This document shows positions 1 to 44,438 of a DNA stretch of 44,438 nucleotides, piece by piece; the first letter of the stretch is position 1; the number at the start of each line of letters is the position of its first letter. Location of the stretch: the NCBI GenBank assembly GCA_023488435.1, contig JAMDCK010000034.1:1-44438 (forward strand), in the 5' to 3' direction. The translations under genes were made by a program, and so were the position numbers. The notes under the pieces were generated by a model. That model searched no databases and was not told the origin of the DNA. It worked only from the letters and a program-made list of their open reading frames with translations. The stretch is from Actinomycetota bacterium (GTDB lineage Bacteria > Actinomycetota > Coriobacteriia > Anaerosomatales > UBA912).

Positions 1-2
1 CT

Positions 3-1466
<1,464 letters not shown>

Positions 1467-1476
1467 GTCCTGCAGG

Positions 1477-1520
1477 GAGAATGCGAAAGGGCGGCCCCAT
1501 CATGGGCCGCCCTTTTTTGT
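1477..1520. repeat. 44-bp direct repeat, left copy (terminator duplication)
   Basis: These 44 bases match 2685-2728 at 43 of 44 positions, in the same orientation; the only difference is C at 1496 versus G at 2704. The repeat contains the whole gdhA terminator plus 12 upstream bases. Together the copies bracket a 1.16-kb two-gene cassette, as expected if a unit was inserted at the terminator and duplicated its target. Confidence 0.93.
1489..1518 (+). terminator. Intrinsic terminator of gdhA
   Basis: A 9-bp GC stem (GGGCGGCCC at 1489-1497 with GGGCCGCCC at 1504-1512) closes a 6-base loop and is followed by six T. The complementary strand has only a short T run after the stem, so it may also stop leftward transcription weakly. 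This sequence is one of two near-identical copies; see the repeat entries. Confidence 0.92.
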
Positions 1521-1543
1521 GAGCAGGCGGTGCCACGTAGCGG

Positions 1544-2074
1544 TTAGGCGACTTCCAGGTACTTGACCAGTTCCGCAACTCGGGCGAGCGAGATTTTCGT
1601 AGGGTCGCCTTGGGACAGGTATGCATGCAGGTTCCCGGGGTTCAACCCAAGATCCTTCGCCATCCTGTATCTGGTCACACCCTTCTTCGATTCCAGCTCC
1701 AAGATCCTCCATCGGACTTGCATGCGGAGATCCTTATCGCGACCTGAAGCATCGCGCCTCACCACATAGCTATGCCAGACCTTGGTGTACTCAGGGCGCA
1801 AAGCGGAGCTAGGAGCGGTGAGTTCGTCCATCAAGCGGCCTGCGGACTGAAGCTGCGCGAGTGCTTGGAGCTCCAGCTGCAGCTCCGGTCGCCCCTCAAG
1901 CCTGTTGCCGAGCCGCACGGCACGACCCGTGACCGCAGCCCACAGGAGCAGAGGTTCGACGAGTCGAGACTCGATCTGAGATAGTGCAGCGAGTCTGTCC
2001 AGCGAGAGCGTATTCTCGCCAGAAAGAGCCCTTACATATGACTGAAGGAATCCCTCGAAGGTCAGTGGTCGCAT
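1544..2074 (-). CDS. Helix-turn-helix protein paired with a nucleotidyltransferase (antitoxin-like)
   Basis: About 176 residues from the ATG at 2074, which has a CAGGAG site 9 bases upstream; a GTG at 2083 is possible but poorly spaced. The N-terminal 120 residues are helical and unrecognised. The C-terminal 45 residues form an XRE-like helix-turn-helix (TRYRMAKDLGLNPGNLHAYL, then a recognition-like segment ending ARVAELVKYLEV). It overlaps the end of the upstream nucleotidyltransferase gene by 13 bases, so the two are translationally coupled. Pairing of a DNA-binding protein with a nucleotidyltransferase-fold protein is the usual layout of AbiE-like and MNT-like toxin-antitoxin systems, so an antitoxin or repressor role is plausible. 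I do not recognise the exact family. Confidence 0.75.
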   Translation of the reverse strand: MRPLTFEGFLQSYVRALSGENTLSLDRLAALSQIESRLVEPLLLWAAVTGRAVRLGNRLEGRPELQLELQALAQLQSAGRLMDELTAPSSALRPEYTKVWHSYVVRRDASGRDKDLRMQVRWRILELESKKGVTRYRMAKDLGLNPGNLHAYLSQGDPTKISLARVAELVKYLEVA

Positions 2075-2598
2075 GGCCCGCACTCCTGCCGGAATTCCTG
2101 GTAGTTCTGGAGAAACTCCTTGTAGCGACGATCACTCATCGTGCTGTCTTGCATTTCGTCGGCGATTTGGGCGAGGCGGCCCCAATCAAGCATCTTCAAG
2201 ACTTCAGGACGTCGGACGTCTTGCGCATCAGAATCTCGTTGCGAATGAAGCTTAGAGGCTACTACGTCCTCGAGTGAGGCCGAGTAACATTCAACGGTCG
2301 TCGTCCCAAGATCCAGTGCAACGAGCCTGTCTTCAAGGTTGTATGCGAAATGGTCGAGGTAGGCAGCGACGCGAAAGTTGATGTCGTACTGTGCCATCAA
2401 GCTTCCCAGTTCGCGCGGAAAGGAGAGTGCATCGAGATCAGCTGTCGAGCGGTTCAAGCATCCCAGCAGGACCATCGCCCCGCCGCCTACAAGAACAAGC
2501 CTGAAGGTTCGGCCCGGATATAGCAGATAGACGGTACGATCGAATTCGCGCAGTCTGTTCTCGAGTTCCTCTTTTCCAAGTTCAAGTGAGCCTGGCAT
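2062..2598 (-). CDS. Nucleotidyltransferase-fold protein (DUF6036/AbiEii-like)
   Basis: About 178 residues from the ATG at 2598. A longer reading from the TTG at 2658 is unlikely because that codon lies in the -35 box of the gene's own promoter. The segment LVLVGGGAMVLLG followed about 10 residues later by STADLDAL is the hallmark of the polymerase-beta-like nucleotidyltransferase fold (Gly-Gly, then Asp-x-Asp metal ligands). This is the arrangement in AbiEii toxins and in DUF6036 proteins. It is followed by the overlapping HTH gene. A toxin that transfers nucleotides to tRNA or protein is known for relatives, but the substrate here cannot be read from sequence. It lies inside the cassette bounded by 44-bp repeats. 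Confidence 0.8.
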   Translation of the reverse strand: MPGSLELGKEELENRLREFDRTVYLLYPGRTFRLVLVGGGAMVLLGCLNRSTADLDALSFPRELGSLMAQYDINFRVAAYLDHFAYNLEDRLVALDLGTTTVECYSASLEDVVASKLHSQRDSDAQDVRRPEVLKMLDWGRLAQIADEMQDSTMSDRRYKEFLQNYQEFRQECGPCDH

Positions 2599-2629
2599 GC
2601 GGGCCTGCCTTTCTCCCAATCTTTGAAGA

Positions 2630-2658
2630 ATAGTATTCTGTAAAATATCACTTGTCAA
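2630..2658 (-). promoter_or_regulatory. Sigma-70-type promoter of the nucleotidyltransferase/HTH cassette
   Basis: On the minus strand TTGACA (2658-2653), a 17-base AT-rich spacer, then TACTAT (2635-2630). The predicted start is near 2623, 25 bases before the ATG at 2598. It is closer to consensus than most promoters in the window. Confidence 0.8.
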
Positions 2659-2684
2659 GGATCAGTCAAATTGCCGCAGGTTAC

Positions 2685-2728
2685 GAGAATGCGAAAGGGC
2701 GGCGCCATCATGGGCCGCCCTTTTTTGT
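2685..2728. repeat. 44-bp direct repeat, right copy (terminator duplication)
   Basis: Second copy of the gdhA terminator region, 43/44 identical to 1477-1520. It lies between the promoter of the cassette and the 3' end of the cytochrome b gene. Confidence 0.93.
2697..2726 (+). terminator. Duplicated intrinsic terminator
   Basis: Stem GGGCGGC (2697-2703) with GCCGCCC (2714-2720), then six T. The single base change relative to the left copy shortens the perfect stem from 9 to 7 bp. No rightward gene now ends here, so its remaining role would be to terminate the leftward cytochrome b transcript or insulate the cassette promoter. Confidence 0.8.
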
Positions 2729-2756
2729 TGCCTTGATTGGCTTCTAGTCTCCAAGC

Positions 2757-3479
2757 CTACTCCGCTTGCGAGCCCCGGCCCTCATCTCCATACACCTCGC
2801 GGTACCAGAGCCCATGCCGCTCCTCGGCATACTTGCGATCCACCGTCCCGCTGAACATCGCAGGCAGCAGTTTGCGGTTCGCCTTGATGGCGAACGCCGC
2901 GAAGTGACCGATCACTCCCATCACTATGAGCATCGCCGAGACATTGTGCAGCATCGTTGTCCAGAAGATGAGCGTCGGATCGAGGTCGACTGCGGGCAGG
3001 TTCTTGATGACCTTCACCACACCGGTGATGGTGACCAGCAGCAGATTCCCGCCGATGAAAGCGTATGCGAGGCGCTGCTCGGCAAGGTACTTGTGCGACT
3101 CGGGCTCCTTGCCCCTGCCGAGCATCGCGGCGATGATTTTTGCGGACTCCTTGAAGTCGCCCCGTCTGGGCAGGATGGTGAATCTGCGCGTGGCTATCGC
3201 CGAAACGATGTGCAGCACCATTGCGAAGACAAGCACCATACCGGCCACGTAGTGGATCGAGAGTGTGAGGTGGTAGTCGGCGGCCCAGGCCATGCCTGGG
3301 AGGTCGGCGAGGCCGTATCTCTCGTACATCGGCATCTGACCGAAGCCCGAGAAGATCAGCGCGAAGGTAGATAGCGCCACAAGCCAGTGCACCAGCCGGT
3401 TCTCAACCGACTGCCGCACGATGCGGTCGCCCCTGGAGGCTACTGCGCGAGCAGTGGACGTTACTGTGCGGGCGCTCAT
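2757..3479 (-). CDS. Formate-dehydrogenase-gamma-like cytochrome b subunit
   Basis: A 240-residue membrane cytochrome b556-type protein. It would pass electrons between a periplasm-facing Fe-S subunit and the quinone pool. Four hydrophobic segments lie at about 30-48, 74-96, 138-158 and 172-196. Histidines in or beside them (H31, H70, H76, H90, H178, H192) are candidate haem ligands. The start is the ATG at 3479, whose ATGA overlaps the stop of the upstream Fe-S gene; a 12-codon longer reading is possible but less likely. The pair resembles FdnH/FdnI or HybA/HybB modules. No catalytic molybdopterin or hydrogenase subunit is adjacent, so the physiological donor or acceptor is unknown. Confidence 0.85.
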   Translation of the reverse strand: MSARTVTSTARAVASRGDRIVRQSVENRLVHWLVALSTFALIFSGFGQMPMYERYGLADLPGMAWAADYHLTLSIHYVAGMVLVFAMVLHIVSAIATRRFTILPRRGDFKESAKIIAAMLGRGKEPESHKYLAEQRLAYAFIGGNLLLVTITGVVKVIKNLPAVDLDPTLIFWTTMLHNVSAMLIVMGVIGHFAAFAIKANRKLLPAMFSGTVDRKYAEERHGLWYREVYGDEGRGSQAE

Positions 3480-4459
3480 TCGGCGCCTCCTTTCCAGGCC
3501 TTCGAAGCGGCCCAAGCCGCGGCGGCCACTCCTGCGATCGGTGCGATGATGTAGCCCGCAGCCATGCCGTTAGCGGTATCGAGGAAGTTCTCGACGTTCG
3601 GCCCCATTCCGGGCACCGTGATGCGCATGGCTTCGGGGAGCGCCTCCTTGCGCTGTGAGATCGCCTCGTCGATGCGCTCGAAGGACACCGGCGAGACGTA
3701 GAAGGTCGAGGTCCCGCCGTTCTCGGCAATCCCGTAGGTGTATCCGTTGATCTCGGCAGCGCGTTCTTCGGCGAGTCGGAGCATCTCCTCTTTGGGGCCG
3801 GACTGCAGGGCTCCGGTCTGACATGCCGAGACACACGCTGGTGGCTCGCCCTGCTCGAGCAGATCGGTGCACAGGTCGCACTTGTACATCACGCCGCCGC
3901 CCATCAGGCCTGGTACGAGCTTCATGTAGAGGCCGACGCCGGCTTGGCGTTGCGGAATCGACCATGGGCAGACGTCGCGGCATTTCGCGCCGCCCATGCA
4001 GCCGTTCTCGTTGATGACGACCGCGCCGTTGGGCTGCTTCTTCTTTACGCTGAACGGACACAGGTTCGCACAGGGCGGGTTGTCGCAATGCAGGCAGCGG
4101 CGGGGGATGTGAATGAGCTCGCCGTCCACTTCGACGGTCTCGATGAACGACCAGTTGTACGGGGTGAGCCGGTCGGTCAGATCGCGCTTGTCGGACCAGT
4201 CCTCGTGAGTGCCGGTGGGCCAGTTGTCGGGGATGTTCTCGACCGGTTCGGGGAAGCGGGGGGAGTTCTTGGTCGTGCACGCGCTGGTGCACAGGCCGCA
4301 GCCGATACACTTGCTCAGGTCGATGAAGGTGCCGATTTCGTCGACGGGGGGAGCGTCGATGGCGAACGCTTCCTTTGGCAGTGCCAGCGTCGCGGTGCCA
4401 GCCGCTCCAGCCGCTGCGAAGCGGGCAAGGAACTCGCGTCGGCTCATCTGGTCGTTCAT
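3476..4459 (-). CDS. Tat-exported four-cluster Fe-S electron transfer subunit (FdhB/HybA-like)
   Basis: A 327-residue protein with the twin-arginine signal SRREFL at 6-11, then a hydrophobic stretch ending near AFA (31-33). Four ferredoxin-type clusters are visible: C51/54/57/61, C122/125/130/134, C154/160/164 and C194/197/209/213. A C-terminal membrane helix (about 299-318) would anchor it outside the membrane, as in FdnH and HybA. The ATG at 4459 is chosen because it gives a compact Tat signal; a 60-codon extension upstream reaches across the promoter. It is first in a two-gene operon with the cytochrome b gene. The promoter contains a perfect palindrome in its spacer, suggesting tight repression. 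The catalytic partner is missing from the window. Confidence 0.88.
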   Translation of the reverse strand: MNDQMSRREFLARFAAAGAAGTATLALPKEAFAIDAPPVDEIGTFIDLSKCIGCGLCTSACTTKNSPRFPEPVENIPDNWPTGTHEDWSDKRDLTDRLTPYNWSFIETVEVDGELIHIPRRCLHCDNPPCANLCPFSVKKKQPNGAVVINENGCMGGAKCRDVCPWSIPQRQAGVGLYMKLVPGLMGGGVMYKCDLCTDLLEQGEPPACVSACQTGALQSGPKEEMLRLAEERAAEINGYTYGIAENGGTSTFYVSPVSFERIDEAISQRKEALPEAMRITVPGMGPNVENFLDTANGMAAGYIIAPIAGVAAAAWAASKAWKGGAE

Positions 4460-4523
4460 TCGGAGTCTGCTTTCTCGATTCGCCGAGGCGGTTGCTTCGG
4501 CGGCGTGCGGGTTGTTGCATCGC

Positions 4524-4552
4524 ATTTTACGATACCCCCGGGGGTATGTCAA
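4524..4552 (-). promoter_or_regulatory. Promoter of the Fe-S/cytochrome b operon
   Basis: Minus-strand TTGACA (4552-4547), 17-base spacer, TAAAAT (4529-4524). The spacer is almost filled by a perfect 16-bp palindrome. The predicted start is near 4517, about 57 bases before the ATG. Confidence 0.82.
4532..4547. promoter_or_regulatory. CsoR/CstR-type operator candidate
   Basis: Perfect palindrome ATACCCCCGGGGGTAT. G/C tracts flanked by ATA/TAT are the known operator style of the CsoR/CstR/RcnR family of copper, persulfide, nickel and formaldehyde repressors. Its placement between -35 and -10 implies direct occlusion of RNA polymerase. No gene for such a repressor was seen in the window. Confidence 0.65.
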
Positions 4553-4577
4553 GGAGGGGTGTGTCGTCAGGGTGGTT

Positions 4578-4593
4578 TTGTCCTGCAGGACAA
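4578..4593. promoter_or_regulatory. Second perfect palindrome in the divergent region
   Basis: TTGTCCTGCAGGACAA is a perfect 16-bp palindrome ending one base before the -35 box of the rightward promoter. I cannot assign it to a known regulator. Its position could suit an activator or a repressor of the gene at 4678, or an effect on both divergent promoters. Confidence 0.55.
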
Positions 4594-4622
4594 TTGACAG
4601 CCTGAATCTGCACCGATAGTGT
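4594..4622 (+). promoter_or_regulatory. Promoter of the unknown membrane-anchored protein gene
   Basis: TTGACA (4594-4599), 17-base spacer, TAGTGT (4617-4622), placing the start near 4629 and giving a leader of about 49 bases. The -35 box abuts the palindrome at 4578-4593. Confidence 0.55.
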
Positions 4623-4677
4623 TCAACGGCAGAGGGCATGATTACTGATTTGATGTAGCGGGCCGAGGAATCACCTA

Positions 4678-5511
4678 ATGAAGACAGATTCGCCTCAGAC
4701 TTTTTCCAATAACGGAGGCCGACCGAGGCAGCGAATAGCCAGGATTGTCGGGATTATGTTCGCAATAATCACCGGTCTTGTAGTGCTTGCTCAGTCGTTC
4801 ACAGTGATCATTGGCTGGCTATCGCCGTATTCACCGGCAATCTCTCGACTCGTGGACAATCATGCTGTTAGTGATTTGCGTCCAGGGGTCGATATCACTC
4901 ACTTCGAGTCGCGGCTAGGACGATCGACTTACAAGACGGCCGAAGGCCCCTTTGTCGAACATATCTTTGTTAGGGATAACTGTTACGTTCAGGCCATAAC
5001 CGACTCTAACGATAGGGTACTCTTTTTCGCAGTGACAGTAAGGAACGCCGAGTTTCGTCCGCGCTTCGAGACGCCGGGCGTAGACAATGGCTTCACGGCG
5101 CCGGTGCAACTTGGTGTGACGCGTTTCTATGAATGGGGCCGCCCTGACCAGCTTAATGGATGGTTCGGAGCGAACTGGGCCCTGTACGTGGAGACACTGC
5201 ATCTCCCACATAGCGACAATTTCGTTGGCGTCCACATGGCATCCAGCGACGCGGGACACTTCTTCCAAACGCTCGGGGATGCGCCGTTCATGGCCGAGGA
5301 ATACCCCAGTCCGTTAAATGAGGCCATGTTAGTCAATGACCCCGGTTCGTCGGCTCTTCTTTGGTACCGGAGGGGCACCATTGCTAATACGTATGGCGAG
5401 AGCGTCAGCGATTTTGCTGTAACAAGTCTCTTCTACGATGACGGGATGCCCAGATATGACATTCTGATCGGTCCAAATCGAGTTCGAGTGGGTGGATTGA
5501 ACGGCGATTAG
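4678..5511 (+). CDS. Unrecognised membrane-anchored protein
   Basis: 277 residues. A short polar N-terminus is followed by one clear membrane helix at about 24-49 (IVGIMFAIITGLVVLAQSF and onward). The remaining 225 residues are soluble, probably extracytoplasmic, and rich in aromatic and beta-forming stretches. There is a weak resemblance to the ETEC_3214 class of single-helix proteins (segment with a fixed-spacing FESRLG), but I would not name it on that. Base composition is clearly lower in GC than the flanking redox and transporter genes and codon use is mixed, suggesting recent acquisition. It stands alone, rightward, with its own promoter; the following gene is 139 bases away. Confidence 0.7.
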   Translation: MKTDSPQTFSNNGGRPRQRIARIVGIMFAIITGLVVLAQSFTVIIGWLSPYSPAISRLVDNHAVSDLRPGVDITHFESRLGRSTYKTAEGPFVEHIFVRDNCYVQAITDSNDRVLFFAVTVRNAEFRPRFETPGVDNGFTAPVQLGVTRFYEWGRPDQLNGWFGANWALYVETLHLPHSDNFVGVHMASSDAGHFFQTLGDAPFMAEEYPSPLNEAMLVNDPGSSALLWYRRGTIANTYGESVSDFAVTSLFYDDGMPRYDILIGPNRVRVGGLNGD

Positions 5512-5650
5512 GGGTCACTCTTTCGGCCCCTTAGACGGTTCTTCGACTACATCTCCCTCGGTTGACGGGGTAGTCTGAGCAGAGAAGTGTGTGGGGGTAG
5601 CGTATCGTGGACATGCGTATCAACGTTGGGCGGGCCGCAAAGGACTCTTG

Positions 5651-6388
5651 GTGACTGACCAAAATATCATCGAGCAATTTGTTGAGCACCTGGCGTCGAG
5701 CACTCATCCTGGCCTCGTGGTCAATCGTTGGCCTGATAAGGAGAACCGCCGCTCTCCGGATATCGATGCGATTGCCGGGCAATTTGCAATCGAGCATACG
5801 AGTATCGACACCGTCCCAGACCAGCGGATGCGTTCGGCACAGTTCATGCAAGTCGTCGGAGAGCTGGAGTCAGAGCTATCGCCGTTGCTTACAGCCAGAC
5901 TCCGAATCACTTTTGAATGGGAAGCTGTTGACAAGGGCCAAGATTGGCGGGCGATCAATCGGATGCTTCGAGAGTGGATTCTCAAGGAAGCGGAAGCATT
6001 GCCGGATGGGAAATCAACTGTCCAATCGATTCCGGGAATCCCGTTTAGACTTCATATAAACAAGGAAAGCGATAGACCCCCAAGGCTCATATTTTTGCGA
6101 TCCCCGCCGGATGACGACAAGCTACCTAGCAGGCTTCAAGCTCAACTGAGCCAGAAGTTGGCCAAGCTAGAGCCATATAGAGGGAAGGGCTTCAAGACCT
6201 TGCTGCTGATTGAGAGCTCTGACCTGGCACTCATGTGCAAGGACTTGATGCTGGATTCGATACGGCATGCGTTCTCGAATCGCCTGCCGGACGGAGTAGA
6301 TGTGGTTTGGTTCACCGACACATCTTTGCCACACGATATCGTATTCCATGACCTCACGAAGCATCTGAAGGGACGGTCAGACCAGTAA
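5651..6388 (+). CDS. Unrecognised protein, possible PD-(D/E)xK-type nuclease fold
   Basis: 245 residues from the GTG at 5651, preferred over the GTG at 5591 because an AAAGGA site stands 6-7 bases before it. No signal peptide or membrane helix. Near the N-terminus the run RRSPDIDAIAGQFAIEHTSI has the shape of an Asp followed by a Glu on the next strand, as in PD-(D/E)xK nucleases. The expected lysine is replaced by threonine, so this is only suggestive. The rest is mixed alpha/beta. GC content is low like the gene before it, marking the same island. Defence or DNA repair is possible but unproven. Confidence 0.65.
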   Translation: MTDQNIIEQFVEHLASSTHPGLVVNRWPDKENRRSPDIDAIAGQFAIEHTSIDTVPDQRMRSAQFMQVVGELESELSPLLTARLRITFEWEAVDKGQDWRAINRMLREWILKEAEALPDGKSTVQSIPGIPFRLHINKESDRPPRLIFLRSPPDDDKLPSRLQAQLSQKLAKLEPYRGKGFKTLLLIESSDLALMCKDLMLDSIRHAFSNRLPDGVDVVWFTDTSLPHDIVFHDLTKHLKGRSDQ

Positions 6389-6633
6389 CTTCATCCCGAA
6401 AGCAGCATTGTTCAGCCGAAACCCCGTAGTTTCGGCGTCCGCGTGGTATCCCCTGCGGTGGTAAGCGCTGCCAGAACGACAGCAGGAGTGCCGTAGCAAA
6501 GCCCAGTTGGCCACCCATCATTCCTCCGCTCCAACCACCGAGAAGTGTGGTACCATCCCTCGTAGGTTTCGGCGTGTGACTCGCGCCGCCTCACTGATTC
6601 CGCCAGCCCTTATTCACTGAAAGGTCCTGCCAC
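6389..6633. other. Intergenic stretch without a convincing gene
   Basis: A 60-codon leftward frame (6412-6594) has no ribosome-binding site or recognisable content. The only structure seen is an 8-bp hairpin at 6415-6436. The right end provides the AAAGGT site for the next gene. Confidence 0.6.
6415..6436 (+). terminator. Hairpin after the unknown gene, weak terminator candidate
   Basis: GCCGAAAC (6415-6422) pairs perfectly with GTTTCGGC (6429-6436) around a 6-base loop, 27 bases after the stop codon. There is no T run, so intrinsic termination is doubtful. Confidence 0.35.
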
Positions 6634-7644
6634 TTGAACGTGCTCGCCTATGCTCGCCAGGTAGTGTCCAGTCGATGGTTCATCAAAGGGATATTCTTCT
6701 TCATCTTCGTGTGGCTCTGTTGGCAATTGCTGCGCTTCACCCAGTGGGCTCGCGGATATGGTGAGTTCGTGCCTCGGCCGGAAGCGGTTGCGGGAATCCT
6801 ACCCATCGGGCACTTCACCAGCTTCATCGCGTGGCTTAAAGGCGGTGGATGGGACACGCTTCTGCCCGCCGGACTCGTGATCATCATCGGAGCCATCGTC
6901 CTTTCAATCCTGCTCAAGCGCGGGTTCTGTGGCTGGGTGTGCCCCGTCGGGACTCTCTGGGAGTTCGCCTCGGCGCTGGGGCGCAAAGTCATGGGACGAG
7001 GCAACTTTCGTCCCCCTCGCTGGGCCGACCGTTCGGCGATCGGCTTTCGGTACTTGCTCACAGCGCTGTTCTTCGGTTGGCTGACGATGGTCTCTGTGGA
7101 AGAAGCGCTCTGGTTTCGCGAGCTGCCGTACATGTGGGTCGCTGACATCAAAATCGTCGAAGGCTTCTTCGAACCAGCCTTCATCGTGATCGCACTGCTG
7201 GCGTTTACCGTCTCGATGTTGCTCGGGCCGGTGTGGTGCCGCTGGCTCTGTCCGCTCGGCGGGCTGTACAGCGTATTCGGCCTCGCTTCGGTGTGTACCG
7301 TGGTGCGCGATGAGACCAAGTGCGTGGACTGCCGAAAGTGCTCCCGCGCATGTCACGCGTTCGTCGACGTCCATACCGCCCGCGATGTGCGCGCTGTCGA
7401 GTGCGACGGGTGCATGGATTGCGTGAGGGTCTGCCCGGTTGACGACTGCATCACACCACGCGTTGCGCGGCGCTGGCGCTTCCCTGTGTGGATATGGCCG
7501 CTTGCGGTGGCCGGCGTCTGGTTCGCGATCTGGGCGACTGCCGAGCTGACAGGCAACTGGGACACCACTATCCCGGTCGATACCTTCCGCGAGGTCATAC
7601 AGTCCGGGCTACTCGAACAGAGAACGCCTGGCGGAATCTTCTGA
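6634..7644 (+). CDS. NapH/YccM-like membrane polyferredoxin
   Basis: 336 residues with about five membrane helices, first at 17-35 and last at 283-302. Two CxxxCP motifs (CGWVCPVG at 99 and CRWLCPLG at 202) face the cytoplasmic side in NapH-family proteins. Two ferredoxin clusters follow: C230/233/236/240 and C257/260/263/267. Family members oxidise quinol or transfer electrons through the membrane to periplasmic reductases. The start is TTG at 6634 with AAAGGT upstream. It ends 11 bases from the convergent cbiO gene. It lies just across a low-GC island from the Fe-S/cytochrome b pair, so the three may once have formed one divergent redox locus (inference). Confidence 0.88.
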   Translation: MNVLAYARQVVSSRWFIKGIFFFIFVWLCWQLLRFTQWARGYGEFVPRPEAVAGILPIGHFTSFIAWLKGGGWDTLLPAGLVIIIGAIVLSILLKRGFCGWVCPVGTLWEFASALGRKVMGRGNFRPPRWADRSAIGFRYLLTALFFGWLTMVSVEEALWFRELPYMWVADIKIVEGFFEPAFIVIALLAFTVSMLLGPVWCRWLCPLGGLYSVFGLASVCTVVRDETKCVDCRKCSRACHAFVDVHTARDVRAVECDGCMDCVRVCPVDDCITPRVARRWRFPVWIWPLAVAGVWFAIWATAELTGNWDTTIPVDTFREVIQSGLLEQRTPGGIF

Positions 7645-7655
7645 TTGAGGCAGCC

Positions 7656-8408
7656 TCACGCGCCCCCGCACACAGGACAGCCCTGCATGCCCAGCGGCTT
7701 CTCGAGACCGCTCGCTTCCAGCAGAGCGTCATCGCCGAAGATCGTCCGGGTCGGCCCATCGGCGGTGACTGTGCCTGCACTCATGACGATCGTCCGCTCG
7801 CATAGCTCCAGCGCCAGGTCGAGGTCGTGCGTCGCCACGATCTTGGTGTGCTCGAATCCGGCCAAAAGCTCAATGAGCCTGCGACGCGCCTTGGGGTCGA
7901 GGTTGGAGGAGGGCTCGTCCATGATCAGGATGTTGGGGCAAAGCGCCAACGCCGAGGCGATCGCCACCGCTCGCTTCTCGCCGCCGGAGAGCCTGTAGGG
8001 CGGCCTGTCGGCGAGGTGCGTCGCGCCGACTCTCGCGAGCGCTTCGGTGACACGCGATGCGACCTCCTCGGCAGGTAAGCGGTGGTTCACGGGGCCGAAC
8101 GCGACGTCCTCGTAGACCGTGGGCATGAAGAGCTGGTCGTCGGGGTCCTGGAAGACGACTCCGATCGCTTTGCGGATGTCGGCGAGCGTCTCGCGCATGA
8201 TGGGCACTTCGCCGATGCGCACCTGGCCCCCCGTGGGGCGCAGGAAGCCGGTGAGCTGCAGGAGCAGTGTGGACTTGCCGGCGCCGTTGGCTCCTACGAT
8301 CGCCACCGACTCGCCGTGGCCCAGTCGGAACGAGACGTCGTCGAGCGCGCGCGTGCCGTCGGGGTAGACGAAGGACAGACCGGTCGCTTCGATGCTGTGG
8401 TGGCTCAT
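7656..8408 (-). CDS. cbiO: ECF nickel/cobalt transporter ATPase (CbiO/NikO)
   Basis: 250-residue ABC ATPase that powers uptake of Ni or Co by an energy-coupling-factor transporter. Walker A GANGAGKST at 39-47, Q-loop at about Q87, signature LSGGE at 140-144 and Walker B LIMDEP at 161-166 are all intact. The C-terminus ends in CPVCGGA, an unusual Cys pair that could bind metal. It follows cbiQ with a 4-base ATGA overlap. With NikR encoded next to the operon, nickel is the more likely substrate. Confidence 0.93.
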   Translation of the reverse strand: MSHHSIEATGLSFVYPDGTRALDDVSFRLGHGESVAIVGANGAGKSTLLLQLTGFLRPTGGQVRIGEVPIMRETLADIRKAIGVVFQDPDDQLFMPTVYEDVAFGPVNHRLPAEEVASRVTEALARVGATHLADRPPYRLSGGEKRAVAIASALALCPNILIMDEPSSNLDPKARRRLIELLAGFEHTKIVATHDLDLALELCERTIVMSAGTVTADGPTRTIFGDDALLEASGLEKPLGMQGCPVCGGA

Positions 8409-9217
8409 GATAGTGCTCCCGTCATCAGACGGCCGATGTAGAGCGGCACGTCGATCAGCCTGAAGGTGAGAAAAGCGGCCGACCAGCCGAGCACATGGCC
8501 GACATCGCGGATCGAGAGGCGCAGGTCGACGTTGGCCCGCACGTGCCCGTCGAACCCGCGGGCCAGCATCGCCTGGTAGATCCGCTGCGCACGGGCGTGT
8601 GTGCGGAGCAGCAGGTGGCCGAGCATGTTCACGTAGACCGCGAGGCCCATCCCGCGAGCTCCGTGGGAGCGCAGCGAGCGAGCGCGCGCCATGCGCATGA
8701 CCTGGTCGCCGAGGACGAAGATGTAGCGGTACAGAAGCAGCATCTGCGTCGCGAGCACGTCAGGGACGCCGAGCCGCTCGAGCGCCATGCACACGCTGTG
8801 GAAGCTCGTCGTGGCGATCAGCGCCAGCGCCGCGAAGGTCGTCAGGAAGAAGCGCAGCATGATCGAGGTGAACGAGACCCACCCGCCCGAGATGCCGATC
8901 TCGCCCAGGAAAAGCACGATCTCGCGGTCGAAGAACGGGTTGAAGATGCCGACCAGGAGCGCAAACGGCGCGACCGCGACGAGCTTCCGCATCAGGAAGC
9001 GCACGGGCAGGCCGCCCTCGAGCGTCAGGTACATCGGGTAGATCAGGAACGGAAGCATCGGTGCCACGGCGTGCGGCGGGAAGGAGATCACGCACACTAG
9101 GAAAACAAACGTGGTCACCACTTTCGCACGCGGATCGAGGCGATGCACTGCCGTGTCCCGGTAAGCGAGCTGATCGAGCCGCCCGAGGTCGTAGATTCCT
9201 TCCTGAATCGATGGCAT
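8405..9217 (-). CDS. cbiQ: ECF transporter transmembrane protein (CbiQ/NikQ)
   Basis: 270-residue T component connecting the ATPase to the substrate-binding membrane subunit. It begins with the typical HRLDPRAKVVTTFVF segment, has about five hydrophobic helices, and carries the two short Ala-Arg-Gly-like coupling motifs (ARSLRSHGARG near 180 and AMLARGFDG near 220) that dock on CbiO. It starts 16 bases after nikR stops and overlaps cbiO by 4 bases, so nikR-cbiQ-cbiO form one leftward operon. Confidence 0.92.
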   Translation of the reverse strand: MPSIQEGIYDLGRLDQLAYRDTAVHRLDPRAKVVTTFVFLVCVISFPPHAVAPMLPFLIYPMYLTLEGGLPVRFLMRKLVAVAPFALLVGIFNPFFDREIVLFLGEIGISGGWVSFTSIMLRFFLTTFAALALIATTSFHSVCMALERLGVPDVLATQMLLLYRYIFVLGDQVMRMARARSLRSHGARGMGLAVYVNMLGHLLLRTHARAQRIYQAMLARGFDGHVRANVDLRLSIRDVGHVLGWSAAFLTFRLIDVPLYIGRLMTGALS

Positions 9218-9233
9218 GTGCTGCGAGTTCCCC

Positions 9234-9653
9234 TTACGAGATTCCTTCGCCGGTGGTTGTTGCGACGAATTTGCCGTGCTTCACGCCTTTAGTGCCGATA
9301 AGCTCGCTTGCGATACGCCCAATCTTCTCGACCTTGCCGCGCAAGATCACGACCTCGAGGCAGTGGTGGGCATCGAGGTGGACGTGCAGCGAGGAGATGA
9401 TCGCGTCGTGGTGGTCGTGCTGGTGCTCGGTGAGCTTCTCGGCGAGGTCTGCCGAATGATGGTCGTAGACCAAGGTGACCGTACCCACGGCCAGCGCCTG
9501 GTCATCGCGCCACTCCTCTTCGACCAAGGCGTTGCGGATGAGGTCGCGGATCGCCTCGGAGCGGTTCGAGTAGCCCTTCTCAGCGATCAGTGTGTCGAAC
9601 CGGGCGAGCAGGCTCTCATCTGCCGAGATGCCGAATCTGACGATCTGTGACAC
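9234..9653 (-). CDS. nikR: Nickel-responsive regulator NikR
   Basis: 139 residues: an N-terminal ribbon-helix-helix DNA-binding domain (about 1-45; [19 protein letters not shown]) and a C-terminal ACT-like nickel-sensing domain. The nickel ligands of E. coli NikR have counterparts in the HDHHD cluster at 79-83, H90, H92 and C98 ([14 protein letters not shown]). Start is GTG at 9653 behind AAGGAGGT. It is divergent from cbiM, so it probably controls both directions. In the shared region the 7-mers GTAACAC (9724-9730) and GTAGCAC (9744-9750) recur as a direct repeat 13 bases apart. They resemble half of the GTGTTAC-N13-GTAACAC NikR sites known in other bacteria but are not inverted. Confidence 0.95.
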
Positions 9654-9682
9654 GGCCTACCTCCTTCTGACGCATTTGACGC

Positions 9683-9711
9683 TTGACGGTGCGCGCCCGG
9701 GCGAATAATCT
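9683..9711 (+). promoter_or_regulatory. Promoter of cbiM
   Basis: TTGACG (9683-9688), 17-base spacer containing the 10-bp palindrome CGCCCGGGCG (9694-9703), TAATCT (9706-9711). The leader to the ATG at 9812 would be about 94 bases and includes the GTAACAC/GTAGCAC pair, a plausible repression site. Confidence 0.55.
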
Positions 9712-9811
9712 GGCTGATGCAGGGTAACACGTTTTTGGGAACAGTAGCACAAATCGGATGGCGCGTCACATTCGGACCGGTCGATCCGGCAGTCGATCAA
9801 GGAGGCACGAT

Positions 9812-10852
9812 ATGCACATGGCGGACGCTCTACTCTCACCACCGGTGGCCGGGGTGATGCTCGCGGCGACTGCGGGCACGGCGGCCTGGTGCATAAAACG
9901 CGTGCGGGAGGACATGGACGAGCGGATCGTACCGCTCATGGGCGTCGCGGGTGCGCTGGTCTTCTCGGCGCAGATGCTGAACTTCACGATCCCGGGAACC
10001 GGGTCGAGCGGGCACCTGGGCGGCGGTTTGCTGCTTGCAGCCCTGCTCGGACCGCACGCGGCGTTCCTCGTCATGGTCTCGATACTCGTGATCCAGGGGC
10101 TCTTCTTCGCCGATGGCGGGCTGCTCGCCTTAGGCGCGAACATCTTCAACCTCGGGTTCTTCCCCGCTTTCATCGGTTACGCACTCATCTATCGCCGCAT
10201 TGTGGGGGATGACCCGACGGTCCGAAGGCTCTTCATCGGCGGCTTGCTGGGCGCGGTCGTCGGATTGCAGCTAGGCGCGTTCGGCGTGGTGGCGCAGACG
10301 GCGCTTTCCGGCGTCACAGAGCTGCCCTTTACCGCATTCCTCGCGATGATGCTGCCGATCCACCTGCCCATCGGGATCATCGAAGGGCTTGTGACCGCTG
10401 GGATACTGGCGTTCATCCTCAAGGCGCAACCCGAGCTGATCGCTTCGGGCGCCAGACGCGCCGGGATCGAACCGCCGAGGACGAGGCGCGTTGCCGTCGG
10501 ACTCCTGACCGCGGCGGTTCTCGGGGCGTCGATGGTGGCGTGGTTCGCCTCGGCAAGTCCGGACGGGCTCGACTGGTCGATGGAGCGCGTAGCCGGAACC
10601 GCCGAGATACGCGGCGCATCGACCCCACTACACGAGGCGGTCGGCGAGGTGCAGGAGCGGCTGGCGTTCCTTCCCGGCTACGGCTTCCGTCCCTCGCCTG
10701 ACGCGCCTGCGGAGGCGGTCGGCGCCGCGCAGTGGCCCGCCGTCAGCGAGGAGACCAGTGTCGCCGGTGCAGCGGGTGTCGCGATGACGCTTGGGGTCCT
10801 CCTCGCGATGGGGCTGCTGTTCAAGTGGCGCGCGAGCAGACGGGGGCGGTAG
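9812..10852 (+). CDS. cbiM: ECF nickel/cobalt transporter substrate-binding subunit, CbiM-CbiN/NikN fusion
   Basis: 346 residues from the ATG at 9812 (AAGGAGG 9799-9805). The mature start MHMADALLSP is the signature N-terminal metal-binding loop of CbiM/NikM, in which His2 coordinates the metal. Six or so membrane helices follow. A C-terminal extension carries PDGLDW at about 250 and a final membrane helix near 320-338, matching a fused CbiN/NikN subunit. It is divergent from nikR-cbiQ-cbiO, completing the transporter. The last 49 codons are present again downstream because of the 753-bp tandem duplication, but this copy is intact. Confidence 0.93.
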   Translation: MHMADALLSPPVAGVMLAATAGTAAWCIKRVREDMDERIVPLMGVAGALVFSAQMLNFTIPGTGSSGHLGGGLLLAALLGPHAAFLVMVSILVIQGLFFADGGLLALGANIFNLGFFPAFIGYALIYRRIVGDDPTVRRLFIGGLLGAVVGLQLGAFGVVAQTALSGVTELPFTAFLAMMLPIHLPIGIIEGLVTAGILAFILKAQPELIASGARRAGIEPPRTRRVAVGLLTAAVLGASMVAWFASASPDGLDWSMERVAGTAEIRGASTPLHEAVGEVQERLAFLPGYGFRPSPDAPAEAVGAAQWPAVSEETSVAGAAGVAMTLGVLLAMGLLFKWRASRRGR

Positions 10853-11458
10853 CCGCGCGTGACCCGCGGGCCGAGCTGCGCCATAATGGGGACGCGGCAG
10901 GCGGTTAGCCGCCAGCGGACCGACGCGAGACCCGGAAGGTGACACACGCATGATCCCTCGTTATTCACGCCCGCAGATGGCCGGGATATGGGCGCCGGAG
11001 AACAAGTTCAAGATATGGCAGGAGATCGAGCTCCTCGCCTGCGAGGCGCAAGCCGAACTCGGGCAGATCGGCATCACCGCCGAGGAGGCCGCCCACATCC
11101 GCGCCACTTCGGCATTCGACATCGCTCGCATCGACGAGATCGAGCGCGAGACCAACCACGACGTCATCGCCTTCCTCACCAACCTCGCCGAGAACATCGA
11201 CGCGGGCATCCCCGAAGCGAGCCCGAAGCCCAGCCGGTGGGTGCATTACGGCATGACCTCCTCGGATCTGGGGGATACCGCGCTGTGCTACCAGATGACG
11301 CAGGCGGTCGACATCCTCATCGACGACGTTCGGCGTATCGGCGCGGTCTGCAAGCGCCGCGCTTTCGAGACCCGAGAGATGCTCTGCGCCGGCCGCACGC
11401 ATGGCATACACGCCGAGCCCATGACCATGGGGATGAAGTTCGGCCGCTGGGCGTGGGC
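10706..11458. repeat. 753-bp tandem duplication, first copy
   Basis: Covers the last 49 codons of cbiM, the cbiM-purB gap and the first 509 bases of purB. All sampled positions and all six translated frames match 11459-12211 exactly. The breakpoint (base 11458 to 11459) shows no shared bases between the two ends. Confidence 0.95.
10859..10887 (+). promoter_or_regulatory. Possible purB promoter
   Basis: GTGACC (10859-10864), 17-base spacer, CATAAT (10882-10887). The duplication carries the same element at 11612-11640 in front of the full-length purB. The -35 match is modest. Confidence 0.35.
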
Positions 11459-11540
11459 CCTGCGGAGGCGGTCGGCGCCGCGCAGTGGCCCGCCGTCAGC
11501 GAGGAGACCAGTGTCGCCGGTGCAGCGGGTGTCGCGATGA
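10950..11540 (+). pseudogene. Truncated duplicate of purB
   Basis: The first 169 codons are identical to the full purB that starts at 11703. At 11458/11459 the sequence jumps to the duplicated cbiM tail in a different frame, adding 26 unrelated residues before a stop at 11540. The fragment retains the N-terminal lyase region and the TMGMKFGRWAW segment but lacks the signature loop SSAMPHKRNP and the catalytic serine, so it cannot be an active lyase. It keeps its own start and ribosome-binding site and might still be translated. Confidence 0.88.
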
Positions 11541-11605
11541 CGCTTGGGGTCCTCCTCGCGATGGGGCTGCTGTTCAAGTGGCGCGCGAGCAGACGGGGGC
11601 GGTAG
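11459..11605 (+). pseudogene. Duplicated 3' end of cbiM
   Basis: The last 49 codons of cbiM, beginning exactly at a codon boundary (codon 299), now without a start. They lie in the +2 frame relative to the truncated purB copy. Encodes only the terminal membrane helix of the CbiN-like part. Confidence 0.85.
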
Positions 11606-12211
11606 CCGCGCGTGACCCGCGGGCCGAGCTGCGCCATAATGGGGACGCGGCAGGCGGTTAGCCGCCAGCGGACCGACGCGAGACCCGGAAGGTGACACAC
11701 GCATGATCCCTCGTTATTCACGCCCGCAGATGGCCGGGATATGGGCGCCGGAGAACAAGTTCAAGATATGGCAGGAGATCGAGCTCCTCGCCTGCGAGGC
11801 GCAAGCCGAACTCGGGCAGATCGGCATCACCGCCGAGGAGGCCGCCCACATCCGCGCCACTTCGGCATTCGACATCGCTCGCATCGACGAGATCGAGCGC
11901 GAGACCAACCACGACGTCATCGCCTTCCTCACCAACCTCGCCGAGAACATCGACGCGGGCATCCCCGAAGCGAGCCCGAAGCCCAGCCGGTGGGTGCATT
12001 ACGGCATGACCTCCTCGGATCTGGGGGATACCGCGCTGTGCTACCAGATGACGCAGGCGGTCGACATCCTCATCGACGACGTTCGGCGTATCGGCGCGGT
12101 CTGCAAGCGCCGCGCTTTCGAGACCCGAGAGATGCTCTGCGCCGGCCGCACGCATGGCATACACGCCGAGCCCATGACCATGGGGATGAAGTTCGGCCGC
12201 TGGGCGTGGGC
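11459..12211. repeat. 753-bp tandem duplication, second copy
   Basis: Exact repeat of 10706-11458, directly abutting it. It continues into the intact remainder of purB at 12212. Confidence 0.95.
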
Positions 12212-13046
12212 GATGAAGCGCGCCGAAGAGCGGCTGGTCCGCACCCGCGAGGTCGTGGCCAGCGGCGCGATCTCAGGCGCGGTCGGCAGCTACAGCAACA
12301 TCGACCCGTTCGTCGAGGCCTACGTGTGCGAGCGACTCGGCCTGACGCCGGAGCCGCTATCGACGCAGGTCATCCCGCGCGACCGTCATGCGCAGCTGCT
12401 CGCGGTGCTCGCCACCGTGGCCGCCACCGCCGAGGAGATCGCGACCGAGGTCCGTGCACTCCAGCGCACCGACACGCTGGAGGCGGAGGAGCCGTTCGCG
12501 AGAGGCCAGAAGGGCTCCTCGGCGATGCCGCACAAGCGTAACCCCATAACCGCCGAGCGGATCTGCGGCCTCGCGCGCGTCGTGAAGGCCAACGCGCAGG
12601 TCGGCTTCGACAACGTGGCGCTGTGGCACGAGCGCGATATCTCGCATTCGAGCGCCGAGCGGGTGGTGCTGGCGGATTCGACGATCGCCTTGGACTACCT
12701 GCTGGCGAAGCTGGAGTGGGTCCTCGACGGGCTCGTGCTCTATCCGGAGCGCATGCGGGCCAACCTTGAGGCGACGCGCGGGCTCATCTACTCGAGCCGT
12801 GTGCTTCTGGGGCTGGTCGACTCGGGACTTTCGCGCGAGGACGCTTACGATGTCGTCCAGCGCAATACGATGCTCGTCTGGGAGGACATCCAGCAGGCGC
12901 GCACTGGACCTGACCTGCGTCAGGCGCTTGAGGCTGACCCGGCGTGCGGACTTAGTGCCAGCCACTTGGACATGATATTCGACCCACGCGCGTTCCTGAC
13001 ACGCACAGATGTGCTTTTCGAGCGGCTTGCCGCTTGCGAGTTCTGA
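11703..13046 (+). CDS. purB: Adenylosuccinate lyase
   Basis: 447 residues, full family length. Cleaves SAICAR to AICAR plus fumarate in IMP synthesis and adenylosuccinate to AMP plus fumarate. Conserved regions are present in order: the N-terminal RYSRPQMAGIWAPENKF, the TSSDLGDTA segment near 90, the histidine loop AGRTHGIHAEPMTMGMKF near 140-160, and the fumarase-superfamily signature GSSAMPHKRNP near 270. The start follows GGAAGGTGA. The first 509 bases are duplicated upstream. It is followed 33 bases later by hisF and is about 17 kb from the rest of the purine genes. Confidence 0.97.
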   Translation: MIPRYSRPQMAGIWAPENKFKIWQEIELLACEAQAELGQIGITAEEAAHIRATSAFDIARIDEIERETNHDVIAFLTNLAENIDAGIPEASPKPSRWVHYGMTSSDLGDTALCYQMTQAVDILIDDVRRIGAVCKRRAFETREMLCAGRTHGIHAEPMTMGMKFGRWAWAMKRAEERLVRTREVVASGAISGAVGSYSNIDPFVEAYVCERLGLTPEPLSTQVIPRDRHAQLLAVLATVAATAEEIATEVRALQRTDTLEAEEPFARGQKGSSAMPHKRNPITAERICGLARVVKANAQVGFDNVALWHERDISHSSAERVVLADSTIALDYLLAKLEWVLDGLVLYPERMRANLEATRGLIYSSRVLLGLVDSGLSREDAYDVVQRNTMLVWEDIQQARTGPDLRQALEADPACGLSASHLDMIFDPRAFLTRTDVLFERLAACEF

Positions 13047-13079
13047 TCCCGGCAGATCCTAAAACGAGAAAGGTTTTCG

Positions 13080-13868
13080 ATGGAACCAGTGAAGATCATC
13101 CCGTGTCTGGACATGAAGGACGGGCGCGTCGTCAAGGGCGTGCACTTCGTGGAGCTACGTGACGCGGGCGACCCCGTCGAGAACGCAGCCTTCTACCGCG
13201 AGGCCGGCGCCGACGAGGTCGCGATGCTCGACATCGCCGCCACGCTGGAGGGCCGCAAGACGCGGATCGCATGGGTACGCGCAGTCGCCGAGGTACTGGG
13301 CGACACGCCGCTCATCGTGGGCGGCGGCATCAACGAGATCGCCGACATCGACGCGCTCTTCTCGGCAGGAGCAGCGAAGGTCTCGATGAACAGCGCCGCG
13401 GTTGCCCGGCCTGAGTTCGTGAGCGAGGCCGCCGAGCGGTTCGGAAGCGCGCGGGTGATCGTCGCGATCGACGGAAGGCGCAACGCCGAGATGCCCTCGG
13501 GCTTCGAGGTCGTCGTGAGCGGCGGGCAGAAGCCGACCGGCATCGACTGCGTGCAGTGGGCGCGCAGATGCGAGGAGTTGGGCGCGGGCGGGATCCTGCC
13601 GACGAGCATGGACGGCGACGGGACGCTGGCCGGCTATGACCTCCCGTTCACGCGCTCGATCGCCGAGACAGTGGCGCTGCCCGTGATCGCCTCAGGTGGC
13701 GCGGGGACGCTCGAGCACTTCTACGAGGGCGTGACCGAAGGCAAGGCGACCGCGCTTCTGGCGGCCTCGGTCTTCCACTTCAGGACGTTCTCGGTCGGGC
13801 AAGTCAAGGAGTACCTCGCCGAGAGGGGCATCCCGGTGATGCATGGACCCGCTTGCGCATCGTATTAG
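13080..13868 (+). CDS. hisF: Imidazole glycerol phosphate synthase cyclase subunit
   Basis: 262-residue TIM barrel that closes the imidazole ring in histidine synthesis, releasing AICAR. The catalytic aspartates are visible as D11 in CLDMKDGRVVKG and the Asp of IVAIDGRR near 130. Phosphate-binding glycines occur in IVGGGI and ASGGAG. The ribosome site GAGAAAGG precedes the ATG. It is the only histidine gene here. Pairing with purB is metabolically sensible because both reactions yield AICAR, though no hisH partner is adjacent. Confidence 0.96.
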   Translation: MEPVKIIPCLDMKDGRVVKGVHFVELRDAGDPVENAAFYREAGADEVAMLDIAATLEGRKTRIAWVRAVAEVLGDTPLIVGGGINEIADIDALFSAGAAKVSMNSAAVARPEFVSEAAERFGSARVIVAIDGRRNAEMPSGFEVVVSGGQKPTGIDCVQWARRCEELGAGGILPTSMDGDGTLAGYDLPFTRSIAETVALPVIASGGAGTLEHFYEGVTEGKATALLAASVFHFRTFSVGQVKEYLAERGIPVMHGPACASY

Positions 13869-13892
13869 TGCCGAATCATCCCTTGATTTATC

Positions 13893-13921
13893 TTGATGTC
13901 TGTTTTAGGCTTGCTTATCTG
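13893..13921 (+). promoter_or_regulatory. Promoter of the cysHDN operon
   Basis: TTGATG (13893-13898), 17-base spacer, TATCTG (13916-13921), in an AT-rich gap. The start would fall near 13928, so the palindrome at 13938-13964 would lie just downstream, in the transcribed leader. Confidence 0.5.
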
Positions 13922-13937
13922 CACGAATGACGACTGA

Positions 13938-13964
13938 GAATACGCACTGTGATAGTGCGTATTC
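13938..13964. promoter_or_regulatory. Candidate sulfur-regulon operator, site 1
   Basis: Perfect inverted repeat GAATACGCACT (13938-13948) and AGTGCGTATTC (13954-13964) around 5 bases, ending 18 bases before the cysH ATG. A related element with the same ACGCA and TAGTGCG blocks in identical spacing lies before the sulfate-binding protein gene. In RNA it would fold into an 11-bp hairpin, so a leader function cannot be excluded. No T run follows. Confidence 0.65.
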
Positions 13965-13982
13965 GACAAGACGGAGCAGCGC

Positions 13983-14726
13983 ATGCCCGCGACAGACATC
14001 ACGGAACTCGGCAGCCAGGTACGCTCACTGCCTCCTGCCGAAGTACTCCAGTGGGCGCAGGACCGGTATGGCGACAGGGTCGCTATAGCGTCCTCCCTGG
14101 GCCCTGAAGACCAGGTCTTGCTCCATATGGCGGCTTCCATCGAGCCTGGACCCAGGGTGTTCACGCTCGACACGGGACGCCTCTTCCCTGAGACCTACGA
14201 TGTCATCCGCGAGTCCGTCGAGCGTTACGGTATGCCTATCGAGGTCATGTTCCCAGACACTTCCGATGTCGAGGAGATGGTCCGAGCGCACGGTGTCGAT
14301 CTGTTCCGCGACAGCGTTGCCGCTCGCAAACTCTGCTGCGATGTCCGCAAGGTACGGCCACTCAAGCGCGCCCTCGCCGACATGGATGCATGGATCACCG
14401 GGCTTAGAGCGGGTCAGTCGCCAACCAGAGAGGCCCTCGAAGTCCTCTCTTGGGATGAAACGAACGGCCTGCTGCGCATCGCTCCGCTTGCCTCGTGGAC
14501 CGAGGAAGACGTGTGGACCTACATCCGCGCGCACGATGTTCCTGTCAGTGCGCTCCATGCCCGCGGTTTCCGAAGCATCGGCTGCGCGCCCTGTACGCGA
14601 GCGACGTTCCCCGGCGAAGACGTGCGTGACGGCCGGTGGTGGTGGGAGTCGCCCGAGCACAAAGAGTGCGGTCTGCATGCGTGCGGAGCAAAGGAGGCCC
14701 ATGATGCGAGCGAGGGGGCATCGTGA
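13983..14726 (+). CDS. cysH: Assimilatory APS reductase (4Fe-4S, thioredoxin-dependent)
   Basis: 247 residues. Reduces adenylylsulfate directly to sulfite and AMP. The PP-loop-type [14 protein letters not shown] (about 37-50) binds the nucleotide. Paired cysteines C118-C119 and C201/C204 are the 4Fe-4S ligands that distinguish APS reductases from cluster-free PAPS reductases. The catalytic Cys is C229 in the C-terminal KECGLHA segment. It is first of an operon, with cysD overlapping its stop by 4 bases (GTGA). GGAG precedes the ATG by 7 bases. Use of APS fits the broken APS kinase domain of CysN. Confidence 0.95.
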
Positions 14727-15607
14727 ACGACCACCTCGATCTTCTCGAATCCAAGAGCATCCACCTGTTGCGCGAGGCCTACGTCGAGCTCGGCAAACTC
14801 TGCTTCCTCTGGTCGATCGGCAAGGACAGCACCGTTCTGCTACACCTAGCCCGCAAGGCTTTCTTCGGGCACGTTCCCTTCCCGCTCGTCCATATCGACA
14901 CGCATTACGAGATCCCGGAGCTGATCGAGTACCGGAATCGACTCGTGTTGGAGTTGGGTCTCACGCTGGTGGTGGGACAGAACCGCGAGGCGCTCGCCGC
15001 CAAGCAGACGTTCCCGGACGGCACCATCGACCGCATCGCCTGCTGCCGCAAGCTCAAGACCGAGGCCCTGCACCGCACGTTGTCCGGTGAGTGGGACCGT
15101 GAGCGGCTCGACCTCGTCACCGGCGAGTTCGTGGTCGATTCAGACCGTGAGCCCTACACTGGCGTCATAGTCGGTGCGCGGGCGGACGAGGAGGGCAGCA
15201 GATCGAAGGAGCGCTATTTCTCGCCTCGTGACGCCGAGAACGACTGGAACGTCGACGACCAGCCGCCCGAGCTCTGGCGTTACTACAAGACGGAGTTCGC
15301 ACCGGGCACGCATGTGCGCGTCCACCCGCTGCTCGACTGGACCGAGCTCAACATCTGGGAGTACATCGAGCGCGAGGATATCCTGGTCACCAGCCTCTAC
15401 TTCGACCAGGGCACGGGGGTCCGTCACCGCTCGCTCGGGTGCTGGCCATGCACGAGCCCCGTCGAGTCCACGGCGGCGACGGTAAGCGACATCGTCACGG
15501 AACTGCGTACCGGCAAGTTCAGCAACATAGCCGAGAGAAGCGGGCGTGCCCAGGACGCCGACGACGAAGGCGGACTCGAGACGTTGCGCCGAGAGGGGTA
15601 CATGTGA
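14723..15607 (+). CDS. cysD: Sulfate adenylyltransferase subunit 2
   Basis: 294 residues, usual length about 300. Forms APS from ATP and sulfate with the GTPase CysN. The PP-loop [13 protein letters not shown] at about 30-42 binds ATP. Further conserved blocks are [36 protein letters not shown] and [14 protein letters not shown]. Start is GTG overlapping the cysH stop; the stop overlaps the cysN start by one base (TGATG), giving a tightly coupled cysHDN unit. Confidence 0.97.
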
Positions 15608-17424
15608 TGCTCGACCGCCGCGTGACGCCTACGCCGCCTTCTCGCGATCGCCTCGACATGGTGGTCGTCGGTCATGTCGACCACGGTAAGTCCACCCTTA
15701 TCGGCCGCCTTATGGCAGACACGGGATCGCTGCCAGAGGGCAAGCTCGAGCAGGTGCGCGCGATGTGCGAGCGTAACGCGCGGCCGTTCGAGTACGCATT
15801 CCTGCTCGACGCGCTCAAGGACGAGCGCGCCCAGGGCATCACGATAGACACAGCTCGCTGCTTCTTCCGCACGCCTGCTCGTGACTTCGTCATCCATGAT
15901 GCGCCCGGTCATATCGAGTTTGTCAAGAACATGGTGACCGGGGCCGCGCGTGCTCAAGCCGCGCTGCTCCTCATCGACGCCCAAGAGGGCATCCAGGAGA
16001 ACTCGCGCCGCCACGGCTACATCCTCTCGATGCTCGGTATCGGCCAGATCGCAGTCGTCGTGAACAAGATGGATCTGGTCGCCTATGACGAAACGGTGTT
16101 CGAGCGTATCGTCGCGGAGTACCGCGAGTTTCTCGGCAGGTTCAACGTGACCCCGATCGGCTTCATCCCTGTGGCAGCCCGCGCTGGCGTGAACATCGCC
16201 GAGAAGGGGACTGAGATGCCATGGTACGAGGGTCCGACGGTGCTCGAGCAGATCGATGCGTTCCAGACGGCAGACGAGCGCAGCGAATTGCCGTTCCGCA
16301 TGCCGGTTCAGGATGTCTACAAGTTCACCGCGGCCGGAGATGACCGGCGGATCGTGGCGGGCACCGTTGAGACCGGCAGGCTCGCACTGGGAGAGGAGGT
16401 CGTCTTCTGGCCGTCGGCCAAGCGCTCGCGGGTCGCCACCATCGAGGCACTGACGGCACCTCCAGCCAGGCTGACCCCGGATCTAGCCTCCGGAATCACG
16501 CTGGAGACACAAGTCTACGTTCGCCGCGGGGAGCTGATGACTCGTGCCGACGATCCGGCACCGTCTGTTGCGCGGCGTGTCCGTGCGAACGTACTCTGGC
16601 TCGGGCACGCGCCCCTCGTTCCCGGCAAGAACTATTTGTTCAAGCTCGGAGCGGCAAAGGTTCCTGCCGAGCTCGTCGAATTGCGTTGTTCCATCGACGC
16701 ATCAGACCTGGTCGAGAGTCAGGCGACGACGACACTGGAGCGTCATGCGATAGGAGAGGTCGTCCTCGAGTTCGCGCGACCCGTTGCGTTCGATCCAGCT
16801 GGCCTGCTCGAGCCCACGTCGCGTTTCGTGATCGTCGACAACTACGACATCGCGGGCTTCGGCACGGTGCTCGAAGGATTGACTGGAGACGAGTCGATGC
16901 TCGAGCGCCACGCGAGAGAGCGTGAGGCAGCGTGGGAACGCGGAGAGGTCGCCCGCGAGGAGCGCGAGGAGCGTTACGGCCACGAGGGCAAGGCAGTCGT
17001 CATCGTCGGCTCGCCCGAGGCACCCGCCAGACCAGTCGCCCGTGCACTCGAGCGCAGGCTGTTCGAGGCCGGCGCCCATGTGTACATGCTGCTGCTCTCC
17101 GAGAAGCTCGCGGGGTTCGACCCACTCCATGGCGATGTCATCGAGCGAGAGGAACACCTGCGGCGCCTCGGCGAACTGTCGCGCTTGATGACGGATGCGG
17201 GGACGATCTTCGTCACTGCGCTCGATGGCATGGATGCAGAGGATCTCGAGCGGCTCAGAGTGCTGAACGCACCTAGCTCGCTGCTCGTCGTTTCGACCCT
17301 CCCGAACGCCGACTCGCTCGATGCGGACATCACGCTGGCTCCAGGCGCCGATCTCGGCGCCGCGGTCACAGCGATCCTGCGTGGCCTCGCCGCTGTCGGC
17401 GCGGCGCCCGAATATTGGATCTAA
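15607..17424 (+). CDS. cysN: Sulfate adenylyltransferase subunit 1 fused to a degenerate APS kinase domain
   Basis: 605 residues from the ATG at 15607; a frame extending 56 codons upstream overlaps cysD and is not used. Residues 1-430 are the CysN GTPase: P-loop GHVDHGKST at 22-30, DAPGH at 98-102, NKMD at 153-156, and beta-barrel domains after 220. Residues about 460-600 align in order with CysC, including a match in ARALERRLFEAGAHVYML. However, the kinase P-loop GxSGxGKS is replaced by GSPEAPARP at 468-476, removing the essential Gly-Lys-Ser/Thr. The tail is therefore probably not an APS kinase. A structural or regulatory role is inference. Confidence 0.94.
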   Translation: MLDRRVTPTPPSRDRLDMVVVGHVDHGKSTLIGRLMADTGSLPEGKLEQVRAMCERNARPFEYAFLLDALKDERAQGITIDTARCFFRTPARDFVIHDAPGHIEFVKNMVTGAARAQAALLLIDAQEGIQENSRRHGYILSMLGIGQIAVVVNKMDLVAYDETVFERIVAEYREFLGRFNVTPIGFIPVAARAGVNIAEKGTEMPWYEGPTVLEQIDAFQTADERSELPFRMPVQDVYKFTAAGDDRRIVAGTVETGRLALGEEVVFWPSAKRSRVATIEALTAPPARLTPDLASGITLETQVYVRRGELMTRADDPAPSVARRVRANVLWLGHAPLVPGKNYLFKLGAAKVPAELVELRCSIDASDLVESQATTTLERHAIGEVVLEFARPVAFDPAGLLEPTSRFVIVDNYDIAGFGTVLEGLTGDESMLERHAREREAAWERGEVAREEREERYGHEGKAVVIVGSPEAPARPVARALERRLFEAGAHVYMLLLSEKLAGFDPLHGDVIEREEHLRRLGELSRLMTDAGTIFVTALDGMDAEDLERLRVLNAPSSLLVVSTLPNADSLDADITLAPGADLGAAVTAILRGLAAVGAAPEYWI

Positions 17425-17449
17425 GCCGACAAGCGTCACTGATTCCCAC

Positions 17450-17474
17450 AAAACGCATGGGTTTAGTGCGCAAA
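17450..17474. promoter_or_regulatory. Candidate sulfur-regulon operator, site 2
   Basis: 25 bases that align without gaps to 13939-13963 with 16 identities, including ACGCA and TAGTGCG separated by exactly 6 bases in both. The dyad is imperfect here. It ends 18 bases before a TATGAT (-10-like, 17493-17498), so it would overlap the -35 region of a promoter for the sulfate transporter. Confidence 0.5.
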
Positions 17475-17553
17475 AATCGCCTGTCGTCGTCGTATGATGT
17501 GGTCACCCGGACACGGGAACGTGGATGTGGAAGACATCAGACAGGAGGGTCAG

Positions 17554-18612
17554 ATGAAGAACGGCGATCCAACCGGCACGAGAAGGGTTGTGGCCGCCAC
17601 TCTCGTGGCGGCTCTCGCGATAGTGGCGGGGCTCATGGCGGGTTGCTCGAGGCAGACTGAGGAGCAGGTGACGACGCGAGAGCTGACGATCGTGTCGTTC
17701 GCGGTCACAGAGGAGGCGTACGCCGAGGTCATCCCGCTGTTCCAGAGCTACTGGAAGGACAAGACCGGAGAGGACGTGCAATTCGTAGAGTCCTTCGGCG
17801 GTTCGGCTAGCCAGGCCCGCGCGGTCATCGACGGGCTTGAGGCCGATGTGGTGCACCTGGCGATGGAGCCGGATGTTCGCAGGATCGAAGAAGCCGGGCT
17901 CATTGAGGCCGGTTGGCAGGACAGGGCGCCCCGCGACGCGATCCCGTCAACCAGTCTCATAGTGCTCGGTGTGCGTCCCGGCAATCCAGAGGGTCTTGAT
18001 GACTGGAACGCATTAGCGGGCGAAGGTGTCGCAATCGTGACGCCGGATCCGAAGACGAGCGGCGGCGCGCGCTGGAACGTGCTCGGCGCATGGGGCTCGA
18101 TCACACAGACTGGCGGCACGGAAGAGGCCGCCATGGATCTTCTCGCCGGGATCTTCGGCAACACCAAGGTGCTCGCTCCTAACGCCCGCGATGCCACGAA
18201 CACCTTCCTGCAGCAGAGGATCGGCGACGCCGTGATCATGTGGGAGAGCGAAGCCCTCTTGGCCAAAGCCGAGGGCGAGGAGCTCGACATCGTGTACCCG
18301 GCGAACACTGTCCTTGCCGAGACAGCCGTAGCCGTCGTTGACGCCAATGCCAAGGCGAAGGGCAACGAGGAGGTCGCCAGGGCTTTCGTCGACTTCCTCT
18401 TCACACCCGAGGCGCAGAGGGCGTTCGCCGAGGCAGGATTGCGCCCGGTCGACGAAGGAGTGCTCGCCGAATATGCGGATGTGTACTTCGCACCGAGTGG
18501 GAAGCAGTACACCATCGACGACTTCGGCGGCTGGGCCGAGGCGGACACGAAGTTCTTCGTCGACGGTGCGCTTTACGACCAGATCCAGCAGAGGATCCGG
18601 GGGGATAGGTAA
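17554..18612 (+). CDS. sbp: Sulfate/thiosulfate-binding lipoprotein
   Basis: 352 residues from the ATG at 17554, which follows AGGAGGG. N-terminal signal with lipobox LMAGC, lipid-anchored Cys at 31. The mature part follows the Sbp/CysP pattern: ELTIVSFAVTEEAYAEVIPLFQ, the SFGGSASQARAVIDGLEADVV block that holds sulfate at a helix N-terminus, then PKTSGGARWNVLGAWG and FLQQRIGDAVIMWESEA. It delivers sulfate to CysT/CysW/CysA encoded directly after it. The 129-base gap upstream carries the second putative operator, so the transporter genes may have a promoter separate from cysHDN. Confidence 0.95.
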   Translation: MKNGDPTGTRRVVAATLVAALAIVAGLMAGCSRQTEEQVTTRELTIVSFAVTEEAYAEVIPLFQSYWKDKTGEDVQFVESFGGSASQARAVIDGLEADVVHLAMEPDVRRIEEAGLIEAGWQDRAPRDAIPSTSLIVLGVRPGNPEGLDDWNALAGEGVAIVTPDPKTSGGARWNVLGAWGSITQTGGTEEAAMDLLAGIFGNTKVLAPNARDATNTFLQQRIGDAVIMWESEALLAKAEGEELDIVYPANTVLAETAVAVVDANAKAKGNEEVARAFVDFLFTPEAQRAFAEAGLRPVDEGVLAEYADVYFAPSGKQYTIDDFGGWAEADTKFFVDGALYDQIQQRIRGDR

Positions 18613-18614
18613 CG

Positions 18615-19544
18615 TTGAAGCTCGGCCTCACACCCGAGGGCGCCAAGGTGGCCGACAGCGCGGACATAGCGTCCGTCATGCCGGTCCGTCGTAGGCGCAT
18701 GTTGCCCGACGGGTCCCTGGCGTGGGGTGTGACTGCGGCGATGATCGGGGTGCTTGTGGTCTTGCCGTTCGCCGCACTTATGGCGACGAGCAGCGGGCTC
18801 GGGCTCTCCGGCATCATCGCAGAAGTAAGCGAGCCTGTGGCGCTAGCCGCGCTCGGCCTATCGTTCGGCGGCTCGCTGCTGACCGCGGGCATCAACACGG
18901 TGATGGGGCTGCTGCTTGCTTGGGTGCTCGTGCGCTACAGCTTCTGGGGACGCGGCATCGCCGACGCCGCGGTCGACCTTCCGTTCGCGCTCCCAACCGC
19001 TGTGGCCGGTGTGACACTGGCGCATCAGTTCGGGCCGACCGGGTGGCTCGGCACGCTCGGGACGACGCTCGAGGGAAAGCTTGGGCTTGCGGCCGGATCG
19101 CTCGCTTGGCTGAACCTGCAGGCGTCTTTCACGGTCTGGGGTGTGCTCATAGCGATGACGTTCGTGACCATTCCCCTGGTCGTGCGCAGCGTTCAACCGG
19201 TGCTCCTCGCCCTCGACACCGAGGTCGAGGAGGCGTCGCTTTCGCTCGGAGCCTCCCGGCTGCAGACTTTTGCGCACGTCATCCTTCCCGCACTACGCCC
19301 CGCGTTGCTTGCGGGGTTCGCACTCAGCTTTGCCCGCTCCCTTGGGGAGTTCGGGTCCGTGATCGTCATCAGCGGCAACATCCCTTTCGAGACGCTCACC
19401 GGACCCGTGCTCATCTTCCAGAAGCTTGAACAGTACGACGAGTCTGGTGCCGCCGCGGTCGCACTGGTGATGCTCGTCGGCTCGCTCGTGACGCTTGCAG
19501 TCGTCGCGTTCCTGCAGTCGAGGAAGGCTGGCTCTCATGGCTGA
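18615..19544 (+). CDS. cysT: Sulfate ABC transporter permease CysT
   Basis: 309-residue inner-membrane permease with about six helices, the first at about 36-58. The cytoplasmic EAA loop that contacts the ATPase is EEASLSLGASRLQTFAHVIL near 213-232. Start is the TTG at 18615, two bases after the sbp stop. Its 3' end overlaps cysW by 8 bases. The N-terminal 30 residues before the first helix are longer than usual. Confidence 0.94.
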   Translation: MKLGLTPEGAKVADSADIASVMPVRRRRMLPDGSLAWGVTAAMIGVLVVLPFAALMATSSGLGLSGIIAEVSEPVALAALGLSFGGSLLTAGINTVMGLLLAWVLVRYSFWGRGIADAAVDLPFALPTAVAGVTLAHQFGPTGWLGTLGTTLEGKLGLAAGSLAWLNLQASFTVWGVLIAMTFVTIPLVVRSVQPVLLALDTEVEEASLSLGASRLQTFAHVILPALRPALLAGFALSFARSLGEFGSVIVISGNIPFETLTGPVLIFQKLEQYDESGAAAVALVMLVGSLVTLAVVAFLQSRKAGSHG

Positions 19545-20400
19545 CGCGCAAACCGTTCGCGGATCGCCTTCGCTGGTCCGCCGAGTGCTCATCGGGCTTG
19601 CGATCACGTGGCTCCTCGCCGCGCTGGCCCTGCCGATCGCGATCTTGTTCACCACGGCCTTCTCGGAAGGATGGCAGGCATTCGTCGAGACGTTCGGCCG
19701 CCCGGACCTGCTGCACGCGAAGTGGCTCACGCTTCTCGCTGTGCTGGGCGCTCTCGTGGTGAATCTGCTCTTCGGACTGACCGCGGGCTGGACGGTCGCG
19801 CGCACCAAGCTGCCGGGTCGTCGCCTCGTGTCGATGCTGCTCGATCTGTCGATCGTAGTTCCGCCTGTCATCGCCGGTCTCATGATCCTGTTACTGTACG
19901 GGCGGCGCGGGTGGTTCGGCACGCTGCTCGAATCCGCCGACATCAAGGTGGTTTTCGCGTTGCCTGCGATAGTACTCGCCACCATCTTCGTGACGTTGCC
20001 GTTCGTCGCCAAGGAAGTGATCTCCGTGCTCGAAGAGACAGGCGAGAACGAGGAGAACGCTGCGGCCACCCTCGGTGCGTCGCGCATGCAGACCTTCTTC
20101 CTTGTCGTGCTGCCTAACCTCAAATGGGCGCTCTTCTACGGCATCGTGCTCACGGTCGCGCGGGCACTCGGTGAGTTCGGAGGGGTCTTGGTGGTCTCGG
20201 GCAACCTGATCGGCAAGACGCAGACGCTCCCGCTCTTCATAGAGCATGCCTATACGAACTACGAGACGGTCGCGGCTTTCGCCGCTGCAGTGCCGCTCGC
20301 GGTGGCCGCCGCCCTCACGCTGTTCGTGAAAGGCGTTGTGGCTGCGGTGGAGCGCCGGTTGGCGGAGGACTCGGCGATCCCTTCAGAGGGAAGGAGGTGA
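19537..20400 (+). CDS. cysW: Sulfate ABC transporter permease CysW
   Basis: 287 residues from the ATG at 19537; an in-frame extension to 19495 is inside cysT and is rejected. About six membrane helices, with EAA motif ENAAATLGASRMQTFFLVVL. Includes the family segment ARALGEFGGVLVVSGN, seen also in CysT as ARSLGEFGSVIVISGN. The stop is preceded by AAGGAGG, which serves as the ribosome-binding site of cysA three bases later. Confidence 0.95.
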   Translation: MADAQTVRGSPSLVRRVLIGLAITWLLAALALPIAILFTTAFSEGWQAFVETFGRPDLLHAKWLTLLAVLGALVVNLLFGLTAGWTVARTKLPGRRLVSMLLDLSIVVPPVIAGLMILLLYGRRGWFGTLLESADIKVVFALPAIVLATIFVTLPFVAKEVISVLEETGENEENAAATLGASRMQTFFLVVLPNLKWALFYGIVLTVARALGEFGGVLVVSGNLIGKTQTLPLFIEHAYTNYETVAAFAAAVPLAVAAALTLFVKGVVAAVERRLAEDSAIPSEGRR

Positions 20401-20403
20401 CCG

Positions 20404-21459
20404 ATGAGCATCGAGGCGATAGGCGTCAGCAAGCGCTTCGGGGCGTTCCAAGCATTGAGGGATGTGTCAGTCGAGGTCCCGCACGGCTCGCTTCTCGCAC
20501 TGTTAGGGCCTTCGGGCAGCGGCAAGACGACGCTGTTGCGCACCATCGCCGGCCTTGAGGCGCCGGACACGGGAACGGTGCTCATCGATGGCGCCGACAT
20601 GACCTCCATCGACGTGCGCGACCGGGGAATCGGCTTCGTGTTCCAGCATTACGCCCTCTTCAAGCACATGACGGTCGCCGACAACATCGGCTTCGCGCTT
20701 CGCATCAAGCGGTGTCCGAAGGCCGAGGTCCGTGAGCGCGTAGATGAGCTTATCGCGCTTTTCCGTCTCGAGGGGCTCGCCGGGCGCTTGCCCGAGCAGC
20801 TTTCAGGAGGTCAGCGCCAGCGGGTTGCCCTGGCCCGTGCGCTCGCTGCCCAACCCGAGGTGCTTTTGCTCGACGAGCCGTTCGGCGCACTCGATGCAAA
20901 GGTGCGCCTCGAGCTTCGCCGCTGGTTGCGTCGCCTTCACGACCAGATCGGCGTCACCACCGTCTTCGTCACTCACGACCAGGAGGAGGCTCTCGAGGTG
21001 GCCGACAGGATCGTCGTCATGAACGCGGGGCGTATCGAGCAGATCGGTTCGCCCGAGGAGGTCTTCAAGAATCCAGCGAATGAGTTCGTGATGGAGTTTC
21101 TCGGCAATGTGAACGTCTTCCATGGTCGGGTGCATGGCGGTGTTGCGAATGCGGGTCCGCTTGTGGTGGAGGCGCCGGGTGTGGCCCCGGGCACCTCGGC
21201 CAACGCTCGCGTATACTTCAGGCCGTACGACGTCGACCTTCACATAGAGCGGCCGGAGCGCCCCCATTTCCCGGCAGTGGTCGTACACGTGAACCCGGCA
21301 GGACCTCGCGTGAAGATAGAACTCGAGGATACCGAGAAGCGGCAGGTCTTCGCTGAGATCGACTGGGAGACATATGACGCCCTCGGTGTCTCGCCAGGTG
21401 ATCGATTGTATGCAAGTCCCCGCGAGACGCGGGTCTTTTTCGAGGACTACTCCATCTGA
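20404..21459 (+). CDS. cysA: Sulfate ABC transporter ATP-binding protein
   Basis: 351 residues. Walker [10 protein letters not shown] at 35-43, Q-loop Q81, signature LSGGQ at 133-137, Walker B LLLDEP at 154-159 and switch His in VTHDQEEA. The C-terminal 110 residues (about 240-351) form the TOBE-type regulatory domain typical of CysA. It completes the sulfate importer and is 25 bases from the sulfite reductase gene, so uptake and reduction genes appear to be one transcript. Confidence 0.96.
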
Positions 21460-21484
21460 TGAACGACATGGCAAGGAGAGTGAC

Positions 21485-22345
21485 ATGGAGATCGATGAAG
21501 CCACACTCAAGGGCGGTGGGTTCATCAAACTGAAGCAACCGGACCGCTTTGCGCTGCGGGTGAAGGTCCTTGCTGGCGACACGGATCCCGAGCAGCTGCG
21601 TGCGATAGCCGGGATCGCCGAGAAGTTCGGCGACGGCGAGGTGCACTTCACCGTGCGCCAGAGCGTCGAGATCCGCGGAGTGAGTGTCGAGGACTTCGAC
21701 GCGATCCATGCAGCCCTGCGTGAGGCCGGTCTCAGTACTGCCGCCTGTGGCCCCCGCGTGCGTGCGCCGGTTGTGTGCCCGGGCTCGGCGACGTGCAAGC
21801 GCGGGTTGAGCGAGACCGTCGGGTTGGCCAAACGGCTTGACGAGGCGCTCGCCGGATCCTCGATCCTACCACACAAGTTCAAGATCGGAGTGACCGGCTG
21901 CTCGGCGCAGTGCGCCAAGCCGCAAGAGAACGACCTTGGGTTCCGGGGCTCGGTCCAGCCGGTTTTCGACGAGCGCGACGGCGACTGCATCGCCTGCGGC
22001 GTCTGTGCGGCCGTGTGTTGGCCCGGCGCCATCACCCTTGACGCCGATGGCCGTCCGGTCATCGATCCGACGAGGTGCGACTTCGACGGGAAGTGCGTCT
22101 CCTCGTGCCCGACGCGAGCGATCCGCGCTCAACGCTTGGGCTGGCAGGTCTACATCGGAGGATGCTTCGGCTCCCGCCCGCGGCTAGGGGTGCTCGCCGA
22201 GAGCTTCATAGATGACGACCGTGCGGTCGACCTCGCATATGCCGCTCTCGATGTTTACCAGCGACTCGGGAACCGCGGCGAGCGCCTGCGCGATGTCATG
22301 GACCGCATCGGACACGACGAGTTCATACGAGAGGTGACAAGATGA
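21485..22345 (+). CDS. Sirohaem sulfite reductase with ferredoxin domain
   Basis: 286 residues from the ATG at 21485 (AAGGAGAG upstream). Reduces sulfite to sulfide with six electrons. Residues 1-160 are one nitrite/sulfite reductase repeat, with the coupled sirohaem-4Fe-4S ligands C98/C104 (CX5C) and C139/C143 (CX3C). Residues 165-215 hold ferredoxin clusters C168/171/174/178 and C198/204/208. This compact single-chain form resembles the low-molecular-weight and archaeal Fsr-C/group III enzymes rather than CysI or DsrAB. Position after sulfate transport and before the sulfur-carrier genes argues for assimilation. It overlaps the next gene by 4 bases. Confidence 0.92.
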   Translation: MEIDEATLKGGGFIKLKQPDRFALRVKVLAGDTDPEQLRAIAGIAEKFGDGEVHFTVRQSVEIRGVSVEDFDAIHAALREAGLSTAACGPRVRAPVVCPGSATCKRGLSETVGLAKRLDEALAGSSILPHKFKIGVTGCSAQCAKPQENDLGFRGSVQPVFDERDGDCIACGVCAAVCWPGAITLDADGRPVIDPTRCDFDGKCVSSCPTRAIRAQRLGWQVYIGGCFGSRPRLGVLAESFIDDDRAVDLAYAALDVYQRLGNRGERLRDVMDRIGHDEFIREVTR

Positions 22346-22572
22346 GTGAGACCATCGACTTGCGGGGCGTGGCGTGCCCGCTCAACTACGTCAAAGCGAA
22401 GCTCGCGATCGAGCCGCTCGAGTCCGGCGCCGAGATCGGCCTGTTGCTCGACAGTGGCGAGCCGGTCGCGAACGTGCCGCGCTCCCTGGCTGACGACGGC
22501 AACGAAGTCGTCTCGCTCAAGCAGGCCGAGGAGGGCCACTTCGAGCTGCGGGTGCGCAAGGGGCAGCCGTGA
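22342..22572 (+). CDS. TusA-family sulfur carrier-like protein
   Basis: 76 residues with the SirA/TusA fold: DLRGVACPLNYVKAKLAIE at 6-24 holds the active cysteine C12. Classic TusA has Cys-Pro-x-Pro; here it is Cys-Pro-Leu-Asn, a variant common in proteins tied to sulfite reductase and cysteine synthesis loci. It probably accepts sulfide or persulfide from the preceding reductase and delivers it onward (inference). Starts by ATGA overlap with the reductase; its own stop overlaps the protease gene start (GTGA). Confidence 0.88.
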   Translation: MSETIDLRGVACPLNYVKAKLAIEPLESGAEIGLLLDSGEPVANVPRSLADDGNEVVSLKQAEEGHFELRVRKGQP

Positions 22573-23003
22573 TCAGCGCGGCGGACACAGGTGCGACTGG
22601 GACGGTGCGGTTCCGGGTGTCGGTACTTGAACAGCTCATGACCGAGGCCCGCGCCGGAGCGCCGTTCGAGATTTGCGGCATCCTGGCTGCGGACGTGGAT
22701 GGAATCGTCGTCGCGGCCTACCCCCTCACCAACGTAGCAGCGTCCGAGACCTACTACTCGATCGACCCGGGCGAGCAGCTCGCCGCTTATCAGCACTTCC
22801 GCGACGCAGGACTCGAGGCGATCGGCGCCTATCACTCGCATCCGGCCTCACCGGCCCGTCCCTCGGCAACCGACATCGCCGAGGCCTACGACCCGGACGG
22901 TCTCTACGTGATCGTCTCGCTTGAAGCAACACCGGCTGTCCGCGCATGGCGCATCGCCGAGGGCGTGGCGACCGAGTTCGATATCGAATCGACGAAAGGA
23001 TGA
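22569..23003 (+). CDS. JAMM/M67-family metalloprotease (Mec/QbsD/HcyD-like)
   Basis: 144 residues. The zinc protease motif is complete: Glu34, then H89-S90-H91-P92, S99 and D102 (H-S-H-P-x6-S-x2-D). Bacterial JAMM proteins next to ThiS-like carriers either trim residues after the Gly-Gly of the carrier (QbsD, HcyD) or release cysteine from a carrier adduct (Mec). The following gene encodes a carrier with two residues after Gly-Gly, which favours trimming here. Starts at a GTG overlapping the tusA-like stop. Confidence 0.9.
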   Translation: MISAADTGATGTVRFRVSVLEQLMTEARAGAPFEICGILAADVDGIVVAAYPLTNVAASETYYSIDPGEQLAAYQHFRDAGLEAIGAYHSHPASPARPSATDIAEAYDPDGLYVIVSLEATPAVRAWRIAEGVATEFDIESTKG

Positions 23004-23008
23004 TGGAC

Positions 23009-23221
23009 ATGGCGATCAAGGTATTCATCAACGGAAAACCGAGCGAGGCCGCTGCGCCGGTGGCGCTGCTAGATCTACTCGCCGAACTCAAGATCCGGCC
23101 CGAGGTCATCTCGGTCGCGGTCAACAAGTCGATGGTTGGCAGGGCTGATCTCGAGGGCCTGACGCTCGATGACGGCGACGAACTCGAGATCATGCTGCAT
23201 CTGGCTGGGGGTCGGCTCTGA
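23009..23221 (+). CDS. ThiS/MoaD/CysO-like sulfur carrier with Gly-Gly-Arg-Leu tail
   Basis: 70 residues from the ATG at 23009, 8 bases after GAAAGGA; two upstream ATGs are worse spaced. The fold is beta-grasp: IKVFINGKPSE at the start, LLDLLAELKI helix, then DDGDELEIMLHLAGGRL. The Gly-Gly is at 67-68, followed by Arg-Leu. Carriers such as ThiS, MoaD and CysO normally end at Gly-Gly, where the thiocarboxylate forms, so this one is a precursor needing removal of Arg-Leu. The adjacent JAMM gene is the obvious candidate enzyme. It would then be adenylated by the ThiF-like protein and donate sulfur to cysteine synthase. Confidence 0.88.
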   Translation: MAIKVFINGKPSEAAAPVALLDLLAELKIRPEVISVAVNKSMVGRADLEGLTLDDGDELEIMLHLAGGRL

Positions 23222-23247
23222 GCCCGCTGCCCGACATACTATCAACG

Positions 23248-24132
23248 GTGGGCCGCACGCCGCTCGTCCGCCTCAAACCGACTCGGTCCGGACAGGCGGC
23301 GGTATTCGCGAAGATCGAGTCTGCGAATCCCGGGGGCAGCGTGAAGGACCGTCTCGCCCTTGCGCTCATCGAGGATGCCGAGAAGCGCGGTGTGCTCGCG
23401 GCTGGAGGCGCAGTGGTCGAGGCGACATCGGGCAACACCGGCATCGGGCTGGCGATCGCATGCGCCGTGCGCGGCTACAGGCTCATACTCGTCTTACCAG
23501 AGAGCATGAGCGCGGAGCGTATCGCCTATATCCAGGGACTCGGTGCCGAGGTGATGCTATCCCCTGCGGACGGCGGGATGGCAGGCTCCATCCACATGGC
23601 CGAAGCCGTGGCGGAGAGCGTGGACGGCTTCATACCGCGGCAGTTCGATAATCCCGCGAACCCGGCGATCCACGAGGCCACCACCGGCCCTGAGATCCTC
23701 GCCGAGATACCGGCACCGGACGCGTTCGTCGCGGGCGTAGGTACCGGCGGGACGATCACCGGCGTCGCACGAGCGTTCCGAACCGCACAGGCCCGAGCAC
23801 TCATCGTCGCTGTCGAGCCGACGACCTCGCCCGTACTGTCCGGCGGCCACGCGGGACCTCACCGGATACAGGGCATCGGGGCAGGATTCGTGCCCGCTGT
23901 CTTGGATCGCGATCTGCTCGACGAGATCATCACTGTCGACGACCTCGAAGCATGGAACGAGGCCGGGCGCCTCGCGCGGACAGACGGTCTTTTCGTCGGC
24001 GTGAGCTCTGGAGCCGCCTCGCTCGCGGCCTTCTCGGTGGCGGACCGCCTCGGCGAAGGTTCCAACGTCGTGACCCTGTTTCCGGACACTGGCGAGCGCT
24101 ACGTGAGCCTCGCCTCCTACTTCGACCTTTAG
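23248..24132 (+). CDS. cysM: PLP-dependent cysteine synthase (CysK/CysM family)
   Basis: About 294 residues from GTG at 23248. The conserved N-terminal run VGRTPLVRL begins right at this codon, yet the family usually has a further ten residues, and the upstream in-frame codons do encode SPLPDILST. The only start-like codon there is a CTG at 23218 that overlaps the carrier stop as CTGA, mirroring the ATGA and GTGA overlaps of this operon. PLP lysine is in GGSVKDR; phosphate loop TSGNTG is present. Converts acetyl- or phosphoserine to cysteine; placement with the carrier genes suggests thiocarboxylate as sulfur donor. No serine acetyltransferase is nearby. Confidence 0.94.
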   Translation: MGRTPLVRLKPTRSGQAAVFAKIESANPGGSVKDRLALALIEDAEKRGVLAAGGAVVEATSGNTGIGLAIACAVRGYRLILVLPESMSAERIAYIQGLGAEVMLSPADGGMAGSIHMAEAVAESVDGFIPRQFDNPANPAIHEATTGPEILAEIPAPDAFVAGVGTGGTITGVARAFRTAQARALIVAVEPTTSPVLSGGHAGPHRIQGIGAGFVPAVLDRDLLDEIITVDDLEAWNEAGRLARTDGLFVGVSSGAASLAAFSVADRLGEGSNVVTLFPDTGERYVSLASYFDL

Positions 24133-24175
24133 AACGCCGCGCCTCGTCAGGCGCACGAACGGGAAGGCGCTATCA

Positions 24176-24988
24176 GTGGCACTCACAGAAGCTGACATCA
24201 TCCGATACGGTCGGCAGATCATAGTACCCGAGGTCGGTGGGGCCGGACAGGAGAAGCTGCTCGCCTCGCACGCGGTCGTGATCGGCGCTGGCGGCCTCGG
24301 CTCGCCGTCGTTGCTCTACCTTGCGGCTGCCGGTGTCGGCCACATCACAGTCATCGACGGTGACGTGGTCGACGAGACGAACCTCCAGCGTCAGATCGCG
24401 CACACGACGGCTGACCTGGGCGTGAACAAGGCGGTCTCCGCAGCAGAGACGATGCTGGCGATCAACCCCGGCATCGATGTCACCGCCATTCCCGAGCGCG
24501 TCAACGCCGAGAACATCGGCTCGCTTATCGCCGACGCGGATGTCGTGCTTGACGGCAGCGACAACTTCGCGACGCGTTACCTCGTCAACGATGCGTGCGT
24601 GCTGGCGAGAAAGTCGCTCGTGGAGGCTGCGATCCTGCGGTTCCATGGACAGCTCCTGACCGTGTTGCCAGGCAGTGGCCCCTGCTATCGCTGTCTCTTC
24701 CCGGCTCAACCGGAACCCGGATCCGTGCCGAGCTGCTCGCAAGCGGGGATATTGGGTCCGGTGGCGGGCGTGATGGGATCGCTTCAGGCGGCCGAAGCGC
24801 TCAAGCTGCTGATCGGAGCTGACACCCTTGTAGGCCGGGCGCTCTTCGTCGATGTGCTATCGATGGACATGCGCACGTTCGAGATGCCGCGTGACCCGGG
24901 CTGTCCGGTCTGCGGCGACGACCCTGTCATCACGGAGGCGCTCTACGAGGAGCTAGGTTGCGGTCTGCCCGGAGCTGGGGCAAGCTAG
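24176..24988 (+). CDS. ThiF/MoeB-family carrier-activating enzyme
   Basis: 270 residues. An E1-like enzyme that adenylates the C-terminal glycine of ThiS-type carriers. N-terminal RYGRQIIVPEVGGAGQEKL, ATP-binding GAGGLGSP at 37-44, DGDVVDETNLQRQ at 61-73 with its arginine finger, and Asp-rich DGSDNF at 126-131. The zinc site is C170/C173 with C243/C246. C187 in the PSC motif is the equivalent of the catalytic thioester or persulfide Cys. There is no C-terminal rhodanese domain. Start GTG at 24176. It is four bases from the sirohaem synthase gene and almost certainly acts on the upstream carrier. Confidence 0.93.
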   Translation: MALTEADIIRYGRQIIVPEVGGAGQEKLLASHAVVIGAGGLGSPSLLYLAAAGVGHITVIDGDVVDETNLQRQIAHTTADLGVNKAVSAAETMLAINPGIDVTAIPERVNAENIGSLIADADVVLDGSDNFATRYLVNDACVLARKSLVEAAILRFHGQLLTVLPGSGPCYRCLFPAQPEPGSVPSCSQAGILGPVAGVMGSLQAAEALKLLIGADTLVGRALFVDVLSMDMRTFEMPRDPGCPVCGDDPVITEALYEELGCGLPGAGAS

Positions 24989-24992
24989 AGCC

Positions 24993-26255
24993 GTGGACGA
25001 ACCGAGATACAAACGAGCCGCTTCCCACTTGCCGCTGTTCGTCGAGTTAGGCGGAAGGCTCGCGGTGGTCGTTGGCGGGGGCTTAGTGGCCGAGCGGCGC
25101 GTCGTGCGGCTCCTCGCGGCCGGCGCTACCGTACGCGTGACCGCACCCGGGATCACGCCTCTGCTCGCGAGTCTCGCCTATCGGGACGAGATCGAACTTC
25201 GGCAGCGCGAGTTCGAGGATGCCGACGTCGAGGGCGGGTTCCTCGTAGTCACGGCTACCGATAACGCCGCAGTCAACGAACGCGTGCGAGAGGCCGCTCG
25301 TCAAGCCGGGGCGCTCGTTAACGCAGCGGACCACCACAACTCCGGCGACGTCGTCTTCGGTGCCGAGGCGAGGCTCGGTCCTGTGCGGCTCGCGGTCACC
25401 ACGCTCGGTGCCGCGCCAGCCGAATCCTCGCGCATCCGCGATGAACTCGCCGCGGCCCTCACCGGCGAGAGTGTCGAGCGCGTGAGTGCGGCAAGCTCTC
25501 GCCGCCGCAGACCCGGCTTTGGCGCTCCCGGCCCTCGTGTCGCTCTCGTCGGTGCCGGTCCTGGCGATCCCGGACTCGTCACTGCACGGGGACTTGAGCT
25601 GCTGCGCGCCGCCGATGTCGTGGTGCACGACCACCTTGTCGACCCCCGCCTGCTCGCCGAAGCCCCAGAGACAGCCGATCTAGTCTACGTCGGCAAGCGC
25701 GCGGGTTCGCATCACTTCTCGCAAGCAGGGATCGACGCACTGCTCGTTCGACTCGCGATCGAGGATCCCGCCCGCCGCATCGTGCGGCTCAAGGGCGGCG
25801 ACCCTTTCGTCTTCGGTCGAGGAAGCGAGGAGGTAGAAGCCCTCGGCGCGGCCGGAATCGACGTAGAGGTAGTGCCCGGCGTGACGGCGGGGACAGCGGT
25901 GCCCGCATGTGCGGGCATCCCTATCACAGCACGGGGTACGGCCCCTTCGGTCACTTTCGTCACGGGGCATCGTGCGGCCGCAGGTTCGCGCGAGGTTGAT
26001 TGGCGCGCACTCGGGGCTACCGGCGGAACGATCTGCGTCTTCATGGGGTTGGCGCGGCTGCATGACATCGCACAGGAGCTGATATCGGGCGGTATGGCAC
26101 CCACAACCCCCGCTGTCGCGATATCGCGGGGCTGCACACCGCAACAACGTCTGGTGGAGGCACCTGTCGGGAAACTGCCCGCGGCGGTCGAACAGGCGGG
26201 GCTCGTCAGCCCCGTACTGCTTGTGATCGGTGAGGCGGTCAACAGGCGCGCTTAG
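24993..26255 (+). CDS. cysG: Bifunctional sirohaem synthase (precorrin-2 dehydrogenase + uroporphyrinogen-III methyltransferase)
   Basis: 420 residues, GTG start. Residues about 13-160 are the Met8/SirC-type dehydrogenase, with NAD motif VVGGGLVAERRV and NAADHHNSGDVVFGA. From about 178 the CobA-type methyltransferase follows: VALVGAGPGDPGLVTARGLE, VHDHLVDPRLL, RLKGGDPFVFGRGSEE and PGVTAGTAVPACAGIP. It is shorter than E. coli CysG (457), mostly in the linker. Supplies sirohaem for the sulfite reductase of the same cluster and is its last gene; the next gene is convergent. Confidence 0.94.
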   Translation: MDEPRYKRAASHLPLFVELGGRLAVVVGGGLVAERRVVRLLAAGATVRVTAPGITPLLASLAYRDEIELRQREFEDADVEGGFLVVTATDNAAVNERVREAARQAGALVNAADHHNSGDVVFGAEARLGPVRLAVTTLGAAPAESSRIRDELAAALTGESVERVSAASSRRRRPGFGAPGPRVALVGAGPGDPGLVTARGLELLRAADVVVHDHLVDPRLLAEAPETADLVYVGKRAGSHHFSQAGIDALLVRLAIEDPARRIVRLKGGDPFVFGRGSEEVEALGAAGIDVEVVPGVTAGTAVPACAGIPITARGTAPSVTFVTGHRAAAGSREVDWRALGATGGTICVFMGLARLHDIAQELISGGMAPTTPAVAISRGCTPQQRLVEAPVGKLPAAVEQAGLVSPVLLVIGEAVNRRA

Positions 26256-26302
26256 TCGTGGTATGGTGCCTCTTTCGCCAGGCATCCCGGTCCTCTAAGG
26301 GG

Positions 26303-26824
26303 TCACGCTCGGGACACAGTCACGCTGACGTTGGCCTCGGCAGCCGCATCGTGGAGCGCATCGGTCCAAGAGGACTCGGCGAGCCCGGCGGGAGCCGTGA
26401 CCGTGGCGATCATCGTGAACAGCGGGACGCCGCTGACGGCCGCAGGGGTCACGAACGTGTCCATCGTCTCGATGTTGATGCCGTGGAGTGCGAGCCCAGC
26501 CGCGATGTCGTGCACGATCCCTTCATGGTCGGCACCTTCGACCGTGACCTGAAACGCCGAGGTGGCTGGTACGACACCTGGAGGTGTGGTCATCGTCATC
26601 GTGACCTGGAAGCCCTCTGCGGCTAGCCGGTCGTTGGCGACCCGCAGATCCTCGGCTTGTTCGGCGGGTATACTCACGAGCATGAGCATCGCGAACTCGC
26701 CACCTAGGCGCGCCATGTGGCTGGCCTCGACATTGCAGCCAAGTCCGAGCAAGCGTCCGGTGACCTCTTCGACCAGCCCTACCCGGTCCGGCCCGGTTAT
26801 CGTCAACACGACGTTCTCCCGCAT
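26303..26824 (-). CDS. Double ACT-domain protein (GcvR-like)
   Basis: 173 residues from the ATG at 26824, preceded by GGAGG; a 15-codon extension is possible but lacks support. Two ACT domains: residues 1-80 (VVLTITGPDRVGLVEEVTGRL) and 88-173 (FQVTVEGADHEGIVHDIAAGL). Such proteins usually sense amino acids, as the glycine-cleavage repressor GcvR does. No DNA-binding domain is visible, so it probably acts through a partner protein. It is monocistronic, convergent with the sulfur cluster and divergent from the rubrerythrin gene. Confidence 0.85.
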   Translation of the reverse strand: MRENVVLTITGPDRVGLVEEVTGRLLGLGCNVEASHMARLGGEFAMLMLVSIPAEQAEDLRVANDRLAAEGFQVTMTMTTPPGVVPATSAFQVTVEGADHEGIVHDIAAGLALHGINIETMDTFVTPAAVSGVPLFTMIATVTAPAGLAESSWTDALHDAAAEANVSVTVSRA

Positions 26825-26989
26825 ACAGCCTCCGCTTCGAAGTGGATGTGCGCACCTACGATACCGCAATCGGCGATCGAGTGCAGTCCAATCGCCATAG
26901 CGTGTGCTGGCATCGCTATTGCTCTCGTGTCATCCCTATATGCTACAGTCTCCGTGTCCTGCCCCCGATTCGAAAGAGAGGTCGTGAAT

Positions 26990-27562
26990 ATGAGTATCAA
27001 GGGAACCCGTACCGAGCAGAATCTGCTCAAGGCGTTCGCAGGGGAATCGCAAGCGCGCAACCGCTACACCTACTACGCGTCGATCGCGAAGAAGGAAGGA
27101 TTCGAGCAAATCGCCGCATTCTTCGTCGAGACCGCTGACAACGAGCGTGAGCACGCCAAGATCTTCTACAAGTATCTCGAAGGCGGCGAGGTAGAGATCA
27201 CCGCATCGTACCCGGCCGGCACACTCAGCACCACCGCCGAGAACCTCCTTCACGCCGCCGACGGCGAGCTCATGGAGTGGGGCACCCTCTACCCTGACTT
27301 CGCGGACATCGCCGACGAAGAGGGCTTTCCCGAGGTCGCCAAGTCGTTCCGCGAGATTGCGAAGGTCGAAGCGTTCCACGAGGCCCGCTACCGCAAGCTG
27401 CTGGACAACGTGAACAGCGGCGCAGCGTTCACCAAGCCTGCTCCACTCACGTGGCACTGTCGCAACTGCGGGTACGTGGTCGAGGGTGCATCCGCTCCCG
27501 AGCTATGCCCTGCGTGTGCGCACGCTCAGAAGCACTTCGAGGTACTCGCCGAGAACTACTAG
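26990..27562 (+). CDS. rbr: Rubrerythrin
   Basis: 190 residues from the ATG at 26990. The N-terminal ferritin-like diiron domain has the two ExxxH-type helices (AGESQARNRYTYYA and DNEREHAKIF, then FREIAKVEAFHEARY). The C-terminal rubredoxin domain (about 155-190) has CRNCG and CPAC ligands. It reduces hydrogen peroxide in anaerobes and microaerophiles. An in-frame extension to 26717 runs through the divergent ACT gene and is rejected. The purine-like GAGAGG lies 9 bases upstream of the chosen start. It ends before a GC hairpin and is a single-gene unit. Confidence 0.95.
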   Translation: MSIKGTRTEQNLLKAFAGESQARNRYTYYASIAKKEGFEQIAAFFVETADNEREHAKIFYKYLEGGEVEITASYPAGTLSTTAENLLHAADGELMEWGTLYPDFADIADEEGFPEVAKSFREIAKVEAFHEARYRKLLDNVNSGAAFTKPAPLTWHCRNCGYVVEGASAPELCPACAHAQKHFEVLAENY

Positions 27563-27612
27563 GCGCTACCACCGCTCGGCACTGTCGCTGCGGACATAAA
27601 GGATAGAACGCG

Positions 27613-27657
27613 CACACGCCCCGGCCAGTCACCCCGATGACATCGCCGGGGCGTGTG
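27613..27657 (+). terminator. Terminator-like hairpin after rubrerythrin
   Basis: CACACGCCCCGGC (27613-27625) pairs perfectly with GCCGGGGCGTGTG (27645-27657), a 13-bp stem with a 19-base loop. Only a weak T-rich tail (TTATCTGTGGATTTT) follows, so it may be a terminator or a stable 3' end. Confidence 0.6.
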
Positions 27658-27769
27658 TTATCTGTGGATTTTGCGCCTACAATTGCAACAGGAGTTAGAA
27701 TCTATGGGTTCCGATGTTCCAAATCGAACCTGAAGAGTCAACGGTGTCGAGTACCGATCGGAGATGTTG

Positions 27770-28474
27770 ATGAGTGTGAGCCGACGCATTCTCGTGGTCG
27801 AAGACGAGAAGGTCATCCGCGAGACGGTCACGGCCTATCTCGAAAAGGACGGCCACTGGGTCACCCCTGTAGCGGATGGCGAGAAGGCCATCGCTGCAGT
27901 CAGGAAGCGCAGCTTCGATCTCGTCGTGCTGGACTTGATGCTTCCCAAGGTCAGCGGTGAAGATGTCTGCCGTGCCATCCGGGACGTGTCCGACGTGCCA
28001 ATCATCATGCTCACCGCCAAAGGCGACGAAGAGGACCGGGTCACCGGACTTGCGATGGGCGCAGACGACTACCTAGTGAAGCCGTTCTCTCCAAGGGAGC
28101 TCGTGGCCAGGGTCAGAGCACTCCTTCGGCGGGCACGAGTCAGTGAGGCCCCACAGAGAGACTCCATGGTGTTCGGCTCGCTATCGATCGATGTCGCAGG
28201 ACACAAGGCCGCCATCGATGGGGTGGATGTCGACCTGACGGCAACCGAGTTCAAGCTGCTGATTACGCTAGCGAGGTATCCGGGCAAGGTCTACACCCGT
28301 CTCGAATTGGTGGAGAAGGTGCTCGGCTGGGATTTCGACCGGTACGAACGTGCGGTGGACAGTCACGTGAAGAACCTTCGCTCGAAGCTCAACGACGACC
28401 CCAAGAATCCGAGCTACATATATACAGTACATGGGGTCGGCTATAGATTCGACCCCCCGCAAACCGAGGAGTAG
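27770..28474 (+). CDS. OmpR/PhoB-family response regulator
   Basis: 234 residues from the ATG at 27770 (GATCGGAG upstream; an ATG two codons earlier is also possible). Receiver domain 6-120 with acidic pair E11-D12, phosphoacceptor D55 in VVLDLMLPK and Lys in VKPFSPREL. The C-terminal winged helix (about 140-232) ends in SYIYTVHGVGYRF, typical of OmpR-type DNA binding. It sits 3 bases before its kinase. The targets cannot be inferred; neighbours are rubrerythrin and a small membrane protein. Confidence 0.96.
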   Translation: MSVSRRILVVEDEKVIRETVTAYLEKDGHWVTPVADGEKAIAAVRKRSFDLVVLDLMLPKVSGEDVCRAIRDVSDVPIIMLTAKGDEEDRVTGLAMGADDYLVKPFSPRELVARVRALLRRARVSEAPQRDSMVFGSLSIDVAGHKAAIDGVDVDLTATEFKLLITLARYPGKVYTRLELVEKVLGWDFDRYERAVDSHVKNLRSKLNDDPKNPSYIYTVHGVGYRFDPPQTEE

Positions 28475-28477
28475 TCC

Positions 28478-29890
28478 ATGAGTGATCGGGCTTCACGACT
28501 CTTCGGGGGGATGCGGGTTAAGCAATCCAAGTTGAGCCTACGCTTCGCTCTGGCCGCAGCCGCAGTGGCGGCTTTCACCATGGCTTTGGCGTCGAGCATC
28601 CTCTTCGTCACCTGGGCCGAGCAGTTCGACGAGTATGTCAACGAGCGCCTTCGAAGCACCGCCAAAGGAGCAGCTTCGCTGGTGGCCATCAATGTCCAGG
28701 CCCATGGAGAGTGGAATCAACATGTGTTCCTGGGCCTACCGCGCTACGGAATCATGTCCGGATTGGGATTGCAGGTGATGGAGTCGGGCGGCCGTGTCTT
28801 GTATGACGACTCTTTCGCAACTGGACAGGCGAATCACGTGGCCGGCCCACCTTCAGGAGTCGCAGGGCCTGAAGGGCAGGTTCATCTAGCGCCTATTGTC
28901 GTCGATGGAGTCCCTATCGGCGTTGTGCGGGTATGGCCACTGGTGGAGGAAGGGCGTTTCGCCGATGTGGACATCCGCTTTCGGGAATCAAGCTTCGAAG
29001 CGCTGGGTCTGGCTGCAGTGATCGCCGTGATAGCTGCCTCGATAGCAGGGGCTGGCTTTGCGATCACCTTCCTTCGTCCCATCGACAAGATCACCGAGAC
29101 CGCCGAGGCTCTTCGCGCGGGCAACCAAAGTGCCAGGACGGGCTTCACCGGCGATGATGCGATTGGAGCGCTGGGCAAGACCCTCGATGAGATGGCTGAT
29201 GCGATTGAAGCGGACCGCAACCTCGAACGCCGACTCACGGCCGACGTGGCCCACGAGTTGAGAACGCCACTGCAGGCGATACAGGCGACCGTCGAGGCCA
29301 TGCAGGATGGAATCTACCCAGCTGACGAGGAGCACCTGCAGATCGTGCGTAACGAGACTGTGAGACTCTCCCGACTGACCGACGGCATCCTTGAGCTGAC
29401 TAAGCTAGAGCGTGGCAGCGTAGCCCTCAGGTTCGAGCGCATCGACGCCGCCGGGCCGGTAGGTGCCGCTGTGGACTTCCACAGGTTCCTGTTCGAGGCG
29501 GCAGGAATCGGACTTGCCGAGCAAGTCGAGACCGGAGTTTTCGTGCAGGCGGACAGCGATCGTCTGACGCAAGCGGTGAGCAACCTGCTCTCCAATGCGA
29601 TCCGTTACTCCCCTGATGGCGGACAGGTGAACGTGGCGGTACGCCGAGAAGGCGGAAGCGCAGTGATCGAGGTAGCGGATACCGGCATCGGTATCGCCGA
29701 GAAGGACATCAACAAGGTATTCTCTAGGTTCTGGCGCGCCGATGAAGCTCGAGACCGCGAGAGCGGTGGGCTCGGCATAGGGCTTGCGATCGTGAAGGAG
29801 ATTGTGAAGCGTCACGGAGGCAGGGTGTGCGCTATCAGGCGTGAAGGTGGCGGGACGGTCTTTAGAATCGAGATCCCGCTCATCAAGTGA
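28478..29890 (+). CDS. Membrane sensor histidine kinase
   Basis: 470 residues. Membrane helices at about 22-46 and 176-199 enclose a 130-residue extracytoplasmic sensor with no family I recognise. HAMP linker about 200-248, HisKA box DVAHELRTPLQAI with phosphorylated H259, then HATPase blocks N (LLSNAIRYSPDGG), G1 (ADTGIGIAEKD), F (FSRFWRADEA) and G2 (GGLGIGLAIV). Forms a classical pair with the regulator before it. The stimulus is unknown. Confidence 0.95.
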   Translation: MSDRASRLFGGMRVKQSKLSLRFALAAAAVAAFTMALASSILFVTWAEQFDEYVNERLRSTAKGAASLVAINVQAHGEWNQHVFLGLPRYGIMSGLGLQVMESGGRVLYDDSFATGQANHVAGPPSGVAGPEGQVHLAPIVVDGVPIGVVRVWPLVEEGRFADVDIRFRESSFEALGLAAVIAVIAASIAGAGFAITFLRPIDKITETAEALRAGNQSARTGFTGDDAIGALGKTLDEMADAIEADRNLERRLTADVAHELRTPLQAIQATVEAMQDGIYPADEEHLQIVRNETVRLSRLTDGILELTKLERGSVALRFERIDAAGPVGAAVDFHRFLFEAAGIGLAEQVETGVFVQADSDRLTQAVSNLLSNAIRYSPDGGQVNVAVRREGGSAVIEVADTGIGIAEKDINKVFSRFWRADEARDRESGGLGIGLAIVKEIVKRHGGRVCAIRREGGGTVFRIEIPLIK

Positions 29891-29914
29891 TTCGAACCTA
29901 AGGGAGGGCGAACA

Positions 29915-30124
29915 GTGGAGCTTGATTTCCGGTTGTTGGGCATGGCGTCGGTTGTAGGTGGAATCGGCCTGTTCGTACTGGTGCTCTTCCAGATTCTCGT
30001 CGGCAAGAGAAAGATCAAGTTCAAGGGCGCTACGCACATGAAAGTGCATAGGATTGGCGGTTACCTGCTACTGGCAGGAGCCATCGGTCATGGTGTCCTC
30101 GGCGCTTATGTCTTGATGGGGTAG
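29915..30124 (+). CDS. Small two-helix membrane protein
   Basis: 69 residues from GTG with GGGAGGGC upstream. Two membrane helices (about 8-29 and 47-67) flank a basic loop GKRKIKFKGATHMKVHRIGG. Histidines H41 and H45 before, and H58 within, the second helix recall small haem-b-binding proteins, but spacing does not let me assign one. It lies 24 bases after the kinase and 10 bases before purC, so it could belong to either transcript. Function unknown. Confidence 0.75.
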   Translation: MELDFRLLGMASVVGGIGLFVLVLFQILVGKRKIKFKGATHMKVHRIGGYLLLAGAIGHGVLGAYVLMG

Positions 30125-30134
30125 AGTACGCACC

Positions 30135-31019
30135 GTGCAAACAGAGATGCGGCCAGATTTCCAAGGCAAGGTGCGGGATATATATGACCTGGGTGACCGG
30201 TTGCTATTGGTGGCGAGTGACCGGATCAGCGCTTTCGATGTGGTGCTGCCGGAGGCCATTCCGTTCAAGGGTGAGGTCCTGACCAAGCTCACCCTCCATT
30301 GGTTCGAGTTGCTCCAGGACATCGTGGAGACGCACCTGATCTCGACCGACGTATCCAAGCTCCCAGAGCGCTTCGCACCGCATCGCGATTACCTGCGTGG
30401 GCGTTCGATGATCGTCCGCAAAGCCGAGGTCTTCCCGGTGGAGTGCATCGTTCGTGGCTACATCACCGGTTCGGGCTGGAAGGAGTACTTGCGCATGGGG
30501 GCGATCTGCGGGGTGCCCCTGCCCGAGGGACTCGTTGAGTCGCAGCGGCTCGAAGCGCCGATCTTCACGCCGAGCACCAAGGCTTTCGACGGCGGGCACG
30601 ACGAATACATCGACTTTGAGCAGGTGGTTCAGACCATAGGCCAGCAACATGCCGAGACGATACGTAGCCTGTCCCTTGACATTTATTCGACGGCACACGA
30701 ACATGCTTGTTCTCGCGGAGTCATCATCGCCGACACCAAGTTCGAATTCGGCACTGTCGACGGGCGGGTGATTCTGGTCGATGAAGCCCTGACACCGGAC
30801 TCCAGCCGATTCTGGCCCGCGGATCTTTACGCACCAGGTCAAGCGCAGGCGAGTTTCGACAAGCAGTTCGTACGGGACTGGCTTGAAGCCAGCGACTGGG
30901 ACAAGGTTGGCGCACCGCCATCGCTTCCAGTCGATGTGGTGGAGGCCACCTCGCGCAAGTATATACAAGCGTACGAGGCAATCACGGGACGAAGTTTCGT
31001 CCCCGAAGGAGACGGATAG
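30135..31019 (+). CDS. purC: SAICAR synthetase
   Basis: 294 residues. Joins aspartate to CAIR in IMP synthesis. Conserved blocks: GKVRDIYDLGDRLLLVASDRISAFDV at 11-36 (ATP site), VECIVRGYITGSGWKEY and PIFTPSTKA, then IIADTKFEFG and LVDEALTPDSSRFWP. The GTG at 30135 is taken as start; an ATG four codons later is also possible. Begins the purine operon, followed 3 bases later by a small membrane protein gene. Confidence 0.97.
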   Translation: MQTEMRPDFQGKVRDIYDLGDRLLLVASDRISAFDVVLPEAIPFKGEVLTKLTLHWFELLQDIVETHLISTDVSKLPERFAPHRDYLRGRSMIVRKAEVFPVECIVRGYITGSGWKEYLRMGAICGVPLPEGLVESQRLEAPIFTPSTKAFDGGHDEYIDFEQVVQTIGQQHAETIRSLSLDIYSTAHEHACSRGVIIADTKFEFGTVDGRVILVDEALTPDSSRFWPADLYAPGQAQASFDKQFVRDWLEASDWDKVGAPPSLPVDVVEATSRKYIQAYEAITGRSFVPEGDG

Positions 31020-31022
31020 CCG

Positions 31023-31445
31023 ATGGCCCGAAGAAGTGCATCGAACCCGCGGTACCAGAAAGGTGCCGAGACAGGTGTGAGCCGCCGAAGTGCGGCCAGC
31101 GCCAAGCCCAAGCGGGGAGTCGGCCAATCCGCCGAGGAAGCCGAGCGCCGACGCCTGGGTCGCAAGGGGCGCAAGGCTCGTGCGAAGATGCGGTGGAACC
31201 CGGATACGCCGGAGTTCAAGCTGTGGCGCAAGGTGTGGATCATCCTGCTGATTTCCGCGATGATCTCCTCGGGAGGTGCCTTCCTGCTGCGCGAGATGGC
31301 TCCGTGGGGAACGATCGCTTTGGTGGTAGCATACGTCTGTCTGTTCGGCGCGTTCTTCGTGGATCTCACCAAGATCCGCAAGATGCGTAAGAAGTGGCTG
31401 GCCGAACAGAAAGCGGCGGATAAATCCTCGAAGAGCAAGGGGTGA
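31023..31445 (+). CDS. Conserved small membrane protein of the purine operon
   Basis: 140 residues, strong GAAGGAG site. A very basic N-terminus (about 60 residues rich in Arg, Lys and Ser), two membrane helices (about 73-92 and 97-117), and a Lys-rich tail. No domain recognised. It lies between purC and purS with overlapping or adjacent ends, implying co-expression with purine enzymes. An anchoring role or a chance operon passenger are both possible. Confidence 0.8.
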   Translation: MARRSASNPRYQKGAETGVSRRSAASAKPKRGVGQSAEEAERRRLGRKGRKARAKMRWNPDTPEFKLWRKVWIILLISAMISSGGAFLLREMAPWGTIALVVAYVCLFGAFFVDLTKIRKMRKKWLAEQKAADKSSKSKG

Positions 31446-31447
31446 GC

Positions 31448-31681
31448 ATGGCGCACTACGAGATCTTCGTCACCTATCGCGAGGGCATATTCGACCCTCC
31501 GGGAGCGACTGCTAAGGGGGCGCTTGAGAACCTGGGCTACCCGGTCGAGGAAGTCCGCATCGGCAAGTACATCCAGCTTGAGACCGAAGCGGGACCCGAG
31601 GCCGTTCGCGAGATGTGCGAGAAGCTCCTGGCCAATCCCGTGATCGAGGACTTCCGCATCGAGACTGCCGAGGGGGCGTGA
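31448..31681 (+). CDS. purS: Phosphoribosylformylglycinamidine synthase subunit PurS
   Basis: 77 residues from the ATG at 31448; a GTG two codons earlier overlaps the previous stop. The small bridging subunit of the three-part FGAM synthase used by Gram-positive bacteria and archaea. Contains [22 protein letters not shown] and [20 protein letters not shown]. Located directly before purQ and purL, as in Bacillus. Confidence 0.95.
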
Positions 31682-31683
31682 AG

Positions 31684-32394
31684 ATGCGCTTCGGCGTCGT
31701 CGTCTTCCCCGGCTCCAACTGTGAGCAGGACGTGGTGCATGCGGTGCGTCTGCTGGGCTGCGATGCAGAGTACGTGTGGCATCAGGATACCGACCTGTCC
31801 GGATTCGACGCGGTGGTGCTGCCGGGAGGCTTCTCATACGGCGACTACCTGCGCTGCGGGGCCGTGGCCAGGTTCAGCCCGATCATGAACGAGGTCGTGC
31901 GCTTCGCCGATTCCGGTAACCCGGTCATCGGCATCTGCAACGGATTCCAGATTCTGACCGAGGCGCACCTTCTGCCCGGCGCGCTACTGCGCAACGTCGG
32001 CCTCAAGTTCGTCTGCAAGCCCACGCACTTGATCGCCGAGGAAAGCGTGTGCCACTGGCTCGACGTCAATCCGGGCACGGTGCTCCGCATCCCGGTGAAC
32101 CACAACGAGGGCAACTACATCTGCGACCCGCAGACACTTGCGCGTATGAAGGACAAGGGGCAGATCGTGCTCCGCTACTGCGACGCCGACGGCTCCCGCA
32201 GGCCGGAAGGCTCGGCGCCTAACGGTGCGCTTGAGGACATCGCGGGCATCTGCAACGAGGCCGGTAACGTCTTTGGGCTGATGCCGCATCCGGAGCGCGC
32301 GGTCGACCCGGTGTCCGGCGGCATCGATGGCGCGACGGTCTTCTCGGCGATCGTGCGGCGCGTAGCCGGAATCCCGGGGTCGGTCGTCCAGTGA
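31684..32394 (+). CDS. purQ: Phosphoribosylformylglycinamidine synthase glutaminase PurQ
   Basis: 236 residues from the ATG at 31684. Class I glutamine amidotransferase supplying ammonia to PurL. N-terminal [15 protein letters not shown], nucleophile Cys in GICNGFQIL near 85, catalytic His-Glu in LMPHPERA near 200. It overlaps nothing but is two bases from the purS stop. Confidence 0.97.
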
Positions 32395-32436
32395 CACCCT
32401 GCACCGACATCCATTCGATGCGAGGAGCGAGATTCC

Positions 32437-34707
32437 ATGCGCGATGACCTTTCCGCCGAACTGGCCCCCAAACTAGCCGAGGAGCTGGGCCTCAAACCCG
32501 CCGAGTTCGAGCGGATCGTCGAGATCCTAGGGCGGACGCCGACCATCACCGAGCTATACATGTACTCGCTGATGTGGTCGGAGCATTGTAGCTACAAGCA
32601 CTCGCGCACGGCGCTTAGGATGTTCTCCTCCGAGGGGCCGCACGTGTTGCAGGGCCCCGGCGAGAACGCCGGCGTCATCAGCGTCGGGGACGGCTGGGCG
32701 GTCGCCTTCAAGATGGAGTCGCACAACCACCCGAGCGCGATCGAGCCGTACCAGGGTGCGGCCACCGGCGTGGGCGGCATCATCCGCGACATCTTCACGA
32801 TGGGCGCCCGCCCGATCGCGATCCTCGACTCGCTGCGCTTCGGAACGCTCGATAAGCCCAGGCAGCGCTACCTCTTCGAGGGCGCGGTCGCTGGGATCGG
32901 CGGCTACGGCAACTGCCTCGGCGTGCCGACCGTCGGCGGCGAGGTCTACTTCGAGGAAGCCTACGATGGGAACTGCCTGATCAACGCGATGGCGATCGGA
33001 CTCATGCGCGAAGAACAACTCACACGCGCGGTGGCGGCGGGGCCCGGCAACCTGGTGCTGCTGATCGGCTCGACCACGGGACGCGACGGCATCGGCGGGG
33101 CAAGCGTGCTCGCCAGCCAGGAGTTCGACGAGAAAGCCGAGGACAAGCGCCCCAGCGTGCAGGTGGGCGACCCCTTCGAGGAGAAGCTGCTGATCGAGGC
33201 GTGCCTGGAGCTGCTCGACCGCGGGCTGCTGGTCGCGCTGGGCGACCTGGGCGCGGCCGGCCTGACCTCCAGCGCGAGCGAGATGGCATCGCGCGGTGGG
33301 GTCGGACTCGACATCGAGGTCACGCACGTGCCGCTTCGCGAGAAGAACATGAAGCCGTTCGAGGTCATGGTCTCCGAATCGCAGGAGCGCATGCTCGCCG
33401 TCGTCACGCCCGAGCTTGCCGAGGAGGCGCGCGCGGTCTGCAACCGCTGGGGCCTGCTCGCGACCGTGATCGGCGAGGTGACGGACACCGGCCGCTTCAT
33501 CGTGCGGGAAGCAGGCGAGATCGTCGCCGACATGCCCGCAGCCACGCTCGCCCATGACGCACCCATCTACTCGCCCGAGAAGCGCCGCCCGGCGTACCTC
33601 GACGAGCTGCAGGCGTTCGACCCGCTCGGCGAGTTGGATCACGCCACCGACCCGCAGATGCTCAGCGAGACGCTGCTGCGCCTGCTCGCGAGCCCCAATA
33701 TCTGCTCGCGGCGCTGGATCTGGGAGCAGTACGACCATCAGGTGATGCTCAACACCGTGGTACTTCCCGGCGGAGATGCCGCAGTGATCAGAATCGGCGA
33801 CACCGGCCGAGGCGAGATGACCGAGCGCGGCATCGCCGCATCGAGCGACTGCAACGGCCGCTACGTCTACCTCGACCCGTATCGCGGTGCGCAGATCGCG
33901 CTGGCGGAGGCTACCCGCAACGTCTCGTGCGTCGGCGCAGAGTCGGCCGCGCTGACAGACTGCCTGAACTTCGGCTCGCCTGAGAAGCCCGAGGTCTACT
34001 GGACCTTCTTCGAGGCCATCCGAGGGCTGTCCGATGCCGCCAAAGCCTGGAACGTCCCCGTCATCAGCGGGAATGTGAGCCTTTACAACGAATCCTTCGG
34101 CCAGCCGATCTATCCGACGCCTACCGTCGGCGTGGTCGGGCTGCTCGACGACGTGTCCGCACGCTGCACCGCAGGCTTCAAGCAGGCCGGCGACGTGGTC
34201 GTACTCGTCGGCGAGACGCTGCCTGAACTTGGCGGCTCCGAGTACCTGAAGGTCGAGTTCGACACGGTCGCAGGCTCGCCGCCATCGCTCGACATCGAGC
34301 TCGAGGTCGCCGTGCAGGCCGCCGTCCGCGACGCGATCCGCACCGGGTTGCTGCGCTCGGCGCACGACTGCTCCGAGGGCGGCCTGGCCGTCGCACTCGC
34401 CGAGAGCTGCATGGCCGGCGACATCGGTGCCGACATCCACCTGCCCGACGAGCTCGCCCCGGTCGCCGCGCTCTTCAGCGAGTCGCAAAGCCGCATCGTC
34501 GTCAGCGTCGCCGAGGAGGACTCGGGCGCCTTCATCGAACTGCTGCTCGAGCGCGAGGTTCCCTACGCGGTTCTCGGCGAGGTCGGCGGGGAGCGTCTCG
34601 AGATTGCAGGGCCGCACGGCCCGCTTGCGAGTGCGTCGCTAGCCGAGATGCACGCGGCGCACGGGCCCACGCTCGAGGCGCTGGTGCGCGGCGAGGGCGC
34701 GAGATGA
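32437..34707 (+). CDS. purL: Phosphoribosylformylglycinamidine synthase PurL (small type)
   Basis: 756 residues, the size of small PurL that works with PurS and PurQ. Converts FGAR to FGAM using ATP and ammonia. Motifs: MWSEHCSYKHS near 46-56, FKMESHNHPSAIEPYQGAATGVGGI near 90-115, GDLGAAGLTSSASEMASRGGVG near 267-288, and the second-half equivalent HDCSEGGLAVALAES near 645. The antisense strand has long open frames that are codon-bias shadows. Overlaps purF by 4 bases. Confidence 0.98.
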   Translation: MRDDLSAELAPKLAEELGLKPAEFERIVEILGRTPTITELYMYSLMWSEHCSYKHSRTALRMFSSEGPHVLQGPGENAGVISVGDGWAVAFKMESHNHPSAIEPYQGAATGVGGIIRDIFTMGARPIAILDSLRFGTLDKPRQRYLFEGAVAGIGGYGNCLGVPTVGGEVYFEEAYDGNCLINAMAIGLMREEQLTRAVAAGPGNLVLLIGSTTGRDGIGGASVLASQEFDEKAEDKRPSVQVGDPFEEKLLIEACLELLDRGLLVALGDLGAAGLTSSASEMASRGGVGLDIEVTHVPLREKNMKPFEVMVSESQERMLAVVTPELAEEARAVCNRWGLLATVIGEVTDTGRFIVREAGEIVADMPAATLAHDAPIYSPEKRRPAYLDELQAFDPLGELDHATDPQMLSETLLRLLASPNICSRRWIWEQYDHQVMLNTVVLPGGDAAVIRIGDTGRGEMTERGIAASSDCNGRYVYLDPYRGAQIALAEATRNVSCVGAESAALTDCLNFGSPEKPEVYWTFFEAIRGLSDAAKAWNVPVISGNVSLYNESFGQPIYPTPTVGVVGLLDDVSARCTAGFKQAGDVVVLVGETLPELGGSEYLKVEFDTVAGSPPSLDIELEVAVQAAVRDAIRTGLLRSAHDCSEGGLAVALAESCMAGDIGADIHLPDELAPVAALFSESQSRIVVSVAEEDSGAFIELLLEREVPYAVLGEVGGERLEIAGPHGPLASASLAEMHAAHGPTLEALVRGEGAR

Positions 34708-36158
34708 CCGAGTACCTCGAGAGCCCTGAGACCCCCGAGCGTCCCGACCGCATGGAGGAAGCCTGCGGGGTCATCGCGATCTACGCGCCCGGACAGGATG
34801 TCGCCAGAGCCGCCTACTTCGGCTTGCATGCGTTGCAGCACCGAGGGCAGGAGAGCGCAGGCATCGCTGTGGGTGACGGCGAGACGGTCACGGTAATCAA
34901 GGACCTGGGGCTTGTCTCCAGCGTCTTCAAGGCATCGGACCTCGACTCGCTGACCGGCGACCTGGCCATCGGCCACACGCGCTATTCGACCACCGGCGCC
35001 TCTGACGCCTGGGACAATGCGCAGCCGCACCTCTCGGCGATAGGCAATCAGGTCATCGCGCTTGCCCACAACGGCAACCTCGTGAACACCACCGAGGTCC
35101 GCGACCTGCTGCGCCCTGAGCGCATCCGCTTCCGCTCGACCACCGACTCCGAGGTCATCGCGACGCTGGTCGGTCAGTACACGCAGATACACAGCCATAT
35201 TCGCGAGGGTATCCGCGAGACGATGTCGCTCATCCGCGGGGCCTACGCGGTCGTGCTGGCGACCGAGGACGCGATCTACGCCTTCCGCGACCCGTACGGA
35301 ATCAGGCCGCTGGCGCTGGGCCGCATCGACGGCAAGGGCTGGTGCGTCGCCAGCGAGACTTGCGGGCTGGACATCATCGGCGCGACGTACGAGCGCGACG
35401 TGGCACCCGGCGAGGTCATCAAGATCTCGGCGGCCGGCCTCGAATCCGAGCAGGCCGTACCTGCCGAGAAGCCCAGCCTGTGCATGTTCGAGTTCATCTA
35501 CTTCGCGCGCCCTGACAGCGTCATGTACGACTGCACTCTTTACGAGGCCCGCCATCGCATGGGCGAGTTGCTCGCCGCCGAGGCCCCCGCCGCCGCCGAC
35601 CTGGTCATCGGCGTGCCGGATTCCGGCGTGCCGGCAGCCGTCGGGTACGCGCTCGGAAGCGGGATCCCCTTCGGCGAAGGGCTCGTGAAGAACCGCTACG
35701 TCGGCCGGACGTTCATCTCGCCTTCGCAGGAGCTGCGGCAGCAGGGCATCCGCCTGAAGCTCAATCCTCTGCGCCACGTCATCGAAGGCAAGCGTCTCAT
35801 CGTGACCGACGACTCGATCGTCCGCGGCAACACCAGCCGCAAGCTCGTGCAGCTCCTTCGCGACTCCGGCGCCGCCGAGGTCCACATGCGCATCACCTCG
35901 CCGCCGGTACGCTGGCCCTGCTTCTACGGCATCGACACTGACACCCAAGGGCAGCTCATCGCCTCCGAACACGACATCGAGGCGATCCGCGAGTACATCG
36001 GCGCGGATTCGCTCGCGTACCTCTCCCTCGAAGCGATGGTCGCTTCCACCGGCGCTCCGGCCGATCGCTTCTGCCTGGCCTGCCTCAACGGCGATTACCC
36101 GGTTGGGATTCCCGACGCCGTCCGCCGAGGAAAACTCGCGCTCGAATCCTGCGGCTGA
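34704..36158 (+). CDS. purF: Amidophosphoribosyltransferase
   Basis: 484 residues. First committed step of purine synthesis, PRPP + glutamine to phosphoribosylamine. A 20-residue propeptide precedes C21 (MEEACGVIAIYAP), the nucleophile of the glutaminase domain, as in the Bacillus type. PRTase motif LIVTDDSIVRGNTS is near 370. Cysteines in CMFEFIYF, WPCFYGID and FCLACLNGDYP match the 4Fe-4S cluster of this class. The second half (from codon 258) is duplicated downstream. Complete and overlapping purL. Confidence 0.97.
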   Translation: MTEYLESPETPERPDRMEEACGVIAIYAPGQDVARAAYFGLHALQHRGQESAGIAVGDGETVTVIKDLGLVSSVFKASDLDSLTGDLAIGHTRYSTTGASDAWDNAQPHLSAIGNQVIALAHNGNLVNTTEVRDLLRPERIRFRSTTDSEVIATLVGQYTQIHSHIREGIRETMSLIRGAYAVVLATEDAIYAFRDPYGIRPLALGRIDGKGWCVASETCGLDIIGATYERDVAPGEVIKISAAGLESEQAVPAEKPSLCMFEFIYFARPDSVMYDCTLYEARHRMGELLAAEAPAAADLVIGVPDSGVPAAVGYALGSGIPFGEGLVKNRYVGRTFISPSQELRQQGIRLKLNPLRHVIEGKRLIVTDDSIVRGNTSRKLVQLLRDSGAAEVHMRITSPPVRWPCFYGIDTDTQGQLIASEHDIEAIREYIGADSLAYLSLEAMVASTGAPADRFCLACLNGDYPVGIPDAVRRGKLALESCG

Positions 36159-36370
36159 GATCCGTGCTGCAAGAGGCGATAGCGGCGATCCTCGAAGGTG
36201 CGCCTTTGGCTCTGACCTTCAACCCGCTGGCATCTCTTGTGGCTGCAACGCTCGCGGCTGCACTCTACGGAGGTAAACGCTGGGCCCCCCGCTCGCGCGC
36301 TGTGTGGTTCGCGGTCGTCCTGGCCGCAGGCTGGCTCGCAGGCGACGGACTCGCGGTGGTCGCGCAGGTG
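35475..36370. repeat. 896-bp tandem duplication, first copy
   Basis: Runs from codon 258 of purF through its stop and the first 69 codons of the downstream membrane-protein gene. All visible positions and translated frames match 36371-37266 exactly. The junction at 36370/36371 has no shared bases. Confidence 0.95.
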
Positions 36371-37054
36371 AGCCTGTGCATGTTCGAGTTCATCTACTTC
36401 GCGCGCCCTGACAGCGTCATGTACGACTGCACTCTTTACGAGGCCCGCCATCGCATGGGCGAGTTGCTCGCCGCCGAGGCCCCCGCCGCCGCCGACCTGG
36501 TCATCGGCGTGCCGGATTCCGGCGTGCCGGCAGCCGTCGGGTACGCGCTCGGAAGCGGGATCCCCTTCGGCGAAGGGCTCGTGAAGAACCGCTACGTCGG
36601 CCGGACGTTCATCTCGCCTTCGCAGGAGCTGCGGCAGCAGGGCATCCGCCTGAAGCTCAATCCTCTGCGCCACGTCATCGAAGGCAAGCGTCTCATCGTG
36701 ACCGACGACTCGATCGTCCGCGGCAACACCAGCCGCAAGCTCGTGCAGCTCCTTCGCGACTCCGGCGCCGCCGAGGTCCACATGCGCATCACCTCGCCGC
36801 CGGTACGCTGGCCCTGCTTCTACGGCATCGACACTGACACCCAAGGGCAGCTCATCGCCTCCGAACACGACATCGAGGCGATCCGCGAGTACATCGGCGC
36901 GGATTCGCTCGCGTACCTCTCCCTCGAAGCGATGGTCGCTTCCACCGGCGCTCCGGCCGATCGCTTCTGCCTGGCCTGCCTCAACGGCGATTACCCGGTT
37001 GGGATTCCCGACGCCGTCCGCCGAGGAAAACTCGCGCTCGAATCCTGCGGCTGA
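36164..37054 (+). CDS. Chimeric ORF: membrane-protein N-terminus fused to PurF PRTase half
   Basis: 296 residues created by the tandem duplication. Residues 1-69 are the two-helix start of the downstream small membrane protein. Residues 70-296 are PurF 258-484, joined exactly at a codon boundary and in frame. The product would lack the glutaminase domain but keep the PRTase motif and Fe-S cysteines, so any ammonia-dependent activity would be membrane-tethered. It may be a by-product of a recent duplication or an assembly error. Confidence 0.55.
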   Translation: MLQEAIAAILEGAPLALTFNPLASLVAATLAAALYGGKRWAPRSRAVWFAVVLAAGWLAGDGLAVVAQVSLCMFEFIYFARPDSVMYDCTLYEARHRMGELLAAEAPAAADLVIGVPDSGVPAAVGYALGSGIPFGEGLVKNRYVGRTFISPSQELRQQGIRLKLNPLRHVIEGKRLIVTDDSIVRGNTSRKLVQLLRDSGAAEVHMRITSPPVRWPCFYGIDTDTQGQLIASEHDIEAIREYIGADSLAYLSLEAMVASTGAPADRFCLACLNGDYPVGIPDAVRRGKLALESCG

Positions 37055-37266
37055 GATCCGTGCTGCAAGAGGCGATAGCGGCGATCCTCGAAGGTGCGCC
37101 TTTGGCTCTGACCTTCAACCCGCTGGCATCTCTTGTGGCTGCAACGCTCGCGGCTGCACTCTACGGAGGTAAACGCTGGGCCCCCCGCTCGCGCGCTGTG
37201 TGGTTCGCGGTCGTCCTGGCCGCAGGCTGGCTCGCAGGCGACGGACTCGCGGTGGTCGCGCAGGTG
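36371..37266. repeat. 896-bp tandem duplication, second copy
   Basis: Exact repeat of 35475-36370, directly abutting it and running on into the intact membrane-protein gene at 37267. Confidence 0.95.
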
Positions 37267-37500
37267 CAAGACGCCATCGCCGCATCGGCAGCTTCGACCG
37301 TGCCGCTTTTCGCCGAATGGGCGCACCTGCTCACGCTTGCGATCTGGGGTGTGGGAAGCCTTGCGCTGGGCTATCTGGCTCCTGCTGCAGCCGGCGTTTT
37401 CGTCGGCCGAAGGGTCATCCACGGCACAGGTTGGGCCTCGGCGGGCTGGATCGCGGGTTCCGCGAGCATCACGCTGTCGATGCTTACCGCCGTGGGGTAG
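37060..37500 (+). CDS. Small multi-helix membrane protein of the purine operon
   Basis: 146 residues, GTG start, weak ribosome-binding site. Four hydrophobic segments at about 16-34, 45-66, 80-105 and 118-142, with few charged residues. No family recognised. Encoded between purF and purM; the first 69 codons also occur in the chimeric ORF. Its place beside a second membrane protein in the same operon suggests conserved association with purine synthesis in this lineage, but no function can be read. Confidence 0.75.
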   Translation: MLQEAIAAILEGAPLALTFNPLASLVAATLAAALYGGKRWAPRSRAVWFAVVLAAGWLAGDGLAVVAQVQDAIAASAASTVPLFAEWAHLLTLAIWGVGSLALGYLAPAAAGVFVGRRVIHGTGWASAGWIAGSASITLSMLTAVG

Positions 37501-37564
37501 AATACGACGCACGCACAACATGGGTCCGCACCGAAACACGAGGGGCGAAAGAGGCAGTGAGCCG

Positions 37565-38629
37565 ATGAGCGATCGAAGCGACAGGAAACCCGTCACTTAC
37601 AGCGATGCCGGAGTCGACACGCAGGCCGGCGCGCGGGCGGTCGACGCGATCCGCGACGCGGTGCGCTCGACATACCGGCCCGAGGTGATTGGCGATATCG
37701 GTGGCTTCGGCGGGCTTTTCTCGGCGGCGGGACTGCGCGACATGCGCGATCCGGTCCTCGTGAGCGCCACGGACGGCGTCGGCACGAAGATCCGGGTGGC
37801 CCAGGCGCTCGGCAAGCACGACACCATCGGCATCGATCTTGTGGCGATGTGCGCGAACGACATCGCGGTTTCCGGCGCGGAACCACTGTTCTTCCTCGAC
37901 TACATCGCGATCGGCAAGCTCGACTCTGCGACCGTCGAGCAGATCGTCGGCGGGATCGCCGATGGCTGCCGACAGGCCGGGTGCTCGCTGATCGGCGGCG
38001 AGATGGCCGAGCACCCCGGCGTGATGGCCGACGACGACTACGACCTTTCGGGCTTCTGCGTCGGCGTGGTCGAGCGCGATAGGATGCTCGACACCGCGTC
38101 GGTGCGCCCGGGCGACGTGATCCTAGGACTCGCATCCAGCGGCCTGCACTCCAACGGCTTCTCGCTCGTGCGGCGCGTGCTCGTCGAAGGCCGGGAGGAG
38201 GCGCTTGCCATCCCGCGCGTCGACTTTGGCGGGCGGACCCTGGGAGAGGTGCTGCTCGAACCCACGCGGATATACGTCCCCGCCGTGCGCCGGGCACTCG
38301 AGGCCGCACCGCACGGAGCGATTCGCTCGATCGCGCACATCACCGGCGGCGGAATCACCGAGAACCTCGACCGCGCACTACCCGCCGACTGCGATGCGCA
38401 CGTCTCGCTGGCCGCTTGGAAGACGCCGCGGATCTTCGATCTGATCGCCGAGGAAGCCGCACTCGGACCAGCCGAGATGTGCCGCACCTTCAACATGGGC
38501 ATCGGCCTGGCTATCATCGCCGACAAACGCCGGGCTGCCGACATCGCTGTCGCGCTGCGCGAGGCTGGCGAGACCGTCTTCGAGATTGGCGAGATCGCCG
38601 AGGGAACCGGGAGGGTCGTCTATGAGTGA
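37565..38629 (+). CDS. purM: Phosphoribosylformylglycinamidine cyclo-ligase
   Basis: 354 residues from the ATG at 37565; a frame reaching 37133 is inside the membrane-protein gene. Closes the imidazole ring to form AIR. Motifs: VTYSDAGVDTQAGARAVDAI, DGVGTKIRVAQALGKHDTIGIDLVAMCANDI near 75-105, and SSGLHSNGFSLVRRVL. The family GGG-type AHITGGGITENLDR is near 258. Overlaps purN by 8 bases. Confidence 0.97.
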   Translation: MSDRSDRKPVTYSDAGVDTQAGARAVDAIRDAVRSTYRPEVIGDIGGFGGLFSAAGLRDMRDPVLVSATDGVGTKIRVAQALGKHDTIGIDLVAMCANDIAVSGAEPLFFLDYIAIGKLDSATVEQIVGGIADGCRQAGCSLIGGEMAEHPGVMADDDYDLSGFCVGVVERDRMLDTASVRPGDVILGLASSGLHSNGFSLVRRVLVEGREEALAIPRVDFGGRTLGEVLLEPTRIYVPAVRRALEAAPHGAIRSIAHITGGGITENLDRALPADCDAHVSLAAWKTPRIFDLIAEEAALGPAEMCRTFNMGIGLAIIADKRRAADIAVALREAGETVFEIGEIAEGTGRVVYE

Positions 38630-39260
38630 GGAAAGCGAACAGCGGGTCACGAGGCTCGGAGTGCTGGTCTCGGGCTCGGGAACCAACCTGCAGGCAATCA
38701 TCGATGCGACCCGGGCCGGTACGCTCGACGCCCAGGTAGCAGTGGTCATCAGCAACAACGCAGACGCGTACGGGCTCGAGCGTGCGCGGCGTGCGAGCAT
38801 CTCGGCAGTTTGGATCGACAAGAGTGCATACGCCACCTTCAGCGAATACAACATGGCGATCAAGGACGAGCTTTGCGCCCATGGGGTCGACATCGTGGTG
38901 ATGGCCGGCTACATGCGCCTGCTAGGATCGGAAGTCCTCGATTGGTTCGAGAACCGCGTGGTCAACATCCACCCTTCGCTGCTGCCGTCATTCCCGGGAG
39001 CGTCTGGAATCGAGGACGCGTTCGAGCACGGGGTCAAGGTGACCGGTGTGACGATCCACCTCGCCAATGAGAACTTCGACGAGGGCCCGATCATCGCGCA
39101 AAGGACGGTCGTCATCGAACCCGACGACACCCTTGAGTCGCTTGAGGCCCGGGTCCACGAAGTCGAGCACACGCTATATCCCGAAGCACTCCAGCTCCTG
39201 GTAGAGGGGCGCGTCGTCATCGAGGGCAGGAAGACGGTGATTCTCCCCAACCGAGTTTGA
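38622..39260 (+). CDS. purN: Phosphoribosylglycinamide formyltransferase
   Basis: 212 residues from the ATG at 38622. Formyl-THF-dependent conversion of GAR to FGAR. N-terminal LGVLVSGSGTNLQAIIDA, VVMAGYMRLLG, catalytic segment NIHPSLLPSFPG with the catalytic His and the later Asp in NENFDEGPII. Overlaps purM by 8 bases and is followed by a compound hairpin. Confidence 0.97.
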   Translation: MSEESEQRVTRLGVLVSGSGTNLQAIIDATRAGTLDAQVAVVISNNADAYGLERARRASISAVWIDKSAYATFSEYNMAIKDELCAHGVDIVVMAGYMRLLGSEVLDWFENRVVNIHPSLLPSFPGASGIEDAFEHGVKVTGVTIHLANENFDEGPIIAQRTVVIEPDDTLESLEARVHEVEHTLYPEALQLLVEGRVVIEGRKTVILPNRV

Positions 39261-39278
39261 TAACATGACAGTGGGCAA

Positions 39279-39315
39279 ACGTGCGGCAAGAAGGGATCAC
39301 CCTTCGAGCGCACGT
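39279..39315 (+). promoter_or_regulatory. Compound hairpin between purN and the binding-protein gene
   Basis: Outer 7-bp helix ACGTGCG (39279-39285)/CGCACGT (39309-39315) encloses inner 6-bp helix GAAGGG (39290-39295)/CCCTTC (39300-39305) with a 4-base loop. It ends 5 bases before GAAAGGGG, the ribosome site of the next gene. No T run. It could stabilise or control the binding-protein message. Confidence 0.5.
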
Positions 39316-39334
39316 GTTGAGAAAGGGGTCAAGA

Positions 39335-40507
39335 GTGAAGAGTTTCGACAGGATTTCAAAGGTGGCTTTTGCCGCGATGCTGATCGGGGCACTGGCCGTT
39401 CTGCCAGGCTGTCAGCAAGAACAGCCTGCTGGGCCGGGTCCCACTGAGGAAGAGCCCACGCAAGTAAGGATCGGATTCGCAGCCCCGTTGACCGGTGACA
39501 ACGCAGTCTTCGGCCAGGGGATGCTACGGGCAGTCGAGCTCGCCTTCAAGGAAGCGAACGCTTCGCCCGAGGTGCGGGAGGCAGGTCTTGAGTTCGTGAT
39601 CCGTGCCGAGGACGACCAGGGCGACCCGAAGCAGGCCGTCAATGTGGCCAACATCCTCGCGTCCGACACCTCGGTCCTAGGCGTCATCGGCCACTTCAAC
39701 TCCGGTTGCTCGATCCCGGCCGCTCCGATATACGAGCAGGCCCGCATGGCGATGATCACTGTCTCGTCGAACCCGGCGCTGACAGCTGCCGGTCACACCG
39801 TGGTCAACCGTATCGTCGCAAAGGATGACGTGCAAGGTGCCTACGCGGCGACCCTGGTGCTCGAGGAGCTCGGTTTCGACAGGGTCGTGGTCCTCGACGA
39901 TTCCACGCAGTACGGCGTTGGCCTGGCAACCGAGTTCATCCGGGCGTTCGAAGAGGCGGGTGGCACCGTGATCCTGCGCGAGCAGATCCAGCCCAAGACG
40001 GTGGACTTCTCGGCGTTGGTGACTCGGATCAGAGGACTGGCACCTGAGGCTGTCTACTACGCAGGTGCCCACACAGAAGGCGGCTTGATCTCCAAGCAGA
40101 TGTCCGAGGCCGGACTTACCGCACCACTGATCGGCGGCGACATGATCTACTCGGCTGAGTACATCGCTGTGGCCGGTGCTGCCAATGCCGAAGGGGATGT
40201 GGCGACCAGCCTGGGCCTGCCACTAGAGCAGCAGCCTCGCGGCATGGACTTCCAGGCAGCTTATGAGGCCGAGTTCGGCAGGGCGCCGGAAGCCTTCGAC
40301 AGCTACGCATACGACCAGGCATGGATCTTCGTCGAGGCCGTGCTTGAGGCCGGGCTCGATCGCGAGGCAATCGCAAGAGCGATCCGTGGGGGCTCCTTCG
40401 ACGGTGTCACCGGCGTGACCGAGTTCGATGAGAACGGCGACACAACCAACCAGGTCATCTCGGCGTATCGCGTTGTGAACGGCGAGTGGCAGCAGATAGT
40501 CAAGTAG
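39335..40507 (+). CDS. Branched-chain amino acid-type ABC solute-binding lipoprotein
   Basis: 390 residues from GTG at 39335 behind GAAAGGGG. Signal MKSFDRISKVAFAAMLIGAL with lipobox LPGC (Cys at about 26). The mature chain is a LivK/ANF-receptor-fold binding protein: RIGFAAPLTGDNAVFGQGMLRAVELA, then VLGVIGHFNSGCSIPAAPIYEQARMAMI and the closing GVTGVTEFDENGDTTNQV. No permease or ATPase gene is next to it, so its transporter is encoded elsewhere. The ligand may not be an amino acid; placement between purN and purH hints at a purine-related or regulatory role, by inference only. Confidence 0.92.
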   Translation: MKSFDRISKVAFAAMLIGALAVLPGCQQEQPAGPGPTEEEPTQVRIGFAAPLTGDNAVFGQGMLRAVELAFKEANASPEVREAGLEFVIRAEDDQGDPKQAVNVANILASDTSVLGVIGHFNSGCSIPAAPIYEQARMAMITVSSNPALTAAGHTVVNRIVAKDDVQGAYAATLVLEELGFDRVVVLDDSTQYGVGLATEFIRAFEEAGGTVILREQIQPKTVDFSALVTRIRGLAPEAVYYAGAHTEGGLISKQMSEAGLTAPLIGGDMIYSAEYIAVAGAANAEGDVATSLGLPLEQQPRGMDFQAAYEAEFGRAPEAFDSYAYDQAWIFVEAVLEAGLDREAIARAIRGGSFDGVTGVTEFDENGDTTNQVISAYRVVNGEWQQIVK

Positions 40508-40549
40508 CTCGGCAGCACCAGCTGGCGGGATGAGTTCGAAAGGGAGTAG

Positions 40550-42109
40550 ATGGACAAGGTCGAGGTGAAGCGTGCCCTGGTGTCGGTGACTGACAAGACG
40601 GGCGTTGTGGAGTTCTGTAGGGCGTTGGCGGAGGAGTTCGGAGTCGAGATCGTCTCGACAGGCGGCACGGCGACCGTGCTTGCCGAGGCAGGCATCGCGG
40701 TCAGACCCATCGACGACCTCACCGGCTTTCCGGAGATGATGGACGGCCGCGTCAAGACGCTGCACCCGCGCGTCCACGGAGGGTTGCTCGCGCGCCGGGA
40801 CGTGCCCGCGCACATGGCAGCCGCCGAGGAACACGGCATCGGCATGATCGATATGGTCGTCGTCAACCTCTACGCCTTCGAGCAGACGGTGGCGCACCCG
40901 GGCGTGTCCGAGGAAGACGCAATCGAGAACATCGACATCGGCGGTCCTTCGATGCTGCGCAGCGCCGCGAAGAACTTCGAAAGCGTCGCGGTGGTGACCG
41001 ACCCGGCCAGCTACTCCGCCATCCTCGCCGAGATGCGCGAGAACTCCGGCGCGACCACGCTGCCCACCAGGCGCGCACTCGCCCTCGAGGTCTTCCGCAC
41101 CACGAGCGCTTACGACAGCGCGATCTGGATGCACCTTTCAGGCTACGGGCAGACGCGCTTCCCCGAGGAGGCCCGCTTCCGCCTCGAGAAGATTCAGGAC
41201 CTGCGATACGGCGAGAATCCTCACCAGGAAGCGGCGTTCTACCGCTTCCTCGATGCCGCCGAGCACACCCTGGCGCGCGCTTCGCAGCTCCAGGGCAAGG
41301 AGCTCTCGTACAACAACATCCTCGACACCGACGCCGCCTGGAGCGCCGTGCGCGAGTTCGACGCGCCTGCGTGCGTCATCGTCAAGCACACGAACCCGTG
41401 CGGCATCTCGGTCGCAGATGACCTGGTTGCCGCGTACCGCAAGGCGCACGAGGTCGACCCCGTGAGCGCCTTCGGTGGCGTGATGGCCTTCAACCGCGAG
41501 GTCTCCTCGGCGGTTATCGAGGCGATTTTGGCGAACGGGCAGTTCGTGGAGGTCATGATCGCGCCTTCCTTCGCCGATGACGCGCTGGAGCTGCTCGCCT
41601 CCAAGCCCAACGTGCGCGTGCTCGCCACCGGCGGGGTGCGCACAGGCGGCGGCCGATACGAGTCGCGCGCGGTCGAGGGCGGGATGCTAGTGCAGACGAG
41701 CGACCGCGTTGCCGAGGACCCCTCGGCGTTCACGGTGCCCACCAAGGCCAAGCCGACCGCCGAGCAAATGGAGCAGATGCTGTTCGCATGGAAGGTAGCC
41801 AAGAGTGTGAAGTCCAACGCGATGGTGATCGCGGCTGATCTCGCGACCGTGGGGGTGGGTGCCGGGCAGATGAATCGCGTGAACTCGGCGCGCATCGCGG
41901 TCGAGCAAGCTGCCGAGAAGGCCCGCGGAGCCGTGGCCGCCAGCGACGCGTTCCTGCCCTTTGCCGACACGCTCGAGGTGTGCGCGGCTGCGGGCATCGT
42001 CGCGCTGATCCAGCCCGGCGGCTCGATGCGCGATGACGAGGTCATCGCGAAAGCCGACGAGCTCGGTGTGGCGATGGTGTTTACCGGGCATCGCCACTTC
42101 AGGCACTAG
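40550..42109 (+). CDS. purH: Bifunctional AICAR formyltransferase/IMP cyclohydrolase
   Basis: 519 residues, the usual size. N-terminal cyclohydrolase (ALVSVTDKTGVVEFCRAL, VSTGGTATVLAEAG, MMDGRVKTLHPRVHGG) and C-terminal formyltransferase (LRYGENPHQEAAFYR, GKELSYNNILDTDAAW, VKHTNPCGIS). It performs the last two steps of IMP synthesis. Ribosome site AAAGGGAG. It is the last purine gene, 12 bases before the aminotransferase-like gene. Confidence 0.98.
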   Translation: MDKVEVKRALVSVTDKTGVVEFCRALAEEFGVEIVSTGGTATVLAEAGIAVRPIDDLTGFPEMMDGRVKTLHPRVHGGLLARRDVPAHMAAAEEHGIGMIDMVVVNLYAFEQTVAHPGVSEEDAIENIDIGGPSMLRSAAKNFESVAVVTDPASYSAILAEMRENSGATTLPTRRALALEVFRTTSAYDSAIWMHLSGYGQTRFPEEARFRLEKIQDLRYGENPHQEAAFYRFLDAAEHTLARASQLQGKELSYNNILDTDAAWSAVREFDAPACVIVKHTNPCGISVADDLVAAYRKAHEVDPVSAFGGVMAFNREVSSAVIEAILANGQFVEVMIAPSFADDALELLASKPNVRVLATGGVRTGGGRYESRAVEGGMLVQTSDRVAEDPSAFTVPTKAKPTAEQMEQMLFAWKVAKSVKSNAMVIAADLATVGVGAGQMNRVNSARIAVEQAAEKARGAVAASDAFLPFADTLEVCAAAGIVALIQPGGSMRDDEVIAKADELGVAMVFTGHRHFRH

Positions 42110-42121
42110 CGGGAGGCGGGG

Positions 42122-42829
42122 ATGCTGTCGCAGGCGCTGCGAGAGACCATCCGGGTGCAGGGCGGGCTCATACCGCTGCTCGAGCTGCACCTGGCGCGCC
42201 TGGCCGCAGGCGGCTGTGATGCCGCGATGGTCGCCGCTGCGCGCCGCGAGGCCATGCGAGCCGCCGAGGAGTGGCCCGAACCCTACGGTCGCATGACGCT
42301 GCACGTCGCGGTGGACGGCCGGGCGCGTGCAGAGGTCTCCTCGGCAGCGTCGATGATCGACGTGCCCGGCGGGCCGAGCATCGCCTTCGTGGTGACGCCC
42401 GAGCCGGTTCTGCCTCCTGGCGGCGCGAAGCCCGAGGATCGCTCCTTCTGGGACCGCGCGGTCGAACAGGCGCGCACCCAAGGGGCCGACGTCGCCGTGC
42501 TCGTCTCGGCGGCGGGACTCGTCTTCGACACCTCGCACGCGACCTTGTGGGTGCGCTTCGGCGATAGGCTGCTCACGCCCGCAAGCCCGCCCGCGCTGGC
42601 CGGAGTGTCTCGGCGGGTGGTCTTCGATGCCGCTCCTGAGCTGGGCTTCTCCGCCGAAGAGGCGCCGCTGACGGCCGCCGATGTCGACGCCGCCGACGAG
42701 GTCGTGCTCACGACCGCGGTCGCAGGCGCGATCGCCGTGCGTGGCCGAGGCGGCCCTGCGGCAGAGGCGCTGGCGGCGCGCTTCGCTCGGCTTTTCGCCG
42801 GTGCGGGGGATGGCGCCAGGGATGGCTGA
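42122..42829 (+). CDS. pabC: Class IV PLP enzyme, probable aminodeoxychorismate lyase
   Basis: 235 residues. Fold-type IV layout: an N-terminal FETIRVQGG-like start (LRETIRVQGGLIPLLELHLARL), a candidate PLP lysine in GGAKPEDRSFWDRA near 101, then GADVAVLVSAAGLVFDTSHATLW, where most relatives have Glu in place of the Asp. It probably releases pyruvate from aminodeoxychorismate to give p-aminobenzoate, since a pabB-like gene overlaps its end by 8 bases. Branched-chain or D-amino acid transaminase is a less likely alternative given the short length. Confidence 0.82.
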   Translation: MLSQALRETIRVQGGLIPLLELHLARLAAGGCDAAMVAAARREAMRAAEEWPEPYGRMTLHVAVDGRARAEVSSAASMIDVPGGPSIAFVVTPEPVLPPGGAKPEDRSFWDRAVEQARTQGADVAVLVSAAGLVFDTSHATLWVRFGDRLLTPASPPALAGVSRRVVFDAAPELGFSAEEAPLTAADVDAADEVVLTTAVAGAIAVRGRGGPAAEALAARFARLFAGAGDGARDG

Positions 42830-44033
42830 GCGCTCGCCAGCCGCCATCGCGCGAGCGATCGGGCTTGCGCGCAAGCCGCTGGTGCTGGAGCCGTCGGGTG
42901 CGAGCGGGTGGTTCGGTGGGATGTCGCTCGTGTGCGCGGATCCGGTCGCCGACACGCACGGCGCTGACCTACGGGAGGCCGCTTCCGCACTAGAGGCCGT
43001 CATGAACGCCGAGGAGCCCCTGCTAGCGGCCGCAATCGTGCCCTACGACGGCACCGGGTGCCGGATCCGTCTCTACCGCGGGGGGCTCATGCGGACCGAT
43101 GGCGGCTGGGAGCCGTGGGGTGAGCCCGGCGACCTGCGCGCGGACGACCTCGGCGAGCCGCCGGTGCCCGCCGCGAGCCCCGCCCCCGAGACCCCGCTGC
43201 TCGCGGACGCGCGCTTCGACCTTGCGAAGGCCGACTACCTCGCGCGGGTCGAAGCGGTCCGCTCGGCGATCCGCGACGGCGACGTCTACGTCCTCAACCT
43301 CACGATGCGCCTCCAGGGCACTCTGCGAACGGACGTCGCGGCGGCTTTCGAGGCGCTACTGGGCTCCTCGGCAGGGCCGATGTCGGCGATGTGGGCTGCT
43401 GAGGAGAGCGCGATCGTCTCCGTCTCGCCCGAGCGATTCCTCGCCGTGACCGCCGAGAGCCCGCGGACCGGTGGCGTGCGCCACGCCGAGATCCAGCCGA
43501 TCAAGGGCACGCGGCCGCGCGGTGCCGACCCCGTCACCGACGCGCGACTCGCCGCCGAGCTTGCCGCCAGCGCCAAGGAGCGCGCCGAGCACCTGATGAT
43601 CGTCGATTTGGAGCGCAACGACCTGGGCCGGGTGTGCGAGACCGGCAGCGTCATCGTCGAGCCACTCTTCGAGGTGTTCGCGACGCCGTACTGCCATCAA
43701 CTCGTGAGCGGCGTGCGCGGGCGACTTCGGCCTGACGCCACAATCGCCGAGCTGCTGGAGGCTGCCTTCCCGTGCGGATCGGTGACCGGCGCGCCGAAGA
43801 TCGCAGCGATGCGGCTGATACGCGAGCTGGAGGTCACGCCCCGCGGCGCGTATACCGGCGCACTGGTTGTGGCGATGCCTGGGCGGATGGACTCCTCGGT
43901 GTTGATCCGCACGCTCGAACTCGACGGCACGACCGCGCGCTGGGGGACCGGCGGCGGGATCACGATCGATTCGGACCCCGAAGCCGAATGGCTCGAAGCC
44001 CTACTGAAGGCGCGACCCGTCCTGGGCGGCTGA
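42822..44033 (+). CDS. pabB: Aminodeoxychorismate synthase component I-like chorismate-binding enzyme
   Basis: 403 residues from the ATG at 42822; an ATG four codons earlier is also possible. Chorismate-binding fold: DYLARVEAVRSAIRDGDVYVLNLTMRL, IQPIKGTRPRGADP near 220-233, ERAEHLMIVDLERNDLGRVCETGSV, and the C-terminal GSVTGAPKIAAMRLIRELE. The KGTRPRG lysine is the nucleophile used by PabB rather than TrpE. Together with the overlapping pabC it makes p-aminobenzoate for folate, which supplies formyl-THF to PurN and PurH. A PabA glutaminase is not encoded nearby. Confidence 0.9.
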   Translation: MAERSPAAIARAIGLARKPLVLEPSGASGWFGGMSLVCADPVADTHGADLREAASALEAVMNAEEPLLAAAIVPYDGTGCRIRLYRGGLMRTDGGWEPWGEPGDLRADDLGEPPVPAASPAPETPLLADARFDLAKADYLARVEAVRSAIRDGDVYVLNLTMRLQGTLRTDVAAAFEALLGSSAGPMSAMWAAEESAIVSVSPERFLAVTAESPRTGGVRHAEIQPIKGTRPRGADPVTDARLAAELAASAKERAEHLMIVDLERNDLGRVCETGSVIVEPLFEVFATPYCHQLVSGVRGRLRPDATIAELLEAAFPCGSVTGAPKIAAMRLIRELEVTPRGAYTGALVVAMPGRMDSSVLIRTLELDGTTARWGTGGGITIDSDPEAEWLEALLKARPVLGG

Positions 44034-44052
44034 ACCCTCGGGAGTAGCGGCG

Positions 44053-44081
44053 TTGACGTGTGTCACGTGACGAGTTACAAT
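44053..44081 (+). promoter_or_regulatory. Promoter of higBA with spacer palindrome
   Basis: TTGACG (44053-44058), 17-base spacer, TACAAT (44076-44081). The perfect palindrome GTCACGTGAC (44062-44071) lies in the spacer and is a likely autorepressor site. The ATG at 44088 starts 6 bases after the -10 box, so the message is probably leaderless. Confidence 0.78.
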
Positions 44082-44087
44082 CATCAG

Positions 44088-44369
44088 ATGATACGGACTT
44101 TCGGCGATAAGCGCACGCAGCAGATATATACCACTGGTACAGCGAAGCGGTTCCCCCCGGATGTGATGAAGCGGGCGCGCCGTAAGCTGGAGTACCTGGA
44201 CTTGGCGGCGCGGCTAGAGGACCTGATGGAGCCACCGAGCAATAGGCTTCACAGCCTCGATGGCGACCGCAAGGGACAATACTCGATCTCCATCAATGAT
44301 CAGTGGCGCATCTGCTTCGTGTTTCAAGACGGAGACGCCTACGATGTCGAGATCTGCGACTACCACTGA
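44088..44369 (+). CDS. higB: HigB/RelE-family mRNA-cleaving toxin
   Basis: 93 residues. Matches the short HigB pattern through its length: MIRTFGDKRTQQIYTTG, KRFPPDVMKRARRKLEYLD, PPSNRLHSLDGDRKGQYSI, NDQWRICFVF and YDVEICDYH. The family cleaves mRNA on the ribosome, using basic and His residues such as those in the LDGDRKGQYS loop. Toxin before antitoxin is the usual hig order. There is no ribosome-binding site before the ATG, in keeping with a leaderless transcript. Confidence 0.93.
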   Translation: MIRTFGDKRTQQIYTTGTAKRFPPDVMKRARRKLEYLDLAARLEDLMEPPSNRLHSLDGDRKGQYSISINDQWRICFVFQDGDAYDVEICDYH

Positions 44370-44382
44370 GATGAGGTGCAGC

Positions 44383-44438
44383 ATGGCCATCCCCAACAAC
44401 ATAGAGCGCACGATACGGCCGGTCCACCCTGGAGAGAT
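44383..44438 (+). CDS. higA: HigA-family antitoxin (N-terminal fragment, cut by window end)
   Basis: The first 18 codons are visible: MAIPNNIERTIRPVHPGE. The RPVHPGE start is characteristic of HigA/VapI-type XRE antitoxins. GAGGTG lies 7 bases upstream. The rest of the gene is beyond the window. Confidence 0.85.
   Translation, partial: MAIPNNIERTIRPVHPGE

Follow-up and report, generated by a model that had tools for sequence, protein, structure and literature searches.

The DNA analysed here (the window) is a 44,438-bp stretch of an actinobacterial genome from the class Coriobacteriia. Near its left end, the genes for glutamate dehydrogenase (gdhA) and a cytochrome b subunit face each other across an interval that carries two 44-bp direct repeats, identical at 43 positions and offset by 1,208 bp from start to start (Table 1). 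The repeats enclose 1,164 bp of unique sequence and exactly two genes, both on the minus strand and overlapping by 13 bp; each repeat lies about 26 bp from the unit's end. The first gene of this operon encodes a nucleotidyltransferase, the second a protein ending in a helix-turn-helix (HTH) domain, and the promoter fits the consensus at 10 of 12 positions. The original prediction, made from the letters alone, had described near-identical repeats carrying the gdhA terminator around two overlapping genes with a near-consensus promoter, and alignment, a genome search, and folding confirmed this layout. Farther along the window (4678–6388), two open reading frames of 277 and 265 amino acids, without a Pfam match, lie beside an Fe-S/cytochrome operon.

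Table 1. Features of the gdhA–cytochrome b interval in the window
Feature	Position	Strand	Basis or remark
gdhA (NADP-specific glutamate dehydrogenase), flanking the insertion on the left	105..1466	+	
Repeat copy 1, intrinsic terminator of gdhA; stem without mismatch, T6	1477..1520	+	Repeat and fold analysis
176-aa protein, helical N-terminal part and C-terminal HipB/XRE-like HTH; putative antitoxin/repressor	1544..2074	-	Pfam, model, Foldseek
Nucleotidyltransferase PF19502 (DUF6036), 178 aa; putative toxin	2062..2598	-	Pfam and homologue alignment
Palindrome AGAATAGTATTCT over the -10 box; putative operator for the HTH protein	2627..2639	.	Core kept in 11/11 order-level loci
Promoter TTGACA-N17-TACTAT	2630..2658	-	Sequence
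Repeat copy 2, one stem mismatch; adjoins the cytochrome b gene 3' end	2685..2728	+	Repeat and fold analysis
Cytochrome b561-type/formate dehydrogenase gamma-like subunit; right flank	2757..3515	-	

Both copies of the repeat form strong hairpins (-26.4 and -23.4 kcal/mol), equalled by none of 200 shuffled sequences; the one base at which they differ sits in the copy 2 stem, so that copy 1 has the perfect hairpin. With its T6 tract on the plus strand, the repeat serves gdhA and not the minus-strand genes, and both copies would terminate rightward transcription, as would be expected of copy 1, which follows gdhA. For the leftward genes the repeat provides a hairpin alone, lacking a good T-run. 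No further copy with three or fewer mismatches exists in the 1,704,539-base host genome, the hairpin is absent from all 60 related genomes searched, and an Rfam search near the repeats gave no match above the gathering score. A scan of approximately 959 kb of the host genome (56%, the first 20 kb per contig) for direct repeats spaced by 6 kb or less found, tandem duplications aside, only one other hairpin-bearing short repeat, a weak one of 39 bp. An apparent extension of the repeat into the 3' end of gdhA, as a diverged remnant upstream of copy 2, was rejected as non-significant, being equalled by 25 of 400 random pairs in an anchored alignment.

The uninterrupted arrangement can be read in a genome of a sister genus of the same family (G003). 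There gdhA converges with the cytochrome b gene across less than 100 bp, the pair is absent, and a single terminator is present; the window flanks, joined without the insert, align to this site. Because the site in G003 lacks the pair and has one terminator, the gene pair in the window is an insertion. The terminator sequence varies from one genus to the other, yet the window copies are alike at all but one base, which indicates that the duplication is recent. We conclude that the two-gene unit is a recent insertion into the gdhA terminator that left the terminator duplicated. This bears out the expectation that the outer genes would converge on one terminator without the cassette; of the proposed check for an empty site in relatives, the single terminator without the pair was found, but its stem sequence is unlike that in the window. 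In a genome of the same genus (G001) the contig stops inside gdhA and the cytochrome b region is missing from the assembly, leaving the site unreadable.

The base composition of the pair is foreign by computation, third-position G+C being 60–67% as against 83–87% for gdhA and the neighbouring Fe-S subunit gene. A search of the three other genomes from its genus and family did not find the pair. In other families it occurs at unrelated loci with 49–81% identity, and with 72–81% in several within the order.

The assembly contains approximately 25 tandem duplications, arranged head to tail, 0.25–1.1 kb long and perfect or almost so, about one per 40 kb of host genome (for example, window 10706–12211 and 35475–37266, and L063 1489–1978). 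They look like assembly mis-joins that would break or duplicate the gene calls there. That the pair was likewise mis-joined between gdhA and the cytochrome b gene is conceivable in an assembly with this many long duplications typical of mis-joining, but very improbable: those duplications run for 0.25–1.1 kb with few or no differences, whereas the 44-bp copies differ at one base, share no exact run longer than 24 bp, and enclose unique, functionally coherent sequence.

Between the repeats there is no recombinase or transposase, only the two genes. There are no terminal inverted repeats either, the inner ends being no closer to each other than random pairs (51% of controls were as good). A transposon or insertion sequence is rejected for want of a transposase and terminal inverted repeats, and the description of the pair as a recombinase-free inserted unit, given the empty site in G003, holds. 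The insertion event itself would have duplicated the gdhA terminator, most simply by staggered-break fill-in during end joining or through one crossover with a circular molecule that carried this terminator as well. The duplicated-terminator scar is a record of how a bare two-gene module can get into a genome with no recombinase of its own.

Other loci of the pair bear on how such a scar may form. Strong direct repeats stand immediately outside both ends of the pair at 4 of 30 loci (the window, G005, G080, and G299), and long flanking repeats are absent at the other 26. The four are of different kinds: a terminator in the window, integron attC sites in G005, a dispersed repeat in G080, and, in G299 (L070 712–922 and 2063–2268), hairpin-bearing direct repeats of approximately 206–211 bp that enclose a distant DUF6036 pair beside RelB-YafQ and occur in exactly two copies in that genome. 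Random intervals of the same geometry reached that repeat score in 9 of 1,500 cases (own genome, with its assembly duplications) and in 7 of 1,500. Flanking repeats are therefore enriched at pair loci, even though about 12 of the 30 loci come from one genus and are close replicas of a single site; since their kinds differ, no single attachment site is implied. As for the proposed search for the pair between duplicated terminators at other loci, flanking repeats stand at four loci, the window included, and not at 26, and the kinds of repeat do not agree. The 189-bp repeats at the G080 locus (L068) were rejected as pair-specific. They belong to a dispersed intergenic family whose members reach 189 bp and which gives 50 matches across the 1.5-Mb G080 genome; two copies flank the pair.

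Capture of foreign DNA that bore the pair, by end joining or assisted by homology, where the terminator palindrome had broken, with repair duplicating the 44 bp and no dedicated mobility involved, has close to an even chance of being correct. Forty-four base pairs is long for a filled-in break, and Ku, which the host encodes, had no match in G299, G080, or G005, so that end joining cannot account for all repeat-flanked copies. In its favour are the host Ku, the lack of terminal inverted repeats, and repeat lengths that differ among loci. Homology-facilitated illegitimate recombination is, in an excerpt of PMC3240628, an established bacterial route for the integration of linear DNA, which favours the homology-assisted form of capture.

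Site-specific integration would instead make the 44-bp terminator an attachment site, recognised by an integrase that works in trans from another locus, and the cassette a recombinase-free satellite. The near-identical repeat does hug the unit, the pair in G299 has an analogous two-copy, hairpin-bearing repeat, and the host encodes a full-length integron integrase, on a different contig, as well as other tyrosine recombinases. However, the 44-bp site is used nowhere else in the genome, the sequence and length of the repeats vary from locus to locus, and the site has no R-box pair. No attC was found either: an attC covariance model reached at best 4.7 bits in 1400–2900, as against 57–96 bits for the sites in G005 and G020 (themselves among those used to build the model) and 61.8 bits for an attC near the G005 integrase, outside the training set. 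An integron cassette at the window site was rejected on the same model. We consider site-specific integration rather unlikely, and the proposal that the repeat is att-like remains unproven, there being neither terminal inverted repeats nor attC and the repeats differing among loci.

The pair does travel in integrons elsewhere. In G005 it forms one cassette between two attC sites, with a weaker third attC past a neighbouring PIN/MazE cassette, and in G020 an attC marks its end. The copy in the window could accordingly be a lost cassette, inserted at a secondary (attG) site and later stripped of its attC, a route that the integron integrase of the host would permit. We regard this as improbable: by the general integron mechanism, insertion at attG would make no 44-bp duplication, no attC remnant rises above noise at the window site, and a lone GCCTAAC box across the HTH stop codon carries no weight, such boxes being too common by chance. 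Insertion of cassettes at attG has itself been published (Loot et al. 2024, cited in PMC11023631). Integron toxin-antitoxin cassettes are the cassettes known typically to carry their own promoters (PMC11023631).

Full-length integron integrases (TIGR02249, 434–481 bits) were present in 9 of 13 genomes of the class searched, including those at G000:C32 (L063 182–1180), L051, L052, L053, L055, and L057, with an attC within about 1.2 kb in five. A 2022 survey reported no complete integron in Actinobacteria (PMC9024848). The host also carries, at L063 8142–13163, three partial 3' copies of an integron integrase gene that share an upstream repeat, CTAAC..GATTATCCAGTCTGCGTAATC, and are spaced by 2.0 and 2.6 kb.

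It is an improbable, though broader, reading that DUF6036-HTH pairs form an uncharacterised toxin-antitoxin family of Coriobacteriia moved by more than one route: as integron cassettes and by insertions leaving hairpin duplications of differing size, 44 bp in the window and approximately 206–211 bp in G299, a recombinase in trans perhaps helping. If true, it would imply a mobilisation process that duplicates hairpin targets.

The nucleotidyltransferase has a Pfam match to DUF6036 only (E = 2.5e-35). Its residues G38-G40, R50, T52, D54-x-D56, K116, and D124-xx-D127 are invariant in 11 aligned homologues and make up motifs I–IV (VGG-x14-DLD with R50, K116-L117, and D124xxD127), with no basic residue ahead of motif IV. 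Mutation of motifs I–IV in AbiEii abolishes toxicity (PMC3985639), and the invariant DUF6036 residues correspond to these motifs. MenT enzymes have a catalytic DxD, a Lys, and a phosphorylated Thr or Ser (PMC11375011); T52 occupies the place of that phosphorylated residue. A structure model of the nucleotidyltransferase was poor (pLDDT 62) and was excluded as evidence for its fold. Foldseek matches obtained from it were dismissed as meaningless, and a search of solved structures by sequence gave nothing meaningful. No relatives were found in the viral contigs or plasmids searched, and no mention of DUF6036, nor any toxicity or binding experiment on it, turned up in the literature searched.

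The partner protein is modelled with confidence (pLDDT 93) as all-helical, with an N-terminal part of approximately 115 residues and a last 60 or so that resemble HipB/XRE. By sequence, only the C-terminal HTH (HTH_26/HipB-like) is detected, weakly and just under the Pfam cut-off; by structure, this region matches HipB and other XRE repressors with a Foldseek probability of 0.99, no E-value being below 0.001. The N-terminal part has no fold or family match in Pfam or Foldseek. No HEPN domain was detected in the protein with Pfam, and an Rx4-6H motif is not evident.

An 11-bp palindromic core, GAATASTATTC (GAATA[C/G]TATTC), precedes the start codon in all 11 order-level loci, where its centre is the -10 box (TANTAT); in most of them a TTGAC-like -35 is located 17 bp upstream of the -10. 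At more distant loci, a related AT-rich palindrome (AATAATAGTATTATT or TATTATT...AATAATA) is usual at the same place. The core has no further occurrence in the 915 kb of host genome scanned, where 0.14 would be expected. Most simply, the HTH protein would repress its own operon through this palindrome.

The nucleotidyltransferase was found in 38 of 300 Coriobacteriia genomes, and an HTH gene lies directly downstream of it in 30 of 30 loci examined across the class. Its neighbours are often of toxin-antitoxin type: YoeB and Fic in G043, RelB-YafQ in G299, PIN with a MazE-type partner in G005, and PIN proteins in G039 and G057. Obligate adjacency, a conserved promoter palindrome, and a patchy, mobile distribution among toxin-antitoxin neighbours are general traits of such systems. 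The original prediction had pointed to the toxin-antitoxin defence role of AbiE-like pairs, and the invariable pairing, promoter palindrome, and neighbours support the pair as toxin-antitoxin-like.

It is unlikely, in our judgement, that the roles are the reverse of those assumed in Table 1, with the nucleotidyltransferase as antitoxin (like MntA for HepT) and the helical protein as toxin. An HTH and an operator palindrome at the operon promoter are usual antitoxin traits; the partner ends in a HipB-like HTH, the palindrome at its operon promoter is conserved, and it gives no HEPN-type match. Reversal would be favoured by the helical N-terminal part, which matches no known fold, and by HEPN/MNT modules, in which, according to an excerpt of PMC7641770, the nucleotidyltransferase neutralises its partner.

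Taken together, the interval is probably a horizontally acquired, autoregulated two-gene module of toxin-antitoxin type, recently inserted into the gdhA terminator. We infer toxicity, neutralisation, repression, and a target for the pair along the following lines. The DUF6036 nucleotidyltransferase would be the toxin and would add nucleotides to a target, either RNA or protein, as is thought for MenT and AbiEii. The downstream protein would neutralise it through the helical N-terminal part, and its C-terminal HTH would bind the palindrome over the -10 box, repressing the operon; loss of the antitoxin would derepress the promoter and let the toxin act. The module is of an ordinary kind, the nucleotidyltransferase-HTH toxin-antitoxin type, in an uncharacterised family; its insertion scar is clean and unusual. 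A nucleotidyltransferase family labelled as of unknown function thereby gains a testable toxin-antitoxin role, with a defined partner, promoter, and putative operator.

Among known systems, AbiE shares with the pair a two-gene operon that has inverted repeats at its promoter, a partner carrying an HTH, and a nucleotidyltransferase with hG[G/S]-x-DhD, the motif II Arg, the motif III Lys, and DxxD. The original prediction had likened the pair to AbiE, an identity that did not survive: the nucleotidyltransferase is DUF6036 and not DUF1814, there is no PADLOC match, and the gene order is reversed. Membership of AbiE was rejected on profile (NCBIfam and PADLOC nil; Pfam DUF6036 only), gene order, and domain layout. 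The pair has no DUF1814 or COG5340 match and its nucleotidyltransferase gene comes first, whereas the AbiEi antitoxin (COG5340) has an N-terminal winged HTH and is encoded upstream, the window partner being a downstream protein with a C-terminal HTH. AbiE has two spaced 23-bp repeats where the window has one short palindrome over the -10, and a motif I–II spacing of x15 where the window enzyme has x14.

MenAT has the catalytic DxD and Lys in common with the pair and, two positions ahead of the DxD, a conserved Thr, the equivalents of T52 being T39 in MenT1 and S78 in MenT3. It belongs to another Pfam family, and the window partner falls outside the MenA families tested by Pfam and NCBIfam; partner families of MenT are diverse, as has been published. 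HEPN/MNT modules differ in that the window partner has no HEPN match in Pfam. Chromosomal-integron toxin-antitoxin cassettes share the attC-bounded form with its own promoter seen for the pair in G005 and G020, the former beside a PIN/MazE-type cassette; unlike these, the window copy has no attC and a duplicated terminator in its place. Finally, the HipB/XRE antitoxin repressors of HipBA and HigA share the C-terminal fold of approximately 60 residues and a palindrome at the promoter, but the window protein has an extra helical N-terminal part of about 115 residues, and its partner is a nucleotidyltransferase and not HipA.

Follow-up and report, generated by a model that had tools for sequence, protein, structure and literature searches.

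In work listed as reference 34 of PMC5764234, Krishnamoorthy and Begley reportedly described in 2011 a pathway of Wolinella succinogenes in which the JAMM protein HcyD trims HcyS-Ala, the E1 protein HcyF and sulfide from sulfite reductase turn the carrier into a thiocarboxylate, and the JAMM protein releases the amino acid. HcyS, with its one-residue cap, serves homocysteine synthesis together with MetY, and the CysO/Mec+/CysM system of Mycobacterium tuberculosis likewise joins a carrier, a JAMM protein and a synthase, in this case for cysteine and with a carrier that ends at Gly-Gly. Sulfur carriers with capped C-termini typically need a protease such as QbsD, and in both the QbsE/QbsD and the PtmS2/PtmS1 pairs a carrier capped after Gly-Gly (MV in PtmS2) is encoded beside a JAMM protein and must lose its cap before activation (PMC6006322). 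A JAMM protein may also cleave at the carrier glycine within a larger precursor, as in Deinococcus radiodurans, where DrJAMM is required for the activation of MoaD-MoaE and cleaves it so that a C-terminal Gly remains (PMC8832034), and MoaX of M. tuberculosis requires a cut after Gly-Gly by an unidentified protease (PMC4326299). Operons of this general kind were predicted in 2006 by Iyer, Burroughs and Aravind, whose type 4e is the relevant one and who suggested that the JAB protein could free fused carriers (PMC1779556).

The 44,438-nucleotide stretch of DNA analysed here (hereafter the window) contains an operon with the ThiS-like carrier, JAB protein, E1 protein without rhodanese domain, SirA-like protein and sulfate assimilation genes of type 4e, but with CysK in place of O-acetylhomoserine sulfhydrylase, which that type lists and which the available part of the 2006 text does not state to be always present; nor does that part mention caps (PMC1779556). 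The setting within sulfate assimilation, claimed in the preliminary description of this DNA, is hence confirmed as an operon of a type already predicted. With GGRL at its end and a JAMM gene adjacent, the carrier is capped in the manner of QbsE and HcyS. It differs from HcyS in the two residues of its cap and in its partner, CysK, since the operon has no MetY (the PF01053 genes of the genome sit on other contigs), and from CysO of M. tuberculosis in its GGRL end, its CysK-type rather than CysM synthase, the neighbouring TusA gene and the E1 protein without rhodanese domain. The Qbs and Ptm pairs serve thiocarboxylic natural products or siderophores, whereas the window operon serves sulfate assimilation; the DrJAMM precursor belongs to molybdopterin synthase, and the cap there is a whole enzyme. 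The precedents of QbsE/QbsD, HcyS/HcyD, PtmS2 and DrJAMM make the trimming mechanism proposed here one that is known in kind.

The sulfate assimilation operon and its capped carrier

The source genome comprises 1.70 Mb in 62 contigs and is 96% complete, the window being its contig C34. The operon runs on the + strand in the order cysH, cysD, cysN, ABC transporter, sulfite reductase, TusA, JAMM, carrier, CysK, E1-like protein and CysG (Table 1), cysH and cysD being named from their own sequences and from homologues in the same operon type. The JAMM start overlaps the TusA stop (GTGA), and the JAMM stop overlaps the carrier start (ATGA) if the first ATG, at 23000, is used as an alternative to the start at 23009. 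No ATG, GTG or TTG precedes 23248 in cysK, whose likely CTG start overlaps the carrier stop as CTGA (window 23218-23250). A CTG near the carrier stop of a relative (L013, 4467-4500) likewise resembles a cysK start, ATG, GTG and TTG being absent there. The possibility that a frameshift joins carrier and cysK in the window was considered and rejected, because L013 and L014 also keep two separate genes.

Table 1. Genes and features of the operon in the window
Feature	Position	Strand	Basis
cysH, cysD, cysN with C-terminal APS-kinase-like region	13983..17424	+	cysN: TIGR02034, PF01583
Sulfate-type ABC transporter: binding protein, two permeases, ATPase	17494..21459	+	named from the sequences of the ORF translations
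Sulfite reductase, dissimilatory/Asr-C-like, ferredoxin insert	21485..22345	+	PF01077, PF03460, Fer4; TIGR02912 below cut-off
TusA/SirA-like sulfurtransferase, 76 aa, Cys in RGVACPLN	22342..22572	+	PF01206 E=1e-18
JAMM/Prok-JAB metalloprotease, 144 aa, GTG start	22569..23003	+	PF14464 E=3e-24
ThiS-like sulfur carrier precursor, 70 aa, C-terminus LAGGRL	23009..23221	+	PF02597 E=2e-9, TIGR01683 E=5e-12
Codons CGG CTC, predicted Arg-Leu cap after Gly67-Gly68	23213..23218	+	sequence
CysK-type O-acetylserine sulfhydrylase	23218..24132	+	TIGR01139 372 bits, above cut-off
E1-like MoeB/ThiF adenylyltransferase without rhodanese domain	24176..24988	+	PF00899 E=5e-82; rhodanese match absent
CysG-type siroheme synthase (precorrin-2 dehydrogenase + SUMT)	24993..26255	+	PF00590, PF13241

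Judged by its sequence, the synthase belongs to the free-sulfide CysK family and not to the CysO-dependent CysM type; the closest PDB sequence is CysK of M. tuberculosis. Two further strong PALP family matches are present in the source genome, and cysteine therefore need not pass through the carrier. Elsewhere in the window, positions 10706-11758 hold an exact tandem duplication with 753-base spacing. It copies the end of one gene together with the beginning of the next, purB (adenylosuccinate lyase), and is possibly an assembly artefact.

Codons and family matches (PF02597, PF14464) confirm the initial claim of a carrier ending in Gly-Gly-Arg-Leu beside an intact JAMM protease. The last codons of the carrier gene, GCT GGG GGT CGG CTC TGA, read A-G-G-R-L-stop, and its assignment to the ThiS/MoaD carriers is backed by PF02597, TIGR01683 and a beta-grasp model that is closest to 3CWI/ThiS and also matches 1ZUD. 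The two other ThiS-family carriers of the source genome stop exactly at Gly-Gly (VRFVSGG and FPPVAGG), and so do, in their solved chains, E. coli ThiS, MoaD, Urm1, SAMP2 and M. tuberculosis CysO (3dwg). The closest solved carrier, 2K5P/3CWI of Geobacter metallireducens, was named ThiS by its depositors; with an end of GGGK plus tag, deduced from chain length and alignment, it resembles a JAMM-linked capped carrier rather than a thiamine ThiS.

That the JAMM protein holds every zinc and catalytic residue is also borne out. Its motif E34...H89-S-H91-P-x6-S99-x2-D102 is complete and fits the JAMM/MPN+ pattern E-x(n)-H-S/T-H-x(7)-S-x(2)-D through E34, H89, S90, H91, S99 and D102, of which all are invariant in 50 aligned relatives except S90, which is nearly so. 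An AlphaFold model (pLDDT 91) finds its best PDB matches in 2KKS and in JAMM1 of P. furiosus, solved with a ubiquitin-like partner. The fold also matches PfJAMM1-SAMP2 and Rpn11, and the best partial NCBIfam match is a desampylase, below cut-off, as might be expected if the carrier were a protein modifier and the JAMM protein its deconjugase, in the manner of SAMP/HvJAMM1. We deem this highly improbable, given that the operon is wholly devoted to sulfate assimilation, that no E2-like gene was recognised among its genes and that the carrier has no recognised target, even though dual carrier/modifier roles may occur.

Carrier tails and the distribution of JAMM proteases

A scan of the JAMM alignment against 84,980 species genomes returned at least 553 relatives, and in most of the best 80 loci, drawn from many phyla, a carrier and an E1 gene adjoin the JAMM gene, with TusA, sulfite reductase and either MetY or CysK nearby. 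All 76 distinct carriers that adjoin a JAMM gene of this clade, from many phyla, are capped. Seventy-three carry GGG followed by 1-13 residues, 31 of them by a single residue, often Arg, while the small clade of the window has AGG followed by RL, SE or SDA, its AGG departing from the MGGG of most relatives. The two-residue extension first described is thus real in the window, but it is just one of many tail lengths, the commonest being one residue after GGG. The tails of the 76 carriers are mutually unrelated in sequence, which fits a discarded piece, and by these comparisons the Arg-Leu cap is no accident.

The free variation of the tails in sequence and length could also be expected of by-products of gene overlap, in which the carrier stop lies over the next start and the tail persists since a JAMM protein that evolved for something else trims it; the tails of the window (CTGA) and of L014 do form part of overlaps with cysK. 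Such an origin is conceivable but unlikely, since the lack of any tail-less carrier among the 76 JAMM-linked carriers of this operon type goes beyond drift alone, many tails far exceed the needs of an overlap, and free-standing ThiS genes are tailed too. It bears, moreover, on where tails come from and not on whether the JAMM protein trims them.

The association between caps and JAMM proteins extends well beyond adjacent genes. Among 99 genomes of the Coriobacteriia, none of 50 readable carriers is capped where a strong Prok-JAB match is lacking, all of them ending exactly at GG or GGG, and the two JAMM-linked carriers of the class, that of the window (GGRL) and that of G096 (GGGC), are both capped. 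A strong Prok-JAB match is present in 29 of 78 genomes of the phylum Omnitrophota, in which 44 of 64 carriers of JAMM-positive genomes are capped or fused against 0 of 30 in genomes without a strong match (Fisher p=2e-11, kinship ignored). Counted by genome, the figures are 27/29 against 0/22 (p=2e-12, kinship ignored), and the difference persists when the count is confined to carriers that lie on a different contig or over 12 kb away from the JAMM gene (26/44 against 0/30; p=3e-8, kinship ignored). The capped carriers of JAMM-positive Omnitrophota include ThiS genes far from the JAMM gene. In a set of 30 JAMM-positive genomes from several phyla, each of the 32 carriers next to a JAMM gene has a cap; of the 39 non-adjacent carriers, 9 are tailed or fused, ThiS-ThiG and MoaD-MoaE included. 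Five tailed ThiS-like carriers of JAMM-positive genomes (L106, L108, L125, L133 and L139) have no JAMM gene within the surrounding 9-10 kb (L231, L233, L234, L235 and L237) and are candidates for trimming in trans. This distribution indicates that carrier tails depend on a JAMM protein anywhere in the genome, not merely on an adjacent one. The tree of GGG carriers offers no more than three independent pairs with good support, of which about two agree with the association and none opposes it, a number too small for significance.

Weak Prok-JAB matches (20-38 bits, mostly in frames of 170-430 aa) were left out of the JAMM count, since frames of this size point to JAB proteins of another kind, such as RadC-like ones; a JAMM protein missed in a genome would weaken the association with caps, not create it. 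Several apparent cases were set aside. A fused carrier without JAMM in G040 (L228) reflects an assembly gap, the protein sequence reading X across the junction, and was dropped; L103 was rejected as a cap without JAMM, its wider context (L232) showing JAMM and E1 genes close by; L174 and L175 are weak, non-canonical matches; and L170, an alignment-edge effect, is not among the 9 of 39.

CysO-type carriers provide a more complex picture. The preliminary description had set the two residues after Gly-Gly apart from ThiS, MoaD and CysO, a contrast that, as regards CysO, stands for the M. tuberculosis protein but not for other CysO-type carriers, in which VAGG, VAGGSI and VAGGR ends are mixed; beside a JAMM gene, L238 is uncapped, whereas L239 and L241 are capped. 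Uncapped carriers in this position indicate that the presence of a JAMM protein alone is no proof of a trimming role, and those of M. tuberculosis and L238 point to adduct release as a real and separate JAMM function. Together with the cysteine synthase of the operon, they lend some weight to the idea that the JAMM protein of the window acts only on carrier-cysteine, like Mec+ on CysO-Cys, and that Arg-Leu is a tolerated neutral extension or the target of a general carboxypeptidase. Were this so, however, caps would occur in genomes without JAMM, and the observed frequency there is 0 of 80 carriers, Coriobacteriia and Omnitrophota combined. A general carboxypeptidase, for its part, would be expected in every genome, and a fusion of 411-755 residues would lie beyond its reach. 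In complexes of E1 proteins with ThiS or MoaD, furthermore, the terminal Gly carboxylate lies at the ATP, and hence a cap should block activation. We therefore regard exclusive action on the adduct as improbable.

Natural fusions of carriers to enzymes

In JAMM-positive Omnitrophota, carriers are fused in frame across their glycines to CysK (5 genomes), MetY (2 genomes) and DNA topoisomerase I (9 genomes). Three genomes have carrier-E1 fusions, with a rhodanese domain in the one scanned, and one genome has a carrier fused to a 91-residue stretch resembling a NIL domain. Five of these fusions (CysK, MetY, E1-rhodanese and two topoisomerase I) were scanned with Pfam, which confirmed the two domains in each. 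The CysK and MetY fusions join the carrier to a PLP sulfhydrylase. Those with MetY (L163, 2155-3579; L273, 3123-4583) adjoin E1 and JAMM genes and are 92% identical between their two genomes; relatives have two separate genes with tails. In the topoisomerase fusions a ThiS-like domain lies N-terminal to DNA topoisomerase I across GGG (L369, 1499-3721; also L280, L281, L346, L353, L363, L365, L371 and L373, all JAMM-positive), and in G354, G368 and G399 this fusion is the sole ThiS-family match of the genome.

Across the roughly 150 other genomes compared, caps and carrier-enzyme fusions occur only where a JAMM protein is present. We consider it somewhat probable that the JAMM protein matures sulfur carriers throughout the genome and not its neighbour alone, so that in its presence any carrier, ThiS included, may gain a tail or a fusion across Gly-Gly (to topoisomerase I, CysK, MetY, E1, MoaE, ThiG or a NIL-domain-like protein), and in its absence carriers end exactly at Gly-Gly. 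Neither ThiS-topoisomerase fusions nor the coupling between JAMM and caps turned up in a literature search of partial coverage. This coupling and the fusions are what looks new here, and the coupling, together with the topoisomerase fusions, would be the part surprising to a specialist.

A proposed route to cysteine and its implications

The best-supported reading of the locus, given that the cap tracks JAMM proteins across genomes and has precedents in the literature, remains that the neighbouring JAMM protein trims Arg-Leu, as first predicted. The carrier would be made as an inactive precursor, from which the JAMM protein, cutting after Gly68, would remove Arg-Leu and so leave the carboxylate of Gly-Gly exposed. 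Adenylation of the freed Gly would fall to the E1-like protein, and sulfide from the sulfite reductase of the operon, or a TusA persulfide, would yield the carrier thiocarboxylate, which the CysK-type enzyme would couple to O-acetylserine to form carrier-cysteine. A second cut by the JAMM protein would release cysteine and regenerate the carrier. We put the probability of this sequence of trimming, thiocarboxylate formation, coupling and cysteine release at about 85%. Within it, the removal of Arg-Leu is strongly supported by sequence comparison; for the two cleavages, the position of the cut, the thiocarboxylate and the cysteine product we infer from QbsE/QbsD, HcyS/HcyD and Mec+/CysO. Trimming and cleavage of a cysteine adduct had been posed as alternatives, a dichotomy that does not hold, as the same JAMM protein probably does both.

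The window thus offers a clean example of predicted precursor processing in bacterial sulfate assimilation. More generally, the comparison yields a testable rule: residues after Gly-Gly predict that the genome encodes JAMM, and where JAMM is absent a carrier ends at Gly-Gly. Such a rule would aid the assignment of function to hundreds of JAMM genes and would single out annotated ThiS carriers whose role may lie in amino-acid synthesis. The natural carrier-enzyme fusions are ready-made putative JAMM substrates, and the system as a whole lends itself to asking, in bacteria, how ubiquitin-fusion precursors could arise. If the JAMM protein does act as a genome-wide maturation protease, the fused carriers would parallel, in bacteria, the synthesis of ubiquitin as fusions to ribosomal proteins.
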